Shown here: in pieces, positions 1 through 64,000 of the stretch
How positions within the stretch are numbered: the stretch's first letter is position 1
Layout of the letters: each line of letters begins with the position of its first letter
Assembly (NCBI RefSeq): GCF_014137945.1
Contig: NZ_JACGWX010000006.1
Location: 1 to 64,000, forward strand
Direction of reading: 5' to 3'
DNA length: 64,000 bases
Source: Microcella alkalica
GTDB taxonomy: Bacteria; Actinomycetota; Actinomycetes; Actinomycetales; Microbacteriaceae
The notes under the pieces: generated by a model
The model's database searches: none
Seen by the model: only the letters and a program-made list of their open reading frames with translations
What the model was told of the DNA's origin: nothing
Translations under genes and position numbers: made by a program

Positions 1-407
1 GCGTATGCCTCGGCCACCAGGCGATCGCCGAAGCCCTCGGCGCGACGGTCACCCATGCCGAGGAGCTCATGCACGGCAAAACCTCGATGATCGAGCACGA
101 CGACAGCTCGCTCTTCGTCGACGTGCCGCAGCCGTTCCGCGCGACGCGGTACCACTCGCTCGCGGTCGTCGACGGCACCGTGCCCGACGAGCTCGAGGTC
201 ACTGCGCGCACGTCCGGTGGCGTCATCATGGCGCTGCGGCACCGAGACGCCCCGGTGGTGGGCGTGCAGTTCCATCCCGAGTCGGTGCTCACCGAGGGCG
301 GCTACCGGATGCTCGGCAACTGGCTCGCCGACGCAGGGCTCCCCGGCGCGCGTGAGACGGCGGCGACCCTCAGCCCGCTGGTCTCGCCGAGCGTGCGCAC
401 GAGCTGA
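1..407 (+). CDS. trpG: Class I glutamine amidotransferase (anthranilate/aminodeoxychorismate synthase component II), 5' truncated
   Basis: The reading frame is open from base 3 at the window edge to TGA 405-407, so only the C-terminal ~134 residues are seen. The first residues read VCLGHQ, the nucleophile-elbow motif with the catalytic Cys of class I glutamine amidotransferases. GVQFHPES near the end supplies the His-Glu part of the triad. The protein would release ammonia from glutamine for a chorismate-using partner. Position next to and convergent with pknB matches the trpG-pknB order of mycobacteria and other actinobacteria. TrpG and PabA cannot be separated from this fragment, so the symbol follows synteny only. 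Confidence 0.85.
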   Translation, partial: VCLGHQAIAEALGATVTHAEELMHGKTSMIEHDDSSLFVDVPQPFRATRYHSLAVVDGTVPDELEVTARTSGGVIMALRHRDAPVVGVQFHPESVLTEGGYRMLGNWLADAGLPGARETAATLSPLVSPSVRTS

Positions 408-410
408 CGC

Positions 411-2195
411 TCAGCCGTTCCCGCCGTTGCCGTTGCCGGGTCCGCTCGAGTCGCCCGTCTCGGTGGTCTCCCCCGTCGATCCGCCCGCGACGCCCGAGCA
501 CCAGGTCAGCGTGATCTCCGAGTTCTGCGGCTGGTCGCCCGGCGCGAGCGACTGGTTCGTGACGAGCCCGCCGGAGCAGCCGTTGTTCCCCTGAACGCGG
601 ATCTGCAGCTGCAGCGGGCTCAGCTGTGCTGTCGCGTCGCCGACGGGGAGGTTCCGCACGTCGGGAACGGTGATGAGGCCCGACGAGATGACGATCGCGA
701 TCGTGTCGCCTTCTCGAACCTCAGCCCCGACCGCGGGGTCGGTGCGGATGACGATGTCCTTGCGGATGTTCGGCGAGTTCTCCGCTGAGATCGTCCCGAC
801 CCGAAGCCCCGCAGCCTCGATCGCGGCCTGAGCGTCGGCGAGCGCCAGTCGATCGATATTGGGGATCTGAACGGTGGGCGGGCCGGTGGAGACGTAGACG
901 CGCACCTCCTGCCCGGGCGACACCGTGACGCCGGCGGCGGGAACGGTGCGGAGGATGTCGCCCTCGGGAACGTCGGCGCTCGCCTCGCGGAACGGGTTGG
1001 GGGTGAGGCCGTCGTCGATGAGGCGCTGCGCGCCGTCCTCATACGCCTGGCCGGCGACATCCGCCACCGTCACCGAGATCGAGGGGGCGAGCTGCGTGCG
1101 TTCGAGATTGAAGGCCCAGAACAGAACCGAGGCCACGACGACGGCGAGCACGGCGATGCCGGCCCAGATCCACGCGACGGGGGGCCTGCTCTGCGTGCGG
1201 TTGCGGCGCTCGTCGTCGTCGACGCTCAGCTGCCGCATGGCGGCCTCCGTGCCGGCAGTCGTCCGCGGGTTGACGCCGAAGAGGGTGGAGGTGACGTCGC
1301 TGGTGGTGTCGACACGTTTCGGCGGGACCTGGCCGGCGGCGGCCGCAGCGACATCCGCCCGGAAGTCGGAGGCCGTCTGGAACCGCTCGAAGCGATCTTT
1401 CGCGAGAGCGTGCAGCACGACGGTGTCGAGCGCGGGCGAGATCGACGGCACGAGCGTGCTCGGAGCGACGGGCGCCTCGCTCACGTGCTGGTAGGCGACG
1501 GCGACGGGCGAGTCGCCGCGGAACGGCGCGCGCCCGGTGAGCATCTCGAACAGTACGACGCCCGTCGAATACAGATCGCTGCGGGCGTCGACCGTCTCGC
1601 CGCGCGCCTGCTCGGGCGAGAAGTACTGCGCCGTGCCGAGGATGGTGCTCGTCTGGGCGACGGTGGCGGCGGAGTCGGAGACCGCGCGCGCGATGCCGAA
1701 GTCCATGACCTTCACCTGGCCGGAGTTCGTGATCATGATGTTGCCCGGCTTGATGTCCCGGTGCACGACGCCGGCGCGGTGCGAGTACTCGAGCGCGGTG
1801 AGCACGCCCTCGACGATGCGCGTCGCCTCCGCGGGGTCGATGGGGCCGTCGGCGATGACGTCCTTGAGCAGGCGGCCCTCGACGTGCTCCATGACGATGA
1901 AGGGGGAGATCGTCTCGCCGCCGCCGGGCTCGGTCACCGACTCCTCGCCCGCATCGAAGACGCGGACGATCGTGGGATGGGCCATGCGGGCGGCGGCCTG
2001 CGCCTCCTGGCGGAACCGGGTGCGGAAAACCGGGTCGCTCGCGAGGGAGGACTTCAGGAGCTTGACGGCGACGCGACGGCCGAGCCGGGCATCCGTCGCG
2101 ATGTGAACGTCGGACATGCCGCCGCGACCGATGAGGGAGCCCAGCTGGTACCGGCCCGCGAGTAGGCGCGCGCCCTGAGCTGTGCCGTCGATCAT
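411..2195 (-). CDS. pknB: PASTA-domain Ser/Thr protein kinase PknB
   Basis: This 594-residue membrane kinase has a cytoplasmic Hanks-type domain: GRGGMS glycine loop (residues 23-28), AVK lysine 45, HRDIKPGN (145-152) and DFG (165-167). A juxtamembrane linker and one transmembrane helix (about 342-363) follow. The extracellular part (about 370-570) holds three PASTA-like repeats that in this family sense peptidoglycan fragments or lipid II. The tail is Ser/Gly/Asn-rich. It is the last gene of the minus-strand cluster, 73 bases after pknA. The start is an ATG with AAGGA upstream. In characterised relatives it phosphorylates FHA proteins and cell-division factors, and PstP reverses this. Confidence 0.95.
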   Translation of the reverse strand: MIDGTAQGARLLAGRYQLGSLIGRGGMSDVHIATDARLGRRVAVKLLKSSLASDPVFRTRFRQEAQAAARMAHPTIVRVFDAGEESVTEPGGGETISPFIVMEHVEGRLLKDVIADGPIDPAEATRIVEGVLTALEYSHRAGVVHRDIKPGNIMITNSGQVKVMDFGIARAVSDSAATVAQTSTILGTAQYFSPEQARGETVDARSDLYSTGVVLFEMLTGRAPFRGDSPVAVAYQHVSEAPVAPSTLVPSISPALDTVVLHALAKDRFERFQTASDFRADVAAAAAGQVPPKRVDTTSDVTSTLFGVNPRTTAGTEAAMRQLSVDDDERRNRTQSRPPVAWIWAGIAVLAVVVASVLFWAFNLERTQLAPSISVTVADVAGQAYEDGAQRLIDDGLTPNPFREASADVPEGDILRTVPAAGVTVSPGQEVRVYVSTGPPTVQIPNIDRLALADAQAAIEAAGLRVGTISAENSPNIRKDIVIRTDPAVGAEVREGDTIAIVISSGLITVPDVRNLPVGDATAQLSPLQLQIRVQGNNGCSGGLVTNQSLAPGDQPQNSEITLTWCSGVAGGSTGETTETGDSSGPGNGNGGNG

Positions 2196-2268
2196 GCTGG
2201 GGGAGTCCTTGCTGTCACCTGGTGCGGTCGGCCCCCAGTGTACGGGGCGTACCCGCGAGCGCCGGGAG

Positions 2269-3978
2269 TCAGCCCTCGGTGGGCGGAGGAGGCGCGGACG
2301 GCACCGGCACAGGAGCCGGGGTGATGGGCACGGCGAGCTCGGCCGAGCGCTCCGATTGCAGGTCGCCGCAGAGCGCCGTGTACGTCACACGCAGCTGGCC
2401 GCTGTCGGCGAGCGTCACGACGAGCGACGTGGCCCCGGCCGGCAGCGGGTTCGCCTGCGCGGGCGTGCCGCCGACGATCGTGACGTTGTAGCTGCTGAGC
2501 GTGTAGCCGGCGGGGCACCCGGTGTAGGTCGGCCAGCTCAGGGTGACGTCCTCCCCGCCGGGGTACGGCCCCGAGCCGGGGTCGATCGCGAGGCTCGACG
2601 GGGCCGGCGGGGTCGGGATGTCGGTGTAGAAGTACACCGTGATGAGCGTGCCGGGCTGCACCTCGCCGCGCGGGTTCACCCGGTACGAGAGACCGACCTG
2701 GTCGCCGCTCGGGGCGATGTTGCCATCGACGGCGTCGAGGCGGAGGCCGAGCTGGGCGATCTTGTCCTCCACCGCTGTGCGCGTGAGGCCGACCCACTCC
2801 TCCTCGTTGATGACGATCGCCTGCGGCGTGGGGGTCGCGGAGGGCGAGGTGCTCGGCGTCGTAAGGGTCGGCGTCGGGGTGGGGGTCGTGGTCGGGTCCT
2901 CGTCGTTGGGAGCGACGAAGATCGCGATCAGAGCACCCACGATGAGCACGAGCAGCAGTCCGATGAGGGCGATGAGCGGCCACGTCCAGGGGGAGCGCCG
3001 GTTGTCGGTCGTCTCGGTGGTCGTGGTCGCGCCCGCTGCTCCGACGGTTGACGGCATCACGCGCGTGGCGCCGTCGGCGGCCGACGGCAACACGCGCGTC
3101 GCGGCGGCGGCCGCGACGACCCCGCCGATGCCGGCGACGATCGCGGTGGCGCCGGCGACGTCGCCGCGACGAAGCGCCTGGGCCGCGCGGGCGAAGTGCT
3201 GCGAGGAGGCGGGCCTTTGGTCGGGCTTCTTCGCGATGGCGGAGAAGACCAGGTTGCGCACCGGTTCGGGAACGGTGACGGGCAGCTCGGGGGCCTGATC
3301 GTTGATGTGCGACATCGCGATCGCGACCTGCGACTCGCCCGTGAAGGGGCGACGCCCGGCGAGGGCTTCGTAGGCGACGATTCCGAGCGAGTAGACATCG
3401 GTCGACGGCGAGGCGGGGTGACCGCTCGCCTGCTCGGGCGAGAGGTACTGCACCGTTCCCATGACCTGCCCGGTCGCGGTGAGCGGAACCTGATCGGCGA
3501 TGCGCGCGATGCCGAAGTCGGTGATCTTGACACGGCCGTCTGGCGTGATCAGCAGGTTGCCCGGCTTGATGTCGCGGTGCACGAGGCCGGCCTGGTGGGC
3601 GGCGTGCAGGGCTGAGGCGGTCTGCGCGACGATGTCGAGCACCTGGTCGGTCGACAGCACGCGCTCACGCTCGAGCACTGTCGAGAGTGCCTCGCCGGGC
3701 ACGAGCTCCATGACGAGGAAGGCGCTGCCCTCCTCCTCGCCGTAGTCGTAGACGTTGGCGATGCCCTCGTGGTTCACGAGCGCGGCGTGCCGGGCCTCGG
3801 CGCGGAAGCGCTCGAGGAAGCCCGGGTCGCCCAGGTACTCGTCTTTCAGGATCTTGATCGCGACGGTGCGGCCGATGACCAGATCAGTCGCCTGCCACAC
3901 CTCGCCCATCCCGCCGATCGCGATCCGGGAGAGCAGCTGATACCGCCCACCGAAGGTGAGCCCGCTCGTGGGTCTCAT
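2269..3978 (-). CDS. pknA: Ser/Thr protein kinase, PknA position, with one PASTA-like and one Fn3-like extracellular domain
   Basis: This 569-residue kinase has lysine 42 (AIK), HRDIKPGN from residue 134, DFG, and an APE-like SPEQ segment. A Pro/Thr-rich linker flanks a single transmembrane helix (about 333-355). The outside portion starts with a Thr/Pro-rich stretch, then one PASTA-like unit (about 390-455). A beta-rich segment with two cysteines (TGCPAGY and ALCGD) follows and looks fibronectin type III-like, with a proline-rich tail after it. Its ATG overlaps the pbpA stop (ATGA at 3975-3978), so translation is probably coupled. Mycobacterial PknA has no extracellular sensor, so this architecture differs; pknA is assigned by gene order. 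Confidence 0.88.
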   Translation of the reverse strand: MRPTSGLTFGGRYQLLSRIAIGGMGEVWQATDLVIGRTVAIKILKDEYLGDPGFLERFRAEARHAALVNHEGIANVYDYGEEEGSAFLVMELVPGEALSTVLERERVLSTDQVLDIVAQTASALHAAHQAGLVHRDIKPGNLLITPDGRVKITDFGIARIADQVPLTATGQVMGTVQYLSPEQASGHPASPSTDVYSLGIVAYEALAGRRPFTGESQVAIAMSHINDQAPELPVTVPEPVRNLVFSAIAKKPDQRPASSQHFARAAQALRRGDVAGATAIVAGIGGVVAAAAATRVLPSAADGATRVMPSTVGAAGATTTTETTDNRRSPWTWPLIALIGLLLVLIVGALIAIFVAPNDEDPTTTPTPTPTLTTPSTSPSATPTPQAIVINEEEWVGLTRTAVEDKIAQLGLRLDAVDGNIAPSGDQVGLSYRVNPRGEVQPGTLITVYFYTDIPTPPAPSSLAIDPGSGPYPGGEDVTLSWPTYTGCPAGYTLSSYNVTIVGGTPAQANPLPAGATSLVVTLADSGQLRVTYTALCGDLQSERSAELAVPITPAPVPVPSAPPPPTEG

Positions 3979-5429
3979 CTGTTCAGCACCGCCTCAAGCA
4001 CAGTCTTCGCAATCGGAGCAGCGACGCGGTTTCCGAAGGCGGTCTGGCCGAAGCCACCGCCGTTCTCGACCACGACCGCGATGGCCACCTGGGGGTCATC
4101 AGCCGGGGCGAACCCGGTGAACCAGAGGGTGAAGGGGGTCTCTCCGCCGTTCTCGGCGGTTCCCGTCTTTCCGGCGACCGCGACGCCCTCAATTGTGGCA
4201 TTGCTCGCGGCTCCGTTCGCGACGCCGTCGACCATGAGCTGCGTCAGGATCGAGGCCGTCTCGCGGCTGACGGGCTGGCTGAGCAGCACGGGCTCGTCCT
4301 CCTGGACGATCGAGAGGTCGGGGGCGATAACCCGCTCGACGAGCGTCGGCTGCATGAGGTTGCCGCCGTTGGCGATGGCCGCGCTGATCATCGCGATCTG
4401 CAGCGGCGTCACGCGAACGTCGTACTGGCCGAAGCTCGACAGCATGAGTTGAGCGTCGTCGAGCCCGGTCGGGAAGGTGCTCGCCGTCGACCGCATGGGG
4501 ATCTCCACGCGCGTGCCGAATCCGAACGCCTCGGCGTAGTCGGCGATGGTGCCCTCTCCGAGCTCGAGGCCGAGCTGGGCGAAGGGGATGTTGCAGCTCA
4601 GGCGCAGCGCCGTCGCGAGCGTGACGGTCTCGCCGCCGCCGCACGCGCCGCCCTCGGAGTTCGAGATCACGCTCGAGGAGTTCGGCAGCTCGAGGCTCGG
4701 CGGGTTCGGGAACTCCGACTCGGGCTCGAACGCCCCGCTGTCGATCGCGGCGGCCGTCATGAGCACCTTGAACACCGAGCCGGGGAAGTACAGGTCGCCC
4801 GCGATCGCACGATTCACGAGCGGGTCGTCGGCGCTGTTGATGAGCTCCTCGTAGGCGGCGAGCACGCCCTGCGTGTCGTGCGCCGCCAGGCGGTTGGGGT
4901 CGTAGGCAGGTTTGGAGACCAGGGCGAGGATGCGACCAGTCGCCGGCTCGATCGCGACCACCGAGCCCTGCTGGTCGCCGAGGGCATCCCACGCCGCCTG
5001 CTGCACGACGGGGTCGACGGTGAGCTCGACCGCCGCGCCGCGCGGTCTCTGACCCGTGACGAGCGCGCCGAGCTGGTCGAGGAACTGCTCGTTCGCGCTA
5101 CCCGAGAGGAAGTCGTTGAGCTCGCCCTCGATGCCCGTGTTGCCCTGGTTGAGGGTGAAGTATCCGGTGATCGCGGCATAGAGCTCGGGCTGCAGGTAGG
5201 TGCGCAGGAACTCGTACTGCGTGTCGACCGGCACCGACTCGGCGATCGGTGCGCCGTCGATCAGGATCGGCCCGCGCTCGGCGGAGTAGCTCTCGAACAG
5301 GGTGCGGGCGTTGCGGCCGTCGGCGCGGAGTCCGTCGACGGCGAACACCTGGATGACGCTCGTCGAGACGAACAGGGCGAGGAACATCGCGAGGGCGACG
5401 AGGCTGACGCGGCGGAGCTCCTTGTTCAT
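3975..5429 (-). CDS. pbpA: Penicillin-binding protein A (class B transpeptidase)
   Basis: This 484-residue class B PBP has an N-terminal signal-anchor helix (about residues 9-30), a dimerisation/pedestal region, then the transpeptidase domain. The three catalytic motifs are visible: SVFK (nucleophile Ser), SCN and KTGT near the C terminus. It cross-links peptidoglycan outside the membrane, paired with the SEDS protein encoded just upstream. Its ATG overlaps the rodA stop by four bases, and its own stop overlaps pknA, so rodA-pbpA-pknA form one coupled unit. The true start is the internal ATG at 5429; a longer open frame upstream runs antisense-like through rodA and is not coding. Confidence 0.95.
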   Translation of the reverse strand: MNKELRRVSLVALAMFLALFVSTSVIQVFAVDGLRADGRNARTLFESYSAERGPILIDGAPIAESVPVDTQYEFLRTYLQPELYAAITGYFTLNQGNTGIEGELNDFLSGSANEQFLDQLGALVTGQRPRGAAVELTVDPVVQQAAWDALGDQQGSVVAIEPATGRILALVSKPAYDPNRLAAHDTQGVLAAYEELINSADDPLVNRAIAGDLYFPGSVFKVLMTAAAIDSGAFEPESEFPNPPSLELPNSSSVISNSEGGACGGGETVTLATALRLSCNIPFAQLGLELGEGTIADYAEAFGFGTRVEIPMRSTASTFPTGLDDAQLMLSSFGQYDVRVTPLQIAMISAAIANGGNLMQPTLVERVIAPDLSIVQEDEPVLLSQPVSRETASILTQLMVDGVANGAASNATIEGVAVAGKTGTAENGGETPFTLWFTGFAPADDPQVAIAVVVENGGGFGQTAFGNRVAAPIAKTVLEAVLNR

Positions 5430-6811
5430 TCGTCCACCACCAGTCGCGGCTGGTGCCGCACTTCGTCGGAGAGGCGCAGCAGGAGGGCGGCGATGATCCA
5501 GTTGGCGACGAGCGAGGACCCGCCGGCGGCGAGGAAGGGCGTCGTGAGACCCGTCAGCGGGATGACCCGGGTCACGCCGCCGACGACGACGAAGACCTGC
5601 AGGACGATGACGAAGGAGAGGCCGACCGCGAGGAGGCGCCCGAAGTCGTCGGTGCCGTTGAAGCCGATGCGGAACCCGCGCGCGACGAACAGCAGGTACA
5701 GGCCGAGGATGGCGAATAGGCCGACGAGCCCGAGCTCTTCGCCGATGCTCGCGATGATGTAGTCGCTTTCGGCGAGCGGCGTGATCGTCGGGTCGCCCCG
5801 GCCGAGTCCACGGCCGACGAGCCCGCCGTGGGCCATGCCGAAGAGGCCCTGCACGAGCTGGTAGCTGCCGCCCTGCGCGTCGTACACCTCGGGGTTGAAC
5901 GAGTCGAGCCACGCGGCGAAGCGGCCCTCGACGTAGGTGAGGGTGCGGCTTGCGATGGCGGCGCCGCCGAGGAAGAGGCCGAGGCCGATGAGCACCCAGC
6001 TGAGCCGGCCGGTCGAGACGTAGATCATGACGACGAAGAGGCCGAAGTACAGCAGAGACGTGCCGAGGTCGCGCTGGAAGATCAGGACGCCCATCGCGGC
6101 GACCCAGATGATGAGGATGGGCCCGAGGTCGCGCGCGCGCGGCAGCTGCAGGCCGAGCACGCGTCGCCCGACGAGCGAGAGCGAGTCGCGCGCCGTGACG
6201 AGGTAGCCGGCGAAGAACACCGCGAGCGCGATCTTCGCGATCTCGCCGGGCTGGAAGGTGAAGCCGGCAACCTGGATCCAGAGTCGCGCGCCGTTGAGCG
6301 TCAGACCGATGCCCGGGAGCATCGGCAGCAGCAGCAGGGCGATACCGACGAACATTGCGACGTAGCGATAGCGGGCGAGCACGCGGTGGTTGCGGATGGC
6401 GATGATGACGCCGAGCGCGATGATCATCGCGACCCCGGCCCACACCATCTGCCGGATCGCGAGCCCCTCCCACCCGACGAGGCCGCGCGCGAGGTCGATG
6501 CGGTAGATCATCGCGACGCCGATGCCGTTGAGCGTCGTGGCGATGGGGAGGATGAACGGGTCGGCGTCACGCGCCACGACCCGCAGCGCCACGTGCATGC
6601 CGAGGGCGAGCATCCCCAGAGCGCCGGCCTGCAGGAGGACGCCGACATCGACGGCCCCGTTCACCCCGAGCTGGACGAGCGCGATCGCGGTGCCGCTGAC
6701 GCCGATGGCGACGAGCAGGAGGACGAGCTCGAGGTTGCGGAGCTTCGACGGCTGCCGAACGGTGATCGCGATCGACTTCGTGAACGTCGGGAGGCTGTCA
6801 GTCGGCGGCAC
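5426..6811 (-). CDS. rodA: SEDS-family peptidoglycan glycosyltransferase RodA/FtsW
   Basis: The 461-residue protein is almost entirely hydrophobic, with about ten to twelve transmembrane segments. It carries SEDS signatures such as FQPGEIAKI, DLGTSLL and the GEELGLVG loop. SEDS proteins polymerise lipid II into glycan strands and work with a class B PBP, here pbpA immediately downstream. The start is GTG at 6811, lying 14 bases inside the pstP coding end, consistent with coupled translation. RodA is preferred over FtsW from the pstP-rodA-pbpA-pknA order. Confidence 0.93.
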   Translation of the reverse strand: MPPTDSLPTFTKSIAITVRQPSKLRNLELVLLLVAIGVSGTAIALVQLGVNGAVDVGVLLQAGALGMLALGMHVALRVVARDADPFILPIATTLNGIGVAMIYRIDLARGLVGWEGLAIRQMVWAGVAMIIALGVIIAIRNHRVLARYRYVAMFVGIALLLLPMLPGIGLTLNGARLWIQVAGFTFQPGEIAKIALAVFFAGYLVTARDSLSLVGRRVLGLQLPRARDLGPILIIWVAAMGVLIFQRDLGTSLLYFGLFVVMIYVSTGRLSWVLIGLGLFLGGAAIASRTLTYVEGRFAAWLDSFNPEVYDAQGGSYQLVQGLFGMAHGGLVGRGLGRGDPTITPLAESDYIIASIGEELGLVGLFAILGLYLLFVARGFRIGFNGTDDFGRLLAVGLSFVIVLQVFVVVGGVTRVIPLTGLTTPFLAAGGSSLVANWIIAALLLRLSDEVRHQPRLVVDE

Positions 6812-8033
6812 GTTCGAGCCTCTCGATGATCGACAGGGCGTCCTGCAGGTCGTCGGCGTTGATGGTCGCCTCGACTGTCTGCCGGCTGAAAGGCGGGAGG
6901 TCGTCGAGCGCGATGTCGGTCTCGCGGTAGACGCTCGAGAGCGGGATCGGACCGATGCCCTGCTGCACGCCCTGGAAGATGGCGACGTTGCCGTCGACGA
7001 CGCCGACGAAGTAGCGCGACTGCGTGTAGCGATAGCCGGCGACGGCGGCGGCGACGATGAGCGCGATAATGAGCAGGATGCCGACCGACCACGTGATCCG
7101 CCGGCGGATGCGGCGCCGGCGGTCCTCCGCGATGAGCTCTCGGAGGAACTCCTCGCTCTCGGGCTCGAAGTGCTCGTCCTCGGCGACGCTCGTCATGAGC
7201 GGGTGCAGCAGCAGGGCGGGCAGCCGGACGCCGCGGCGCGAGGTGTCGACCTCGAAGGTCAGCGGGGCGCCCGCCGAGCCGACCATGACCGGCTCGGCCG
7301 TCGCGCTCGACGGCCCGTCGTCGACGCCGACGAGCACGACGGTCACATTGTCGGGAGCACCGTGGTCGAGGCTCTCGTCGACGAGCGACTGCGCTGCGAG
7401 CGCGGCGTCGGGCTGGCCAGCGAGGATCTCGGCGACCTTCTCCTCGGTGACGTAGCCGCTGAGGCCGTCGGAGCACAGCAGCCAGCGATCGCCGGGCTCG
7501 GTGTCGAGCACCATGGTGTCGATCTCGGGGTTGAGGTCGACGTCGCCGAGCACGCGCATGAGCACCGAGCGGCGCGGGTGCACGGCGGCCTCCTCGGGCG
7601 TGATGCGGCCGCTGTCGACGAGGCGCTGCACGAAGGTGTGGTCCTTCGTGATCTGCTCGAGCTCGCCCCCGCGGAACCGGTAGATGCGCGAGTCGCCGAT
7701 GTGGGCCACGACGACCTTGGCGCCGACGCGGATGAGGCCGCTGACGGTCGTACCCATGCCGGTGAGCTCGGGGCGCTCGAAGACGGTCTCGGCGAGCTCC
7801 TGATTGGCCTCCAGGAGCGCCTGGCTGAGCACCTGCTCGGCCTCATCGACCGACTCGAACGCACGGTCGGTGTGCGCGATCGCCTGGATCGCGAGCGCGG
7901 AGGCGACGTCGCCGCCCGCGTGGCCGCCCATCCCGTCGGCGACGACGAAGAGGTGCTCACCGGCATAGCCCGAGTCCTGGTTGTTGGCTCGGATCTTTCC
8001 GACGTGCGAGAGGGCGGCTGTGCGGCTCGTCAT
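6798..8033 (-). CDS. pstP: PP2C-type Ser/Thr protein phosphatase PstP
   Basis: The N-terminal PP2C domain (about residues 1-235) has the metal-binding motifs NNQD near residue 17, VADGMGGH near 31, HIGDSR, DGLSG and DNVTVVL. A linker with acidic residues and an Arg-rich patch precedes one transmembrane helix (ITWSVGILLIIALIVAAAV). A short extracellular domain of about 90 residues follows. It dephosphorylates PknA/PknB and their substrates. It lies between fhaB (4-base gap) and rodA (14-base overlap), so it is part of the same transcript. Confidence 0.95.
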   Translation of the reverse strand: MTSRTAALSHVGKIRANNQDSGYAGEHLFVVADGMGGHAGGDVASALAIQAIAHTDRAFESVDEAEQVLSQALLEANQELAETVFERPELTGMGTTVSGLIRVGAKVVVAHIGDSRIYRFRGGELEQITKDHTFVQRLVDSGRITPEEAAVHPRRSVLMRVLGDVDLNPEIDTMVLDTEPGDRWLLCSDGLSGYVTEEKVAEILAGQPDAALAAQSLVDESLDHGAPDNVTVVLVGVDDGPSSATAEPVMVGSAGAPLTFEVDTSRRGVRLPALLLHPLMTSVAEDEHFEPESEEFLRELIAEDRRRRIRRRITWSVGILLIIALIVAAAVAGYRYTQSRYFVGVVDGNVAIFQGVQQGIGPIPLSSVYRETDIALDDLPPFSRQTVEATINADDLQDALSIIERLERAAD

Positions 8034-8037
8034 CGGC

Positions 8038-8598
8038 CTACCGTCGCAGCTCGAACGTCGTCGTCCCGATGCTGACGGGGGTGTTCAGGGGCACGGGGGT
8101 GGGGATGCTGACGCGCTTGCCGTTCAGGAAGGTGCCGTTGGTGGAATCGAGATCCTGGATCATCCACTGGTCGCTCCACAGCATGAGGCGCGCGTGGTGC
8201 GTGGAGGTGTAGTCGTCGCGGATGACGAGGCCGGAGTCGGCGGAGCGGCCGATCGTGAGCTGGTCGTCGCCGAGCTCGAGCTCCATGCCCTCCTTCGCGC
8301 CGGAGGTGATGACGAGGCGGCGGGCGACGGGCTCGTCGGCGACTTCCTGCGCCGTGGGCGCCGGTGCGGCGGGGGCGGGCGCGATCGCCTCGGTGCGGGC
8401 GGTCGCGCTCTCTGAGGAAGCGGGGGCCGTTGAGGGGGCGGGCGAGGCGGATGCTGCGCTCGCGCCGTTCGGCGCGGGCAGTCGGCGCACCTTCTGCCCG
8501 AACAGGTCGCTGCGCAATGCGTAGACGATCGCGAAGACGAACGCCCACAGCAGGATGAGGAACCCGATGCGGAGGATGAGGAGAGTGAGTTCGCTCAT
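8038..8598 (-). CDS. fhaB: FHA-domain membrane protein FhaB (FipA-like)
   Basis: The 186-residue protein starts with a transmembrane helix (LLILRIGFLILLWAFVFAIVYAL), followed by an Ala/Pro-rich linker and a C-terminal FHA domain. The phosphothreonine-binding signatures are GRSADSG, STHHARL and LDSTNGTFLNG. FHA domains read PknA/PknB phosphorylation; the mycobacterial counterpart helps assemble the divisome. Its ATG overlaps the stop of fhaA (ATGA). Confidence 0.92.
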   Translation of the reverse strand: MSELTLLILRIGFLILLWAFVFAIVYALRSDLFGQKVRRLPAPNGASAASASPAPSTAPASSESATARTEAIAPAPAAPAPTAQEVADEPVARRLVITSGAKEGMELELGDDQLTIGRSADSGLVIRDDYTSTHHARLMLWSDQWMIQDLDSTNGTFLNGKRVSIPTPVPLNTPVSIGTTTFELRR

Positions 8599-9299
8599 CG
8601 TGGTCCTCCTCGGGCGGTTCCGCCTCGCGGCGGCTCGGACTGGGCGAGCACCCGGAAGAGGATGCGGGTGCGCCCGATCTGGATCACGCTATCGGGGGGC
8701 AGGGCGGCCTGCGTGAACGGCTCCCCATTCAGGAGCGACCCGTTGGTGGAGCCGAGGTCGTTGACCTGGCCGCGCGTGCCGTCCCAGAGGATCTCGATGT
8801 GCTTGCGGCTCGTGCCGGAGTCGTCGAGCGTGATGTCGGCCTCGGAGCCGCGGCCGACGATCGTGCGCGACTTCATGAGCGGGTAGCGCGTGCCGTCGAT
8901 GTCGAGGACGGGATTCCAGACCACGGCGCCCTTGATGGTGTGCGAGTCGACCTGGATGACGCCTTCGGAGAGACTCTCGTCGGCCTGCAGGGTGATGCGG
9001 ATGCCGCCGGGGAAGGTGTAGCGCTGCGCGGTCGCGTGCTTCTGCACGAGCTGTGTGAGCTCGTCGGTGAGCGATTCCCCGAGAGTGTCCATGCGCTGCT
9101 TGTCGGCGGGGGAGAGCCGGACGGTGAGGTCGTTGGGGGCGAGGATGCGGTCGCGGGACACGACGGCGGCCTTCGTGTCGAGCTCGCGTCGGAGCGCGGC
9201 GGAGATCTCGAGGGGCTGCACGCCGCTCTTGAAGGTCTTGGCGAACGCGCCGCCGACGGCGCGCTCGAGACCGCGCTCGAAGCTGTCGAGAAGCCCCAC
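8595..9299 (-). CDS. fhaA: DUF3662/FHA-domain protein FhaA
   Basis: This 234-residue soluble protein has an N-terminal DUF3662 domain (MGLLDSFERGLERAVGGAFA onward) and a C-terminal FHA domain with GRGSEADI, GTSRKHIEI and LGSTNGSLLNG. The mycobacterial relative binds the phosphorylated pseudokinase domain of MviN and restrains peptidoglycan synthesis. It is the first gene of the seven-gene cluster. The start is GTG at 9299, with GGGAAGGAC about eight bases upstream acting as ribosome-binding site. It is shorter than the ~500-residue mycobacterial protein because the long low-complexity linker is missing. Confidence 0.92.
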   Translation of the reverse strand: MGLLDSFERGLERAVGGAFAKTFKSGVQPLEISAALRRELDTKAAVVSRDRILAPNDLTVRLSPADKQRMDTLGESLTDELTQLVQKHATAQRYTFPGGIRITLQADESLSEGVIQVDSHTIKGAVVWNPVLDIDGTRYPLMKSRTIVGRGSEADITLDDSGTSRKHIEILWDGTRGQVNDLGSTNGSLLNGEPFTQAALPPDSVIQIGRTRILFRVLAQSEPPRGGTARGGPR

Positions 9300-9332
9300 G
9301 GCAAGCGTCCTTCCCTGGCAGTTGACCTTCTG

Positions 9333-9338
9333 AGGATA
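9333..9338 (-). promoter_or_regulatory. Candidate -10 element for the fhaA-pknB operon
   Basis: Read on the minus strand, TATCCT lies 33 bases before the fhaA start, with a good ribosome-binding site in between. No clear -35 is seen. Confidence 0.4.
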
Positions 9339-9389
9339 GTGGGGTGCTCTGGACGGGCGCCCCCACCGCGCCTTTTCGCCGGTACGCGC

Positions 9390-9398
9390 TGTGATAAT
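9390..9398 (+). promoter_or_regulatory. Extended -10 promoter of tRNA-Leu
   Basis: TGTGATAAT is an extended -10 sequence 33 bases before the mature tRNA 5' end. The -35 region is weak (TTTTCG at about 9373). Confidence 0.5.
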
Positions 9399-9431
9399 CT
9401 CGCTGGGCCGGCGGGGTTTCGACCTCGCCTC

Positions 9432-9515
9432 GCGCGAGTGGCGGAATTGGCAGACGCGCTGGCTTCAGGTGCCAGTGCCCTTACGGGCGTGGGGGTTCAA
9501 GTCCCCCCTCGCGCA
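9432..9515 (+). tRNA. tRNA-Leu (anticodon CAG)
   Basis: The 84-base cloverleaf has a 7-bp acceptor stem (GCGCGAG pairing with CTCGCGC), discriminator A at 9515, and a D-loop with GGCGGAATTGGCAGACGC. The anticodon arm is CTGGC-TTCAGGT-GCCAG with anticodon CAG. It has the long variable arm of class II tRNAs and a GGTTCAAGTCC T-arm. The 3' CCA is not encoded. A CAG anticodon decodes CUG, a dominant leucine codon in this GC-rich genome. Confidence 0.96.
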
Positions 9516-9556
9516 CGCGGCCCTCTCTCTTCGAGAGGCTCGGTGCGCGGATGAGC

Positions 9557-9590
9557 GGCCCCGGTCTTCGGATCGGGGCCGTTTCGCGTT
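9557..9590 (+). terminator. Intrinsic terminator after tRNA-Leu
   Basis: A 10-bp stem (GGCCCCGGTC / GATCGGGGCC, one G-T wobble) closes on a TTCG tetraloop and is followed by GTTTCGCGTTT. A smaller 6-bp hairpin (CCTCTC/GAGAGG) precedes it. Confidence 0.75.
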
Positions 9591-9647
9591 TCCGGGCGCG
9601 TCCGGGGGTGGATGCGCGGGCCGCGGCGACCCGTAGGCTCGAGCACC

Positions 9648-10187
9648 ATGGCAGCCGGCGCAGTGATTCACACGTTCACGGGGTCGCTCGCCGACGTCGA
9701 CCGGGGCGTGTACGAGGAGCTCTCGCTGCGGGTGGCGCGACACCCGTCAGAGACCGACTCCTACATGCTCGTGCGCGTGCTGGCCTTCTGCCTCGAATGG
9801 GATGAGGGCGCTCAGTTCAGCGAGGGCGTCTCGGCGGTCGACGAGCCCGCGGTGGTCATCCGCGACCGCACTGGGCGGGTGACGGGCTGGATCGAGGTCG
9901 GAGCACCCGATGCCGATCGGCTCCACCGCGGCAGCAAGCTCGCCGAGCGCACCGCGATCTACACGCACCGCGACCCCGCGAAGGTGCTCGCGCTGTGGGC
10001 GGGCAAGAGGATCCACGAGGCCGAGCGCATCAGTCTCTTCAGCTTCGACCCCGGGTTCATCGACGACGCGACGGGCGCGCTCGAGCGCCGCAACACCCTC
10101 ACGGTCTCGGTGACCGAGCAGCAGCTCTACCTCGAGCTGAATGGGTCGACGTGCAGCACGGGGATCCACGAGCATCCGCTCGCCTGA
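9648..10187 (+). CDS. YaeQ family protein
   Basis: The 179-residue protein matches the YaeQ family, which has a PD-(D/E)xK nuclease-like fold but no settled function. Family features seen include the opening MAAGAVIHTFTGSLADVDRGVYE, the LAFCLEWDEG segment and a conserved SLFSFDP stretch. The start is the ATG at 9648; a longer frame upstream overlaps the tRNA terminator and is unlikely. It stands alone between the terminator and the acetyltransferase gene 24 bases downstream. Confidence 0.85.
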   Translation: MAAGAVIHTFTGSLADVDRGVYEELSLRVARHPSETDSYMLVRVLAFCLEWDEGAQFSEGVSAVDEPAVVIRDRTGRVTGWIEVGAPDADRLHRGSKLAERTAIYTHRDPAKVLALWAGKRIHEAERISLFSFDPGFIDDATGALERRNTLTVSVTEQQLYLELNGSTCSTGIHEHPLA

Positions 10188-10211
10188 CGCGCTTTCTGGT
10201 TCAGTGGTCGC

Positions 10212-10652
10212 ATGGATGTCCGCGAACTGTCCGATGACGACTGCCGCCTCGCTCACGCGGCGATGCGCGAGCTGCGGCCGCAGGTCGGTCACGAGCCCGC
10301 GTTCGTCGACCGCGTGCGGAGCCAGTTCACGCACGGCTACCGGCTGATCGGCGCGTTCGACGGCGAGCACGAGCACGCGGTGTCGGTCGCGGGCTTCCGC
10401 ATCGACGAGAAGCTCGCGTGGGGGCGGCACGTCTACATCGACGACCTGTCGACGCTGCCCGAGGGGCGCGGCAAAGGCGGCGCGACGGCGCTCCTGCGGT
10501 GGATCGACGCGGCCGCGGCAGCCGAGGGCATCACAGAGGTGCACCTCGACTCGGGCGTGCAGCCGGAACGGCAGGCCGCGCACCGGCTCTACTTCGCCGA
10601 GGGGTACCGGATCGGCTCGTACCACTTCCAGAAGGTGCTCGGCGAGGGCTGA
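10212..10652 (+). CDS. GNAT-family N-acetyltransferase
   Basis: The 146-residue protein fits a GNAT acetyltransferase. The acetyl-CoA-binding motif A is visible as LSTLPEGRGKGGATALLRWI (about residues 78-97), with a following beta strand EVHLDSG and HRLYFAEGYRIGSYHF near the C terminus. The substrate cannot be told from sequence. It may share a transcript with the YaeQ gene just upstream. Confidence 0.85.
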   Translation: MDVRELSDDDCRLAHAAMRELRPQVGHEPAFVDRVRSQFTHGYRLIGAFDGEHEHAVSVAGFRIDEKLAWGRHVYIDDLSTLPEGRGKGGATALLRWIDAAAAAEGITEVHLDSGVQPERQAAHRLYFAEGYRIGSYHFQKVLGEG

Positions 10653-10670
10653 GCATCCGTCTGCACGCGT

Positions 10671-10688
10671 AGTGCAGTATTCTGCACT
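10671..10688 (+). promoter_or_regulatory. Palindromic operator over the -10 of the XRE-cupin regulator gene
   Basis: AGTGCAG-TATT-CTGCACT is a perfect 7-4-7 inverted repeat ending two bases before the GTG start at 10691. A -10-like TATTCT (10678-10683) lies at its centre, 7 bases from the start codon. Binding here would block RNA polymerase and ribosome access together, so autoregulation by the encoded HTH protein is the simplest reading. Confidence 0.7.
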
Positions 10689-10690
10689 GC

Positions 10691-11305
10691 GTGGATGACG
10701 ATATCACCGGTCTCGCGGTCGCCATCGGCGCGCGCGTGCGCCACGAGCGCCAGGCCCGGCAGTGGACGCTCGACCAGCTCGCCGAGGCCGCGGGCGTCAG
10801 TCGCCGCATGCTCGTCACTGTCGAGCAGGGCGCCGCGAACCCGAGCCTCGGCACGCTGCTCAAGCTGAGCGAGGCACTCGGGGTCGCGCTGCCCACCCTC
10901 GTCGAGCCGCCCGCGCGGGAGGCTGCGACCGTGACGCGCGCCGGTCGCGGCACCGAGCTGTGGCGCGGCGACAGTGGCGGTCGGGGCGTGCTCGTCGCGA
11001 GCGCCACGCTGCCCGACGCCTTCGAGCTCTGGGAGTGGACCCTCGAAGCCGGCGACCGCCTCGACTCCGAGCCGCACACCGCCGGCACGCGCGAGCTGCT
11101 CCAGGTTCTCGACGGCACGATGACCGTCGAGGTCGACGGCGTCGAGCACGAGCTGCAGGCGGGGGATGCGGTGGCGTTCGCCGGCGACGTCGCCCACGCA
11201 TACGCCGCGTCGGGCTCCGATCGCGCGCGCTTCAGCCTCGCCGTGTACGAGCCGGCCGGAGTGGGCGGCGCTCGACCCGGCGCGCACGCGCAAGCGGGGC
11301 GCTGA
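10691..11305 (+). CDS. XRE-family transcriptional regulator with C-terminal cupin sensor
   Basis: This 204-residue regulator has an N-terminal helix-turn-helix (about residues 8-65, with WTLDQLAEAAGVSRRMLVTVEQGAANPS) and a cupin domain (about 110-190, with ETH-like HTAGTRELLQVLDGTM and AGDAVAFAGDVAHAY). Members of this class sense small metabolites, often amino acids or amines, and control adjacent transporters. The GTG start at 10691 probably begins a leaderless mRNA. It is followed one base later by a PaiB-like gene and then an EamA exporter, so an exporter operon under local control is inferred. Confidence 0.88.
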   Translation: MDDDITGLAVAIGARVRHERQARQWTLDQLAEAAGVSRRMLVTVEQGAANPSLGTLLKLSEALGVALPTLVEPPAREAATVTRAGRGTELWRGDSGGRGVLVASATLPDAFELWEWTLEAGDRLDSEPHTAGTRELLQVLDGTMTVEVDGVEHELQAGDAVAFAGDVAHAYAASGSDRARFSLAVYEPAGVGGARPGAHAQAGR

Positions 11306-11306
11306 C

Positions 11307-11981
11307 ATGCTGATCCACCCGTGGGATGCCGCTCTCGAGCCCGCCGAGTGGCAGCGGTGGCTCGCCGAGCATGAGCGGTTCGGCGTGCTCGCCGTGAACA
11401 ACACCGACCCCGCGCAGGCTCCTCTCGTGCTGCCGACCCACTTCTCGGTCGACGGCGAGCAGCTGATCCTCCACCTGGCGCGGCCGAACCCGGTGTGGCG
11501 CCACCTCGCCGCGGGCGTCGAGGTGCGCCTGGCGGTCACCGGCGACTACGCGTACATCCCGAGCTACTGGCGGGCGAAGGCGGGAGGCCCGGACGAGGAC
11601 GGCGTGCCGACGAGCTACTACTCATCGGTGCAGTTCGTCTGCACGGCGGAGATCGTCGACGACCCGCGGATGAAGGTTGAGATCCTCATCGCGCAGTTCG
11701 CCGACGTGCAGCCCGAGGGTGGGCATGCGGAGGTCTCCGTCACGGACGGGCCGTACGCGCGGATGCTCGCGGGCATCCGCGGACTGCGCCTGACGGTGGT
11801 GCGCACCGAGGCGAAGTTCAAGTACGACGACCACAACCCCGTCGAGCACCGCGAGCGCGTGAGCGCGAGGCTCGACGAGCGGGGCCGTGGGCTCGATCAC
11901 GGAGCGGCGGGGCAGCAGCGACGGCGCCTCGACGCGATCGGCGACTGGCGCTCGCGCCCCACCGACGGAGAGACCTCGTGA
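11307..11981 (+). CDS. PaiB-like FMN-binding protein
   Basis: The 224-residue protein matches the PaiB / FMN-binding negative regulator family: MLIHPWDAA start, LPTHFSVDG, a split-barrel flavin-binding core with YAYIPSYWRAKAG and the late RTEAKFKYDDHNPVEHRERV. In Bacillus PaiB represses sporulation and protease genes; here a redox or protective role linked to the exporter is equally possible. The start is the ATG at 11307, one base after the regulator's stop. The last ~35 residues are charged and poorly conserved in appearance. Confidence 0.8.
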   Translation: MLIHPWDAALEPAEWQRWLAEHERFGVLAVNNTDPAQAPLVLPTHFSVDGEQLILHLARPNPVWRHLAAGVEVRLAVTGDYAYIPSYWRAKAGGPDEDGVPTSYYSSVQFVCTAEIVDDPRMKVEILIAQFADVQPEGGHAEVSVTDGPYARMLAGIRGLRLTVVRTEAKFKYDDHNPVEHRERVSARLDERGRGLDHGAAGQQRRRLDAIGDWRSRPTDGETS

Positions 11982-12898
11982 ACCCCATGACGCGCGTGCC
12001 GCCGTGGAGCTTCGCCGTGCTCGCCATGTTCTCGGTGCAGCTCGGCTCGGCGCTCTCGGTGGGCCTCATCGACGAGGTGGGCGCGGGGGGCACCGCGTGG
12101 CTGCGGCTGAGCATGGGGGCGATCGTCTTCCTCCTCATCGCGCGGCCGCGTCTCGCGGCCATTCGTCGCGCCGACGTGGTTCCGCTGCTGGCATTGGGGG
12201 TCGCCACCGGTCTCATGACCGTGTTCTTCCTCGCCGCGCTCGAGCGCATCCCCCTCGGCACGGCGGTCGCGATCGAGTTCCTCGGCCCGCTCACCGTCGC
12301 GGCGGTGCGCAGCGGCGGACGGCGCGCGCTCGTCTGGCCGATCGTCGCGCTCGCGGGCGTCGTGCTGCTGACCGAGCCGTGGCTCGGCGAGATCGACCCG
12401 CTCGGGGTGCTGTTCGCGGCGCTCGCCGGTATCGGCTGGGGCGCGTACATCTACTTCACGCAGACGATCGGCGACCGGTTCGACGGGATCCAGGGGCTCG
12501 CGCTCACGATCCCGGTCGCGGCGCTCACGGCGGCGGTCGTCGGCGTGCCGCAGGCGTGGGGGCAGATCGACATCACGGTGCTGCTCACCGCCCTCGGCCT
12601 CGCGCTGCTGCTGCCCGTGCTGCCGTTCGCGCTCGAGATGCTCGCCCTGCGCCGCATGACCCACACCGCGTTCGGCACCCTCATGGCCGTCGAGCCCGCG
12701 ATCGGACTCGTCCTCGGCCTGCTGATTCTCGCCCAGTCGCCGTCGGCTGTGCAGGTCGTAGGCATCGTCATCGTCGTGCTCGCGGGCGCGGCGGCGCAGC
12801 GGGGCGGGCGGCGCGAAGCGGCGGATGCGCGGACGCCCGCTCGTCTCCCCGCAGCGCCCGGTCGCCGAGGCCGACGAGCACCATGTGCGGCACGGTGA
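11978..12898 (+). CDS. EamA/RhtA-type drug-metabolite exporter
   Basis: The 306-residue protein has ten predicted transmembrane helices arranged as two EamA halves, including the typical FFLAALERIPLGTAVAIEFLGPL and HTAFGTLMAVEPAIGLVLG segments of RhtA-like amino acid or homoserine exporters. The GTG start overlaps the upstream stop (GTGA). From about residue 268 the protein changes to a basic, Arg/Pro/Ala-rich tail encoded antisense to the end of blh; the coding overlap is 131 bases (12768-12898). That tail is probably a read-on past an older stop. Confidence 0.85.
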   Translation: MNPMTRVPPWSFAVLAMFSVQLGSALSVGLIDEVGAGGTAWLRLSMGAIVFLLIARPRLAAIRRADVVPLLALGVATGLMTVFFLAALERIPLGTAVAIEFLGPLTVAAVRSGGRRALVWPIVALAGVVLLTEPWLGEIDPLGVLFAALAGIGWGAYIYFTQTIGDRFDGIQGLALTIPVAALTAAVVGVPQAWGQIDITVLLTALGLALLLPVLPFALEMLALRRMTHTAFGTLMAVEPAIGLVLGLLILAQSPSAVQVVGIVIVVLAGAAAQRGGRREAADARTPARLPAAPGRRGRRAPCAAR

Positions 12899-13778
12899 GC
12901 GCCGCGAGGCCGATGAACACGACGCGCAGCAGCTGGTCGTCGAGGCTCGCGGTGCCGGCCGTCGCGGCGAGGAAGACGCCCGCCGCGATGAGCGGGATGA
13001 CCGTGTACGCGACGACGACGAGCGCCGTCAGGCGGCGGGGCTGCTCTCTCTCCTCGGCGAACCCCTCGCGCAGGTGGCGGGCGCTGTGCAGCGTGCAGAA
13101 GTAGACGATGAAGAACACGAGGGGCGGGGTCGTGAGGGCGAGCAGCGCGACGAGGCCGAGCTCGACGGCCTCGTGCGGGGCGCGCCGGGCGGCGACGACG
13201 GCGAGCACGAGCAGCAGGACGAGCAGCGGCAGACCCAGCGCGGACTGCGCGGCGGCGACCGAGCGGGCGCCCTCGCCGGCGAGGGTCGCGTAGAGGCCGG
13301 CCACGGCATCCTCATCGCGGAGCGCGGGGAGCGACAGGAGCGCCGCGCCCGCGAGAGCGCGCGGTGCGGGCGAGCGCTCGCGCATCCAGTCGCCGCCGAA
13401 GTGCACCGCGGAGACGACGAGGAAGAGCACGAGGCTCGGCGCCGGCGCGACGAGCCACAGCGCGACGACCGCGACCGCGAGCCCCGAGTAGACCAGGTTG
13501 AAGGCGCCGAAGCTCAGCGCGCCGCGCCACAGCCCGAGGCGGCGGGCGACGAGCGGGTCGAGGGCTCCGTGCGGCATGCCGAGCACGGCGGCGAGGATCG
13601 CGATCGCGACGGTCTGTACGACGAGCGGCGGCTCGGGGTCGGCGAGGAGGAACGCGAGGATCGTCGCGAGGGCCGTCGCGGTGAAGAGGTAGGTCTCGCG
13701 CGGGGCGCGGGGGCGGATGCCCGGGGCTTGGCCGGCCGGTTCGGTGTCGGTCGGGCGGGTGGTCGCCGTCGCCGTCAC
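12768..13778 (-). CDS. blh: Brp/Blh family beta-carotene 15,15'-dioxygenase
   Basis: The 336-residue protein has about eight transmembrane helices and the conserved His-containing segments of Brp/Blh enzymes: GMPHGALDP, AVHFGGDW and TLHSARHLREG. These His residues ligate the iron that cleaves beta-carotene to two retinals. The start is GTG at 13778, overlapping the crtY stop (GTGA), so crtY and blh are one unit making beta-carotene and then retinal. The 3' end overlaps the convergent exporter gene by 131 bases. No rhodopsin gene is in the window, although retinal implies one in the genome. Confidence 0.9.
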   Translation of the reverse strand: MTATATTRPTDTEPAGQAPGIRPRAPRETYLFTATALATILAFLLADPEPPLVVQTVAIAILAAVLGMPHGALDPLVARRLGLWRGALSFGAFNLVYSGLAVAVVALWLVAPAPSLVLFLVVSAVHFGGDWMRERSPAPRALAGAALLSLPALRDEDAVAGLYATLAGEGARSVAAAQSALGLPLLVLLLVLAVVAARRAPHEAVELGLVALLALTTPPLVFFIVYFCTLHSARHLREGFAEEREQPRRLTALVVVAYTVIPLIAAGVFLAATAGTASLDDQLLRVVFIGLAALTVPHMVLVGLGDRALRGDERASAHPPLRAARPAAPPRPRARR

Positions 13779-15187
13779 GACGCGACCTGCTCGAGCGCGT
13801 CGCCGGTCGGCTCGGGCGCGACGGCAGGCTGCACGGCGGGGCGCCGCGACGGCGCGGCGGACGGCGCTCGCCGGACGCGCGGGAGCGCCCGCACGAGGTC
13901 GGGGCGCCGCGCCGAGTTCGTCGCGAGCGCGCGCGAGCGGTCGGGCAGCTGCGCGAGGAAGGGCAGCAGCGGCAGGCTCGCGATGATCGCGAGCAGGTCG
14001 CTCAGCCGAGCGCGGTCGGTGAGGAACCGCAGCAGTCGAGCGGGCGCGACGCCGCGCGCAATCGCGGCGAAGTAATCGGCCGTGCGCTCGGGGTGCGCGC
14101 GGAGGGCCTGGAGGAAGATGCGGTCCATCTGGCGGCGGACGAACGGCTCGGGCGGGTGGCCGACCGGCGCCTCGCCGCGTGCGAGACGGTCGGCGCAGTC
14201 GCGAGCCCAGGCCTGGATGCGCGCGAACCCGTAGCCGGAGGCGTCGCGGAGGGCGCCGCCGGCCGCACCCGCGACGACCACGCCGGGGATGGATTCGGGA
14301 TGTCCGTGTGTGCCGCTCGCGGCGTGTGCCGCGGGAGGCACACTCGCGAATCGTGAGAAGCGGTTCCCCCGCGGGGAGCGCGGATCGGGGACGCGCCCCA
14401 TCGGCAGCACGCCGCCCTCTTCGCGGAGGATGCGGACGTGGGGGGCGCCGAGCGGCGCTCCGAGGGAGGAGAGCGCGGCGTCGCGCCCGGCGCGCACCGC
14501 GGAGGCGCGCAGCGGGGCGGGGGAGAAGCGCGTCCACTCGACGAGGGCCGAGGTCGCGGACAGCGGGAGGACGTAGACGAAGCCGAGGCCGTCGGCGTCG
14601 GCGCGCATCCCCGTCATGAGGCCCGCGGCGCCGGGCTCGATGCCGAGCGCCGCGAGGTCGAGCGCGCCGCCGTGATCGATCTCGACGCCCGAGAAGCACT
14701 GAAAGAGCAGAGCGACCGTGCGGCGCGGGCGCGTGTCGACGACCCAGCGGGCCGTGAGGTCGCCCGCGGTCGTGCTCACGACGACGCCGCCGCCCTCGGC
14801 GGGGTCGACCGCTCGCAGCGAGCCCGCCGCGACGCCGAGGCGCAGCTCGACCGTCGGGCTCGCGTCGATGATCGCGCGGTAGCGGGCGTAGAAGTCCGCG
14901 CCGCGGATGTACTGATAGGTCGCGCCGTCGACGCCGTGGGTGCGGGCCGGCTCGCCCTCGGCCTGGTACGCCCACGTGCTCCACTCGCGGTGGACGATCG
15001 ACCGCAGGTCGTGATCGGGGCCCGCCCAGAAGCACCACGAGCGGTCGTCGGCGTAGTCGGTGCGGACATCCACCGCGATCACCCGCAGCCCCGAGTCGCC
15101 CTCGGCGAGGCGCGCCGCGAGCGCCAGCCCCGCGCAGCCCGCGCCGAGGATCACGAGGTCGGCGTCGTGCGCGCGCGTGCGAGGCAA
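13775..15187 (-). CDS. crtY: Lycopene beta-cyclase CrtY (FAD type)
   Basis: The 470-residue flavoprotein carries LVILGAGCAGLALA (dinucleotide fold, residues 11-24), DDRSWCFWAGP (the CrtY D-R-T/S-W-C-F-W motif), MTGMRADADG and VAGAAGGALRDASGYGFARIQ. It cyclises lycopene to beta-carotene, the substrate of Blh. A TTG start at 15187 is chosen because the FAD motif follows at once and GGAG lies upstream; no ATG/GTG fits. The last ~60 residues are Arg/Pro/Ala-rich and dispensable-looking. Many Microbacteriaceae use heterodimeric CrtYe/Yf cyclases instead, so the single-chain type, as in rhodopsin-bearing actinobacteria, is notable. No crtE, crtB or crtI is nearby. Confidence 0.9.
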   Translation of the reverse strand: MPRTRAHDADLVILGAGCAGLALAARLAEGDSGLRVIAVDVRTDYADDRSWCFWAGPDHDLRSIVHREWSTWAYQAEGEPARTHGVDGATYQYIRGADFYARYRAIIDASPTVELRLGVAAGSLRAVDPAEGGGVVVSTTAGDLTARWVVDTRPRRTVALLFQCFSGVEIDHGGALDLAALGIEPGAAGLMTGMRADADGLGFVYVLPLSATSALVEWTRFSPAPLRASAVRAGRDAALSSLGAPLGAPHVRILREEGGVLPMGRVPDPRSPRGNRFSRFASVPPAAHAASGTHGHPESIPGVVVAGAAGGALRDASGYGFARIQAWARDCADRLARGEAPVGHPPEPFVRRQMDRIFLQALRAHPERTADYFAAIARGVAPARLLRFLTDRARLSDLLAIIASLPLLPFLAQLPDRSRALATNSARRPDLVRALPRVRRAPSAAPSRRPAVQPAVAPEPTGDALEQVAS

Positions 15188-15334
15188 TCCGGGCTCCGTC
15201 GCTCAGCGAGAACGGCGCCCAGGGCAAGCGCCGACATCGCGACGCTAAGCACGATTGCTGGATGCTCGCCGCGGGTTCGATGCCGATTGACTGACCATCC
15301 GCTCCCGGTTCGGCGGGTCATTCCGCACCACGGC

Positions 15335-15364
15335 TTCACGTACCCCGGTGGGGTATGCGACACT
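15335..15364 (+). promoter_or_regulatory. CsoR-type operator/promoter of the metallochaperone gene
   Basis: TACCCC-GGT-GGGGTA (15341-15355) is a perfect 6-3-6 palindrome placed between a -35-like TTCACG (15335-15340) and a -10-like GACACT (15359-15364) with an 18-base spacer. The ATG at 15371 is 6 bases past the -10, so the mRNA should be leaderless. The palindrome fits CsoR-type Cu(I)-sensor sites known upstream of copper export genes. No csoR gene is in the window. Confidence 0.75.
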
Positions 15365-15370
15365 GGTGGT

Positions 15371-15736
15371 ATGGAGACCAACGACATGACTCGACTCAAC
15401 CTGCTCGGCGACTCCGCGACCGCGAGCGGCGGCGGATGCTGCGGAGGCGGCGCGTGCGGCTGCGGCCACGGCGCGGCCGAGGCCCCCGCGGCGGCCGACG
15501 CGACGGCCGACGCGACCACTGCGGTCGACGCGAGCGAGTACCTCGTCACCGGCATGACCTGCGGCCACTGCGTCGCGAGCGTCAAGGAGGAGGTCGGCGC
15601 CGTCGACGGAGTGCAGGCCGTGGAGGTCGCGCTCGTCAAGGGCGGCGCCTCGCGCGTGACCGTGCAGTCGGCCGGCCCGATCGACGAGACGAAGATCCGC
15701 GCCGCGGTCGAGGAGGCGGGCTACCAGCTCGCCTGA
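15371..15736 (+). CDS. copZ: Heavy-metal-associated (CopZ-like) protein with Cys/Gly-rich N terminus
   Basis: This 121-residue protein has a Gly/Cys-rich segment near residues 18-32 (GGGCCGGGACGCGHG) that could bind several metal ions. An Ala-rich linker leads to a C-terminal HMA domain with GMTCGHC and a KEEVGAVDGVQAVEV-type helix. It would carry Cu(I) to CopA in the cytoplasm. The extra Cys cluster is not part of standard CopZ. It has its own CsoR-type promoter, identical in layout to that of the DUF305 gene downstream. Confidence 0.88.
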   Translation: METNDMTRLNLLGDSATASGGGCCGGGACGCGHGAAEAPAAADATADATTAVDASEYLVTGMTCGHCVASVKEEVGAVDGVQAVEVALVKGGASRVTVQSAGPIDETKIRAAVEEAGYQLA

Positions 15737-15813
15737 TCGCTCACACGACCGGCCCTCGCGCCGCGCCCACTGCGGCCGCGGAACGGGGGCCGTCGTCATT
15801 CATCCGAGCGGGG

Positions 15814-15843
15814 TTGTAATACCCCCCCGGGGTATGCCATACT
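15814..15843 (+). promoter_or_regulatory. CsoR-type operator/promoter of the DUF305-copA operon
   Basis: TACCCC-CCC-GGGGTA (15820-15834) lies between -35 TTGTAA (15814-15819) and -10 CATACT (15838-15843), again with an 18-base spacer. The arrangement matches the site at 15335-15364 base for base in spacing. Here the start codon is 22 bases past the -10 and has an AGGGAGG ribosome-binding site. Confidence 0.78.
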
Positions 15844-15865
15844 CGTCGTGACAGGGAGGCCCCTC

Positions 15866-16498
15866 ATGACTCGCATGACCATCGCGCAACCCGCTCGCCG
15901 CCGCGCATCCGCCGCCGCCGCGATCGCCAGCACCGCCGCTCTCGCGCTCGCCCTCGCCGGGTGCGTGACCGTCAACACGGGCGGCTCGAACGGCCCGGGC
16001 GGGATGCCCATGGGCGACCTGCCCGACGGCGTCAACCAGGCCGACGCCATGTTCACGATGATGATGATCCCCCACCACGAGCAGGCCATCGAGATGAGCG
16101 AGCTCATGCTCGGTCGCGACGACATCGACCCGGAGATCGTCGCGCTCGCCGAGCAGATCATCGCCGCGCAGGATCCAGAGATCGAGCTCATGGAGCAGTG
16201 GCTCGACGACTGGGGTCTGCCGAGCATGCCCGGCGGCGGACATGGCGGCGGTCATGGCGACGGAGGCCCGGGCGGCATGATGAGCGACGGCGACCTCGAC
16301 GCGATCGAGGGCGCCGAGGGCGACGAGGCCGAGCGCCTCTACCTCGAGGGCATGATCGAGCATCACGAGGGCGCCATCGACATGGCGCAGGACGTGCTCG
16401 ACGACGGCGAATCGACCGATGTCGCCGAGCTCGCCGAGACCATCATCGTGACCCAGCAGGTCGAGATCGACCGCGTGCACCAGCTACTCGCCACCTGA
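15866..16498 (+). CDS. DUF305 lipoprotein, probable periplasmic/exterior copper-binding protein
   Basis: The ~210-residue protein has a lipoprotein signal peptide ending in ALAGC. A DUF305 ferritin-like domain follows with two His/Met-rich helices: [17 protein letters not shown] and [17 protein letters not shown]. Between them is a Gly/His/Met-rich linker that may also bind metal. DUF305 proteins often accompany copper resistance genes. The ATG at 15866 is preferred for its AGGGAGG site; the in-frame GTG at 15848 is too near the -10. It is 11 bases upstream of copA. Confidence 0.88.
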
Positions 16499-16509
16499 GG
16501 AGAAACCGC

Positions 16510-18810
16510 ATGACTCTCACAGAATCCTCCGCGGCGCCGACCGCCGCCCCCGAGCTGCAACTCGACCTCGTCGGCATGACGTGCGCCTCGTGCGCGAACC
16601 GCATCGAGCGGGGCCTCAACAAGGTTCCCGGCGTCGAGGCGACCGTGAACTACGCGACCGAGAAGGCGACCGTGCGCGTCGCTCCGGATGCCGACGGGCA
16701 GCTCGACGCCTCCGCACTCATCGCGGCGGTCGAGAGGGCCGGCTACCGGGCGAGCGTGACGGCGCCTCGCGTCGCCAGCGGGGCATCCGCCCCCGCATCG
16801 GGCGGGGCCGGCACCGCCGGCGAGGCCCGCCCCGACGCGCTCGCCGCCCTGCGCCAGCGGCTCATCATCTCGGCGGTGCTCACGGTGCCCGTGCTGCTCA
16901 TGTCGATGATCCCACCGCTGCAGTTCACGTACTGGCAGTGGCTCGCGCTCACGCTCGCGGCGCCCGTCGCTGTGTGGGGGGCGTGGCCGTTCCATCGGGC
17001 GGCGGCCGTCAACGCTCGGCACGGCAACGCGACGATGGACACCCTCATCTCGCTCGGCGTGACGGCGGCGTTCCTGTGGTCGCTGTACGCGCTGTTCCTC
17101 GGCGAGGCCGGCATGGCCGGCATGACGATGACGCTCCAGCTCTTCGGGACCCCCGAGACCGGCGCGCACGAGATCTACCTCGAGGTCGCGGCGGCGGTGA
17201 CGGTGTTCATCCTGCTCGGGCGGTACCTCGAGGCGCGCGCCAAGCGCGAATCGGGGGCGGCGCTCACCGCGCTGCTCGACCTCGCCGCGCGCGACGCCTC
17301 GGTGCTGCGCGACGGCGTCGAGGTGAAGGTGCCCGTCGACCAGCTGCAGGTCAACGACCGCTTCGTGGTGCGGCCTGGCGAGAAGATCGCGACCGACGGC
17401 GTCGTCATCGAGGGCGTCTCGTCGGTCGACGCGTCGCTGCTCACGGGCGAGTCGGTGCCGGTCGACGTCGAGATGGATTCGCGCGTCGTCGGCGGCACCG
17501 TCAACGTCTCGGGCCGCATCGTCGTCGAGGCCTCGCGCGTCGGCGCCGACACCGAGCTCGCGCGCCTCGGCGGGCTCGTCGAGGAGGCGCAGACCGGCAA
17601 GGCCGAGGTGCAGCGCCTCGCCGACCGCGTCTCGGGCGTCTTCGTGCCCGTCGTCATCGCGCTGTCGCTGCTGACCCTGCTCGGGTGGGTGCTGCTCACC
17701 GGATCGGTCGAGCTCGGCTTCACCGCGGCCGTCGCGACGCTCATCATCGCGTGCCCGTGCGCGCTCGGACTCGCGACCCCGACCGCGCTCATGGTCGGCA
17801 CGGGGCGCGGCTCGCAGCTGGGCATCCTCATCAAGGGGCCCCAGGTGCTCGAGCGCACCCGCCGCATCGACACGATCGTGCTCGACAAGACCGGCACCGT
17901 GACCACGGGGCGGATGTCCGTGACGGCGGTCGTGCCGACGGCTGGCTTCTCGTCGTCGTCGCTGCTGTCGCTCGCCGCGGCCGCGGAGGAGGGCAGCGAG
18001 CACCCGCTCGCTCGCGCGGTCGTCGACCACGCTCGTGAGACCGGGGTCGCCCTGGCCGCGGCCTCGGGCTTCGCGTCGCACGCGGGGCTCGGGGTCACGG
18101 CCGTCGTCGACGGACGCGCGGTGACGGTCGGTCGCGCTGCGTGGCTGGAGTCGGAGTGGGCGATCACGGTGCCGGCCGACGCGCTGTCGTCGTTCGAGGC
18201 GGAGGGCGCGACGCCCATCGCCGTCGCGATCGACGGAGCCTTCGCGGGCGTCATCGTGCTCGCCGACACGCTCAAGGCGGATGCGGAGCTCGCGATCACG
18301 CGACTGCGCGACCTCGGGCTCGACGTCGTGCTGCTGACGGGCGACAACGAGGGCGCGGCGTCGGCGATCGCGTCGTCGCTGGGCATCGACGAAGTGCACG
18401 CGGGTGTGACCCCGGCCGGGAAGCTCGAGGTCATCCGCGAGCTGCAGGCGCAGGGGCAGGTCGTCGCGATGGTCGGCGACGGGGTCAATGATGCGGCGGC
18501 GCTCGCCGCGGCCGACCTGGGCATCGCGATGGGCAGCGGGACCGACGCCGCGATCGCAGCCTCCGACCTCACGATCGTCTCGGGTGACCTGCTCGTCGTC
18601 GCCGACGGCATCCGCCTCGCCCGGCGCACGCTGCGCACGATCATCGGCAACCTGTTCTGGGCGTTCGGGTACAACGTCGCGGCGATCCCCGTCGCGATGC
18701 TCGGACTGCTCAACCCGCTGCTCGCGGGGCTCGCCATGGCGTTCTCGAGCGTGTTCGTCGTGACGAACTCGCTGCGGCTCCGCGGGTTCAGGACGCTGCC
18801 GCGGCCGTAG
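16510..18810 (+). CDS. copA: Copper-translocating P1B-type ATPase
   Basis: The 766-residue transporter has one N-terminal HMA domain (GMTCASC near residue 23), eight transmembrane helices and the [14 protein letters not shown] channel motif. The phosphorylation site is DKTGT, with TGES (actuator), SEHPLA (nucleotide-binding His) and [10 protein letters not shown] (hinge). CPC with the late YN and MxxSS pattern fits Cu(I) export. GAGGAGAAA just before the ATG is a strong ribosome-binding site. It is cotranscribed with the DUF305 lipoprotein under the second CsoR-type promoter. Confidence 0.95.
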
Positions 18811-18895
18811 GAGGCGCGGGCGGGGTCGACCCAGGGCGCGCGGCGGGGTCGGCCCGGGGGCTGGTCCCTTCCGCGGTCCGCTGCGGCGTGCACTG

Positions 18896-18967
18896 ACTCC
18901 GGAGATTCGGCTGGCGCTGGCGCCGGACCCGCGCGTTCTCGCGGACTCCTCACCAGATCTCCGGAGT
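18896..18967. repeat. 72-bp element with inverted ends (ACTCCGGAGAT) between copA and the GMC gene
   Basis: The left arm ACTCCGGAGAT (18896-18906) is the exact reverse complement of the right arm (18957-18967). Each arm contains the palindrome CTCCGGAG, and weaker similarity continues outward (GTG...CA before the left arm, TGTGAC after the right). The 50-base interior has its own short palindrome GCGCTGGCGC. The rest of 18811-19078 shows no gene. The layout resembles the 92- and 85-bp palindromic elements elsewhere in the window, but only one copy is present. Confidence 0.55.
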
Positions 18968-19078
18968 TGTGACACGGCTGCGAGCCGGGCGGGCAGCGCC
19001 GGCGCCACCGTCGGGGCCGGCGTGACGCGCAGGCGGGGCCCGACGAGAGAGCGCGGGTCGGCGCGGGCAGGCGGGTGG

Positions 19079-20884
19079 CTAGGGCTGCGGCTCCGCCGCG
19101 CGCACCCGCGGCATCGGCAGGGCGACCGGCGCGCTCGGGAGGCGCAGCTCGCCCACCGCGCCGACCGGCACCACCGGCGACCGCGGGGTCACGGGCGGCA
19201 CGGGCAGGTAGGCGGCTCCGAGCGGCGGGCGAGCATCCGCCTCGCCGCGATTCGGCCACAGGGCGAAGGCGCGCTCCGCCTGCGCGGTGATCGTGAGCGA
19301 CGGGTTGACGCCGAGGTTCGCCGAGATCGCCGCGCCGTCGACGACGTGCAGCCCGGAGTGCCCGAACACGCGGTGGTACGGGTCGACGACGCCGGTCGCG
19401 GGGGAGTCGCCGATGGGGCATCCGCCGAGGAAGTGCGCCGTCATCGGCACGTCGAAGACCTCGCTGATGCCCGACTGCGCAAAGCCGTTCATGTGCTGCG
19501 ACATGAGCCCGTAGGCCTCGTTCGCCTCGGGCAGGTAGGTCGGGTTCGGCTCGCCGTGCCCCTGGCTCGACCGCAGCCGGAATCTCCCGAACAGTCCCCG
19601 CCCCGCGCGCACCGTGAGCGAGTTGTCGCGGTTCTGCATGACGAGGCCGACGATCGTGCGCTCGCTCCAGCTGCCGATGCCGAACACCATAGACGCGACG
19701 CGGGCGGGGTGCCGCAGCAGCTGGCCGATCCAGAGCAGCCAGCGCGGCGTGCGCCGACCGCCCGGCACGGCGAGCGTCGCGAGCAGCGCGAGGGCGTTCG
19801 AGCCGTGCCCGTAGCGACAGGGCTCGATGTGCGTGTGCTCGTCCGGATGGATCGACGACGTGATGGCGACGCCGCGGGTCATGTCGACCCCGCGCGCGTG
19901 CCGCAGGGCGGTGGATGCTCCGCCGAGGGCCTCGGAATTCGTGCGGGTCAGCTCGCCCAGCCGCGCGGAGATCCCCGGCAGGTGCCCCTCGGCCTTCATG
20001 CGGTGCAGCAGCTGCTGCGTGCCCCACGCTCCCGCGGCGACGACGACCTGGTCGGCCGTGAGCGTCCGCTCGGTGCGGCGGCCCCTGCCGGTGGTGCGCG
20101 TGGTCACGGTGTACCCGCCGCCCGGCCGCGGCGCGACGCGCGTGACCGTCGTGAGAGGGCGCACGACCGCCCCCGCCGACTCGGCGAGGTGCAGGTAGTT
20201 CTTCACGAGCGTGTTCTTCGCGTTGTGGCGGCAGCCCGTCATGCACTCGCCGCACTCGATGCAGCCGCGACGCGCCGGCCCCGCCCCGCCGAAGTAGGGG
20301 TCCGGCGACTCGACGCCCGCGGCCTCGCCGAAGTACACGCCGACGGGGGTGAGGTGGAAGCTGTCGGCGACGCCGAGGTCGGCCGCGACCTTCTGCATGA
20401 TCTCGTCGGCGGGCGTGACGGTCGGGTTCTGCGCGACCCCGAGCATGCGTGAAGCCTGGTCGTAGTAGGCGTCGAGCTCCGCCTTCCAGTCGGTGATGTG
20501 CGCCCACTGGCGGTCGTGGAAGAACGCGTCGCTCGCCGGCCGGTAGAGCGTGTTCGCGTAGACGAGCGAGCCACCGCCGACGCCCGCCCCGGCGAGGATC
20601 ATGACGTCGTCGAGCAGATGGATGCGCTGGATGCCGAGCAGCCCGAGCGCCGGCGCCCAGAAGAACCTGCGCAGGCTCCAGCTCGTGCGGGCGAACTCGT
20701 CGTCCGCGAAGCGGCGACCGGCCTCGAGCACCGTCACGCGGTAGCCCTTCTCGACCAGGCGCAGGGCGGCGACCGAGCCGCCGAAGCCGGACCCGATGAC
20801 GATGACATCGTGGTGGTCGGGGCCGGGCGGCGCGGGGTCAGCGTGGCCGTGCGCCTCGGGCGCGGTCGGGCGGGCGTCGAGCAT
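19079..20884 (-). CDS. GMC-family oxidoreductase, ChoD-like
   Basis: The 601-residue flavoenzyme has VIVIGSGFGGSVAAL (FAD motif, about residue 27), GAGVGGGSLVYAN, and a late segment HVVDGAAISANLGVNPSLTITAQAERA typical of GMC oxidoreductases. The closest recognisable architecture is the mycobacterial ChoD-like group, named for cholesterol oxidase but not proven to act on sterols. A CIECGECMTGC stretch (CxxCxxCxxxC) near residue 216 resembles a 4Fe-4S ligand set. The ATG at 20884 is two bases after the upstream aldehyde dehydrogenase gene, so the pair probably oxidises an alcohol or sterol stepwise. Confidence 0.82.
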   Translation of the reverse strand: MLDARPTAPEAHGHADPAPPGPDHHDVIVIGSGFGGSVAALRLVEKGYRVTVLEAGRRFADDEFARTSWSLRRFFWAPALGLLGIQRIHLLDDVMILAGAGVGGGSLVYANTLYRPASDAFFHDRQWAHITDWKAELDAYYDQASRMLGVAQNPTVTPADEIMQKVAADLGVADSFHLTPVGVYFGEAAGVESPDPYFGGAGPARRGCIECGECMTGCRHNAKNTLVKNYLHLAESAGAVVRPLTTVTRVAPRPGGGYTVTTRTTGRGRRTERTLTADQVVVAAGAWGTQQLLHRMKAEGHLPGISARLGELTRTNSEALGGASTALRHARGVDMTRGVAITSSIHPDEHTHIEPCRYGHGSNALALLATLAVPGGRRTPRWLLWIGQLLRHPARVASMVFGIGSWSERTIVGLVMQNRDNSLTVRAGRGLFGRFRLRSSQGHGEPNPTYLPEANEAYGLMSQHMNGFAQSGISEVFDVPMTAHFLGGCPIGDSPATGVVDPYHRVFGHSGLHVVDGAAISANLGVNPSLTITAQAERAFALWPNRGEADARPPLGAAYLPVPPVTPRSPVVPVGAVGELRLPSAPVALPMPRVRAAEPQP

Positions 20885-20886
20885 CC

Positions 20887-22683
20887 TCAGCCCCTCACGT
20901 AGCTGGCGATCGTGGCGACCGCCGCGGGAAGCGCGCTCGCCGAGCCGTCGCCGGCGAAGCGCGTGAGGCGCTCGGCGGTGACGTGCGAGGTGCGGTTGTC
21001 GACCGACCAGAGCGGTGTGGGGGTCGGATGCCACGGCCCGTGGCCGACCGTGCGCTCGACGTGCGCGGGGTCGAGCAGCAGGGCGTTGTGCACCACGCCG
21101 ATGCCGCTGCCGACCTCGTGAACCTCGTGCCCCGGGAACGCGCCCCACGTGGCTCCCGGCATGCCGAAGAGCGGGCCGACCCAGCAGTTGACGCCGACCG
21201 TGCCGTACTCGAGGGTCGCGATGGCCGCGTCGAGGGCTCCGCGGAGGGCGCGGCGCGTGCGCGGGTGGATCACGATGCCCGCACCGAGCGTGCCCGCGAG
21301 GCGGGCATTGCAGAACGCGACCGCGGCGTCGAGGAAGGCGGCCGGGTCGAGGGCGCCGTCGCGCGCGGGCGACGACGGCACGCGCACGACCCCGAGCACG
21401 GGCCCGAAAACCTCGGTCGTGAAGAGGGGCTCGGACTCGTCGACCGGGTCGAGGTGGTCGACGAGGGCGCGGGCGGCGAGGGGGTCGCCGCCGAGGGAGA
21501 CCGCGTCGGGGTGCCCGGCGACCGCGGCGTCGCGCCGCTCGGCCGCACCGGGGTAGTAGGCGGTACGCGGGGGAGCGGCGGCGAGGTGCCCGCGGAGCTT
21601 CGCGACGAGCGCGTCGGCGTGCTCCCACTCCGCCGGGATCACGACGAGCTGCGTCGCGATGCAGTTGAAGCCGGAGTTGTGCAGGCGCTCTGTCGCGATG
21701 CCGCGCGCGACGGTGTCGAGGTCGTTGTCGGTCCAGCGGTCGCGGTCGCGCGCGCCGTCGGCCCCGCCCGGCACGACGATGACGGGCCCGACCCCGCCGA
21801 GCTCGCTCGAGATCGGCTTGTCGAGCACGGGTCGCTGCTCTCGTCGACGCTCCTCGCGGTCGGGGTCCGCGCCGAACACGATCGTGTCGTGGCTCGAGCG
21901 GCTGCCGGTGATGTGGATTCGGTCGACGTCAGGGTGGTGGATGAGCGCCTGCCCGACCTCGTTGTCGCCCTCGACGATGCGCACGAGGTCGCGCTCGATC
22001 GCGGGCGCGAACGCCGCACGCAGGGCGCCGCCGACGCGCGCGTTGACGGGGTTGAGCTTCACGACCGCGGCGCTCGCCTCCTGATAAAGCGCGGTCAGCA
22101 CGTCGAGGGCCGGGATGCCCGTGATGTTCCCGGCGCCGAGCACCGCCGTGACGAGGGGCGCGCGATCGCGATCGCGGAGAGCGCCCGCGATGCCCGCACG
22201 GGCATCCTCGATGCTCACGCCGTGGCGGAGCCAGACGTCGGCCGAGTACCCGGTGAGCACGACGTCCTTCGGCAGGTAGGGGAATGCACGGACGGCGATG
22301 CGACCCTGCGGCGCGCGGCCTACGCGGCGGTCGGTGAGCGGAGTGCCGCCCCGCTCGAGCGTGCGGAGCGTCTTCTCGAGCGCACTCGTCGCGGTGATGA
22401 CGGCGTAGGGGCCGCTCGACCACTCCTCGCCCGCGGCGGGGGATTCCGGGTCGATGCGTTTGACGGCGCACGCGGCGGCGACCCATTCGGCTGCGGCGGC
22501 GAGGGTCGCGCGGCGCAGCTCGGGAAGAAGGGCGCGCTTCTCGGCGAGGTCGCCCGCGACCCAGGCGGCGGCGCCGCGGCGGAGGGCGGCGAGGTCGGAG
22601 TCGAGGGCGGTGGGGAGGGGGCGGGGCGGTGCGAGGTGCGCAAGAGTCCGAGCGACGGCGGCGGGCGCATCGGAGTTAGTCAT
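20887..22683 (-). CDS. Aldehyde dehydrogenase superfamily protein (divergent, long)
   Basis: At 598 residues it is about 100 longer than typical ALDHs. The fold is recognisable from KLNPVNARVGG (cofactor-binding Lys region), HITGSRSSHDTIVFG, a catalytic-Glu-like ELGGVGPVIV and a Cys in HNSGFNCIATQ. EVFGPVLGVVR is the conserved late motif. ATG 22683 has GGAGGAAGGGG upstream. It is the first gene of a two-gene operon with the GMC oxidoreductase and would oxidise the product aldehyde; the substrate is unknown. Confidence 0.82.
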   Translation of the reverse strand: MTNSDAPAAVARTLAHLAPPRPLPTALDSDLAALRRGAAAWVAGDLAEKRALLPELRRATLAAAAEWVAAACAVKRIDPESPAAGEEWSSGPYAVITATSALEKTLRTLERGGTPLTDRRVGRAPQGRIAVRAFPYLPKDVVLTGYSADVWLRHGVSIEDARAGIAGALRDRDRAPLVTAVLGAGNITGIPALDVLTALYQEASAAVVKLNPVNARVGGALRAAFAPAIERDLVRIVEGDNEVGQALIHHPDVDRIHITGSRSSHDTIVFGADPDREERRREQRPVLDKPISSELGGVGPVIVVPGGADGARDRDRWTDNDLDTVARGIATERLHNSGFNCIATQLVVIPAEWEHADALVAKLRGHLAAAPPRTAYYPGAAERRDAAVAGHPDAVSLGGDPLAARALVDHLDPVDESEPLFTTEVFGPVLGVVRVPSSPARDGALDPAAFLDAAVAFCNARLAGTLGAGIVIHPRTRRALRGALDAAIATLEYGTVGVNCWVGPLFGMPGATWGAFPGHEVHEVGSGIGVVHNALLLDPAHVERTVGHGPWHPTPTPLWSVDNRTSHVTAERLTRFAGDGSASALPAAVATIASYVRG

Positions 22684-22898
22684 GGCGACCCCTTCCTCCG
22701 CGGCATCGTCGCGCACGGATAGCTCGAGACTACGACGACTTGGGCTCGCCTCCTCACGATGGAAGAGGAGTGACGTAATCGGATCTCCATACTCCGCTGC
22801 CTCATGAACGCGCACGACGCGGAGGTGGTTCCCGCCCCTCGCCGGGAGTACACATCAAGGCTGGGCGCGCCCGGAGGCCCGCGTGGAATGATGCGCGC

Positions 22899-23963
22899 AT
22901 GCCCCGGATCCTCGCCGTCGCGCCCGTGCTCCCCGACAACGTGCACGAGCAGCACGAGATCACGGCCGAGCTCGCGGGCCGGCTTTCCGGCGACCGGGCG
23001 GCCCGCTCCGTGCTCGAGCGCGTGCATGCCGCGAGCGGCATCAAGACGAGGCATCTCGCGCTGCCGCTCGAGCGGTACCGCGACCTCGACTCGTTCAGCG
23101 AGACCAACGCCCTCTTCGCCGAGCTTGCGCTACCCCTCATCGAGCGCGCCGTGAGGACCGCGCTCGCCGAGGCCGACCTGAAGGTCGAAGACGTCGACCA
23201 TCTCTTCTTCACGACCGTCACCGGTGTGCAGGCTCCCTCGCTCGATGCGATGCTCGCGAGCTCGCTCGGCTTCCGCTCCGACCTGCGGCGCGTGCCGAGC
23301 TTCGGTCTGGGATGCGTGGCCGGCGCGGCCGGGATCGCGCGCGTCGCCGACTACCTGGCCGGGCATCCGACCGGCGTCGCCCTGCTCGTGAGCGTCGAGC
23401 TGTGCTCGCTGACGCTCCAGTGGTCGGACCAGTCGATGGCGAACATCGTCGGCACCGGCATCTTCGGCGACGGAGCGGCGGCGGTCGTAATGACGGGCGA
23501 CGCGCACCCCGCGGCGGTCGCGGCGGGGTCGTCGAGGCCGCGCGTCATCGCCAGCCGCAGCGCGCTGTACCCCGACAGCTCCGAGATGATCGGCTGGCAG
23601 ATCGGCTCGACCGGGTTCACACTCATGCTCGCCGCGGGCGTCCCGGCCCTCATCGACGGGCACTTCGCCGCCGGGGTCGACGCGCTGCTCGCGGAGGCCG
23701 GGATCGAGCGCTCCGACGTCGACCGGTGGATCGCCCACCCGGGCGGGCCGCGCATCCTCGAATCGTTCACGGCGGCGCTGAACCTGCCGCCCGCCGCGCT
23801 CGACACCTCGTGGGAGGTCATGGCGCGCACGGGCAATCTGTCGTCCGCCGCCGTGCTGCACGTGCTCGCCGCGGTCGGCGATCAGCCCGCGGGCACGCGC
23901 GCCGTGCTCTTCGCCCTCGGCCCCGGCGTCACCGCCGAGCTCGTCCTCCTGGAGTGGTCATGA
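22899..23963 (+). CDS. Type III polyketide synthase
   Basis: The 354-residue thiolase-fold enzyme has the catalytic triad of chalcone/stilbene synthases: Cys in SFGLGCVAGAAG, His in IAHPGGPRIL and Asn in ARTGNLSSA. It condenses malonyl-CoA extenders onto an acyl starter; with the following genes an alkyl-resorcinol or pyrone is likely. The ATG at 22899 begins a three-gene operon (ATGA overlaps at both joints). The order synthase, methyltransferase, flavin hydroxylase is that of srsABC of Streptomyces griseus, which makes phenolic lipids. Confidence 0.93.
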   Translation: MPRILAVAPVLPDNVHEQHEITAELAGRLSGDRAARSVLERVHAASGIKTRHLALPLERYRDLDSFSETNALFAELALPLIERAVRTALAEADLKVEDVDHLFFTTVTGVQAPSLDAMLASSLGFRSDLRRVPSFGLGCVAGAAGIARVADYLAGHPTGVALLVSVELCSLTLQWSDQSMANIVGTGIFGDGAAAVVMTGDAHPAAVAAGSSRPRVIASRSALYPDSSEMIGWQIGSTGFTLMLAAGVPALIDGHFAAGVDALLAEAGIERSDVDRWIAHPGGPRILESFTAALNLPPAALDTSWEVMARTGNLSSAAVLHVLAAVGDQPAGTRAVLFALGPGVTAELVLLEWS

Positions 23964-24514
23964 GCGTCATCCTGTACTCGCTGCTCGTACTCGCGACAGG
24001 CGTCGAGCGCCTCGTCGAGCTCGTCATCTCGAAGCGGCACGCGACCGCCGCCTTCGCGCGCGGGGGAGTCGAGCACGGTCGCCGGCACTTCCCGTGGATG
24101 GTGCTCCTGCACACGGGACTGCTCGTCGCGTGCGTCGCGGAGGTCGTGCTGCTCGACCGTCCCTTCATCGCGACGCTCGGGTGGCCGATGCTCGTCATCG
24201 CGCTGCTCTGCCAGGTCGGCCGCTACTGGGTCATCGCCTCGCTCGGCGAGCAGTGGAACACGCGCGTCATCGTCGTCCCTGGCGCGACGCGCGTGACTCG
24301 CGGCCCGTACTGCTTCGCCTGGCTGCGGCACCCGAACTACTGGATCGTCGCGATCGAGGGCATCGCGCTCCCGCTCGTGCACAGCGCGTGGCTGACCGCG
24401 CTCGTGTTCACCGTTCTCAACGCTGTGCTGCTGCTCGGCTTCCGCATCCCCGTCGAGAACCGCGCGCTCGGCGCGCTGCGCACGGACGGCGCCCGCCCGG
24501 CGGATGCGCGATGA
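23960..24514 (+). CDS. Isoprenylcysteine carboxyl methyltransferase-family membrane methyltransferase (SrsB-like)
   Basis: The 184-residue protein has about four or five transmembrane helices and the ICMT-like motif GPYCFAWLRHPNYWIV, in which the RHPNY part binds S-adenosylmethionine. In type III PKS operons such proteins O-methylate alkylresorcinols rather than prenylated proteins. Its ATG overlaps the synthase stop and its stop overlaps the next ATG, so the three proteins are made together at the membrane. Confidence 0.88.
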   Translation: MSVILYSLLVLATGVERLVELVISKRHATAAFARGGVEHGRRHFPWMVLLHTGLLVACVAEVVLLDRPFIATLGWPMLVIALLCQVGRYWVIASLGEQWNTRVIVVPGATRVTRGPYCFAWLRHPNYWIVAIEGIALPLVHSAWLTALVFTVLNAVLLLGFRIPVENRALGALRTDGARPADAR

Positions 24515-25539
24515 CGACCGCCGACGTCGATGTCGTGATCGCCGGCGGCGGCCCGGTCGGGCTGGTCCTCGCGCTCGAGCTCGAGCGCCGCGGTCTGCAC
24601 CCTGTGGTGCTCGAGCCGCGCACGGGCGAGATCGACAAGGCGTGCGGCGAGGGCATCATGCCGGGTGGGCTCGCCGCGCTGCACCGGCTCGACATCGACC
24701 CGCCGGGTCATGCGATCAGAGGCATACGCTACGAGGATGCCCGCGGCGCGGTCACGCACCGCTACCGCTCTCGAGAGGGACGCGGCGTGCGCCGCACCGC
24801 GCTGAGCGCCAGCCTGCGCGCTGCGCTGTCGGCGCGCGGGATCGACCTGAGGCCCGAGAGGGTCGAGCGCTTCGTGCACGACGAGCTCGGCGTCTCGGTC
24901 AACGGTCTGCGGGCGAGGTGGCTCGTGGGCGCCGACGGCCTGCACTCGCGCGTGCGAAGCGAGGCCGGGCTCGGAGATGCCGATCGCGGCATGAAGCGCT
25001 TCGGCCTGCGTCGTCACTACGCGATCGCGCCGTGGAGCGACGTCGTCGAGGTGACGTTCGGCCCCGGCTGGGAGCTGTACGTCACGCCCGTCGACGCGTC
25101 GACGGTTGGCGTCGCTGTGCTGGGGCCGAAGGGCGTCGACCTCGAGGCGGCGATCGCCGCGCACCCCGGGCTGCGCGAGCGGCTCGCCGGGGTCGACGTC
25201 GCCTCCGAGCTGCGCGGAGCGGGCGCCCTCCGCCAGCGAACCCTCACCCGCTCGACAGGACGCATCGCGCTCGTCGGCGACGCCTCCGGCTACGTCGATG
25301 CGATCACCGGCGAGGGCATGCGCGTCGGCTTCGCGCAGGCCGAGGTGCTCGCCGACTGCCTCGCGCGCGACGACCTGCCCGCCTACGAGCGGGCGTGGTC
25401 GCGGTCGACGCGCGACTTCCGGCTGCTCACCGAGGGGCTCGTGCGCCTCGCGAGCTCACCCGCCCGCCCGGCGATCATGCCGGCCGCGCGCGCGATGCCG
25501 TGGCTCTTCGGCGCGATCGTCGAGCGCCTCGCGCGGTAG
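24511..25539 (+). CDS. FAD-dependent aromatic monooxygenase (SrsC-like)
   Basis: The 342-residue flavoprotein has VVIAGGGPVGLVLALELERRG (FAD Rossmann motif), WLVGADGLHSRVR (the DG motif) and RIALVGDASGYVDAITGEGM (GD motif), the three marks of group A flavin monooxygenases. In srs-type operons the partner hydroxylates the methylated resorcinol to a quinone-forming phenolic lipid. It is shorter than plant-type hydroxylases and closer to geranylgeranyl-reductase-like flavoproteins in length. Confidence 0.85.
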   Translation: MTTADVDVVIAGGGPVGLVLALELERRGLHPVVLEPRTGEIDKACGEGIMPGGLAALHRLDIDPPGHAIRGIRYEDARGAVTHRYRSREGRGVRRTALSASLRAALSARGIDLRPERVERFVHDELGVSVNGLRARWLVGADGLHSRVRSEAGLGDADRGMKRFGLRRHYAIAPWSDVVEVTFGPGWELYVTPVDASTVGVAVLGPKGVDLEAAIAAHPGLRERLAGVDVASELRGAGALRQRTLTRSTGRIALVGDASGYVDAITGEGMRVGFAQAEVLADCLARDDLPAYERAWSRSTRDFRLLTEGLVRLASSPARPAIMPAARAMPWLFGAIVERLAR

Positions 25540-25587
25540 CAGGTTCCGCCCCCTCGCCGCCCCTCAACCTCGCAGCCGCGCCCCGCC

Positions 25588-25679
25588 GCTCGACCGAATG
25601 AAGGGAGCCGTCGGTCACCGCACGGCGTGTCGCCGCGACACGCCGTCCCTCCGCCGCGCGCTCCCTTCACTTGGTCGAG
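25588..25679. repeat. 92-bp palindromic element, family P1 copy 1
   Basis: Outer arms of 20 bases (25588-25607 and 25660-25679) are imperfect inverted repeats carrying CGAATGAAGGGAG and CTCCCTTCACTTGG. Inside is a perfect 12-1-12 hairpin ACGGCGTGTCGC-C-GCGACACGCCGT (25622-25646). A second element of exactly the same length lies at 57366-57457. This copy sits between convergent genes, where it could also end transcription from both sides. The rest of the 25540-25716 gap holds no gene. Confidence 0.8.
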
Positions 25680-25716
25680 GGGAGGCTGCGGAGCGGCCCG
25701 GTGCGGGCAGCGCCGC

Positions 25717-26418
25717 TCAGGCCGCCGGCTGGTCCGCGGCGGGCAGCCCGAGCAGCGATCGCAGCTCGTCCGGCGTCGACGCGACGAGCGCTGCGTGCGC
25801 GCGCTCGGCATCCGTGCCATAGCCCCACTCGACCGCGATCGTCGGTACCCCGTGAACGGCCGCGCCCTCGATGTCGTGGATGCGGTCGCCGACCATGACG
25901 ACGTTCGACAGGTCGACGCTGAGGCTGTTGAGCCGACGCAGGGCCTCCTCGACGACATCTGCCTTCTCGCTGCGAGTCTCATCGGCCGAGGCTCCGGTGA
26001 TGACGGTGAAGCAGTGCGCGACCGTGAAGTGCTCGAGCATGAGCGTCGCCGGCAGCTCGGGCTTCGAGGTCGCCAGACTGAGCGGGATGCCCGCCTCGGC
26101 GATGTCCTGCACGAGCAGACCCATGCCGGGGTAGAGGGTCGAGTCGTAGGCGCCGCGGTCGAGGTATCGCTCGCGGTAGATCTCGAGCGCCCGCTGCGCC
26201 GTGGGCAGGTCGAGGCCGGCGAGGTCGCGGAACGAGTCCATGATCGGAGGGCCCACCCAGCGCAGGAGCTCATCGTATGCCGGCACGGGCATCCCGAGCT
26301 GCTCGTAGGTGTAGGCGAGCGTGTCGGTGATGCCGGGGGCCGAGTCGGTAATCGTGCCATCGAAGTCGAGGAGGATCGCCGAGAACGGCGGGCGGGGCGT
26401 GGCAGGTGCGGAAGTCAT
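25717..26418 (-). CDS. HAD-superfamily hydrolase, phosphoglycolate phosphatase-like
   Basis: The 233-residue protein has the HAD motifs LLDFDGTITDS (nucleophile Asp), LATSKPE (motif II), and VVMVGDRIHDIEGAAVHG (motif IV), plus an alpha-helical cap. It resembles the Gph/PGMB group of phosphatases acting on small phosphorylated metabolites. The ATG at 26418 is preferred to an in-frame start further upstream because the FDGT motif then starts at about residue 17. It lies 25 bases downstream of nucS on the same strand. Confidence 0.85.
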   Translation of the reverse strand: MTSAPATPRPPFSAILLDFDGTITDSAPGITDTLAYTYEQLGMPVPAYDELLRWVGPPIMDSFRDLAGLDLPTAQRALEIYRERYLDRGAYDSTLYPGMGLLVQDIAEAGIPLSLATSKPELPATLMLEHFTVAHCFTVITGASADETRSEKADVVEEALRRLNSLSVDLSNVVMVGDRIHDIEGAAVHGVPTIAVEWGYGTDAERAHAALVASTPDELRSLLGLPAADQPAA

Positions 26419-26443
26419 CGACTCGAGCCTACGCGGAGAGCGC

Positions 26444-27139
26444 TCAGAACAGCCGCGGAACCCGGTCGTCGAGCCCCCGCATCGCGTCATAGTCGAGCAG
26501 CAGGCAGCGGATGCCCCGATCTTCCGCCAGGGTGCGCGCCTGCGGGGCGATCTCCTGCGCGGCGAAGACGCCGGCGACGGGGGCGAGCAGCGGGTCGCGG
26601 TTCATGAGCTCGAGGTAGCGCGTGAGCTGCTCGACACCGTCGATGCCTCCGCGGCGCTTGATCTCTACTGCGACCGACCCGCCGTCGGCATCGCGCGCGA
26701 GAAGGTCGACGGGCCCGATGGCCGTCATGTACTCGCGGCGCACGAGCGCGTGCCCGCGGCCGAGGAGCTCTATCTGCTCGGCGAGCAGCTTCTGCAGGTG
26801 CGCCTCGACGCCGTCCTTCTGCAGGCCAGGGTCGAGCCCGAGGTCGTGCGCGGTCTCGTGAAGCACCTCGTGCACGCTCACCACGAGCATGTCGGCCGTC
26901 TTCGCGTGCGTGACGCGCCACAGCTCGATGACGCCGGCTTCGCGCTGATCGTCGTCGGGCTGCTCGACGGCGAGGGTGCAAGGCGGGCTCATCCAGTTGA
27001 GCGGCTTGTACGAGCCGCCGTCGGAGTGCACGAGCAGACTGCCGTCGTTCTTGTGGATGAGCAGGCGTGTCGCGAGCGGCAGGTGCGCACTGAGCCGCCC
27101 GGCATAGTCGACGGAGCAGCGGGCGATCACGAGGCGCAC
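26444..27139 (-). CDS. nucS: Mismatch-specific endonuclease NucS (EndoMS)
   Basis: The 231-residue protein matches NucS: N-terminal DNA-binding/dimerisation part with [24 protein letters not shown], then a RecB-like nuclease with [24 protein letters not shown] (catalytic Asp, Glu and Lys of the PD-(D/E)xK set). The C-terminal RLF can dock on the beta sliding clamp. NucS carries non-canonical mismatch repair in actinobacteria, which lack MutS/MutL. GTG at 27139 is the start, as the family begins MRLVIA. Confidence 0.95.
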
Positions 27140-27215
27140 GAGGGTCGAGTCTAGGCGCGGCGGGGGCGGTTCTCGTGGAGGACGACGGATGCCCGGCTCG
27201 CGCTCCCGAATCCGC

Positions 27216-28058
27216 TCACTTCCACAGCCCGGGGCGCCGCTCCTCGGCGACTGAGTTGCCGCCGTCGACGACGACGAGCTGACCGGTGATGTAGCTCGCG
27301 CCGGGCGAGGCGAGCCAGGCGATCGCGCTCGCGACCTCGTCGGGCCGGCCGCTGCGCCCGAGCGGGACGAGTCCGCCCTCGACGGCCTCCTGCTCGAGCT
27401 GCGAGCCCGTCGCGATCCACCCGGGAGCGACCGCGTTCACCGTGATCCCGTGCCGCGCCTCGTCGAGCGCGAGCCCGCGCGTGAAGCCCAGCACCCCGGC
27501 CTTCGCGGTCGCGTATGCCAGGTCGTCGCGCGACGCCTGAACCGCTCCCGTCGTGCTCGCGACCGTGACGATGCGGCCCCACCCGCGATCGCGCATCCGC
27601 CCGATGACGGCCCGCGTCACGAGGAACCCGCTCGTCAGGTTCACGTCGACGGCGCTGCGCCACTCGTCGACGCTCATGCCGATGTCGCCGCGCGGCACCT
27701 CCTCGCCGACTGCGACCATGCCCGCGTTGTTGACGAGGATGTCCGGCTCGGCCCCCAGCGCCCGGATCGCCTCGATCGCGGCGTGCGCCGCACTCTCGGT
27801 CTCGAGCCGCGCGACGACGCCGGCGGCGTCGTGCCCCTCGTCCCGCAGCTCCTGCGCGCGCTGCTCGATGCGGTCGGTCGTTGCGGTCATGACGACGCGG
27901 GCGCCGCGGAGCGCGAGCTCGCGGGCGGTGGCGAAGCCGATGCCCGCGGCCGAGCCGCACCCGGTGACGAGCGCGGTGCGGCCGGCGAGGTGGAGCGAGG
28001 CGGGGAGCGGCGCGCCGGCGAGGGGCGTGCCGGCGGGCGGGGAGGTCGGTGAGGTCAT
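27216..28058 (-). CDS. Short-chain dehydrogenase/reductase
   Basis: The 280-residue protein is a classical [17 protein letters not shown] (cofactor-binding glycine motif), NNAG, catalytic Ser in VASTTGAV and YATAK (Tyr and Lys). The C terminus has the VDGG turn typical of FabG-like members, but the first ~22 residues form an extra Pro-rich leader. The ATG at 28058 is used because the palindromic element starts just upstream at 28083. The substrate is unknown. Confidence 0.87.
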
Positions 28059-28082
28059 GCCCTCATCCTGCCGCCGCTCCGA

Positions 28083-28167
28083 TGCCAAATGCAGGCACCA
28101 GCGAACGTGAACGGCGCGTCTACCGCGGAATCACGCTGAGGGTGACGTGCAATGCCTGCATTCGGCA
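28083..28167. repeat. 85-bp palindromic element, family P2 copy 1
   Basis: Arms TGCCAAATGCAGGCA (28083-28097) and TGCCTGCATTCGGCA (28153-28167) are inverted repeats with one mismatch. A second 85-bp copy with the same two arm variants, in the opposite orientation, lies at 53898-53982. The 55-base interiors of the two copies show no clear similarity. The remainder of 28059-28293 contains no supportable gene. Confidence 0.8.
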
Positions 28168-28293
28168 ACGGCGGGCTCCGCTCGGGCAGGGGCGGGTGCG
28201 CAACTCCGGAATCGACGGCGCGAGCGAGCGCCGGCACCCAGACATCTGGGGGTGAAGGCGCACGGGTTCCTGACTTGCGCGCCGCGGAGGAGA

Positions 28294-29595
28294 TCAGCCC
28301 GCCGGCTTCGCGTCACTCGACGCGGCGGCAGGCGCGCTCGACTCGGCGGCGGCCCCGCCCACTCCGGGCGCGCCCGCGGCGGCCCCGCCCGCCGAGCCCC
28401 CGCGCTCGCGCGCCGCGCCCGACGCGACCGCGGCCACGAGGATGAGCACGAGCACGACCCACAGCGCGTTGAGTAGCCCGATCTGCTCGCCGAGGAATCC
28501 GATGACGGGCGGCCCGACGAGGAAGGCGAAGTATCCGACCGTCGCGACGGCGGCGACGGCGGCCGCTGCGCGGCGGGGGTCGTCGGCGGCGGCCGACATC
28601 CCGACGGGGAAGCCGAGCGACGAGCCGAGCCCCCAGGCGAAGATGCCGAGCCCGGCGATGACGGGCTGATCGACAGTGATGACGACGGCCAGCCCCACGG
28701 CGGCGAGCACGGCAGACCCGCGCAGCACCGGCACGCGACCGAACCGGTCGAGCACCCACACGCCGGCGATGCGGCCCGTCGTCATGGCGACGGCGAAGAT
28801 GCCGAACGCGAGGGCTCCGGTCGTCTCGTCGACGCCGCGCCCGTCGACGACGGCGAGCGCGAGCCAGTCGTTCGCTGACCCTTCGGCGAAGGCCATGCCG
28901 AGCACGATGAGCCCGATGAAGAGGATGCGCGGCTCGCGCCAGATGGAGAGGCGCTCCCGCCACGTGGTGCGCCCCGGCCCCGGCCCATCGTCATCGAGGC
29001 CGGGCAGCACCTCGTCCCGCGGCAGCAGTCGCACCACGAAAAGGACGGCGACGATGAGCAGGACCCCGACGACTCCCGCGTGCCAGTCGACGCCGACGCC
29101 GAGGTCGGCGACCGCGGCGGCGACGGCCGCGCCGATCACGGTGCCGATGCTCCAGGATGCGTGGAACCACGGCATGATCGCGCGACCCTGAGCCCGCTCG
29201 ACGCCCGCGCCCTCCACGTTCATGGCAACGTCGGTGATGCCCGCCCCTGCCCCGAACACGACGAGTGAGCCGAGCGCGAACGCGTAGCTCCCGAGCGTCT
29301 GCGCTCCGACGCCGAGCCCGATGAGCGAGAGCGAGGTGGCGAGAACACCCATGAGGATGACTCGGCGCGTGCCGAGCCGTGCGATGATGTGGCTCGATCC
29401 GAGCAGCCCGACGATCGACCCGGCGGCCATGCCGAAGATGAGGATGCCGAACTCGTCCGTCCGCACATCGAGCGCGTCGCGGATCGCCGGGGTGCGCGCG
29501 ACCCACGTGGCCATCGTTATGCCGCTCAGCGCGAAGACCGCGAAGACGGCGAAGCGCCACGGCGCGAGGCGAGGGACGATGGTCGGCGAGCTCAC
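28294..29595 (-). CDS. MFS transporter
   Basis: The 433-residue protein has twelve transmembrane helices and a large central loop (DDDGPGPGRTTWRERL). It resembles the sugar/fucose-type MFS permeases that pair with LacI regulators: the opening FAVFALSGITMATWVARTPAIRDAL and FHASWSIGTVIGA match that group. GTG 29595 is chosen as start for its GAAAGG site six bases upstream. The C-terminal ~50 residues are Ala/Gly/Ser-rich. It is divergent from lacI with a shared palindrome between them. Confidence 0.86.
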   Translation of the reverse strand: MSSPTIVPRLAPWRFAVFAVFALSGITMATWVARTPAIRDALDVRTDEFGILIFGMAAGSIVGLLGSSHIIARLGTRRVILMGVLATSLSLIGLGVGAQTLGSYAFALGSLVVFGAGAGITDVAMNVEGAGVERAQGRAIMPWFHASWSIGTVIGAAVAAAVADLGVGVDWHAGVVGVLLIVAVLFVVRLLPRDEVLPGLDDDGPGPGRTTWRERLSIWREPRILFIGLIVLGMAFAEGSANDWLALAVVDGRGVDETTGALAFGIFAVAMTTGRIAGVWVLDRFGRVPVLRGSAVLAAVGLAVVITVDQPVIAGLGIFAWGLGSSLGFPVGMSAAADDPRRAAAAVAAVATVGYFAFLVGPPVIGFLGEQIGLLNALWVVLVLILVAAVASGAARERGGSAGGAAAGAPGVGGAAAESSAPAAASSDAKPAG

Positions 29596-29628
29596 GAGCG
29601 GCCTTTCACAGCGAAGGGACCAGAGGCG

Positions 29629-29644
29629 GTCGAATCGATTCGAC
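29629..29644. promoter_or_regulatory. Palindromic LacI-type operator
   Basis: GTCGAATCGATTCGAC is a perfect 16-bp palindrome with the central CG common to LacI-family sites. It lies between the divergent MFS and lacI genes, 34 bases from the MFS start and 27 from the lacI ATG. Control of both genes by the encoded repressor is inferred. A -10-like TACGCT (29658-29663) precedes the lacI ATG by 8 bases. Confidence 0.72.
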
Positions 29645-29671
29645 ACCCGAGTTCGACTACGCTAACAGGCA

Positions 29672-30745
29672 ATGGCGACCCCGGCAAACCTCCCAGGCGA
29701 CGGCACGAGGGCGACCCTCGCGCAGGTCGCCGCGCGCGCCGGCGTCAGCGCCTCCACCGCGAGCCTCGCCTTCAGCGGCGCCGGCCCGGTCGCCGACGAG
29801 ACGCGCGAGCGCGTCCTCGCCGCCGCGCGCGAGCTGGACTACGGCGGCCCCGACCCCCGCGCCCGAAGTCTCCGCACCGGCCGCAGCGGCATCATCGCCG
29901 TCGTCATGGAGGATCGGATCCGCGTGGCCTTCCGCGACCCCATGGTCGTCACGCTGCTCGACGGCATCGCCGACGAGATCGGCAACGCCGGCTACAGCCT
30001 CCTGCTGCTGACCGACAGCCTCGAGCGCGCCGAGGGTGGCCTTCGCGACGCCCCGATGGATGCCGCTCTCCTGCTCGGTTGCAGCACCGATCTCGACCCC
30101 GCCGTGCGTGTGCTGAGCCAGCGCCAGGTGCCACTCATCGGCGTCGAGGCCGAGCCGCGCCAGGGCCTGCCCATGGTCGACATCGACAATCGCGCGGGCA
30201 TGCGCCGCCTTGCCGAGCATTTCGCGGAGCTCGGCCACGAGCGTGTCGCCGTCATCACCCTCCCCATGGATCGCGACCACACGCGCGGCCCGCTCACGCA
30301 GGTCTGGCAGGACTCCTCCGTCGCCTACACGGGTCTGGAGCGGCTATCCGGAGTGCGCGACGTGTTCCCGGATGCTCCCGCCGTGGTCGCCGCGGGCAGC
30401 CTCATCGAGGAGGGGCTCATCGCCGCCCGAGCGCTCCTCGACGCCGAGCCCGGTCTCACGGCCATCGTCGGCCAGAGCGACCTCCTCGCGCTCGGCGCGA
30501 TCCAGGCCGCTGAGGAGCGCGGCCTGCGCGTGCCGCAGGACATCAGCATCGCGGGCTTCGACGGCGCGCGCATCGACGGGCTCAGCCGCCACCGCCTGAC
30601 CACGGTCGTGCAGCCGAGCGTCGAGAAGGGCCGCGCGGCCGCGCGCCTCGCACTCGCGGCTCTCGCCGGTGAGCCCGTCGAGAACATCGCGTTCACGACA
30701 GAGCTGCGCATCGGCGACACGACCGCCTCTCCGCGACGCGGCTGA
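29672..30745 (+). CDS. LacI-family transcriptional regulator
   Basis: The 357-residue protein has an N-terminal LacI helix-turn-helix (ATLAQVAARAGVSASTASLAFSGAGPVADETRERV) with hinge helix, then a periplasmic-binding-like effector domain with GQSDLLALGAIQAAEERGLRVPQDISIAGFDG. The ligand, probably a sugar, is not evident. It is divergent from the MFS gene and the palindrome at 29629-29644 is its likely operator. The start is ATG 29672 with no clear ribosome-binding site, so the mRNA may be leaderless. Confidence 0.9.
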   Translation: MATPANLPGDGTRATLAQVAARAGVSASTASLAFSGAGPVADETRERVLAAARELDYGGPDPRARSLRTGRSGIIAVVMEDRIRVAFRDPMVVTLLDGIADEIGNAGYSLLLLTDSLERAEGGLRDAPMDAALLLGCSTDLDPAVRVLSQRQVPLIGVEAEPRQGLPMVDIDNRAGMRRLAEHFAELGHERVAVITLPMDRDHTRGPLTQVWQDSSVAYTGLERLSGVRDVFPDAPAVVAAGSLIEEGLIAARALLDAEPGLTAIVGQSDLLALGAIQAAEERGLRVPQDISIAGFDGARIDGLSRHRLTTVVQPSVEKGRAAARLALAALAGEPVENIAFTTELRIGDTTASPRRG

Positions 30746-30858
30746 GCAACGGCGGCCTGAACCCTGTGCGCCCACTGGACGCACGCGAAGTCAACCCCGT
30801 TCCCGCGGCCGGTCCGACCTGGCACCGTCAGAGGTCCATAACGGCGAAGGGAGCCTCC

Positions 30859-31023
30859 ATGAGCGAGAAAGCGAAGCACAAGGGCGAAGAGCTCGGCGGC
30901 AAGGTCAAGGAGGGCGTCGGAAAGGTCACCGACAATGAGCGCCTCGAAGCCGAGGGCCGTGCCGACCAGACCAAGGCCAACCTCAAGCAGGCCGGCGACG
31001 ACGTGAAGGACGCCTTCCGCTGA
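30859..31023 (+). CDS. CsbD-family stress protein
   Basis: This 54-residue, Lys/Glu-rich helical protein (MSEKAKHKGEELGGKVKEGVGKVTDNERLEAEG...) matches the CsbD family, general stress proteins of unknown molecular role. GAAGGGAG nine bases before the ATG is a good ribosome-binding site. It is a single-gene unit: lacI ends 113 bases upstream and a strong terminator follows. Confidence 0.9.
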   Translation: MSEKAKHKGEELGGKVKEGVGKVTDNERLEAEGRADQTKANLKQAGDDVKDAFR

Positions 31024-31070
31024 CCAAGCCCCCACGGCAGGCGCGTCCTCCAGGTGGCCGCGACTGCCCC

Positions 31071-31104
31071 GGCGGGCGCTCGATCTCAGGATCGGGCGCC
31101 CGCC
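31071..31104 (+). terminator. Intrinsic terminator after the CsbD gene
   Basis: A 15-bp stem (GGCGGGCGCTCGATC with GATCGGGCGCCCGCC, one G-T pair) closes on TCAG, starting 48 bases after the stop. No T-run follows, as is common in GC-rich actinobacteria. Confidence 0.7.
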
Positions 31105-31139
31105 ATCGTCGTCCTCCGCGATCGCGCCTGGCCCCTCAT

Positions 31140-31167
31140 TTGACAACGCCGCGCGCAGGAGTACGGT
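31140..31167 (+). promoter_or_regulatory. Promoter of the Ktr/Trk operon
   Basis: A consensus -35 TTGACA (31140-31145), 16-base spacer and -10 TACGGT (31162-31167) precede the GTG at 31175 by 7 bases, predicting a leaderless transcript. Confidence 0.75.
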
Positions 31168-31174
31168 TGCGCGA

Positions 31175-32539
31175 GTGCGATCCGTCAGGTCGACCTCGGG
31201 TCGCCCGAGCAGAGTGATCCGAGCTACTCCTCCCCAAGTGGTGGTCCTCGGATTCCTCGGCGCAATCGTCGTGGCCTCCGTGCTCCTGGCTCTGCCATTC
31301 GCGCAGGCTCCCGGCGCTCCCGTCAGCCCGCTCGATGCGGCGTTCACCGCCGTCTCCGCGGTCGCCGTGACCGGTCACGTCGTCGTCGACACCGCCACGT
31401 CATGGTCGGGCGCGGGCCTCGTCATCATTCTGATGTTCATCCAGCTCGGTGGCCTGGGCGTGATGCTCGTCGCCTCGCTCATCGGGCTGACAATCGTGCG
31501 GCGATATTCGCTGCGCTCGCGCACCCTCGCCGGGGCCGAGAACCGGGGCGTGACGACGGGCGACGTGGCGAGGCTCGCCAAGGGCATCCTCGTCAGCTCC
31601 CTCGCGATCGAAGGAGCCGTCGCAGTCGTCCTGTCGCTCCGCTTCCGCCTCGCCTACGACGACTCGTGGGCCGAGGCCGTCGGCCACGGCGTCTTCCTCG
31701 CGATCTCGAGCTTCAACAACGCCGGGTTCGCGCCCTTCAGCGACAACATGATCGGCTTCGCGGGCGACCCCTGGATCCTTCTGCCCATGTGCGCCGCGAC
31801 GATCCTCGGCGGGCTCGGCTTCCCCGTGCTGCTGCAGCTGCGCCGCGAGTTCCGTCGCCCGCTGCACTGGTCGATGAACACCAACATCGTCCTCGCGATG
31901 ACGGGGCTCCTGCTCGTGCTCGGCGCCGTGTACATCGCCGTCCTCGAGTGGACGAACCCGCAGACCCTCGGCTCGATGTCGATCGGCGAGCGCATCCTGA
32001 CGGCCTTCTTCCACTCCGTGCAGGTCCGCACCGCGGGCTTCAACAGCGTCGACATCGGGCAGCTGACGAGCGAGACCTGGCTCGGGATGGACGTCCTGAT
32101 GTTCATCGGCGGCGGCCCCGCCGGCACCGCGGGCGGCATCAAGGTGACGACGTTCGCCGTGCTCCTGTTCATCATCATCACCGAGCTGCGCGGCGAGGGC
32201 GCCGTCAACATCTTCGGCAAGCGGCTCTCGCGCGCCGTCCACCGCGAGGTCATCACGATCTCGCTGCTGTCGCTCGGCGCCGTCATGGCTGCGACCATCG
32301 CGCTCATGATGCTCACGGATCTCGCGCTCGACGTGGTGCTCTTCGAGGTCGTGTCCGCCTTCGGCACGGTCGGCCTCAGCACGGGGATCACCCCCGACCT
32401 GCCCGACGCGGGCAAGGTCATCCTCATGATCCTGATGTTCCTGGGTCGTCTCGGCCCACTCACCCTCGGCACCGCGCTCGTGCTGCGTCAGCGGCGCGTG
32501 CTCTACGAGCTCCCCAAGGAAAGGCCCGTCGTTGGTTAG
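31175..32539 (+). CDS. ktrB: Potassium uptake channel subunit TrkH/KtrB
   Basis: The 454-residue membrane protein has four M1-P-M2-like repeats of the SKT superfamily with filter regions around SAVAVTGH, SSFNNAGFAP, VRTAGFNSVD and SAFGTVGLSTGI. The GGGPAGTAGGIKVTT segment is the gating loop of TrkH/KtrB. It forms the K+-conducting dimer regulated by the RCK subunit encoded next. The start is GTG 31175, seven bases after a consensus promoter. Its length favours KtrB over the longer TrkH. Confidence 0.92.
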   Translation: MRSVRSTSGRPSRVIRATPPQVVVLGFLGAIVVASVLLALPFAQAPGAPVSPLDAAFTAVSAVAVTGHVVVDTATSWSGAGLVIILMFIQLGGLGVMLVASLIGLTIVRRYSLRSRTLAGAENRGVTTGDVARLAKGILVSSLAIEGAVAVVLSLRFRLAYDDSWAEAVGHGVFLAISSFNNAGFAPFSDNMIGFAGDPWILLPMCAATILGGLGFPVLLQLRREFRRPLHWSMNTNIVLAMTGLLLVLGAVYIAVLEWTNPQTLGSMSIGERILTAFFHSVQVRTAGFNSVDIGQLTSETWLGMDVLMFIGGGPAGTAGGIKVTTFAVLLFIIITELRGEGAVNIFGKRLSRAVHREVITISLLSLGAVMAATIALMMLTDLALDVVLFEVVSAFGTVGLSTGITPDLPDAGKVILMILMFLGRLGPLTLGTALVLRQRRVLYELPKERPVVG

Positions 32540-33230
32540 ATCGCGCACGTTCAGCACCGCCCGCGCCAGTCGCATCGCCGAGGCCGACTCGGTCGCGGTC
32601 ATCGGCCTGGGCCGCTTCGGCCAGGCCCTCGCCCTCGAGCTCATGGCGACCGGCACCGAGGTGCTCGGCATCGACGCCCGCGAGGACATCGTCCAGGGGC
32701 TCAACGGCGAACTCACGCAGGTCGTGCGGGCCGACTCGACGAAGGAGGAGGCGCTGAGGCAGCTCGCCGTCGACGGCTTCGACCGCGTCGTCGTCGCCAT
32801 CGGGACGGACATCCAGTCGAGCATCCTCACCGCGTCGCTCCTGCTGCGCATGGGCGTCCCCCAGATCTGGGCCAAGGCGGTGAGCGACGCCCACGGGCAG
32901 ATCCTGACCCAGCTCGGCGTCCCGCACGTCATCTACCCGGAGCACGACATGGGCCGCCGCGTCGCCCACCTCGTTCGCGGGGCCGCGCTCGACTACATCG
33001 AGGTCGACTCCGAGTACGCGATCGTGAAGATGCAGCCCAACTCGGTGCTCCTCGGCCGGCGGCTCGGCGACACGAACCTCCGCCAGGCGCACGGAGTGAC
33101 CGTCATGGCGGTGCAGCGCGGCGGTCAGTCCTGGTGCAACGCCGACGCCGACACCGTCGTGGAGGAGGGCGACACCGTCCTCGTCGCCGGGCCGACGCGC
33201 AAGGCGGAGGGCTTCGGCCAGCTGCGCTAG
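32532..33230 (+). CDS. ktrA: Potassium uptake regulatory subunit TrkA/KtrA (RCK)
   Basis: The 232-residue protein has an RCK_N Rossmann domain (VAVIGLGRFGQALALELMATGTEVLGID, with acidic residue at the end of strand 2 for NAD/ATP ribose) and an RCK_C domain ending in EEGDTVLVAGP. It gates KtrB in response to nucleotides. It starts with TTG at 32532, overlapping the ktrB stop by 8 bases. Its stop overlaps by four bases the stop of the convergent MATE gene. Confidence 0.92.
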   Translation: MVRSRTFSTARASRIAEADSVAVIGLGRFGQALALELMATGTEVLGIDAREDIVQGLNGELTQVVRADSTKEEALRQLAVDGFDRVVVAIGTDIQSSILTASLLLRMGVPQIWAKAVSDAHGQILTQLGVPHVIYPEHDMGRRVAHLVRGAALDYIEVDSEYAIVKMQPNSVLLGRRLGDTNLRQAHGVTVMAVQRGGQSWCNADADTVVEEGDTVLVAGPTRKAEGFGQLR

Positions 33231-34537
33231 CGGACGCCCATCACGGTCCACTTGTCCCCGCGGGCCCGCGCGCCGAGGGTCACCGCGCGCGCCCCGAGGT
33301 ACCCGAAGGTGAACGCCGCGAGGAGCGCCGGAAGCCCCGCCCCGGCGACGAGAACGAGCAGCCCGAGGAAGACGAGCAGGTTGAGGATGCCTGTGGCGGC
33401 GAGGTAGCGCCCGTCGCCCGCCCCGATCAGGACGCCGTCGAGCACGAACACGAGCCCGGCGAGCGGCAGCCCGATCGCGAGGATCAGCAGGACGACGGGG
33501 AGGGCATCCCGCACCCGCTCGTCAGAGGTGACGAGCACCGGCAGCAGCGTCGCCGAGGCGGCCACGAGGACGGCGAGAGCCGACCCGACGAGCACGCCCC
33601 ATCCGACGAGGCGGCGCGTGATGCGGTGCACGCGGTCGCCGTCGGAGCCCCCGAGCCCGTGCCCGACGAGCGCCTGCCCGGCGATCGCGAGGGCATCGAG
33701 CGCGAGCGCGAGCAGGCTGTAGACGGCGAACCAGACGTGCGTCGCGGCGAGCTCGACGGTGCCGAGCCCGGCCGCCACGACGACGGTCGCGACGAGCGCG
33801 ACGCGCAGTGAGACGGTGCGCACCAGAAGCCAGGAGCCGGCGGCCATGGCCGCGCGCAGGCCCGCCAGTCCGGGGCGCAGCTCGGCCCCCTCGGCGCGGG
33901 CGCCGCGCACGACGACGACGACGAGCACCGCGGCCATCGCCCACTGCGCGATGACCGTGCCGATCGCCGAGCCGGCGACGCCGAGACCGGCGCCGTAGAT
34001 GAGGATCGCGTTGAGCACGATGTTCGCGCCGAAGCCATAGGCCGCGACGACGAGCGGCGTGCGCGCGTCGTGCAACCCGCGCAGCACGCCCGTCGCCGCG
34101 AGCACGAGCAGCATGCCGGGCACGCCCCACCACGCGATCGTCAGGTACTCGAGCGCCGCCGCCTCGACCGGTGCGGCCGTGCCGAACGCCCCGACGATCG
34201 CGGGCGAGGTCGGCAGCAGGACCACCAGCAGCACGACGCCGATGCCGAGCGCGAGCCAGAGGCCGTCGACGCCCGCGGCGAGGGCGCCCGCCCGGTCGCC
34301 GGCTCCGAGGCGGCGCGCGACGGCCGGAGTCGTGGCGTAGGCGAGGAACACGAGGAGTCCGATCGCGGTCTGGAGCACCGTCGAGGCGACGCCGAGCCCG
34401 GCGAGGGCATCCGCCCCCAGATGCCCGACCATGGCCGTGTCCGTGAGCACGAACAGCGGCTCGGCGACGAGGGCGCCGAGCGAGGGCACGGCGAGGCGCA
34501 GGATGTCGCGGTCGATCGCTCGCAGCCGGAGGGGCAC
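33227..34537 (-). CDS. MATE-family efflux transporter, DinF-type
   Basis: The 436-residue protein has twelve transmembrane helices in two MatE halves: AEPLFVLTDTAMVGHLGADALAGLGVA and LALDALAIAGQALVGHGLGG are the family-typical segments. The DinF branch exports drugs or toxic metabolites by Na+ or H+ antiport. GTG 34537 is the start. It is a lone minus-strand gene, convergent with ktrA and divergent from the ArsR gene, with only 43 bases to the ArsR -10. Confidence 0.88.
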   Translation of the reverse strand: MPLRLRAIDRDILRLAVPSLGALVAEPLFVLTDTAMVGHLGADALAGLGVASTVLQTAIGLLVFLAYATTPAVARRLGAGDRAGALAAGVDGLWLALGIGVVLLVVLLPTSPAIVGAFGTAAPVEAAALEYLTIAWWGVPGMLLVLAATGVLRGLHDARTPLVVAAYGFGANIVLNAILIYGAGLGVAGSAIGTVIAQWAMAAVLVVVVVRGARAEGAELRPGLAGLRAAMAAGSWLLVRTVSLRVALVATVVVAAGLGTVELAATHVWFAVYSLLALALDALAIAGQALVGHGLGGSDGDRVHRITRRLVGWGVLVGSALAVLVAASATLLPVLVTSDERVRDALPVVLLILAIGLPLAGLVFVLDGVLIGAGDGRYLAATGILNLLVFLGLLVLVAGAGLPALLAAFTFGYLGARAVTLGARARGDKWTVMGVR

Positions 34538-34580
34538 GCCTCCACGGTAGGCCCGAGCGCAGCGGCCAATCGCCGTGCCT

Positions 34581-34609
34581 TAGTATGTGCGTATGCATGC
34601 AGATACGCA
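34581..34609 (+). promoter_or_regulatory. -10 and ArsR-type operator overlapping the arsR-like start
   Basis: A -10-like TAGTAT (34581-34586) stands 6 bases before ATG 34593. An inverted repeat TGCGTAT-N8-ATACGCA (34588-34609) covers the start codon. ArsR/SmtB sites are typically AT-containing palindromes of this kind over the promoter. Autoregulation of the ArsR-MFS pair is inferred. Confidence 0.62.
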
Positions 34610-34943
34610 TAAGGACGAGCTCGACCCGACCTCCCCGCTCGTCGACGTCGTCGCCGAGCTCTTCGGCCTTCTCGCCGACCCGACGCGCGTCCGGATCATT
34701 CTCGCCCTCGATGCCGACGAGCTCTCGGTCACCCACCTCGCCGACATCGTCGACCGCCCGCCCGCGGCGGTGTCTCAGCACCTCGCGAAGCTCCGGCTCG
34801 CCCGGCTCGTGACCGTCAGGCAGGAGGGCAATCGCGCCTTCTACCGCCTGCGCGACGAGCACGCGAGGCGACTCGTGCTCGAGGCCCTCCGCCAGGCCGA
34901 GCACGCCGTCTCCGACAGTCCGCGCCACCACGGGGAGCGCTGA
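34593..34943 (+). CDS. ArsR/SmtB-family metal-type repressor
   Basis: The 116-residue protein has the ArsR winged helix: LADPTRVRIILAL, LSVTHLADIVDRPPAAVSQHLAKLRLARLVTVRQEGNRAFYRL. N-terminal MHADTH and C-terminal RHH supply His residues that could form metal sites as in NmtR or KmtR. ATG 34593 is chosen over GTG 34587 from the -10 spacing. It is two bases upstream of an MFS gene, a pairing seen for metal or drug efflux. Confidence 0.85.
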   Translation: MHADTHKDELDPTSPLVDVVAELFGLLADPTRVRIILALDADELSVTHLADIVDRPPAAVSQHLAKLRLARLVTVRQEGNRAFYRLRDEHARRLVLEALRQAEHAVSDSPRHHGER

Positions 34944-34945
34944 CC

Positions 34946-36190
34946 GTGCTCGGTGTCCTCCGCCATCGCCGCTTCGCCGCCCTCTTCGCCTCGCAGGTCG
35001 CCTCGCTCGTCGGAACGGGCGTGCTCACCGTCGCACTCGCGCTCGTCGCCGTGCGCATCGCGGGGGAGGATGCCGCGCAGATCATCGGCATCGCGCTCAC
35101 GATCCGCATCGCGGCCTACGTCGTCGTGTCGCCGCTCGCGAGCGCGCTCGTCGCGGGCCGGTCGAGCCGCGCCGTCCTCATCGGGGCGGACGCGGCACGG
35201 GTCGTCGTCGCAATCGGTCTCGTGCTCGCCACGGAGGCCTGGCACATCTACCTCGCGATCATGCTCCTGCAGTCGGCGTCTGCAGTCTTCACGCCGACGT
35301 ACCAGGCCGTCATCCCCGAGGTTCTGCCCGACGAGCGCGACTACACCTCCGCGCAGTCGCTCTCGCGGCTCGCCTACGACCTCGAGTCGCTGCTGAGCCC
35401 CGTGCTCGCCGCCCTCCTTGTCCTCGTCCTGCCGCCCAACGCCCTGTTCGCCGTGACCGCGGCCGGCTTCGCACTGTCGGCGCTCGCCGTCGCGCTCTCG
35501 CGCATCAGTCAGAGGGCGGGCGCGGTGGGCGAGCCGTTCACCACGCGCCTCACGGGCGGCTTGCGCCTCATGGCGCGGATGCCCTCGCTGAGGTTCCTCG
35601 CCGTGCTCGACGCCGTCACCGCCACGGTGTACGCCACGGTGCTCGTGACGACGGTCGTGCTGCTCGTCGTCATCGGCGCCGCCGACGTCGACGACCCGTC
35701 GGGGCCGCTTGCCGTGGCGCTCGTCGCGTTCGGCATCGGGTCGATCGCGGTCGCGCTGCTGCTGCCGCGCATCCTCGATCGGGTGAGCGACCGCGCCGTG
35801 ATGGCGACGGGCGCGGCCGTCGTGCCCATCGCGCTCGCGACGACGGCCTCCCTCGCCGTGATCGGTGCCCTCACGCTGCCCGCCGTCATCGCGCTGTGGT
35901 TCGTGCTCGGCGCCGCGAGCTCGGCGATCAGCACGCCGAGCGGGCGGATCATCCGCCGCGACGTCGAGCCCGATGATCGGCCCGCCGTCTTCGCCGCCCG
36001 GTTCTCGAGCTCGCACGCCTGGTACGCCGTCACCTACCCGCTCGCCGGGATCGTCGGAACCGCCGCAGGGCCCGCCGCGGCCACTGCAGTCCTTGCGATC
36101 GTCGCGCTCGCCGCGCTCGGGGCGGCCCTTGCGCTCTCGAGGGGAACGCGACGCTCGCAGCATGCGCAGGCGGATGAGTCCGCCGCCTGA
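34946..36190 (+). CDS. MFS efflux transporter, NreB/EntS-like
   Basis: The 414-residue protein has twelve transmembrane helices and the opening LRHRRFAALFASQVASLVGTGVLTVALALVAVRIAG typical of the NreB/EntS-like MFS_3 group. Paired with an ArsR repressor it could expel nickel, cobalt or another ion, though drugs or siderophores are other options. The start is GTG 34946, two bases after the repressor stop. Confidence 0.82.
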   Translation: MLGVLRHRRFAALFASQVASLVGTGVLTVALALVAVRIAGEDAAQIIGIALTIRIAAYVVVSPLASALVAGRSSRAVLIGADAARVVVAIGLVLATEAWHIYLAIMLLQSASAVFTPTYQAVIPEVLPDERDYTSAQSLSRLAYDLESLLSPVLAALLVLVLPPNALFAVTAAGFALSALAVALSRISQRAGAVGEPFTTRLTGGLRLMARMPSLRFLAVLDAVTATVYATVLVTTVVLLVVIGAADVDDPSGPLAVALVAFGIGSIAVALLLPRILDRVSDRAVMATGAAVVPIALATTASLAVIGALTLPAVIALWFVLGAASSAISTPSGRIIRRDVEPDDRPAVFAARFSSSHAWYAVTYPLAGIVGTAAGPAAATAVLAIVALAALGAALALSRGTRRSQHAQADESAA

Positions 36191-36191
36191 T

Positions 36192-36197
36192 TAGGCT
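36192..36197 (+). promoter_or_regulatory. -10 element of the M13 peptidase gene
   Basis: TAGGCT lies immediately after the MFS stop and 7 bases before the GTG at 36205, which would give a leaderless mRNA. Confidence 0.5.
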
Positions 36198-36204
36198 CGG
36201 TCAT

Positions 36205-38208
36205 GTGACCGACCACGCCCAGCCCGACCCCCCGCCCGACGCGAATCGCACCGCCGTTCTCCGCAGCGGCATCCTCACCGACGATCTCGACCCGGGCATC
36301 CGCCCGCAGGACGACCTCTACCGTCACGTCAACGGCGCGTGGGTCGCGCGCACGCCGATCCCGGCGGACAAGGCGCGCTACGGCTCGTTCATGGTGCTGG
36401 CGGAGGAGGCGGAGAAGGCCGTGCGCGACATCATCGTCGAGGCGCAGTCGGCCGAGCCCGGCACGCTCGAACGCAAGGTCGGCGACCTCTACGCGAGCTT
36501 CATGGACGAGGAGCGCATCGAGGCGCTCGGTGCGACCCCGCTCGCCCCGCACCTCGCGGCGATCGACGCGATCGATGATCGGGATGCCCTGATCGAGACG
36601 ATCGGACGCCTCGAGCGCCAGGGCGCGCGCGGGTTCGTGCAGCTCTTCGTCGACAACGATCCAGGCGACCCTGAGCGCTACCTCGTGTTCGTCGAGCAGG
36701 GCGGGCTCGGGCTTCCCGACGAGTCGTACTACCGGGAGGAGTCGCACGCCGCGACCCTCGCCGCCTACCGCGGGCACGTCGAGCGCATGCTCGCCCTCGC
36801 AGGCCTCGACGATGCCGCGACGCGCGCCGACCGCATCGTCGCCCTCGAGACCGAGCTCGCGAGCCACCACTGGGACAAGGTGCGCAATCGCGACAGCCAG
36901 GCGACCTACAACCTGCGCACGTGGGCCGAGTGGGAGGCCGCGGCCCCCGGGCTCGACCTCGCCCGGTGGCGCGACGCGTTCGGCATCACCGAGCGGCAGC
37001 TCGCCGAGGTCGTGCTGCGGCAGCCGTCCTTCCACGAGGGGCTCGCGGGCGCGATCGCGAACCGGAGCCTCGATGACTGGACGGACTGGCTGCGGTGGTC
37101 GGTCATCCGCTCGATGGCGTCGTACCTCTCGCGCGACTTCGTCGACGCGACGTTCGACTTCTACGGCCGCACCCTCACCGGCACCCCCGAGCAGCGCGCT
37201 CGCTGGAAGCGCGGCGTGAGCGTCGTGGAGGGCGCGATGGGCGAGGCCGTCGGCGCCGTCTACGTCGAACGGCACTACCCGCCCGAGGCGAAAAAGGCGA
37301 TGGACGAGCTCATCGCGAAGCTCATCGAGGCGTACCGGCAGTCGATCGCCGAGCTCGAGTGGATGACCGCCGAGACGCGCGAGCGCGCCCTCGACAAGCT
37401 CTCGATGTTCACTCCGAAGATCGGCTACCCGGTGACGTGGCGCGATTACTCGAGCCTCGAGGTCGTGCCCGACGACCTCGTCGCGAACGTCCGGGCGTCG
37501 GGAGAGTTCGAGTTCCAGCGCGAGCTCGGCAAGATCGGCCGGCCCATCGACCGCGACGAGTGGTTCATGACGCCGCAGACGGTGAACGCGTACTACAACC
37601 CCGGCTTCAACGAGATCGTTTTCCCGGCGGCGATCCTGCAGTTCCCGTTCTTCGACGCGGGGCGGGATGCCGCGGCCAACTACGGCGCGATCGGCGCGGT
37701 CATCGGCCACGAGATCGGGCACGGGTTCGACGACCAGGGCTCGCGCTATGACGGCGACGGTCGGCTGCAGGACTGGTGGACTCGGGCCGACCGCGCCGCG
37801 TTCGAGGAGCGCACCGGCTCGCTCATCGTCCAGTACGACGCGCTGTCGCCGCGCGAGGCTCCTGACCATCACGTGAACGGATCGCTCACGATCGGCGAGA
37901 ACATCGGCGACCTCGGCGGGCTCGGGATCGCGTGGAAGGCGTACCTGCTGTCGCTCGACGGTGAGGAGCCCCCCGTGATCGACGGGCTCACCGGAGCTCA
38001 GCGGTTCTTCCTGTCGTGGGCGCAGGCCTGGCAGATCGCGATCCGGCCCGAGGAGGCGATCCGCCTGCTGTCGATCGACCCGCATTCGCCGAACGAGTTC
38101 CGCTGCAACCAGATCGTGCGTAACATCGGAGCGTTCTACGAGGCCTTCTCGGTCACCCCCGACGATGCCCTGTGGCTGGACGAGGAGGAGCGCGTGACCA
38201 TTTGGTGA
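36205..38208 (+). CDS. pepO: M13-family zinc metallopeptidase (PepO/neprilysin-like)
   Basis: The 667-residue peptidase has the large helical N-terminal domain (DDLYRHVNGAWV at the start) and the catalytic domain with NAYYNPGFNEIVFPAAILQ, the zinc motif HEIGH (residues 502-506) and the third-ligand motif GENIGDLGG. It ends in the family's short tail. No signal peptide or membrane helix is seen, so it is probably cytoplasmic and degrades small peptides. GTG 36205 fits the -10 spacing. Its stop overlaps the next start (GTGA). Confidence 0.94.
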   Translation: MTDHAQPDPPPDANRTAVLRSGILTDDLDPGIRPQDDLYRHVNGAWVARTPIPADKARYGSFMVLAEEAEKAVRDIIVEAQSAEPGTLERKVGDLYASFMDEERIEALGATPLAPHLAAIDAIDDRDALIETIGRLERQGARGFVQLFVDNDPGDPERYLVFVEQGGLGLPDESYYREESHAATLAAYRGHVERMLALAGLDDAATRADRIVALETELASHHWDKVRNRDSQATYNLRTWAEWEAAAPGLDLARWRDAFGITERQLAEVVLRQPSFHEGLAGAIANRSLDDWTDWLRWSVIRSMASYLSRDFVDATFDFYGRTLTGTPEQRARWKRGVSVVEGAMGEAVGAVYVERHYPPEAKKAMDELIAKLIEAYRQSIAELEWMTAETRERALDKLSMFTPKIGYPVTWRDYSSLEVVPDDLVANVRASGEFEFQRELGKIGRPIDRDEWFMTPQTVNAYYNPGFNEIVFPAAILQFPFFDAGRDAAANYGAIGAVIGHEIGHGFDDQGSRYDGDGRLQDWWTRADRAAFEERTGSLIVQYDALSPREAPDHHVNGSLTIGENIGDLGGLGIAWKAYLLSLDGEEPPVIDGLTGAQRFFLSWAQAWQIAIRPEEAIRLLSIDPHSPNEFRCNQIVRNIGAFYEAFSVTPDDALWLDEEERVTIW

Positions 38209-39110
38209 CGACCCCGATGCTGCGCGACCGGAGCGCCCGCCTGGCGGCTCCGGTCTCCGCGCGGCGTCGGGCCATCGAGCGGGCTCCCTCCTTCCGCCCG
38301 TCCTTCCGCGCTCTCGGCGCTCTCGCCTACGAGGGCGCCCGCGTCTCGGTCGCCGCGGTCGACCTGCAGTCCGGCCAGAGCGTCTTCGCCGTCGACGAGC
38401 GCATCGTGCTCCCGACCGCGTCGATCGGAAAGATCCTCCTGCTCATCGAGGTGAGCGCGCGCATGACCGACCGCTCGCTCTCCGAGTTCGCGATCGTCGA
38501 CAGGGCGGGGCAGGATGCCGTGGCCGACTCCGGCATCTGGCAGCACCTGCAGGCGCCCGCCCTTCCGCTCTCCGACCTCGCCGCGCTCGTCGGTTCGACG
38601 AGCGACAACGTGGCGACGAACGCCCTCCTGCGCCACATCGGCCTGGATGCCGTGCGCGCGCGCACGGAGTCGCTCGGCCTCGTGCGCACCGCCCTTCTCG
38701 ACGTCGTCCGCGAGCGCCGGGGGCCGGATGACGCGCCGCAGCTCTCCGTCGGCTCGACCGCGGAGCTCGCCTGGCTCTTCTACGCCCTCGCCCACGGCCA
38801 CATCATCGATCCGGCGACGAGCCAGCGCGTGCTCGGGTGGCTGTCGCTCAACACCGACCTCTCGATGGTCGCGAGCGCGTTCGGCCGCGACCCGCTCGCG
38901 CATCGAGGTGTCGAGCACAGCACCTGGATGGTGAACAAGACGGGAACGGATGCCGGCGTGCGATCGGAGTCGGGCATCCTGCGCGGTCCTCGCGGCGGCC
39001 TCGCGTACGCGCTCTCAGTGCATTTCGAGGAGCGTGACCTCGCCAGCCGCCTACGCGTGCTCGACGCGCTTCGGGTGTTCGGTCTCGATCTGCTCGAGTT
39101 CGTGCACTGA
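38205..39110 (+). CDS. Class A beta-lactamase-fold serine hydrolase
   Basis: The 301-residue protein has the three active-site motifs of class A serine hydrolases: SIGK (nucleophile Ser and Lys), SDN and KTGT. No signal peptide is visible, which is odd for a beta-lactamase, and a cytoplasmic peptidase or esterase role is possible. GTG 38205 overlaps the pepO stop (GTGA), so both are made from one mRNA. A longer frame from 38172 exists but lies wholly inside pepO. Confidence 0.82.
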   Translation: MTTPMLRDRSARLAAPVSARRRAIERAPSFRPSFRALGALAYEGARVSVAAVDLQSGQSVFAVDERIVLPTASIGKILLLIEVSARMTDRSLSEFAIVDRAGQDAVADSGIWQHLQAPALPLSDLAALVGSTSDNVATNALLRHIGLDAVRARTESLGLVRTALLDVVRERRGPDDAPQLSVGSTAELAWLFYALAHGHIIDPATSQRVLGWLSLNTDLSMVASAFGRDPLAHRGVEHSTWMVNKTGTDAGVRSESGILRGPRGGLAYALSVHFEERDLASRLRVLDALRVFGLDLLEFVH

Positions 39111-39516
39111 GCCGCAGCGGGACGATGGCGCGGCGAATGAGCATTGCTCGCACCCCTCTTAGGGGGTAGACGGACCGGCCTAGCCTTGCCGTGGCCGCAT
39201 CCGTAGGAATATCGTCGGGCTCGCCTGCGAAATCGGCTCACCCGACGTTCGCCGATGTGCGCGGGCCGAGAGAGTACATGCACTGAGGCTCGCTGACCAC
39301 CCCGTCCAGCGAATCGATCTCAGAGTCGTACTGTTCCGAAGCACCCGTGTCACCCGCACGAATCACGAACACCCGACGGTCGACGTTCCCCGACGCCGAC
39401 TGAAACGCACGAGCGATCCCTCCCCCCGGAGTCCGCTCGGGCGACACCCGATTACCCGAACACTGAGCGTCGCCGGTCAGCCGTCGCGCTCGGCTCCGAC
39501 CCCCAGGAGCACTCTT
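39111..39516 (+). promoter_or_regulatory. 406-base intergenic region: inverted-repeat promoter and long leader of the wall-repeat gene
   Basis: An inverted repeat with arms ACCCCT and GGGGGT around CTTA (39152-39167) sits where a -35 would be. A -10-like TAGCCT (39181-39186) follows. If used, the 5' untranslated leader of the repeat protein gene would be about 325 bases. The leader is less GC-rich than its surroundings. On the minus strand it holds a 69-codon open frame (39238-39447) with plausible codons but no recognisable product; it may be a gene remnant. AGGAG lies 8 bases before the ATG at 39517. Confidence 0.45.
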
Positions 39517-42500
39517 ATGTTGCGCACGCGCATTCTTGCCGCTGCGACCGCCACCCTCCTCGCCCTCGGCATGGCCGCCGGCGGAGCGAGCCCTGCGATC
39601 GCGAGGACCGCTGCAGGCACTCCCTGTGACTCGATCGGCTACGACAAGCCGTCCGAGCTCGACAACCTCGATTCACGCCCCGAAGGCTCCGAGACCTACA
39701 GCTGGGGCACGATTTCGTGGAGCACGCCCGGGGTGGAGGTCACCGTCAATGCCGGCTTCATCGTCGGCATCTGTGTCAAGGGAGGCAACACCGGCCCGCA
39801 CCAGAGCGGGCCGATCTTCTCTGGCGACAACGTCGTCGACGGCACCGAGATCGACTGGACCTACAGCCACGGCTTCGGGCTCTCGCACCTCGGATACATG
39901 CTCTATGACACCGCCACCGCGTCGATCTCCTTCTTCGACCCCACATGCGAGTCCGGCCAGACCCTCAACGTCGACGGCTTCGACCCCGACAACGCGACAA
40001 TCGGCGACCCGATCTATGACGGGGCCAACTTCACGGTCGTCGCGACCGCGGAGCCCGGGGCCTATTTCCCTGACGGAGACGGCGTCTCGCTCGACAACGT
40101 GACCAAGACGTTCACGGGCATGCTGTCGCCGCCGGATCTCGCCGAGTGTCCTGTCGCTACGGCTGAGATCGACTTCACTGCGCCTACCTGCACCGTGGGT
40201 GAGTTGCTTAACGAGGATGGTTTCTCGGGCTCGAATGTCGGCGATCCCGAGATCACGGTCGTGGGGAGCTCGTACACGGTTGTCTTCACGGCGACTGACA
40301 CCGCGCTCTTCCCCGCAGTGGTCGAGGGCGCTGAGGTCTCGGACGACCGCAAGACGCTGACCTTCAGGGGCACTCTCGATGGCCTCAATCTGGAGGATTG
40401 CCCCGTCGCGACCGCTGGCATCGCGTTCACCGACCCGACCTGCACCGTGGGTGAGTTGCTTAACGAGGATGGTTTCTCGGGCTCGAATGTCGGCGATCCC
40501 GAGATCACGGTCGTGGGGAGCTCGTACACGGTTGTCTTCACGGCGACTGACACCGCGCTCTTCCCCGCAGTGGTCGAGGGCGCTGAGGTCTCGGACGACC
40601 GCAAGACGCTGACCTTCAGGGGCACTCTCGATGGCCTCAATCTGGAGGATTGCCCCGTCGCGACCGCTGGCATCGCGTTCACCGACCCGACCTGCACCGT
40701 GGGTGAGTTGCTTAACGAGGATGGTTTCTCGGGCTCGAATGTCGGCGATCCCGAGATCACGGTCGTGGGGGGCTCGTACACGGTTGTCTTCACGGCGACT
40801 GACACCGCGCTCTTCCCCGCAGTGGTCGAGGGCGCTGAGGTCTCGGACGACCGCAAGACGCTGACCTTCAGGGGCACTCTCGAACCGAAGAACGAGCAGC
40901 ACTGCGTCGTGGTCGAGGCCTCCTTCACCCTGCCCCCCGCCACGTGCGAGGTCGGCGAGGACTGGAAGAACCCGATCATCGACGCCGACGCAGGCGTCGT
41001 GGCCGGGGAGCCGGAGTTCGACGCCGAGAGCGGCACTGTGTCGATCACGTTCCTCGCGACGGGGGCCCACGTCTTCGCCTCCGAGGTCGAGGGCGAGACC
41101 GTATTCAGCAAGACGCTCACCGTGACGCTCGATGTCGCTGGTCGCGACCCCGAGCTGTGTGAGGAGCCGACTTACGTGGTTCCCGTCGTGGGTCCGACCT
41201 GCGAGCTGGGTGCGAGCCTGGATGTTGACGGCATCGAGGCCGAGAACGCATCGTTCGTGGTCATCGATGATGGTTCGGAGTCGGGCAGCTACGAGGTCGT
41301 GTTCACGGCGGATGAGGGTTACCGGTTCGCCGGTGATCAGTTGACGCTGACGGTCACGGGCGAGCTGGCTGGTCGCGACCCCGAGCTGTGTGAGGAGCCG
41401 ACTTACGTGGTTCCCGTCGTGGGTCCGACCTGCGAGCTGGGTGCGAGCCTGGATGTTGACGGCATCGAGGCCGAGAACGCATCGTTCGTGGTCATCGATG
41501 ATGGTTCGGAGTCGGGCAGCTACGAGGTCGTGTTCACGGCGGATGAGGGTTACCGGTTCGCCGGTGATCAGTTGACGCTGACGGTCACGGGCGAGCTGGC
41601 TGGTCGCGACCCCGAGCTGTGTGAGGAGCCGACCTACGTGGTTCCCGTCGTGGGTCCGACCTGCGAGCTGGGTGCGAGCCTGGATGTTGACGGCATCGAG
41701 GCCGAGAACGCATCGTTCGTGGTCATCGATGATGGTTCGGAGTCGGGCAGCTACGAGGTCGTGTTCACGGCGGATGAGGGTTACCGGTTCGCCGGTGATC
41801 AGTTGACGCTGACGGTCACGGGCGAGCTGGCTGGTCGCGACCCCGAGCTGTGTGAGGAGCCGACTTACGTGGTTCCCGTCGTGGGTCCGACCTGCGAGCT
41901 GGGTGCGAGCCTGGATGTTGACGGCATCGAGGCCGAGAACGCATCGTTCGTGGTCATCGATGATGGTTCGGAGTCGGGCAGCTACGAGGTCGTGTTCACG
42001 GCGGATGAGGGTTACCGGTTCGCCGGTGATCAGTTGACGCTGACGGTCACGGGCGAGCTGGCTGGTCGCGACCCCGAGCTGTGTGAGGAGCCGACCTACA
42101 TGGTTCCCGTCGTGGGTCCGACCTGCGAGCTGGGTGCGAGCCTGGATGTTGACGGCATCGAGGCCGAGAACGCATCGTTCGTGGTCATCGATGATGGTTC
42201 GGAGTCGGGCAGCTACGAGGTCGTGTTCACGGCGGATGAGGGTTACCGGTTCGCCGGTGATCAGTTGACGCTGACGGTCACGGGCGAGCTGGCTGGTCGC
42301 GACCCCGAGCTGTGTGAGGAGCCGACTTACGTGGTTCCCGTCGTGGGTCCGACCTGCGAGCTGGGTGCGAGCCTGGATGTTGACGGCATCGAGGCCGAGA
42401 ACGCATCGTTCGTGGTCATCGATGATGGTTCGGAGTCGGGCAGCTACGAGGTCGTGTTCACGGCGGATGAGGGTTACCGGTTCGCCGGTGATCAGTTGAC

Positions 42501-43986
42501 GCTGACGGTCACGGGCGAGCTGGCTGGTCGCGACCCCGAGCTGTGTGAGGAGCCGACCTACATGGTTCCCGTCGTGGGTCCGACCTGCGAGCTGGGTGCG
42601 AGCCTGGATGTTGACGGCATCGAGGCCGAGAACGCATCGTTCGTGGTCATCGATGATGGTTCGGAGTCGGGCAGCTACGAGGTCGTGTTCACGGCGGATG
42701 AGGGTTACCGGTTCGCCGGTGATCAGTTGACGCTGACGGTCACGGGCGAGCTGGCTGGCCCGGATGCGACTCTGTGCCGTGAAGCGGTCGCGGCGATCGC
42801 GGTCACGGAGGCCAACTGCTTCTTCGACTCCACACTGGACGAGGAGAACTTCACCTCGGACAACGCGAGGTACGTGATCACGGTCTACGACCCCGAGACC
42901 CGCGAGTACGAGGTCGTCTTCACGGCGGCCGACGGCTATCGCTTCGACCCCGAACTGAGTGGCGTGAGCGAGGACGGCATGACGAGGACGTTCTCCGGAA
43001 CGCTCGAGGCTGCCGACCCCGACGGTGACGGCTGTGTGCTCCCCATCACGGACGCGTCCATCGCGTTCGTGGACGCCACATGTCTCGACCCGCAGTCGCT
43101 CGACGAGGAGAGCTTCGAGTTCGACTCCGAGCTGGCCGCGCTCCAGAGCGTTACGTACAACGGACTCGACTACACGGTCGTCTTCGTGGCGATCGGGGAG
43201 GACACGCAGTTCTTCCAGAGCGGCGAGGCGATCGAGGGTCGCAGCGTGTCGGAGCACGGCACTGTTCTCACCTTCACCGGCACGCTCGACGGACCGAACG
43301 ACGAGCTGTGCATCGAGGTCGTCGTGCTTCCGATCACCGTGGTGGATGACTGCTTCACGCAGTCGTACACGGTCACGGCGGTCGAGGGCGTGTCGTACAC
43401 GCGCACGGTCAACGGACTGGAGCTCCCGGTGAGCTTCGGCGAAGGCGACTCTGTCACCTACGAGGCCGCGCCGTTCGACACGGTCACGGTCACGGCCACG
43501 GCCGGGCCCGGCTACCTGCTGAGCGAGGAGTACGCGGCGTTCGAGTACACCTTCGAGTTCGACGAGGAGTGCCTGCCCACGGCTCCCGTCACGACCGCGT
43601 CGGTGACGTTCACCCAGGCCGACTGCCTGGGCAACCCAGGCAGCTACACGCTGACGAACGAGCCCGGAGTGATCTGGACCGTCGACGGCGTCGTGGTCGA
43701 GGGCAACACGAAGTACACGGCGGCCATCGGATCCACTCCGACGATCGTCGCGAGCCTCGAGCCCGCGAGCGAGGAGTTCCCGACCGGCTTCGGCTGGAGC
43801 GACGCGGAGCAGCAGACCCTCTGGAACCTCGTTCTCGAGGCCGCTGAGGACTGCTTGCCCACCCTGGCCATCACCGGAGCGTCCAACGCGCTCGGCGGCC
43901 TGGAAGTCATCGCGATCCTGATCATGATGGCCGGCACCGGTCTCGTGGTCGCCCGTCGCCGGGAGGCTGTCCGAATCCAGGGCTAG
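39517..43986 (+). CDS. Large secreted, wall-anchored repeat protein (LAxTG sorting signal)
   Basis: The 1489-residue protein opens with a Sec signal peptide (ILAAATATLLALGMAAGGASPAIA). A unique region is followed by three copies of an 84-residue repeat, then a degenerate unit, seven near-identical 77-residue repeats and several diverged units. The sorting signal is LAITG (1450-1454), a hydrophobic stretch (VIAILIMMAGTGLVV) and RRREAVR. LAxTG is the motif used by actinobacterial class E sortases. Repeats are acidic, beta-rich, with one pair of Cys each, and would form a long surface stalk; an adhesin or sheath role is inferred. Codon third positions are richer in T than in neighbours. Confidence 0.9.
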   Translation: MLRTRILAAATATLLALGMAAGGASPAIARTAAGTPCDSIGYDKPSELDNLDSRPEGSETYSWGTISWSTPGVEVTVNAGFIVGICVKGGNTGPHQSGPIFSGDNVVDGTEIDWTYSHGFGLSHLGYMLYDTATASISFFDPTCESGQTLNVDGFDPDNATIGDPIYDGANFTVVATAEPGAYFPDGDGVSLDNVTKTFTGMLSPPDLAECPVATAEIDFTAPTCTVGELLNEDGFSGSNVGDPEITVVGSSYTVVFTATDTALFPAVVEGAEVSDDRKTLTFRGTLDGLNLEDCPVATAGIAFTDPTCTVGELLNEDGFSGSNVGDPEITVVGSSYTVVFTATDTALFPAVVEGAEVSDDRKTLTFRGTLDGLNLEDCPVATAGIAFTDPTCTVGELLNEDGFSGSNVGDPEITVVGGSYTVVFTATDTALFPAVVEGAEVSDDRKTLTFRGTLEPKNEQHCVVVEASFTLPPATCEVGEDWKNPIIDADAGVVAGEPEFDAESGTVSITFLATGAHVFASEVEGETVFSKTLTVTLDVAGRDPELCEEPTYVVPVVGPTCELGASLDVDGIEAENASFVVIDDGSESGSYEVVFTADEGYRFAGDQLTLTVTGELAGRDPELCEEPTYVVPVVGPTCELGASLDVDGIEAENASFVVIDDGSESGSYEVVFTADEGYRFAGDQLTLTVTGELAGRDPELCEEPTYVVPVVGPTCELGASLDVDGIEAENASFVVIDDGSESGSYEVVFTADEGYRFAGDQLTLTVTGELAGRDPELCEEPTYVVPVVGPTCELGASLDVDGIEAENASFVVIDDGSESGSYEVVFTADEGYRFAGDQLTLTVTGELAGRDPELCEEPTYMVPVVGPTCELGASLDVDGIEAENASFVVIDDGSESGSYEVVFTADEGYRFAGDQLTLTVTGELAGRDPELCEEPTYVVPVVGPTCELGASLDVDGIEAENASFVVIDDGSESGSYEVVFTADEGYRFAGDQLTLTVTGELAGRDPELCEEPTYMVPVVGPTCELGASLDVDGIEAENASFVVIDDGSESGSYEVVFTADEGYRFAGDQLTLTVTGELAGPDATLCREAVAAIAVTEANCFFDSTLDEENFTSDNARYVITVYDPETREYEVVFTAADGYRFDPELSGVSEDGMTRTFSGTLEAADPDGDGCVLPITDASIAFVDATCLDPQSLDEESFEFDSELAALQSVTYNGLDYTVVFVAIGEDTQFFQSGEAIEGRSVSEHGTVLTFTGTLDGPNDELCIEVVVLPITVVDDCFTQSYTVTAVEGVSYTRTVNGLELPVSFGEGDSVTYEAAPFDTVTVTATAGPGYLLSEEYAAFEYTFEFDEECLPTAPVTTASVTFTQADCLGNPGSYTLTNEPGVIWTVDGVVVEGNTKYTAAIGSTPTIVASLEPASEEFPTGFGWSDAEQQTLWNLVLEAAEDCLPTLAITGASNALGGLEVIAILIMMAGTGLVVARRREAVRIQG
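40189..40883 (+). repeat. Three tandem 252-bp coding repeats
   Basis: The period is exactly 252 bases (84 codons), seen from the recurrence of the same segment at 40189, 40441 and 40693. The third copy stops matching at 40883. Copies are almost identical; the third has GGGG where the others have GGAG, giving Gly for Ser. Confidence 0.95.
41137..42753 (+). repeat. Seven tandem 231-bp coding repeats
   Basis: The period is exactly 231 bases (77 codons): unit starts at 41137, 41368, 41599, 41830, 42061, 42292 and 42523. The copies differ at only two sites seen by eye. The residue pair after EEPTY is coded CTTACGTGG in units 1, 2, 4 and 6, CCTACGTGG in unit 3, and CCTACATGG (Met for Val) in units 5 and 7. 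This pattern indicates duplication of a two-unit block. Confidence 0.95.
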
Positions 43987-43988
43987 TA

Positions 43989-44008
43989 CCCGGCCCTGCG
44001 GGGCCGGG
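43989..44008 (+). terminator. Terminator of the repeat-protein gene
   Basis: A perfect 8-bp stem CCCGGCCC/GGGCCGGG with loop TGCG begins three bases after the stop codon. Confidence 0.65.
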
Positions 44009-44089
44009 GTGGCGAAGCGACCCGAAAACGCGTCGTCGCCCCGGTCTCGCTCCTTCGCACTCAGCACCACCGACGGAGAGTATCCGTAC

Positions 44090-44129
44090 CGCAGAACCGG
44101 GTGCCGTTCAGGCGGCACCCGGTTCTGCG
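44090..44129 (+). terminator. Very stable hairpin just upstream of the 44145 gene
   Basis: A perfect 17-bp stem (arms 44090-44106 and 44113-44129) has loop TTCAGG. It may be a second terminator for the repeat-protein gene. Its end is only 15 bases before the next GTG, so it could instead be a leader structure of that gene. Confidence 0.6.
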
Positions 44130-44144
44130 TGTCAGCATCGCCCC

Positions 44145-44555
44145 GTGATCAGCACCTCCCTCGCCCGCCTCCTGCGCGACGCGGGGCTGCGCTGGAGGCC
44201 CGCGTCCGGCGACCGCTTCCAGATCGACCGCTCCGAATTCGACGCCGAAGTGTTCACGGTCAGCGACCTCACCATCGAGCCGCACGAGTACTCCACCGGC
44301 ACCGTGCTCGGATTCAACGGGACGACCGAGTGGGCGCTCGACTCCGTCGCCCTCGACGATGTCCTCTGGCTGCCGCGGGAGGACCAGCTGCGCGACCTGC
44401 TGCGCGCGGCGTTCGTGCGGCTCGAGCGCGACGGCGACGACTACCGCGTCGTGCTCCGCGGCGCGGACGGGGCGGAGGCGCAGTTCTCGAGCGTCTCAGC
44501 GCCCGAGGCGTACGGGCTCGCGCTGCTGTCGATGCTCGAGCGCGTCAGCGCCTGA
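44145..44555 (+). CDS. Conserved hypothetical protein of Microbacteriaceae type
   Basis: The 136-residue acidic protein has no recognised catalytic motif. Segments such as LRDAGLRWRPASGDRF, VFTVSDLTI, GFNGTTEWALDSV and LWLPREDQLRDLL look like strongly conserved parts of a small actinobacterial family of unknown role. The start is GTG 44145, immediately after a strong hairpin. It is convergent with hemA, 41 bases away. Confidence 0.75.
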   Translation: MISTSLARLLRDAGLRWRPASGDRFQIDRSEFDAEVFTVSDLTIEPHEYSTGTVLGFNGTTEWALDSVALDDVLWLPREDQLRDLLRAAFVRLERDGDDYRVVLRGADGAEAQFSSVSAPEAYGLALLSMLERVSA

Positions 44556-44596
44556 CTCGCCGCGGCGGAGCTCCGCCGCGGCTCGATCCAGCCGAG

Positions 44597-45928
44597 CTAC
44601 GCCGTCGCCGCCGAGCCCAGGACGCCGCGCTCGCCCGGCGCCGCGGCGGCCGACCCGATGACCGGGTGGGCGCTCGAGAAGGGAAGCGGTCCTGCCGCCG
44701 AGGCGGGCCGCGTGACCGGGATGCCGAAGAGCGTCTCGATGGCGGCTGCGACATCGACACCGCGGCCCGCGACCGCGTGGCGGCGCGCGAGGGTCGACGG
44801 AGTGTGCAGGAAGACGCTCGTGAGGTGGCGCAGGGCCTCCTCGACGCGGCCGTCGGCGTCGCCGCGACGGCGAGCCCGCTCGATCTCGTCGTCGACGAGC
44901 TCGAGCACGTGCTGACGCAGGGCGACGATCGACGGCTCGACCGCTGCGGCGGTGACGAAGGCGTGGGCCGCATCGGCGACGACGCTGCGCGCCTCCTCCT
45001 CCGCCGACCAGTGCACGAGCGGCGCGTGGAGGCGGATCGTCTCGAGGTCGAGCAGGGTGACGCCCTCGATCTCGCCGACCGCGGCGTCGACGTTGCGGGG
45101 CAGCCCGAGGTCGACGACGTACGCGGGCGCCTCTGCGGGAACGTCCGCCGCGGAGAGGCTCAGCCGCGTCGTGCACGTGATCACGACATCCGCCCCGCTC
45201 ATGGCGGCCGTGAGGTCGTTCGTCCAGGCGACACCGTGACGGGTGCCGAACACCTGCGCACGGCCGCTCGGCGAGTACACGGTGATGCTCTCGGCGCCGC
45301 GGTCGCGCAGAGCGGCGACGGTCGTCGCGGCGTAGCGGCCCGTGCCGACGAGCACGACGCGCGCGGCGCTCCAGTCGGCGAGGCGGCTGCCGACGAGGTC
45401 GAGGGCGAGTCGGGCGAGGCTGCGGCCGGTGCGGCTCGCATCGCCCTGGGCGCGCGCCGCCCGCGCGGTGCGGATCGCCTCCTGAAAGACGCGATCGAGG
45501 CGACCGGTGGATGCTCCGCTCGCGCGCGCCGCCTGAGCGGCTCGACGCACCTGCCCGGCGATCTCCTCCTCGCCGACCGCGACCGACTCGAGCCCGGCCG
45601 AGACCGCGAAGAGGTGGTGCACGGCGGCGGGGGAGCCGAGGACCTCGGCGGTCGCCGACGCCTCGAGCGGAGCATCCTCTCCGAGGGAGCGGAGGGCGCG
45701 CGAGACGGAGTCGCGCGCGATCGCGTGGGTGTCCTCGGGTGTCGCGTCGGCCGGCGCATCAACGTCGAGGTACACCTCGAGGCGATTGCAGGTCGCAACG
45801 GTGATGGCGCCGCGCACGGACGGATCGGCGCCGCGGACGGCCCCCGTCAGCGCCTCGGCGTCGACCGCGAGCCGCTCGAGGACCTCGAACGGCGTGTTGC
45901 GGTGATTGGCGGTGACGCACAGGAGCAC
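44597..45928 (-). CDS. hemA: Glutamyl-tRNA reductase
   Basis: The 443-residue enzyme reduces Glu-tRNA(Glu) to glutamate-1-semialdehyde, the first committed heme step of the C5 route. Seen are the catalytic Cys in TVATCNRLEVY, AVHHLFAVSAGLESVAVGEEEI, the NADPH-binding VVLVGTGRYAATTVAALRDRG and the dimerisation helices at the C terminus. The start is GTG 45928, six bases past a TACAAT -10. It is divergent from the rest of the hem cluster, which begins 131 bases away. Confidence 0.95.
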   Translation of the reverse strand: MLLCVTANHRNTPFEVLERLAVDAEALTGAVRGADPSVRGAITVATCNRLEVYLDVDAPADATPEDTHAIARDSVSRALRSLGEDAPLEASATAEVLGSPAAVHHLFAVSAGLESVAVGEEEIAGQVRRAAQAARASGASTGRLDRVFQEAIRTARAARAQGDASRTGRSLARLALDLVGSRLADWSAARVVLVGTGRYAATTVAALRDRGAESITVYSPSGRAQVFGTRHGVAWTNDLTAAMSGADVVITCTTRLSLSAADVPAEAPAYVVDLGLPRNVDAAVGEIEGVTLLDLETIRLHAPLVHWSAEEEARSVVADAAHAFVTAAAVEPSIVALRQHVLELVDDEIERARRRGDADGRVEEALRHLTSVFLHTPSTLARRHAVAGRGVDVAAAIETLFGIPVTRPASAAGPLPFSSAHPVIGSAAAAPGERGVLGSAATA

Positions 45929-45934
45929 CCCATG

Positions 45935-45940
45935 ATTGTA
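45935..45940 (-). promoter_or_regulatory. -10 of hemA (leaderless)
   Basis: Read on the minus strand, TACAAT ends 6 bases before the GTG start codon of hemA. Confidence 0.6.
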
Positions 45941-46047
45941 CGGCGCATCTCCTGGGGGTCCTGTCGATGCGGCGCCCGCTCCGTACGCCCTCGGCGCCCG
46001 CCGCCTCGAGGCGGTCAGGCCCCGGAGGACTCTCGGATTCCACGGCC

Positions 46048-46053
46048 TATCCT
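46048..46053 (+). promoter_or_regulatory. -10 of the hemE operon (leaderless)
   Basis: TATCCT ends 6 bases before the GTG start of hemE at 46060, on the opposite strand to the hemA promoter. Confidence 0.58.
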
Positions 46054-46059
46054 TGACGA

Positions 46060-47124
46060 GTGCCGTTGAGCCCCTCCCATCCCCTAGTCGACGGTCGCAC
46101 GGCGAACGCTCCGCTCATCCGCGCGTACCGCGGCGACCGCCCTGAGCGCACTCCCGTCTGGTTCATGCGCCAGGCCGGCCGCTCGCTGCCGGAGTACCGC
46201 GAGCTGCGGGCGGGCGGCGACATGCTGCAGGCGTGCCTGACCCCGGCGATGGCGAGCGAGATCACCATCCAGCCGGTGCGACGTCACGGCGTCGACGCGG
46301 GCATCTTCTTCAGCGACATCGTCGTTCCCGTGCTGCTCGCAGGCGTCGACGTCCGCATCGTCGGCGGCCGCGGCCCGGTCATCGACGAGCCCGTCCGCAC
46401 CGCGAGCGACGTGCTCAAGCTCCGACCGATCGACCCGGCCGCGCTCGACCCCGTTCGCGAGGCCGTCGCGATGACGGTCGAGCAGCTCGGCTCGACGCCG
46501 CTCATCGGCTTCGCCGGCGCCCCCTTCACCCTCGCCGCGTACCTCGTCGAGGGCGGCCCGTCGAAGGACCAGATGCGCGCCCGCGCCCTCATGCACAGCG
46601 ACCCGCGCACCTGGGCGACGCTGCTCAACTGGTGCGCCGACATCACCGGCGAGTTCCTAAAGGCCCAGATCGAGGCGGGAGCGAGCGCCGCGCAACTCTT
46701 CGACTCGTGGATCGGCTCGGTCTCGCAGAACGACTACCTGCGCCGCGTGGCACCGCACTCAAAGCGCGCCTTCAGCCACCTGCGCGGCCTCGACGTGCCG
46801 AAGGTGCACTTCGGTCTCGGCACCGAGCGCATCCTGCCCGACATCGCGAACCTCGGCGTCGACGCCATCGGCATCGACTGGCGCCTGCCGCTCGACGAGG
46901 CGTCGATGATGCTCGGCGGCCGCTTCCCGCTGCAGGGCAACATCGACCCGGCCTACCTCGGCGCGCCCTGGCCCGCCCTGAAGGCGCACGTCGACGCGGT
47001 GCTCGAGCAGGGTCGCACCGCACCCGCGCACGTCGTCAACCTCGGCCACGGCGTGCCGCCCGAGACCGACCCCGACGTGCTCACGCGCCTCGTGCGCTAC
47101 ATCCACGGAGAGCAGCCCGACTGA
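46060..47124 (+). CDS. hemE: Uroporphyrinogen decarboxylase
   Basis: The 354-residue enzyme converts uroporphyrinogen III to coproporphyrinogen III. PVWFMRQAGRSLPEYR near the N terminus, IFFSDIVVP, GFAGAPFTLAAYLVEGGPSK and LGHGVPPETDPD are the family signatures, with the substrate-binding Arg and Asp in the first two. The start is GTG 46060 on a leaderless promoter. Its stop overlaps the hemY ATG by one base (TGATG). Confidence 0.96.
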   Translation: MPLSPSHPLVDGRTANAPLIRAYRGDRPERTPVWFMRQAGRSLPEYRELRAGGDMLQACLTPAMASEITIQPVRRHGVDAGIFFSDIVVPVLLAGVDVRIVGGRGPVIDEPVRTASDVLKLRPIDPAALDPVREAVAMTVEQLGSTPLIGFAGAPFTLAAYLVEGGPSKDQMRARALMHSDPRTWATLLNWCADITGEFLKAQIEAGASAAQLFDSWIGSVSQNDYLRRVAPHSKRAFSHLRGLDVPKVHFGLGTERILPDIANLGVDAIGIDWRLPLDEASMMLGGRFPLQGNIDPAYLGAPWPALKAHVDAVLEQGRTAPAHVVNLGHGVPPETDPDVLTRLVRYIHGEQPD

Positions 47125-48494
47125 TGCGCGAGACCCTCGTCGTCGGCGCCGGCATCGCGGGCCTCGTGGTGGCGCGCGAGCTCGTGCTGCAGGGCCACCG
47201 CGTGCGCGTGCTCGAGGCCGAGGCGAACGCCGGCGGCCAGCTCCTGCGGAAGTCGATCGCGGGCATCCCGCTCGATGCGGGCGCCGAGGCGTTCGCGACG
47301 CGCGGCGGCACCGTCCGCGCCTACCTCGAGCGGCTCGGCATCGCCGATCGGGTCGTCGCATCGCTCGACGCGCCCGCGTGGCTGCACGCCCGCACGGGCA
47401 CGACGGTGCCGCTTCCCGCGGTGAGCCTGCTGGGCATCCCGTCGGCGCCACTCGCCGAAGACGTCGTCGCGGTCGTCGGTCGCACGGCCGCCTGGCGCGG
47501 TATGACGGATGCCCTCCTCCCCGGCCCCGTCGGCGCGAAGTCGGCGACGCTCGGCGAGCTCGTCCGGCGGCGCATGGGCGACGGTATCCTCGAGCGCCTC
47601 GTTGCCCCCGTCGTCGAGGGGATCCACTCGAAGCACCCCGACGAGCTGCCGGTGAGCGTCGCCCCCGGCCTCGTGCACCACCTGCTGCGCGAGAACTCGC
47701 TCGCCCGCGCCGTCGCGCGGTTGCGCACCGATGCGCCGGCGGGCTCGCTCGTCGCGGGCCTCGACGGCGGCATGGGGATGCTCGTGGACACGCTGCTCGC
47801 CGAGCTCGACCGCTACGGTGTGCCGATCGAGTACGGCGTGCGCGTCGCCGAGGTGCACGCCGACCGCGTCGTGCTCGCGGTCGACCCGGGCGCCTCGCCC
47901 GCGGGTGCCGACGCCGATGAACTCGAAGGCGACGTGCGCGAGGGCCTCGTCGTCGTCGCCGCGCCCGGGCTCGTGACGCCCGCGGACGGGCGCTCGGCGA
48001 CCCGCACCGCGACGCACCTCATGACGCTCGTGATCGAGGCCGGCACCGACGCGGCCCGCGCACTCGCCGAGAACCCGCGCGGCACGGGCGTGCTCGTCGC
48101 GCGCGGCACCGACGTCACCGCGCGCGCCCTCACGCACGTGAGCGCGAAGTGGGCGTGGGTGCGCGAGGCCGCCGCCGGGCGCGAGGTCGTGCGGCTCAGC
48201 TACGAGAGCGCGCCGAGCGCCGACTCCGCGCGGCGCGACGCGGAGTTGCTGCTCGGCGTGAGCATCCCCGAGGCGGCGGTCGTCGCGGCCGAGGCGACCA
48301 CGTGGCTGCGCGCCGGCCGCTTCGAGGCCGCGCCGGGCATCCCGATCACCGGTGAGCAGGTGTCGGGCACGGGCCTCGCGAGCGTCATCGACCACGCCCA
48401 CCGACTCGCTGAGATCATCGGCCCGCCCGCCTCCGAGGCGGCGGCCGACAGCAGCACCGACCCCGCAGCATCCACCGAAAGGACCGCATCGTGA
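47124..48494 (+). CDS. hemY: Coproporphyrinogen III oxidase, oxygen-dependent (HemY/CgoX)
   Basis: The 456-residue FAD enzyme has LVVGAGIAGLVVARELVLQGHRVRVLEAEANAGGQL at the N terminus and a late FAD-contact region GIPITGEQVSGTGLASVIDHAHRLAE. In Gram-positive bacteria this enzyme oxidises coproporphyrinogen III to coproporphyrin III; hemQ next door supports that assignment. The C-terminal ~20 residues are Ala/Ser-rich. Its stop overlaps the hemQ GTG. Confidence 0.93.
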   Translation: MRETLVVGAGIAGLVVARELVLQGHRVRVLEAEANAGGQLLRKSIAGIPLDAGAEAFATRGGTVRAYLERLGIADRVVASLDAPAWLHARTGTTVPLPAVSLLGIPSAPLAEDVVAVVGRTAAWRGMTDALLPGPVGAKSATLGELVRRRMGDGILERLVAPVVEGIHSKHPDELPVSVAPGLVHHLLRENSLARAVARLRTDAPAGSLVAGLDGGMGMLVDTLLAELDRYGVPIEYGVRVAEVHADRVVLAVDPGASPAGADADELEGDVREGLVVVAAPGLVTPADGRSATRTATHLMTLVIEAGTDAARALAENPRGTGVLVARGTDVTARALTHVSAKWAWVREAAAGREVVRLSYESAPSADSARRDAELLLGVSIPEAAVVAAEATTWLRAGRFEAAPGIPITGEQVSGTGLASVIDHAHRLAEIIGPPASEAAADSSTDPAASTERTAS

Positions 48495-49156
48495 GCGATC
48501 AGCTCGCCTACACCGTCTATGTCGTGCTGCGGCGCGACCCGCATCGCCCCGCGACGGGCGTCGGCGTGCAGGAGGCCGTCGCGGCGGTCACCGCCGACGG
48601 CGTCACCGTGCGCGGCGTCTACGACGTGAGCGGGCTGCGCTCCGACGCCGACATCATGCTGTGGCTGCACGGCCCTGACCCTGAGCGGCTCCAGGCCGCC
48701 GTGCGCACGCTGCGCCGCGCCGAGTTGCTCTCGACGCTCCTGCCGACGTGGAACGCGATGGGCGTGCACGTGCAGGCCGAGTTCAGCCGCAGCCACGCGC
48801 CCGCGTTCATGTACGGGAAGGAGCCCAAGGGCTGGCTCTGCGTCTACCCCTTCGTCCGCTCGTACGAGTGGTACCTGCTGCCGGAGGAGGAGCGCCGCGA
48901 CATGCTCGCCGAGCACGGCCGCAAGGGCAGCGCCTTCACGGGTGTGCTCGCCAACACCGTCGCGAGCTTCGCGCTCGGCGACTACGAGTGGCTGCTCGGG
49001 CTCGAGAGCGACGAGCTGCTCGACCTCGTCGACATGATGCGCGACCTGCGCTACACCGAGGCGCGCCGTCACGTGCGCGAGGAGGTTCCCTTCTACACCG
49101 GTCGTCGCCTCGACGACGCCGCGCTCGACGCTCAGATCATGGAGGTTCTGCGATGA
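48491..49156 (+). CDS. hemQ: Coproheme decarboxylase (HemQ/ChdC)
   Basis: The 221-residue chlorite-dismutase-fold enzyme turns coproheme into heme b with peroxide. The catalytic Tyr lies in CVYPFVRSYEWYLLP and the proximal His in MLAEHGRKGSAF. Its presence fixes this as the coproporphyrin-dependent pathway. GTG 48491 overlaps the hemY stop (GTGA), and its own stop overlaps hemH (ATGA). Confidence 0.95.
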   Translation: MSDQLAYTVYVVLRRDPHRPATGVGVQEAVAAVTADGVTVRGVYDVSGLRSDADIMLWLHGPDPERLQAAVRTLRRAELLSTLLPTWNAMGVHVQAEFSRSHAPAFMYGKEPKGWLCVYPFVRSYEWYLLPEEERRDMLAEHGRKGSAFTGVLANTVASFALGDYEWLLGLESDELLDLVDMMRDLRYTEARRHVREEVPFYTGRRLDDAALDAQIMEVLR

Positions 49157-50430
49157 CACTGCGCCAGCCAAACATGTCGAACGGACTCGGCCCCGACGGC
49201 CTCGCTGTCGTCGTCGACCTGAACGAGGGCCGCTACGAGGGCGAGCAGTTCGCTCGCGCCGCGACCGACACCGCCCAGCAGTACGCCGTGCCCGGCCACG
49301 TCGAGGAGGGCGTCGCGTACGACGCCGTCATCCTCGCCGGCTTCGGCGGCCCCGAGGGGCAGGACGACGTCATCCCCTTCCTGCGCAACGTCACGCGGGG
49401 CCGCGGCATCCCCGACGAGCGCCTCGAGGAGGTCGCGCACCACTACCGCCACTTCGGCGGCGTGAGCCCGATCAACGAGCAGAACCGCCAGCTGCAGAAG
49501 GCGCTGCAGGCCGAGGCCGACCGCCGCGGCCTGGGCATCCCCATCTTCTGGGGCAACCGCAACTGGGATCCCTACCTCCCCGAAGCCCTCCAGCAGGCCT
49601 TCGACGACGGCCACCGCACTATCCTCGGTCTTGCGACGAGCGCCTACTCGAGCTTCTCGAGTTGCCGCCAGTATCGCGAGGACTTCGCGAAGGCCCTCGA
49701 CGCCACGGGCCTCTGGGGTCAGGTGCGCATCGACAAGGTCGGCCAGTTCTTCGATTCGCCCGGCTTCGTCGCCCCGTTCGTGACCGGTGTCGTGGATGCC
49801 CTGCGCACCCTCGTCGCGGAGGGCGCCGACCTCGAAACGACCCGCGTCCTGTTCGCGACCCACAGCATCCCGACCTCCGATGCCGAGCGCAGCGGGCCGC
49901 GCGACGTCGACTGGGGCGAGGGCGGAGCCTACGCCGCGCAGCACCTGGCGGTGAGCGAGGTGATCATGACGAAGGCGCTCGCCGAGCTGCGGTCGCAGGG
50001 CGCGGACATCCCCGACGTCGACTGGCAGCTCGTCTACCAGAGCCGCTCGGGCCCCCCGACGCAGCCGTGGCTCGAGCCCGACATCAACGACGCGATCGCC
50101 GACCACGCCGCGGCCGGCGCGACCGCGATCGTCATGGTGCCCGTCGGGTTCGTGAGCGACCACATGGAGGTCATGTGGGATCTCGACACCGAGGCGATGG
50201 AGACGTGCGAGGAGCACGGTCTGCGCGCCCTCCGCGTGCCGACGCCGGGCGTCGACCCCGTCTACGTCAGCGGACTCATCGACCTCGTCGAGGAGCGTCT
50301 GCGCGGCGCCGCCAAGAACGAGCGCGTGCGCGAGACGACCCTCGGCCCCTGGTACGACGTCTGCCGCCCCGGCTGCTGCGAGAACGTGCGCGCGGGCTTC
50401 AAGCCCGCCATTTCGGGTCTGCAGCCGTGA
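49153..50430 (+). CDS. hemH: Coproporphyrin ferrochelatase (CpfC/HemH) with C-terminal Cys cluster
   Basis: The 425-residue enzyme inserts Fe2+ into coproporphyrin III. YDAVILAGFGGPEGQDDVIPFL, HHYRHFGGVSPINEQNR, LFATHSIP (metal-site His) and VPVGFVSDHMEVMWDLDTEA (catalytic Glu) are visible. The tail CRPGCCENVR with the Cys in SSCRQ fits the [2Fe-2S] cluster of actinobacterial ferrochelatases. The N-terminal ~50 residues are an extension before the chelatase core. Confidence 0.95.
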   Translation: MTLRQPNMSNGLGPDGLAVVVDLNEGRYEGEQFARAATDTAQQYAVPGHVEEGVAYDAVILAGFGGPEGQDDVIPFLRNVTRGRGIPDERLEEVAHHYRHFGGVSPINEQNRQLQKALQAEADRRGLGIPIFWGNRNWDPYLPEALQQAFDDGHRTILGLATSAYSSFSSCRQYREDFAKALDATGLWGQVRIDKVGQFFDSPGFVAPFVTGVVDALRTLVAEGADLETTRVLFATHSIPTSDAERSGPRDVDWGEGGAYAAQHLAVSEVIMTKALAELRSQGADIPDVDWQLVYQSRSGPPTQPWLEPDINDAIADHAAAGATAIVMVPVGFVSDHMEVMWDLDTEAMETCEEHGLRALRVPTPGVDPVYVSGLIDLVEERLRGAAKNERVRETTLGPWYDVCRPGCCENVRAGFKPAISGLQP

Positions 50431-51398
50431 TCCGGCTCGGCACGCGCGGCAGCGCTCTCGCTCTCGCGCAGTCGCAGCGCGTCGCCGACTCGATCGCGGC
50501 CCGCACGGGGGAGGACGTCGAGCTCGTCCGCATCGTCACGCACGGCGATGTCTCGAGCGCGCCGCTCGCATCGATGGGCGGGGTGGGGGTGTTCGTCGCC
50601 GCCGTGCGCGAGTCTCTCCTCGCCGAGGAGTGCGACGTCGTCGTGCACTCGCTCAAGGACCTCCCGACGACGCCGCACCCGGGCCTCATCGTCGCCGCGA
50701 TGCCCAAGCGCGCCGACGCGCGCGACGCGGCCATCGTGCGCTTGGGGCTCGCGCTCGCCGATCTGCCCGCGGGCTCGAAGGTCGGAACCGGATCGCCGCG
50801 CCGGCAGGCGCAGCTGCGCCGCCGATTCCCCGGCCTCGAGGTCGTCGAGCTGCGCGGCAACGTCGACACCCGGCTCGCGCGCGTGCTCGGCCGCGAGGCT
50901 GGCGTCGCCGCCGACGGCTCGCCGATCGAGGCGATGACGCCCGACCTCGACGCCGTCATCCTCGCCGCCGCCGGGCTCGAGCGACTGAGTCGCCTCGACG
51001 TCGTCACCGAGTATCTGGGCATCGACGGATGGCCGACCGCGCCCGGGCAGGGATGCCTGGCGATCGAGACCCGTCGCGATCTGAGCGGCCCGCTCAAGAA
51101 GGCGCTGCTCGCACTCGATCACCGCTCGACCCGGCTCGCGGTCGAGGCGGAGCGCGCCGTGCTCCGCCGGCTCGAGGCCGGATGCTCGGCGCCGCTCGGC
51201 GCCCACGCCTTCGTCGACGGCGAGATGATGTTCCTCGCCTCGCGCGTGTACTCGCCCGAGGGCGAGCAGGTCTCGAGCGCCCATGCGCTCTACGTCGACG
51301 ACGCCGACGACCCCGCCGAGGATCTCGCCGCGCGCGTCGCCGACGAGCTGCTCGCGAACGGGGCGGCGGCGCTCGCCCCGCTGGGCGGCGCGCGATGA
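50427..51398 (+). CDS. hemC: Porphobilinogen deaminase
   Basis: The 323-residue enzyme links four porphobilinogens into hydroxymethylbilane. IRLGTRGSALALAQ starts the protein, HSLKDLPT contains catalytic-loop residues, and LEAGCSAPLGAHA carries the dipyrromethane-binding Cys at residue 253. The start is GTG 50427, overlapping the hemH stop. hemD, which usually follows, is absent here; the stop overlaps hemB directly. Confidence 0.96.
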   Translation: MIRLGTRGSALALAQSQRVADSIAARTGEDVELVRIVTHGDVSSAPLASMGGVGVFVAAVRESLLAEECDVVVHSLKDLPTTPHPGLIVAAMPKRADARDAAIVRLGLALADLPAGSKVGTGSPRRQAQLRRRFPGLEVVELRGNVDTRLARVLGREAGVAADGSPIEAMTPDLDAVILAAAGLERLSRLDVVTEYLGIDGWPTAPGQGCLAIETRRDLSGPLKKALLALDHRSTRLAVEAERAVLRRLEAGCSAPLGAHAFVDGEMMFLASRVYSPEGEQVSSAHALYVDDADDPAEDLAARVADELLANGAAALAPLGGAR

Positions 51399-52405
51399 GC
51401 GCGCCGAAGTCGGACAGGACGGGCGATCTCGGCCCGAGCATCCGCCCCCGTCGTCTGCGGCAGAGCGCGGCGATGCGCCGCCTCGCCGGTGAGACCGATC
51501 TTCGGCCGCGCCACCTCGTGCTTCCGCTCTTCGTGCGCGAGGGCGCGACCGACGCGCAGCCCATCGCCTCGATGCCCGGCGTCGAGCAGCACTCGCTCGA
51601 CAGCCTGCCCGCGATCGCGGTGCGCGCGGCCGAGGCCGGGCTCGGCGGCGTGATGCTGTTCGGCGTTCCCGCCGTGCGCGACGCGATCGGGTCGGGCGCG
51701 ACCGACCCCGACGGCATCCTCAACGTCGCCGCCCGCGCGCTCGCCGCCGAGGTCGGCGACGCGCTCGTGGTGCAGACCGACCTCTGCCTCGACGAGTTCA
51801 CCGACCACGGACACTGCGGCGTGCTGGATGCCCGTGGCCGCGTCGACAACGACGCCACCCTCGAGCGCTACGCCGACATGGCCGTCGCGCAGGCGCAGGC
51901 CGGCGCCCAGGTGCTGGGGCTCAGCGGCATGATGGACGGCCAGACCGCCGTAGCCCGCGCCGCCCTCGACGAGGCCGGCTTCGCCGACGTCGCCCTGCTC
52001 GCCTACTCGGCGAAGTACGCCTCCGCCTTCTACGGCCCCTTCCGCGACGCGGTCGAGTCGCAGCTCGAGGGCGACCGGCGCACCTACCAGCTCGACCCGG
52101 GCAACGGTCGCGAGGGCGTGCGCGAGGCGCTGCTCGATCTCGACGAGGGCGCCGACATCGTCATGGTGAAGCCCGCGCTCGCCTACCTCGACGTGCTGCG
52201 GCAGGTCGCCGACGTCTCGACCGTGCCCGTCTGGGCCTACATGGTCTCGGGCGAGTACGCGATGATCGCCGCCGCCGCGCAGAACGGCTGGATCGACGGC
52301 GATCGCGCGCAGCTCGAGGCGCTCACCTCGATCCGCCGGGCGGGGGCCGACGCCGTGCTCAGCTACGCGGCGCTCGACCTCGCCGAGAAGGGACTCATCT
52401 CATGA
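51395..52405 (+). CDS. hemB: Delta-aminolevulinic acid dehydratase
   Basis: The 336-residue enzyme condenses two 5-aminolevulinates. [47 protein letters not shown] (Schiff-base Lys) and [11 protein letters not shown] (second Lys) are present. The active-site metal region has a single Cys (TDHGHCG), so a Mg-type enzyme is likely. ATG 51395 overlaps hemC (ATGA) and the stop overlaps hemL. Confidence 0.96.
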
Positions 52406-53769
52406 CCCGCTTCATCTCGGGCCGCACGCCCACGACCAACGCCGAGGCCTTCGAGCGCGCGCTCGTCGTCACGCCGGGCGGGGTCAACTCGCCCGTCCGG
52501 GCTTTCCGCTCGGTCGGCGGCACGCCCGTCTTCCTCGCGAGCGGTCACGGCCCGTACGTGACCGACGTCGAGGGCAAGGAGTACGTCGACCTCGTGGGGC
52601 AGTGGGGTCCGGCGCTGCTCGGCCACGCGCATCCCGACGTCATCGCGGCCGCGCACGCGGCCGTCGACCGCGGACTCGGCTTCGGCGCCGTGTCGACGGG
52701 CGAGGTCGAGCTCGCCGAGCTCGTGCTCGACCGCCTTACGCTGACCTCGGCCGACGGCGCCGAGCGCCGAGGCATCGAGAAGCTGCGCCTCGTCTCGACC
52801 GGCACCGAGGCGACCATGACGGCGATCCGACTCGCGCGCGGCGCGACCGGGCGACCGCTGCTCGTGAAGTTCGCCGGTCACTATCACGGGCACTCCGACT
52901 CGCTGCTGTCGGAGGCCGGGTCGGGCATCGCAACCCTGGGCATCCCCGGCTCGGCCGGCATCACACCCGAGACGGCCGCACAGACGATCGTCATCCCCTA
53001 CAACGATGAGGATGCCCTCGCCGAGGTCTTCACCTCCCACGGCGATCGCATCGCCGCGGTCATCACCGAAGCCGCGGCCGCCAACATGGGCGTCGTGCCG
53101 CCGAAGCCGGGCTTCAACAGGCTGCTCGCCGACACGGCGCACGCGCACGGCGCCCTGCTCATCGCCGACGAGGTCATGACGGGCTTCCGCTCGACCGCCG
53201 CCGGCTGGTGGGGGCTCGAGGAGGCTGCGGGCACCGGCTACGACGCCGACCTCACGACGTTCGGCAAGATCATCGGCGGAGGCCTGCCTCTCGCGGGGCT
53301 GGGCGGTCGCGCCGAGATCCTCGACCTGCTCGCGCCCCTCGGCCCGGTCTACCAGGCCGGCACACTGAGCGGTAACCCGGTCGCCGTAGCGACGGGAGCC
53401 GCGATGCTGCGCGGCGCGGGCCCCGAGGTCTACGGGCAGCTGCCGCGCGTCGCCCGCACGATCGCCGACGGACTGTCGTCGGCGCTCTCGGCGGAGGGCG
53501 TCGCGCACACCGTCGCGTGGGCGGGCTCGCAGTTCTCGATCTTCTTCCGCGACTCCCCGCCGCAGAACTACGCCGAGGCGCAGGCGCAGGACACTTGGCG
53601 CTTCGGCCCGTTCTTCCACGCGATGCTCGAGCACGGGGTGTCGCTGCCGCCGAGCGTCTATGAGGCGTGGTTCGTCTCGGCCGCGCACGACGACGCCGCG
53701 GTCGAGCGCGTGCTCGCGGCGGCGGCGCCGGCGGCCCGCGCCGCGGCGGCGGCGACTCCCGCGCTGTAG
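52402..53769 (+). CDS. hemL: Glutamate-1-semialdehyde 2,1-aminomutase
   Basis: The 455-residue PLP enzyme makes 5-aminolevulinate from the hemA product. [43 protein letters not shown] and [12 protein letters not shown] (PLP Lys near residue 289) are visible. It ends the operon; its stop lies in a 23-bp tandem duplication and a strong terminator follows. The last residues ([17 protein letters not shown]) are low complexity. Confidence 0.96.
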
Positions 53770-53792
53770 CGGCGGCGACTCCCGCGCTGTAG
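53747..53792 (+). repeat. 23-bp tandem duplication across the hemL stop codon
   Basis: The segment 53747-53769, which ends with the TAG stop of hemL, is repeated exactly at 53770-53792. The duplication leaves hemL unchanged but adds a spare stop. Confidence 0.9.
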
Positions 53793-53794
53793 CG

Positions 53795-53836
53795 GCGCGC
53801 GGTGGGCCCGCGCTGCCGCGCGGGCCCACCGCGCGC
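53795..53836 (+). terminator. Terminator of the hem operon
   Basis: A perfect 18-bp stem (53795-53812 with 53819-53836) and loop CTGCCG lie 25 bases after the hemL stop. Confidence 0.8.
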
Positions 53837-53897
53837 CCCTAACGCGCCTGTGGTCGAGCCCGCGCGCGCTCGTCGGCGCGGACCTGACCGAACCCGT

Positions 53898-53982
53898 TGC
53901 CGAATGCAGGCAGTACGGCCTTCGCCGATCACCTGGTCGGGGCGGCATGTGCCCCGCCGTCTGCGCGTGCCTGCATTTGGCA
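53898..53982. repeat. 85-bp palindromic element, family P2 copy 2
   Basis: Arms TGCCGAATGCAGGCA (53898-53912) and TGCCTGCATTTGGCA (53968-53982) are the same two arm variants as at 28083-28167, in inverted order. Total length and 55-base interior length are identical to copy 1. The interior sequence is different and has its own hairpin (GGGGCGGCATGTGCCCC). Confidence 0.8.
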
Positions 53983-54213
53983 GCGCCTGCGGCGCGAGCG
54001 GTGGCGGCGGCGGCGGCGGTGGCACCGGTGGCGGTGGCAGACTGCGTCGGGGCCAGCGGTCGGCCCACTCCGCGCGTGCGCACCTCAGGCACATCGGCTC
54101 ATCGAGTGCGCGAGCGACCCGCGCTCTCACGGTCTGCACCCTCGAGTTCCTTAGTTGCGGATCACGACTCGGGCTGCGGCGACCGCGTAGCCAGCGGAGC
54201 CGCGTACGGCCGA

Positions 54214-54250
54214 GGCGGGCCGGGGGAGCGACCGCCCCGCCCGGCCCGCC
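54214..54250 (-). terminator. Terminator of the siderophore-binding protein gene
   Basis: A perfect 11-bp stem GGCGGGCCGGG/CCCGGCCCGCC with a 15-base loop lies 15 bases beyond the stop of the minus-strand gene. Confidence 0.65.
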
Positions 54251-54265
54251 CGACGTGAGCTCGGC

Positions 54266-55285
54266 CTAGCCGCGCGCGGCGACGGCCGCGGCGAGCTGCT
54301 CGACGACCTCGTCGAGGCCCCACGACAGCGACAGCGCGGTGGGCGGCGAGACGGAGGCGATGAACTCGGTGCCCACGAGCTGGGCGATCGCGCCCTGCTC
54401 GATCGCGGGCAGCGACTGCGCGTACGGAGCGTCGAGCAGCGCCTGCGCCTCCTCGGGGGTCGACCCGTAGACGACGAGGATGTCCGACTCGAGCTCACTG
54501 ACCCGCTCGTACGAGAGGGTGAAGTAGAAGGGCGACTCGTCGGTGTCGAGCTCGTCGACCGCGGGGGCGCTGACGAAGCCGAGGTCGAGCATGAACTCCA
54601 CGCGCGGGTCCTCGTCGGCGTAGACGTAGAAGGTGCCGGCGGTGTCCCACGCGGTCGCGAGGGTCACGCCGTCGAACTCGGGGTGCGCCGCCGAGGCCTC
54701 GGCGAGCGACTCGTCGATGCCGGCGAGCACCTCCTCCGCCTCGTCCTCGCGCCCGAGCGCCTCGCCCGTGATCGAGATGATGTCGCGCCACGGGGTCGAC
54801 CAGGGCTGGTCCGGGTAGGCGACGACGGGCGCGATCTCGCTCAGGGTCGCGTACTGCTCCTCGGTGAGCCCGGAGTAGTGGGCGAGGATCACGTCGGGGT
54901 CGGCGGCGGCGATCTCCTCGAACGGCACGTCGGCGCCCGTGTTCGTGAGCACGGTCGGGATGTCCTCACCGCGCTCCTCGAGAGCCTCGCGGATCCACGG
55001 CAGCACGCCCTCCTCGTCGCCCCCGTACGACTCGAACGGGATCGCGACGGGCGTCACGCCGAGGGCGATCGTCGCGTCGGTGCTCGCCCAGCCCCACGTG
55101 ACGACGCGCTCGGGCTCTTCGTCGATCGTGGTCTCGCCGAACGCGTGCTCGATGGTGACGGGGAACGCACCGGCCTCGGCGGCCGAGCCGTCGGGCGCTG
55201 GCGCGGGCTCGGCGGAGCATCCGACGAGAATGAGGGCGAGCGCTGCGGCGGCCGCGAGGGATGGGCGGCGATGGGGGAAGGGCAC
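54266..55285 (-). CDS. Iron-siderophore ABC transporter substrate-binding lipoprotein
   Basis: The 339-residue protein has a lipoprotein signal (LALILVGC) and a FecB/FepB-type binding fold: RVVTWGWASTDATIALGVTPVAI, AADPDVILAHYSGL and the PWRDIISITGEALG helix. It captures ferric siderophores at the cell surface and hands them to the permease encoded on the same strand further upstream. The start is GTG 55285. A DtxR/IdeR box lies 95 bases upstream, so iron repression is expected. Confidence 0.92.
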   Translation of the reverse strand: MPFPHRRPSLAAAAALALILVGCSAEPAPAPDGSAAEAGAFPVTIEHAFGETTIDEEPERVVTWGWASTDATIALGVTPVAIPFESYGGDEEGVLPWIREALEERGEDIPTVLTNTGADVPFEEIAAADPDVILAHYSGLTEEQYATLSEIAPVVAYPDQPWSTPWRDIISITGEALGREDEAEEVLAGIDESLAEASAAHPEFDGVTLATAWDTAGTFYVYADEDPRVEFMLDLGFVSAPAVDELDTDESPFYFTLSYERVSELESDILVVYGSTPEEAQALLDAPYAQSLPAIEQGAIAQLVGTEFIASVSPPTALSLSWGLDEVVEQLAAAVAARG

Positions 55286-55379
55286 GGTGGGGCTCCTGGC
55301 GGTAACGGGAGGGCTCGTCGCGGCGGCACGGATGCGCGCGCTCGATCTCGACGCGACTCTGCGACGTGCCCTCGGCTGA

Positions 55380-55398
55380 TGAGGTTAGCCTAACCTAA
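55380..55398. promoter_or_regulatory. DtxR/IdeR iron box
   Basis: TGAGGTTAGCCTAACCTAA matches the 19-bp consensus TTAGGTTAGSCTAACCTAA at 18 positions. It lies between the binding-protein gene (start 55285) and the 3' end of the ATPase gene, so it should control the former. Confidence 0.9.
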
Positions 55399-55454
55399 CT
55401 CATCGCGCAGACGCCCGGCAACTGGCGAGCCCCGAGCGCCCCCGGTGCTGGCGA

Positions 55455-56291
55455 TCACCGCGATCGCGGCAGGATGACCGGCCTCCCCGTGTCCGGATCC
55501 TGCAGCAGGCGCGCCTCGATGCCGAAGGCCTGCCGCACGACCTCCGCCGTGAGCACCGCCCCCGGTTCGCCGCGCGCGATGATCCGACCGCCGGCCATGA
55601 CGACGAGCTCGTCGGCGTAGCGCGCCGCCAGCGTGAGGTCGTGGATGACGAGGACGACGGTCATCCCGCGCGAGACCTCGGCGCGCAGCACGTCGAGCAC
55701 CTCGACCTGATGCGCGACGTCGAGGGCGCTCGTCGGCTCGTCGAGCAGGAGGATGCGCGGCTGCTGCGCGAGCGCCATCGCGATCCACACGCGCTGCCGC
55801 TGCCCGCCGCTCAGCTCGTCGACCCGCGAATCGACGAGCGACGACGCGTCCGTCGCCTCGAGGGCGGCCGCGACGATGACGTCGTCGTCGCTGCGGCGCC
55901 CGCGGAAGATGCCCTGGTGGGGGTAGCGCCCGCGGGCGACGAGCTCGGCGACGCGGACTCCCTCGGGTGCGATCGGGCTCTGCGGCAGCACGCCGATCGT
56001 GCGGGCGACCCTCCGGTTCGGCAGGCGCGAGAGGTCGGCGCCGTCGAGCGTGACCCGGCCCGCCGTCGGCGCGAGCAGGCGGGCGAGCCCCCGCAGGAGG
56101 GTGGACTTGCCGCTCGCGTTCGCCCCCACGACGACCGTGAGCGCGCCGGGCGTGACGTCGAGGTCGACGTCGTGGACGACGGTGCGGTCGCCGTACCCGA
56201 GACGCAGGCCCTCGGCGGCGAGCCGCGGGGGAGGCGCGTCGTCGTCTCCCGCGTGCAGGAGGTCGATGGCCGAGCGGATGACATCGCTCAT
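55455..56291 (-). CDS. Siderophore ABC transporter ATP-binding protein
   Basis: The 278-residue ATPase has Walker A GANASGKST, the Q-loop in VLPQSP, signature ELSGGQRQRVWIAMALAQ, Walker B ILLLDEPTSALD and the H-loop His in VIHDL. The sequence fits the FepC/FhuC group. It is the last gene of a four-gene minus-strand operon; its ATG overlaps the upstream permease stop (ATGA). The first ~25 residues are an extension. Confidence 0.94.
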   Translation of the reverse strand: MSDVIRSAIDLLHAGDDDAPPPRLAAEGLRLGYGDRTVVHDVDLDVTPGALTVVVGANASGKSTLLRGLARLLAPTAGRVTLDGADLSRLPNRRVARTIGVLPQSPIAPEGVRVAELVARGRYPHQGIFRGRRSDDDVIVAAALEATDASSLVDSRVDELSGGQRQRVWIAMALAQQPRILLLDEPTSALDVAHQVEVLDVLRAEVSRGMTVVLVIHDLTLAARYADELVVMAGGRIIARGEPGAVLTAEVVRQAFGIEARLLQDPDTGRPVILPRSR

Positions 56292-57481
56292 GGGCGCGTC
56301 CCCTTCCGAGCGGCACCGCGGTCGACGCCGGCCTGCTCGCCGCGCACGAGGAGCGCGATGAGCACGACGGCGCCCGCGGCGCCCGTGATGAGTCCGACCG
56401 GCGGCGAGAGCGTGCCGGGGATGAGGTGCTGGGCGACGAGGTCGGCGAGGGCGACGACCGCCGCGCCGACGAGGGCCGCGGTGCCGAGGGCGGGCGATCG
56501 CCCGCGGAGGCGCCGCGCGATCGGACCGGACGCGAACGCCACGAACGCGATCGGCCCCGCCACCGACACCGCCACGGCGGCGAGGATGCTCGAGCCCGTC
56601 ATCGCCGCAACCCGCGTTGCGACAGGGCTGGCCCCGATCGCGCGCGCCGAGCCGTCGTCGAGCGACTGGGCCGCGAGGGGCCTCCGGGCGGCGACGAGCC
56701 CGAGGGCCGCGACTGCGACGGTCGAGCCCACGAGCGCGACGTCGTCCCACGACGGCGACCCGACCGACCCGACGAGCCAGAACCACGCGCTCTGCGCCTG
56801 CGTGAGGTTGGCGCGCGTGAGGGCGTAGCCGACGATGCCGTTGGCGAGGAAGGCGACGGCGATGCCGATGACGACGAAGCGCGCTCCGGCGACGGCTCGT
56901 CCGCTCGCCGCGACGACGACGGACGTGGCGACGAGGGCGCCGACGAGGGCGGCGCCGCTCACGGCGAGCCCGGTGAGCCCGCCGGCGATGGCGAGCACGG
57001 CGGCGGCGCTCGCGCCTCCCGTGACTCCGACTATGTCGGGGCTCGCGAGCGGATTCCGCACGACCGACTGCAGCAGCGCGCCGCTGAGTCCGAGCGCGGC
57101 TCCGACGACCAGCGCGAGGAGGAGGCGCGGCAGCCGCAGCCCTTGCACGATGAACACCGCACCCCCGGTGCCCTCGAGCCCGAGCAGCCCGGCGACGACC
57201 TCGGCGGGGGCGAGCGGCACGTCGCCGAGCGCGAGCGCGAGCATCCCGACCGCGACGATCACGACGAGGATGCCCGCGACCACGCCGATCGCGCGCCGTC
57301 GGTCGCGCGCCCGCCCGGCCTCGATCGCGGCGACGGTCGCGGCGCACGCCGTCGGCAGCCCCTCCGCTCGATCAAATGAAGGGAGGCGACCGCCAGGGTG
57401 CGGCGTGTCGCGCCGACGCGCCGCGCGGGAGGGGCGTGCTCCCTTCATTTGGTCGAGCACGGGCACGAGGGGGCGAGTCAC
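56288..57481 (-). CDS. Siderophore ABC permease, FecCD family, with palindromic-repeat insert in its N terminus
   Basis: The 397-residue permease has about nine to ten helices with GLSGALLQSVVRNPLASPDIVGVTGGAS and GRSPALGTAALVGA as FecCD signatures. GTG 57481 overlaps the upstream permease stop (GTGA), and the reading frame then runs through the entire 92-bp P1 element. That adds a stretch LDQMKGAR...DTP...RLPSFDRA of 31 residues before the first helix. The N-terminal tail is therefore about 65 residues instead of the usual 10-25. An alternative ATG (57448) lies inside the element. Confidence 0.88.
   Translation of the reverse strand: MTRPLVPVLDQMKGARPSRAARRRDTPHPGGRLPSFDRAEGLPTACAATVAAIEAGRARDRRRAIGVVAGILVVIVAVGMLALALGDVPLAPAEVVAGLLGLEGTGGAVFIVQGLRLPRLLLALVVGAALGLSGALLQSVVRNPLASPDIVGVTGGASAAAVLAIAGGLTGLAVSGAALVGALVATSVVVAASGRAVAGARFVVIGIAVAFLANGIVGYALTRANLTQAQSAWFWLVGSVGSPSWDDVALVGSTVAVAALGLVAARRPLAAQSLDDGSARAIGASPVATRVAAMTGSSILAAVAVSVAGPIAFVAFASGPIARRLRGRSPALGTAALVGAAVVALADLVAQHLIPGTLSPPVGLITGAAGAVVLIALLVRGEQAGVDRGAARKGTRP
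57366..57457. repeat. 92-bp palindromic element, family P1 copy 2, inside a coding sequence
   Basis: Arms 57366-57385 and 57438-57457 pair with one mismatch over 19 bases (AAATGAAGGGAG with CTCCCTTCATTT). The 52-base interior lines up with copy 1 without gaps and shares CGGCGTGTCGC. The element is read in frame as part of the FecCD permease N terminus. In both copies this frame contains no stop. Confidence 0.85.
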
Positions 57482-58494
57482 GCGGTCACCCCTGAACGCG
57501 AGCGCACGAGCGCGATAAGCAGGGGCGCGCCGAGCACGGCGACGACGATGCCCGCCTCGAGCTCGCCGGGAGGCACGACGAGGCGGCCGAGGACGTCGGC
57601 GAGGAGGACGAGCGCGGCGCCCGCGACGGCGGCGACGGGCATGCGCGCCGCGTGGCCGCCTCCGACGGCGGCGCGCGCGGCGTGGGCTCCGACGAGTCCG
57701 ACGAACACGATGGGGCCGGCGAGCGCGGTCGCGGTGCCGGCGAGGACGACGACGACGGCGATCGCCGCGGCTCGCGTCGGGGCGAGTCGGAAGCCGAGCC
57801 CGCGCGCGACGTCGTCGCCGAGCGCGAGGGCGTCGAGCGACCGGCCGACGATCAGGGCGCCGACGAGGCCCGCCGCGACGAGCGGGGCGAGGGCGAGCCC
57901 GGCGTCGAGCTCGCGGCCGGTGAGGGATCCCACCGTCCAGAACCGGTAGCGGTCGAGCGTCTGGGGGTCGCTGAGCAGCACGAGGGTCGTGAGCGAGGAG
58001 AGCGCGGCCGTCACGGCGGCTCCGGCGACGACCAGCAGCGCGGGGCTCGTGCCGACGCGCGCGCTCGAGGCGACGAGCGCGATGACCGTCGCCGCGGCGA
58101 GGGCGCCGACGAGCGCGAAGCCGGCGAGGCCGACGACCGAGGTGACCCCCGCCACGGCGATCCCCACGACGACCGCGAACGAGGAGCCCGCGGTCACGCC
58201 GAGCAGTCCGGGGTCGGCGATGGGGTTGCGCGTCACGCCCTGCATGACGACCCCGGCGACGCCGAGTGCCGCGCCGGCGAGGAGCCCGATCACCGTCCGC
58301 GGCACGCGCAGCTCGCGCACGACGACGGCGTCCACGGAGCCGGCGCCGAGGGCGAGCGGATCGATGAGCACCGAGAGGACGGCGGCGGGATCGGTGGCCC
58401 GCGCCCCGACGGCGAGGCTCGCCGCGACCGTCAGCACGAGGAGCGCCATGAGCAGGAGGGCGAGTGGCGGCCTCGGGCACTGCTGCCGGGTCAC
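57478..58494 (-). CDS. Siderophore ABC permease, FecCD family (first subunit)
   Basis: The 338-residue protein has about ten helices and the FecCD motifs RVPRTVIGLLAGAALGVAGVVMQGVTRNPIADPGLLGVTAGSS. It pairs with the next permease to form the membrane channel. GTG 58494 overlaps the stop of the siderophore-interacting protein gene (GTGA). A longer open frame upstream lies inside that gene and is not used. This subunit has the normal short N terminus, in contrast to its partner. Confidence 0.93.
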   Translation of the reverse strand: MTRQQCPRPPLALLLMALLVLTVAASLAVGARATDPAAVLSVLIDPLALGAGSVDAVVVRELRVPRTVIGLLAGAALGVAGVVMQGVTRNPIADPGLLGVTAGSSFAVVVGIAVAGVTSVVGLAGFALVGALAAATVIALVASSARVGTSPALLVVAGAAVTAALSSLTTLVLLSDPQTLDRYRFWTVGSLTGRELDAGLALAPLVAAGLVGALIVGRSLDALALGDDVARGLGFRLAPTRAAAIAVVVVLAGTATALAGPIVFVGLVGAHAARAAVGGGHAARMPVAAVAGAALVLLADVLGRLVVPPGELEAGIVVAVLGAPLLIALVRSRSGVTA

Positions 58495-59504
58495 TGCGCT
58501 TCGGAGCGCCCGCGTCGCCAGTAGCCCATGAAGGCGACGTTCGAGCGGGCGACGCCGAGGTCGCTGACGAGGTGCCGCCGCAGCGCCTTGACCGTCGCCG
58601 CCTCGCCCGCGATCCAGGCGTAGAAGTCGCCGGTCGTCGGGTCGACGGGGGAGTCCCACAGCAGCTCGGCGTCGACGTCGACCTCATCGAGCACATCGGG
58701 AGTCGCCCGGACGACGCTCTCGAGCTCGGCCATGTGCCGCGGCAGCCACGCCCGCACGGCGCGCTGCAGCAGCTCGCCGTGCGGGGCGACGGCCTCGAAG
58801 CCGGTCGCGGTCTCGCACCCGGCGTCGCGCGCGAGCCACGCGATGCGGGAGGCTCCGCGTGCGACGACGTTCTGGATGTCGGCGCTCGACGGCACCTCGA
58901 TGAACGCCTGCGCCGTGATCGCCGGGTCGAGCGACTCCATGATCGAGCAGATGGCGGGGGCGGCCGTCTCGTCGCCCACGAGGAGCACGTGGCGCGCGGC
59001 TCCCGGCCGCCAGTCGCAGCCGACGGTCGGATCGGCCGTGCGTGCGTCCGGTCCGATCACGATGAGGCGATCGCCGACGGAGGCCCGGCGCAGCCACGTC
59101 GCGGCGGGGCCGTCCGGCACGCCGGGCTCGGAGTCATGGCGCACCATGTCGATGTCGAGCTCGCGCCGCTCCGGCCGGATCGCGCGGACCGTGTAGGTGC
59201 GGAACGGGTTGCGCTCGGCCTCCGGCAGGGCCCGCCAGCGGGCGTACCAGGTGCCCGCGAGGATCTCTGCGGGGTCATCCTGCCCGACGTCGCACAGCGA
59301 GCCGTTGGCGAACGGAAGGACGAGCTTGATGCGCTGATCGAGCCCCGTCGTGCCGAAGACCTCGAGGTCGTCGCCGGCGAACGTCACGCGCACGAGGTGG
59401 GGCGAGAGCGGCAGGATGCGCTGCACGACCACCGCGAAGGGTCGGTAGGCCGGCCAGACGGCGGCGATCGGCGCCACGACGGCCACGCGCTGTGAGGTAA
59501 GCAT
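58491..59504 (-). CDS. Siderophore-interacting protein (ferric-siderophore reductase, ViuB/SIP family)
   Basis: The 337-residue flavoprotein has an FAD-binding barrel (ILPLSPHLVRVTFAGDDLEVF) and RTYTVRAIR, the FAD-contact motif. The NAD(P)-binding half has HVLLVGDETAAPAICSIMESL and ends in FYAWIAGEAATVKALRRHLV and FMGYWRRG, as in ViuB. It reduces ferric siderophores in the cytoplasm to release iron. The ATG at 59504 lies inside an iron box, 7 bases after a -10, giving a leaderless, iron-regulated operon with the two permeases and ATPase. Confidence 0.93.
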   Translation of the reverse strand: MLTSQRVAVVAPIAAVWPAYRPFAVVVQRILPLSPHLVRVTFAGDDLEVFGTTGLDQRIKLVLPFANGSLCDVGQDDPAEILAGTWYARWRALPEAERNPFRTYTVRAIRPERRELDIDMVRHDSEPGVPDGPAATWLRRASVGDRLIVIGPDARTADPTVGCDWRPGAARHVLLVGDETAAPAICSIMESLDPAITAQAFIEVPSSADIQNVVARGASRIAWLARDAGCETATGFEAVAPHGELLQRAVRAWLPRHMAELESVVRATPDVLDEVDVDAELLWDSPVDPTTGDFYAWIAGEAATVKALRRHLVSDLGVARSNVAFMGYWRRGRSEAQ

Positions 59505-59517
59505 TACCTAAGTATTA
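59493..59517 (-). promoter_or_regulatory. DtxR/IdeR iron box overlapping -10 and start codon of the siderophore-reductase operon
   Basis: TGAGGTAAGCATTACCTAA (59493-59511) matches the iron-box consensus at about 15 of 19 positions. On the minus strand the -10-like TAATAC (59517-59512) abuts it and the ATG (59504-59502) is at its centre. A bound repressor would mask both promoter and start codon. Confidence 0.75.
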
Positions 59518-59676
59518 CCCGATGTGCGTCGGTCGCGCTAGCGCGAGGCGCGGACCGCTCGTCTGGGAATGGCCTCCACGTCTCCTTCACGCCTCGCACC
59601 CCCGCCACTACTCTGAGGAGGTCCCGCGAGCCCCGATTCCGGCTCGCAGGCCCAGTGGAGAAAGAGGAGTACGACT

Positions 59677-59997
59677 ATGCGCGGAAAGATCCTGTTCCTG
59701 ACCGGCCTCGGCGTCGGCTATGTGTTCGGAACCAAGGCGGGGCGCGAGAAGTACGAGCAGATCTCTCGCGCCGCGGCGAAGTTCTGGAACGACCCCCGCG
59801 TGCAGGAGCGCGTCGACCAGGTTGAGGGCTTCGTCAAGGACAAGGCTCCCGAGGTCGCCGAGTTCGTCAGCGGCAACGCCAAGAAGGCGGCATCGACCGT
59901 CACCGGCCGCAAGAGCTCGAGCACCACCGGCTCCGGTGCCAAGAGCGGCTCGACCGCCTCGACCAGCTCGAGCTCGGGCTCGTCGAGCTCGTCCTGA
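59677..59997 (+). CDS. YtxH-like small protein
   Basis: The 106-residue protein starts MRGKILFLTGLGVGYVFGTKAGREKYEQI, a short hydrophobic segment with the KAGREKYE motif typical of YtxH-like proteins. A helical part and a Ser/Gly/Thr-rich tail with long Ser runs follow. The function is unknown; related genes are stress-linked. GAAAGAGGAG precedes the ATG. A possible promoter is CTTCAC (59585) with TACTCT (59609). It heads a three-gene operon. Confidence 0.82.
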   Translation: MRGKILFLTGLGVGYVFGTKAGREKYEQISRAAAKFWNDPRVQERVDQVEGFVKDKAPEVAEFVSGNAKKAASTVTGRKSSSTTGSGAKSGSTASTSSSSGSSSSS

Positions 59998-60017
59998 TCC
60001 CCGGCGGAGGTGCGCCC

Positions 60018-60434
60018 ATGACGACCCCCCGCACGACTCCGTCCCCCGCCGCCGAGCGACGAGGGCTGTTCGCTCTCATCGCGGACGTCCCGCGCCTCAT
60101 CGGCGACCTCGTCCGCGCGGAGATCGCGTCGCTCAAGGCCGAGATCGCCGGCAAGCTCAAGGCCGCCGGCATCGGTGCGGGCCTGCTCGTCGGCGCGGGC
60201 GTCGTCGCGTTCTTCGCGGCGCTCGTGCTCATCGCGGCGGGAGTCCTCGCGCTCTCGCTCGTGCTGCCCCCCTGGGCGGCGTCGCTCATCATCGGCGTCG
60301 TGCTGCTCATCATCGCGGGCATCATCGCCGCGGCGGGCATCCGCAGTCTCAAGCGGGGCATGCCCCCGACCCCCACCGACACCATCGAGAGTGTCAAGGA
60401 CGACGTCCGCGCCGTGCGCGGACAGAGGAAGTAG
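60018..60434 (+). CDS. Holin-X-like (phage holin superfamily III) membrane protein
   Basis: The 138-residue protein has a soluble N-terminal helix (LFALIADVPRLIGDLVRAEIASLKAEIAGKLKAAG) and two transmembrane hairpins. It matches the actinobacterial Act_Hol-X family, chromosomal in origin despite the name. It is between the YtxH-like and DUF3618-like genes, a recurrent actinobacterial trio of unknown role, probably membrane or envelope stress. Confidence 0.85.
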   Translation: MTTPRTTPSPAAERRGLFALIADVPRLIGDLVRAEIASLKAEIAGKLKAAGIGAGLLVGAGVVAFFAALVLIAAGVLALSLVLPPWAASLIIGVVLLIIAGIIAAAGIRSLKRGMPPTPTDTIESVKDDVRAVRGQRK

Positions 60435-60443
60435 AGGAGCATC

Positions 60444-60770
60444 ATGACTGATTCCACGAACCCCACCGGCACGACCCCCACCACTCCGTACACTGCCCCC
60501 GCGAGCACGGCTCCCGTTGGCTTCGACCCGACCGCGCTCGAGAATGCGAAGACCGTTGTGACCGATTCCGTCGAGGCGACGCGCCTCAAGCTCGAGCAAA
60601 CCCTCGATGCGATCGAGGACAAGTTCGACGTCAAGAAGCGCACCGATGAGGTCGCCGAGCGCGTCCAGCGCTCGTACGAGGAGAACCCCGTGCCGTGGAT
60701 CATCGGCGCGACGGCCGTCGCCGTCGGCGTCATCGGCCTCGTCGCGTGGGCGATCTTCTCGGACGACTGA
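60444..60770 (+). CDS. DUF3618-like membrane protein
   Basis: The 108-residue protein has a Thr/Pro-rich start, a helical segment VEATRLKLEQTLDAIEDKFDVKKRTDEVAERV resembling DUF3618, and one C-terminal transmembrane helix (WIIGATAVAVGVIGLVAWAIF). The start is ATG 60444 with GAGGAG upstream. It closes the three-gene unit, nine bases after the holin-like gene. Confidence 0.82.
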   Translation: MTDSTNPTGTTPTTPYTAPASTAPVGFDPTALENAKTVVTDSVEATRLKLEQTLDAIEDKFDVKKRTDEVAERVQRSYEENPVPWIIGATAVAVGVIGLVAWAIFSDD

Positions 60771-60807
60771 TCGCGCCGTGGTCGATTAGGCCGCATCGCG
60801 GGTTGGG

Positions 60808-61659
60808 GTGACAATGAATGAGATGTCCTCCTCAACCCGAGATGCGACGATCATCGACCGCACCCCCACCGGTGCGCTGCCGGTGATCAAACCCCTGCTC
60901 GGCTGGCGGGTCCTCGTCCCCCGCGGCGGCAAGTGGGGCGACGGCATCGCGGCCGGCCTGCGCGCCCTCGGTGCGGCCCCGGTCATCGCCCCGCTCATCA
61001 ACTTCGCGGGGACGGAGCACCCCGAGGAGCTCGCGGCCGAGCTCGATCGACTGCGCGACGGCGCCTACGGCTGGCTCGTGGTCACGAGCGCGACGACGGT
61101 CGACGTCCTCATGAGCCAGGGCGTCCGGCTGCCCGACCGCACGCGCGTCGCCGCGGTCGGCGAGACGACCGCCAATGCGCTTCAGCTCGCCGGGTATCCG
61201 GTGCACTTCGTGCCGAGCGATCACTCCGCGCGCGGACTCGTGAAGGAATGGCCCGGCGCCCCGGCCGACGGCGACGTGCTCGTGCCGCAGTCCGAGATCG
61301 CCGAGCCGACCCTCGTCAGCGGGCTGCGCGAGCGCGGGATCGCCGCTCGATTTGTGAGCGCCTACCGCACCGTCGGGGTCTCGGCCCCGGCATCCGTGGC
61401 CGAGGATGTCGCCGAGGGCCGCATCCGCGCCCTCCTCGTGAGCTCCGGTAGCATCGCGCGCCAGATCGCGGAGCAGTTCGCCCCGCTGCCGGAGTCGACG
61501 GTCGTCGTCTGCATCGGACCCCGCACGGCCTTCGACGCGCGCGCCGCGGGCCTGCGCGTCGACCGCATCGCCGAGGATCGCTCGGCGCCGGCGCTCATCA
61601 GGGCGCTCGCCGAGTACGCCATGGACCCGGACGACCGCCGTCCGCCCGTCATCCCGTAG
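60808..61659 (+). CDS. hemD: Uroporphyrinogen-III synthase
   Basis: The 283-residue protein has the two-lobed HemD fold: LLGWRVLVPRGGKWGDGIAAGLRALGAAPVIAPLINF, WLVVTSATTVDVL, VAAVGETTANAL and, in the second lobe, LVPQSEIAEPTLVSGLRERG and CIGPRTAFDARAAGL. It cyclises hydroxymethylbilane from HemC. It lies 7 kb from the hem operon, which lacks it. The start is uncertain: GTG 60808, ATG 60814 or ATG 60823 are all in frame. Confidence 0.88.
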   Translation: MTMNEMSSSTRDATIIDRTPTGALPVIKPLLGWRVLVPRGGKWGDGIAAGLRALGAAPVIAPLINFAGTEHPEELAAELDRLRDGAYGWLVVTSATTVDVLMSQGVRLPDRTRVAAVGETTANALQLAGYPVHFVPSDHSARGLVKEWPGAPADGDVLVPQSEIAEPTLVSGLRERGIAARFVSAYRTVGVSAPASVAEDVAEGRIRALLVSSGSIARQIAEQFAPLPESTVVVCIGPRTAFDARAAGLRVDRIAEDRSAPALIRALAEYAMDPDDRRPPVIP

Positions 61660-61680
61660 TGGCCCCGGCGCGGCGCTCGT

Positions 61681-62079
61681 TCAGGCGGGCAGCAGCGTGA
61701 GTATGCCCGCTAGGCCTACGAGGGCCGGCGCGCCCTGGACGAGGGAGCCGGCCCGCAATCGCGGCGCCGAGATCGCGAGCGCGAGAGCGGCCACGACCAT
61801 GACGGCGAGGGCGCACGCGGCGATGCCGATGCCGAGCGCGAGCTCGCCGCTCCATGCCAGGGCGATGCCGATGATCACGGCGATCGCGAGCGCGAGGTTG
61901 TAGACGCCCTGGTTGGCGGCGAAGAGTCGTAGCGGGCGCGAGTCGTCCTCGGCGCGCACTCCGAACATCCGCCGGACCCGCGGCCGCGAGAACGCCAGCG
62001 ATTCGAGCGCGAAGAAGCCGACGTGCAGGGCGGCAGCGAGCACCGCCGCGACGAGTCCGGCGGTGCCGAAGGGGGTCAT
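61681..62079 (-). CDS. DUF1304 membrane protein
   Basis: The 132-residue protein has four transmembrane helices and the DUF1304 pattern: HVGFFALESLAFSRPRVRRMFGV and LFAANQGVYNLALA. No function is established. It lies 10 bases downstream of pfkA on the same strand and is convergent with hemD. Confidence 0.85.
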   Translation of the reverse strand: MTPFGTAGLVAAVLAAALHVGFFALESLAFSRPRVRRMFGVRAEDDSRPLRLFAANQGVYNLALAIAVIIGIALAWSGELALGIGIAACALAVMVVAALALAISAPRLRAGSLVQGAPALVGLAGILTLLPA

Positions 62080-62089
62080 GCCCGCGAGG

Positions 62090-63115
62090 CTAGCCGAAGA
62101 GCAGCGCGGCCTCGTCGTAGCGCGACTGCGGCACGGTCTTGAGCTTCCCGAGCGCCTCCGCGAACGGTACGTGCACGATCTCGGTGCCGCGGAGGGCGAC
62201 CATGCGACCCCAGTGCTGCTCGTTCACGGCGCTGATCGACGCCATGCCAAGCCGGGTCGCGAGCACGCGGTCGAACGCGCTCGGCGTGCCGCCGCGCTGG
62301 ATGTGACCGAGCGTCGTAGCGCGGGTCTCGATGCCCGTGCGCTCCTCGATGAGCGGGGCGATGCGCTCGCCGATTCCGCCGAGGCGCGGGCGGCCGAACG
62401 CGTCGAGGCCGCGCTCGGAGTGCGGCTCGTCGTCCTCGGGGAGCGTGAAGCCCTCGGCGACGACGACGAGGGGCGCGCGGCCGCGGTCGTAGGCGCTCTG
62501 CACCCACTCGGCGACCTGGTCGAGGGTCGTCTTCTGCTCGGGGATCAGGATCGCATGGGCACCCGCGGCCATGCCCGAGTGCAGGGCGATCCAGCCGACG
62601 TGGCGGCCCATGACCTCGGCGACCATGCAGCGGTTGTGGGCGTCGCCGGTGGTGCGCAGGCGGTCCATGGCCTCGGTCGCGATGCCGACGGCCGTGTCGA
62701 AGCCGAAGGTGTAGTCGGTGGCGTCGAGGTCGTTGTCGACCGTCTTGGGCACGCCCACGATCTTGACCCCCGCATCCGTCAGCCGCTTCGCGGCCGCGAG
62801 GGTGCCCTCGCCGCCGATCGCGATGAGAGCGTCGAGGCCGTTCTCGGCCATGACCTCATTGATGCGGTCGACGCCGCCGCGGCCCTCGAACGGATTCGTG
62901 CGGCTCGTGCCGAGGATCGTGCCGCCCTGCTTGCTGATGCCCTTGACCTCGTGGCGCGAGAGGGGGAGGGTGTCGTTCTCGACGAGGCCCTTCCAGCCGT
63001 CCTTGAAGCCGACGAACTCGTGCGTGTGCACGGTCGTCCCGGTCAGCACCGCGCCGCGGATGACGGCGTTGAGTCCGGGAGCGTCGCCGCCGGAGGTCAG
63101 CATTCCAATGCGCAT
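62090..63115 (-). CDS. pfkA: 6-phosphofructokinase, actinobacterial mixed-type
   Basis: The 341-residue enzyme phosphorylates fructose 6-phosphate. MRIGMLTSGGDAPGLNAVIRG opens it, IGGEGTLAAA and PKTVDNDLDATDYTFGFDTA hold the donor- and catalysis-site residues, and MGRHVGWIAL and HIQRGGTPSAFDR follow. The combination of Gly in GGEGT with Lys in PKTVDND is that of group III actinobacterial PFKs, in which both ATP- and pyrophosphate-dependent members exist; the donor cannot be told here. ATG 63115 matches the family start. Confidence 0.95.
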   Translation of the reverse strand: MRIGMLTSGGDAPGLNAVIRGAVLTGTTVHTHEFVGFKDGWKGLVENDTLPLSRHEVKGISKQGGTILGTSRTNPFEGRGGVDRINEVMAENGLDALIAIGGEGTLAAAKRLTDAGVKIVGVPKTVDNDLDATDYTFGFDTAVGIATEAMDRLRTTGDAHNRCMVAEVMGRHVGWIALHSGMAAGAHAILIPEQKTTLDQVAEWVQSAYDRGRAPLVVVAEGFTLPEDDEPHSERGLDAFGRPRLGGIGERIAPLIEERTGIETRATTLGHIQRGGTPSAFDRVLATRLGMASISAVNEQHWGRMVALRGTEIVHVPFAEALGKLKTVPQSRYDEAALLFG

Positions 63116-63264
63116 GGGTTCTATCTAAGTGCGTCAGTGGGTCGCGTGCGAAAACGAGCACGGGCCGACAGCCTCTGTCGCGATGAGCGGATGCCCCGCT
63201 AGGGTTCGCGCTGAGGGAGCCTCAGCGCTCCGGCCCGCGACCCCGCCTGCGACAGGAGACGAGC

Positions 63265-63717
63265 ATGACCGACCCCACGAACCCCGGCACTCCCGAATCG
63301 ACGAACCCTGGGCCGACGAACCCTGGGCCGACGAACCCTGCGCCGACTGACCCCGCGTCGTACCCGCCGGCGCCGCCCGCGCCCGCCGCGGCCCCGTACT
63401 CGACGCCCGGCGCCGCGACCGACGAGGACCCGGGGCGCATGCTCGGCATCGTCGCGCTCATCCTCGCCTTCCTCGTGCAGATCGCCGGTCTCATCGTCGG
63501 CATCATCGCGCGCAAGAAGTCGAAGGAGGCCGGCTACTCCAACGGCTTCGCGACCGCCGCGATCTGGATCAGCATCGTGCTCATGGTCCTCGGCCTCCTC
63601 CTCGCGATCGCGCTCATCGCGGGCGGCGCGGCGCTCTTCAGCGGCATCACCGAGACGTGCACTGAGCTCGGCTCCGGCACGTTCGAGGTCGATGGCGTCA
63701 CGTACGAGTGCCCGTAA
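63265..63717 (+). CDS. Small DUF4190-like membrane protein with Pro-rich repeat N terminus
   Basis: The 150-residue protein starts with a disordered Asn/Pro/Thr-rich part made of short tandem repeats (GPTNP units, 15 bp period at about 63311-63349). Two transmembrane helices follow: GIVALILAFLVQIAGLIVGIIA, then AIWISIVLMVLGLLLAIALIAGGAALF. A short C-terminal tail with two Cys ends it. It resembles DUF4190-type proteins; no function is known. An AGGAG site lies upstream of the ATG. Confidence 0.78.
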   Translation: MTDPTNPGTPESTNPGPTNPGPTNPAPTDPASYPPAPPAPAAAPYSTPGAATDEDPGRMLGIVALILAFLVQIAGLIVGIIARKKSKEAGYSNGFATAAIWISIVLMVLGLLLAIALIAGGAALFSGITETCTELGSGTFEVDGVTYECP

Positions 63718-63771
63718 GGCTCTCTGACCTTCGGGGGCGGCGGGGCGCATCGCGCGCTCAGCCGCCCCCGC

Positions 63772-63777
63772 TAGTTT
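63772..63777 (+). promoter_or_regulatory. -10 of the AlkA-like gene (leaderless)
   Basis: TAGTTT ends 7 bases before the ATG at 63785. Confidence 0.45.
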
Positions 63778-63784
63778 TCGCTCC

Positions 63785-64000
63785 ATGACCGCGGCCCCCG
63801 ACGCGACCGGCCTCTACGCGCCGGGCCGCCCGGTCGACCTGCGGCAGACGCTCTTCCCGCTGCGCCGCGGCCACGCCGACCCGACCCTCCAATGGACGCC
63901 CGACGGCGCCGCCTGGCGCACCCAGCGCACTCCCGAGGGCATCGCTCTGATCCGGATGCTCGCCCGCCGCTCGACCGCGCCCGACGGCGCCGGCCCAGAG
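63785..64000 (+). CDS. DNA-3-methyladenine glycosylase 2 (AlkA-like), N-terminal part
   Basis: Seventy-two codons are present before the window ends. The N-terminal pattern (YAPGRPVDLRQTLFPLRRGHADPTLQW...AWRTQRTPEGIALIRM) resembles the start of actinobacterial AlkA-like glycosylases, whose helix-hairpin-helix catalytic domain would follow beyond the edge. The assignment rests on this N-terminal pattern alone. Confidence 0.6.
   Translation, partial: MTAAPDATGLYAPGRPVDLRQTLFPLRRGHADPTLQWTPDGAAWRTQRTPEGIALIRMLARRSTAPDGAGPE

Follow-up and report, generated by a model that had tools for sequence, protein, structure and literature searches.

REPINs, the hairpin-forming doublets of REP sequences found in Pseudomonas and other bacteria, have conserved inverted ends of about 16 bp that are kept at a constant distance, according to excerpts of their description, in which the first residues of type GI lie 71 bp apart (PMC3116915). 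The same excerpts report a less conserved spacer, an extragenic location, several types per genome and occasional tandem arrays, as well as compensatory changes in the predicted hairpin (PMC3116915). For REPs, copy numbers usually above 100 are given in a section of another source (PMC2817692), and MITE-type repeats such as ERIC, RUP and Correia elements are outlined, again in an excerpt, as short, inverted-repeat, dispersed and mainly intergenic sequences (PMC10969869). The palindromic elements analyzed here also have inverted conserved ends, a constant distance and a variable spacer, and their layout comes closest to that of REPINs. In a limited search of the literature on the inner sequence and on actinobacterial palindromic repeats no description of the element was found, and searches of Rfam with the window (the whole stretch of 64,000 nucleotides of Microcella alkalica DNA that was analyzed) and 13 loci gave no match at the gathering score.

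The window contains two copies of the class-1 element at 25588-25679 and 57366-57457, exactly where the sequence-only reading had placed them, and the family behind them proved larger than it had stated. Copy 1, to which no strand is assigned, is situated between convergent genes, a FAD-binding protein gene on the plus strand (24511-25539) and a HAD hydrolase gene on the minus strand (25717-26418). Its left outer arm CTCGACCGAATGAAGGGAG (25589-25607, plus) is followed by the left inner half-site CGGCGTGTCG (25623-25632, plus), a 3-base loop, the right inner half-site CGACACGCCG (25636-25645, minus) and the right outer arm (25661-25679, minus). Copy 2, likewise without strand, is flanked by two FecCD permease genes arranged in tandem on the minus strand and consists of the left outer arm CTCGATCAAATGAAGGGAG (57367-57385, plus), the left inner half-site CGGCGTGTCG (57401-57410, plus), the right inner half-site CGACGCGCCG with 1 mismatch (57414-57423, minus) and the right outer arm (57439-57457, minus). 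In both copies a 19-base arm is followed by a 15-base spacer, CGGCGTGTCG, a 3-base loop, CGACACGCCG (one mismatch in copy 2), another 15-base spacer and, at the far end, the other arm. The constant length that had been claimed is real, whereas the proposed dimensions of 92 bp, 20-base arms and a 52-base interior have to be corrected to 91 bp, 19 bases and 53 bases (arm to arm 25589-25679 and 57367-57457), because the bases 25588 and 57366 fall outside the paired arm. Arm matches occurred in 0 of 100 dinucleotide-preserving shuffles of the window. Both copies fold as RNA better than shuffled sequences on both strands (z -6.1 to -9.2), since their outer arms and inner boxes are self-complementary; the folds are formed by the outer arms and the inner 10-bp hairpin, the latter in line with the sequence-only reading.

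A search of the whole genome (2.74 Mb, 13 contigs) with the 19-mer arm and up to 3 mismatches revealed 26 half-sites, which correspond to 12 complete inward-facing pairs, 7 of 91 bp and 5 of 92 bp, and 2 half-sites with a partner too diverged for the pattern. The covariance model gave 34 matches over both strands, i.e. 17 sites, and about 25 copies were found in this genome. The postulated family of constant length was thereby confirmed: further dispersed, intergenic and palindromic copies of constant length exist in the genome and its relatives, so that neither a lack of more copies nor random lengths, named beforehand as the arguments against it, apply. Searches with the arms only, which ignore the interior and covered G001, G004, G005, G006 and the two arm classes of this genome, placed 57 of 58 inward-facing pairs up to 400 bp in one length class, i.e. 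two inverted conserved ends at constant distance as in REPINs and terminal inverted repeats as in MITEs. This class measures 91-92 bp with the 19-mer probe and 84-86 bp with shorter probes, which is about equal when the three outer bases added per side by the 19-mer are allowed for. The sole exception, 229 bp long, has one half-site in common with a normal pair.

The second arm class, which was absent from the sequence-only reading, has the arm TGCCRAATGCAGGCA and forms 10 pairs in this genome, 3 of 84 bp and 7 of 85 bp. Two of these fixed-length palindromes, both without strand, belong to the window, one at 28083-28167 with the arms TGCCAAATGCAGGCA and TGCCTGCATTCGGCA and a 55-base interior without clear inner pair, the other at 53898-53982 with the arms TGCCGAATGCAGGCA and TGCCTGCATTTGGCA and a 55-base interior without the CGGCGTGTCG pair. 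A clear inner pair is missing in 8 of the 10 class-2 copies, which nonetheless have the same length. The best match to the inner half-site in these eight interiors averages 6.9 of 10 compared to 6.7 for shuffled sequence, and the interiors are mutually unrelated (mean pairwise identity 0.31, largest 0.47). Because such copies keep their length, the distance between the arms is under constraint even where inner boxes are missing. The fixed length could partly reflect common descent. The window also harbors an inverted repeat of 30 bp at 53784-53847, 90% complementary and closed by a loop of 4 bases, some 50 bp away from the class-2 element that starts at 53898.

Beyond this genome, the covariance model detected the element in 17 of 26 genomes of the genus at E 0.001, and at E 0.0001 with stricter filters in 7 of 160 genomes and 4 of 85 genera of the family (own genome included in each case). 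The first model, R1, comprised the inner stem only and was replaced by R2, the input of which includes rows from other genera misaligned by about 1 base. The strict arm pattern was found in 5 of 26 genus genomes, own included, and in 2 genomes from a draw of 299 of the family, both of the own genus, while the short-loop inner pair occurred in 12 of 26 genus genomes and in 7 of 199 genomes and 5 of 85 genera of the family (own included). Such strict searches undercount, as G004 has no match to the short-loop inner pair, yet 13 arm pairs. The arm types vary by species, and any one genome contains one or two of them. The inner pair CGGCGTGTCG..CGACACGCCG also occurs in other actinobacterial genera, and an equal layout with different arms was observed in G064 (GCAAATTCAGGAGAT), G103 (GATCAGGAA) and G109 (CATTCGGAA); the spacing in these copies is no independent test, because they were found via the inner pair or the model. 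An exact inner-pair scan across the named genomes returned at least 116 stretches and at least 80 loci, and reveals this inner sequence only, because it used the exact pair. Among the matches listed, 11 of 83 tested flank pairs have outer arms that differ at no more than 1 of 12 positions, compared to 0.4% of shuffled pairs. These 11 belong to Yonghaparkia, Lacisediminihabitans, two Microbacterium, Agromyces kandeliae, Demequina salsinemoris, four Saccharopolyspora and one Limisphaerales record; three of the four Saccharopolyspora have their arms 32-35 bases out, which indicates a different build, and the Limisphaerales record merely represents a longer stem. No such outer arms were seen in the listed matches from Nocardioides and in nearly all of those from Nocardia, and the Nocardioides and most Nocardia matches may be unrelated to the element.

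At Saccharopolyspora loci such as L090, L091, L137 and L146 the inner hairpin lies within repeats bearing GATTTCAATTGAAATC-like palindromes, and the flanks often hold TTGTCCACA or TTATCCACA, which we take to resemble DnaA boxes. Three tandem copies with a spacing of 137-138 bp and common flanks, a local amplification, are present at L405:5243-5610 (G064 C2:34242-34609). Inspection by eye revealed no common neighbour gene at the loci of clustered copies in G064 and G103, and no consistent clustering of the model hits of G004, G005 and G006 at the origin or terminus. A phage or plasmid origin was considered and rejected. Window copy 1 has no match in plasmids and window copy 2 none in phages; viral contigs contain 2 stretches with the short-loop and 8 with the long-loop inner pair.

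In the list of 80 sites, the loop between the inner half-sites has 3-6 bases in 68 and 15 bases in 12 cases with no intermediates. Since the majority of this list was obtained with a model favouring short loops, 29 copies of two species selected by their arm pairs (13 from G004, 16 from G005) are the better sample. Their outer length is 84-85 bp throughout. The centres of the inner halves are 17.5 and 7.5 bp away from the axis in 25 of the 29 (13 in one order, 12 in the other), and the remaining four show 7.5/7.5 (2), 7.5/16.5 (1) or an unclear arrangement (1). In these 25 copies one inner half-site is thus moved outward by exactly 10 bp, approximately one turn of B-DNA, at constant outer distance, and the two spacers of most G004 and G005 copies comprise 6 and 16 bases in either order. 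The asymmetric form of G004 and G005 may trace back to one or few ancestral events, and some displaced copies, for example G005 174248 and G004 1174455, have a common loop sequence; for both reasons the 25 copies do not count as 25 independent events.

The spacers of the same copy show no tendency to pair. Their Watson-Crick fraction was 0.332 compared to 0.337 with shuffled partners, 310 of 500 shuffles being at least as high, and their folding energy was likewise no better than with shuffled partners (67 of the 80 copies; 12 long-loop copies and one poor match were excluded). A single continuous hairpin is ruled out by this test: since the spacers of one copy do not pair, the element is not one long hairpin. 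A spacer hairpin with compensatory changes, as in REPINs, was correspondingly not found in the 67 copies, whose inner boxes can pair into a hairpin of their own. In the 34 class-1 copies, the two arms carry 55 and 51 variants and 69 arm-arm mismatches, hence many variants are uncompensated. Variants shared within a copy amounted to 16 compared to 5.7 in shuffles, and the 69 mismatches to 91.7 with shuffled partners (each 0 of 2000). This covariation is the pattern that a paired stem would give, and genome-level arm types explain part of it. The 10 copies of G005 gave no covariation signal (shared variants 1 versus 0.6, mismatches 11 versus 11.7), and between species 20 of 20 outer pairs have changed on both sides. 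We read the arms as two inverted copies of one half-site, although the evidence on this point is mixed. The earlier description of the element as structured has to be qualified: the two spacers do not pair, and the exact 10-bp displacement of an inner half-site is easier to reconcile with a protein reading duplex DNA than with a strand that folds.

A comparison of orthologous loci showed that ten chosen pairs are 94% identical in arms and inner boxes (472/500) and 49% identical in spacers (145/298). These ten, of which some have copies in common and three were matched by one flanking gene only, were drawn from 15 pairs, the omitted ones being three with species-differing arm type and two G000-G015 pairs; for all 15 the values are 82% and 76% for arms, 99% and 98% for inner boxes, and 47% and 40% for spacers. 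Some of these pairs could represent repeated insertions into the same gap. The gap between isocitrate lyase (aceA) and malate synthase (aceB) bears the element in G000, G006 and G001, each time with different arms. In two orthologous pairs, G000 C1:18230 with G024 C13:6493 and G000 C6:136780 with G024 C28:8007, the left spacers agree at 15/15 and 13/15 and the right ones at 8/15 and 6/15, the latter being near background, and two copies at different loci, G009 C60:123594 and G022 C1:1837595, agree at 14/15 in one spacer and 6/15 in the other. It may be that one half of the element was replaced as a block.

Insertion polymorphism between relatives is present at two loci. The locus of window copy 1 bears the element in G000 and G011, and is empty with a gap of 16-47 bp in G025, G024, G003, G015 and G009; as both flanking proteins show G000 to be more closely related to G025 than to G011, this distribution requires either two gains or a loss in G025. 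At the lysS-panC locus, named from the protein starts, both G008 and G022 have the element. G009, which is 94-95% identical to G008 in this region, lacks it and has 16 bp in place of 129 bp, and G000 has a class-2 copy at this place. Occupied and empty sites differ in more than the element, so that the event, which may be a gain or a loss, is not exact to the base. The same gap bears other palindromes in L331, L333 and L334 (G002, G001 and G010), for example GGAGCCCC..GGTG / CACC..GGGGCCCC in G001 and G002, which suggests a hot spot or a site of other element families.

The assignment to REP- or MITE-like units, made from the sequence alone, stood with respect to a dispersed palindromic family, and its REP route was not supported, because none of the 26 genus genomes gave a match to PF01797, the Y1/RAYT transposase. 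This search covered Y1 only and detected the domain in 5 of 14 control genomes. The target duplications that had been anticipated were not consistently seen either: next to 39 class-1 and 10 G005 copies, direct repeats were not regularly more frequent than expected, and the strongest departure was two 5-mers compared to 0.2 expected at one of many offsets. Finally, a recent mobilization is not supported for the class-1 copies of this genome, which have a mean identity of 0.37 in the spacers versus 0.83-0.88 in the arms.

In our view there is an even chance that the elements, dispersed palindromes of about 85-94 bp, represent double-stranded, helically phased platforms for one or more putative trans-acting, sequence-specific proteins. 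Such a platform would present the species-specific arms as two inverted outer half-sites with a set distance from one to the other; in most cases it would also have two conserved inner half-sites, CGGCGTGTCG, placed between the arms and in the same helical register. A complex of one or two proteins would measure the distance between the half-sites, which could explain why the spacers are free to drift whereas arms, inner boxes and length are maintained, and copies might spread within genomes in a MITE- or REPIN-like manner via some mobiliser. We infer the binding protein itself as well as double-stranded DNA, rather than RNA or single-stranded DNA, as the working form. The excess of copies in convergent gaps leads us to guess that the bound complex is chiefly a roadblock or insulator at gene ends. 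As a tentative possibility, the element may be a novel type of chromosomal 'caliper' site found in Actinomycetota, with inverted half-sites 84-86 bp apart (outer ends) and optional inner half-sites that can be shifted by a whole turn, which would be read by a putative fast-evolving DNA-binding protein that bends or bridges approximately 85 bp and marks gene ends as insulator, roadblock or nucleoid anchor, the arms changing genome-wide together with the protein.

A selfish REPIN- or MITE-like element would have its ends recognised, perhaps as single-stranded hairpin, by a non-RAYT transposase acting in trans, its length would result from the transposition complex or from descent only, and single copies would have no role for the host. 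The dispersed copies with inverted ends, the presence or absence at the copy 1 locus and in G008 versus G009, the tandem triple in G064 and the arm covariation above shuffles are all expected from such an element, and inverted 16-mers at constant distance are likewise given for REPINs in the excerpted source (PMC3116915). We nevertheless regard it as rather unlikely, given that consistent target duplications were not found, that the 26 genomes gave no Y1 transposase in a search for Y1 only, that the class-1 copies of this genome have no common spacers and that orthologous copies keep their boxes while spacers change, unlike a dead insertion.

The genomic context would also suit a bidirectional transcription terminator or 3'-end hairpin between convergent genes. 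From the 80 sites, 74 could be classified as 39 convergent, 28 tandem and 7 divergent, with 4 further ones at contig or stretch ends and 2 inside a called gene, whereas sampled stretches of two genomes have 16% and 22% of gaps and 29% and 17% of intergenic bases in convergent orientation; these counts stem from a home-made gene caller and include orthologous copies separately. Moreover, 14 of the 39 convergent sites lie 30-39 bp from the closer of the two gene ends. The tandem and divergent sites argue against termination, as do the site between aceA and aceB in three species and window copy 2 between its FecCD genes. In addition, the flanks of class 1 are G+C-rich (74-86% at positions 4-8 outside the arm) without a T run after the stem, and termination requires neither genome-wide common arms nor a fixed length, which renders this explanation improbable. 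Even less probable is a structured RNA such as one with a dual-guide function, with variable spacers as guides within paired edges and a central hairpin. The layout of edge, spacer, hairpin, spacer and edge, the combination of variable spacers with fixed length and the outer arms covarying between species would agree with it; against it stand the lack of an Rfam family at the searched copies, spacers of 6 and 16 bases in either order in most G004 and G005 copies, the central hairpin missing in 8 of 10 class-2 copies and the many uncompensated arm mismatches. The platform for a putative binding protein hence remains the reading we prefer.

Dispersed short chromosomal sites that are each read by one trans-acting protein are well known, such as matS, parS and the SlmA sites. 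Our element differs from these by its greater length, four boxes, species-specific arms and no established positional cluster, and we know of no protein-binding site with its sequence. A four-box layout with outer and inner inverted boxes and a variable middle is also typical for integron attC sites. The element resembles them in all three respects, but it occurs as isolated copies between ordinary genes and not in cassette arrays. Like MITEs, it is short, inverted-repeat, dispersed and mainly intergenic; in contrast to them, it has no consistent target duplication, no common interior and a fixed length with a variable inside, and no parent transposon with its arms was seen among the arm pairs up to 400 bp examined in five genomes (G000, G001, G004, G005 and G006). 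Compared with REPINs, its genus has no Y1/RAYT transposase in 26 genomes, its spacers do not pair, its conserved inner half-sites can sit exactly 10 bp further out, its boxes are retained at orthologous loci, and the about 25 copies in this genome contrast with the more than 100 usually given for REPs in the portion of the source cited above (PMC2817692). A REPIN-like dispersed element in a genus with no detected Y1 transposase raises the question of what spreads or keeps such repeats. It also offers a natural experiment on nucleoprotein constraint, with length and half-site phase held across species while the arms are replaced and the interior drifts, and if a binding protein were found, its co-evolution with the site could be read directly from the arm types of related species.
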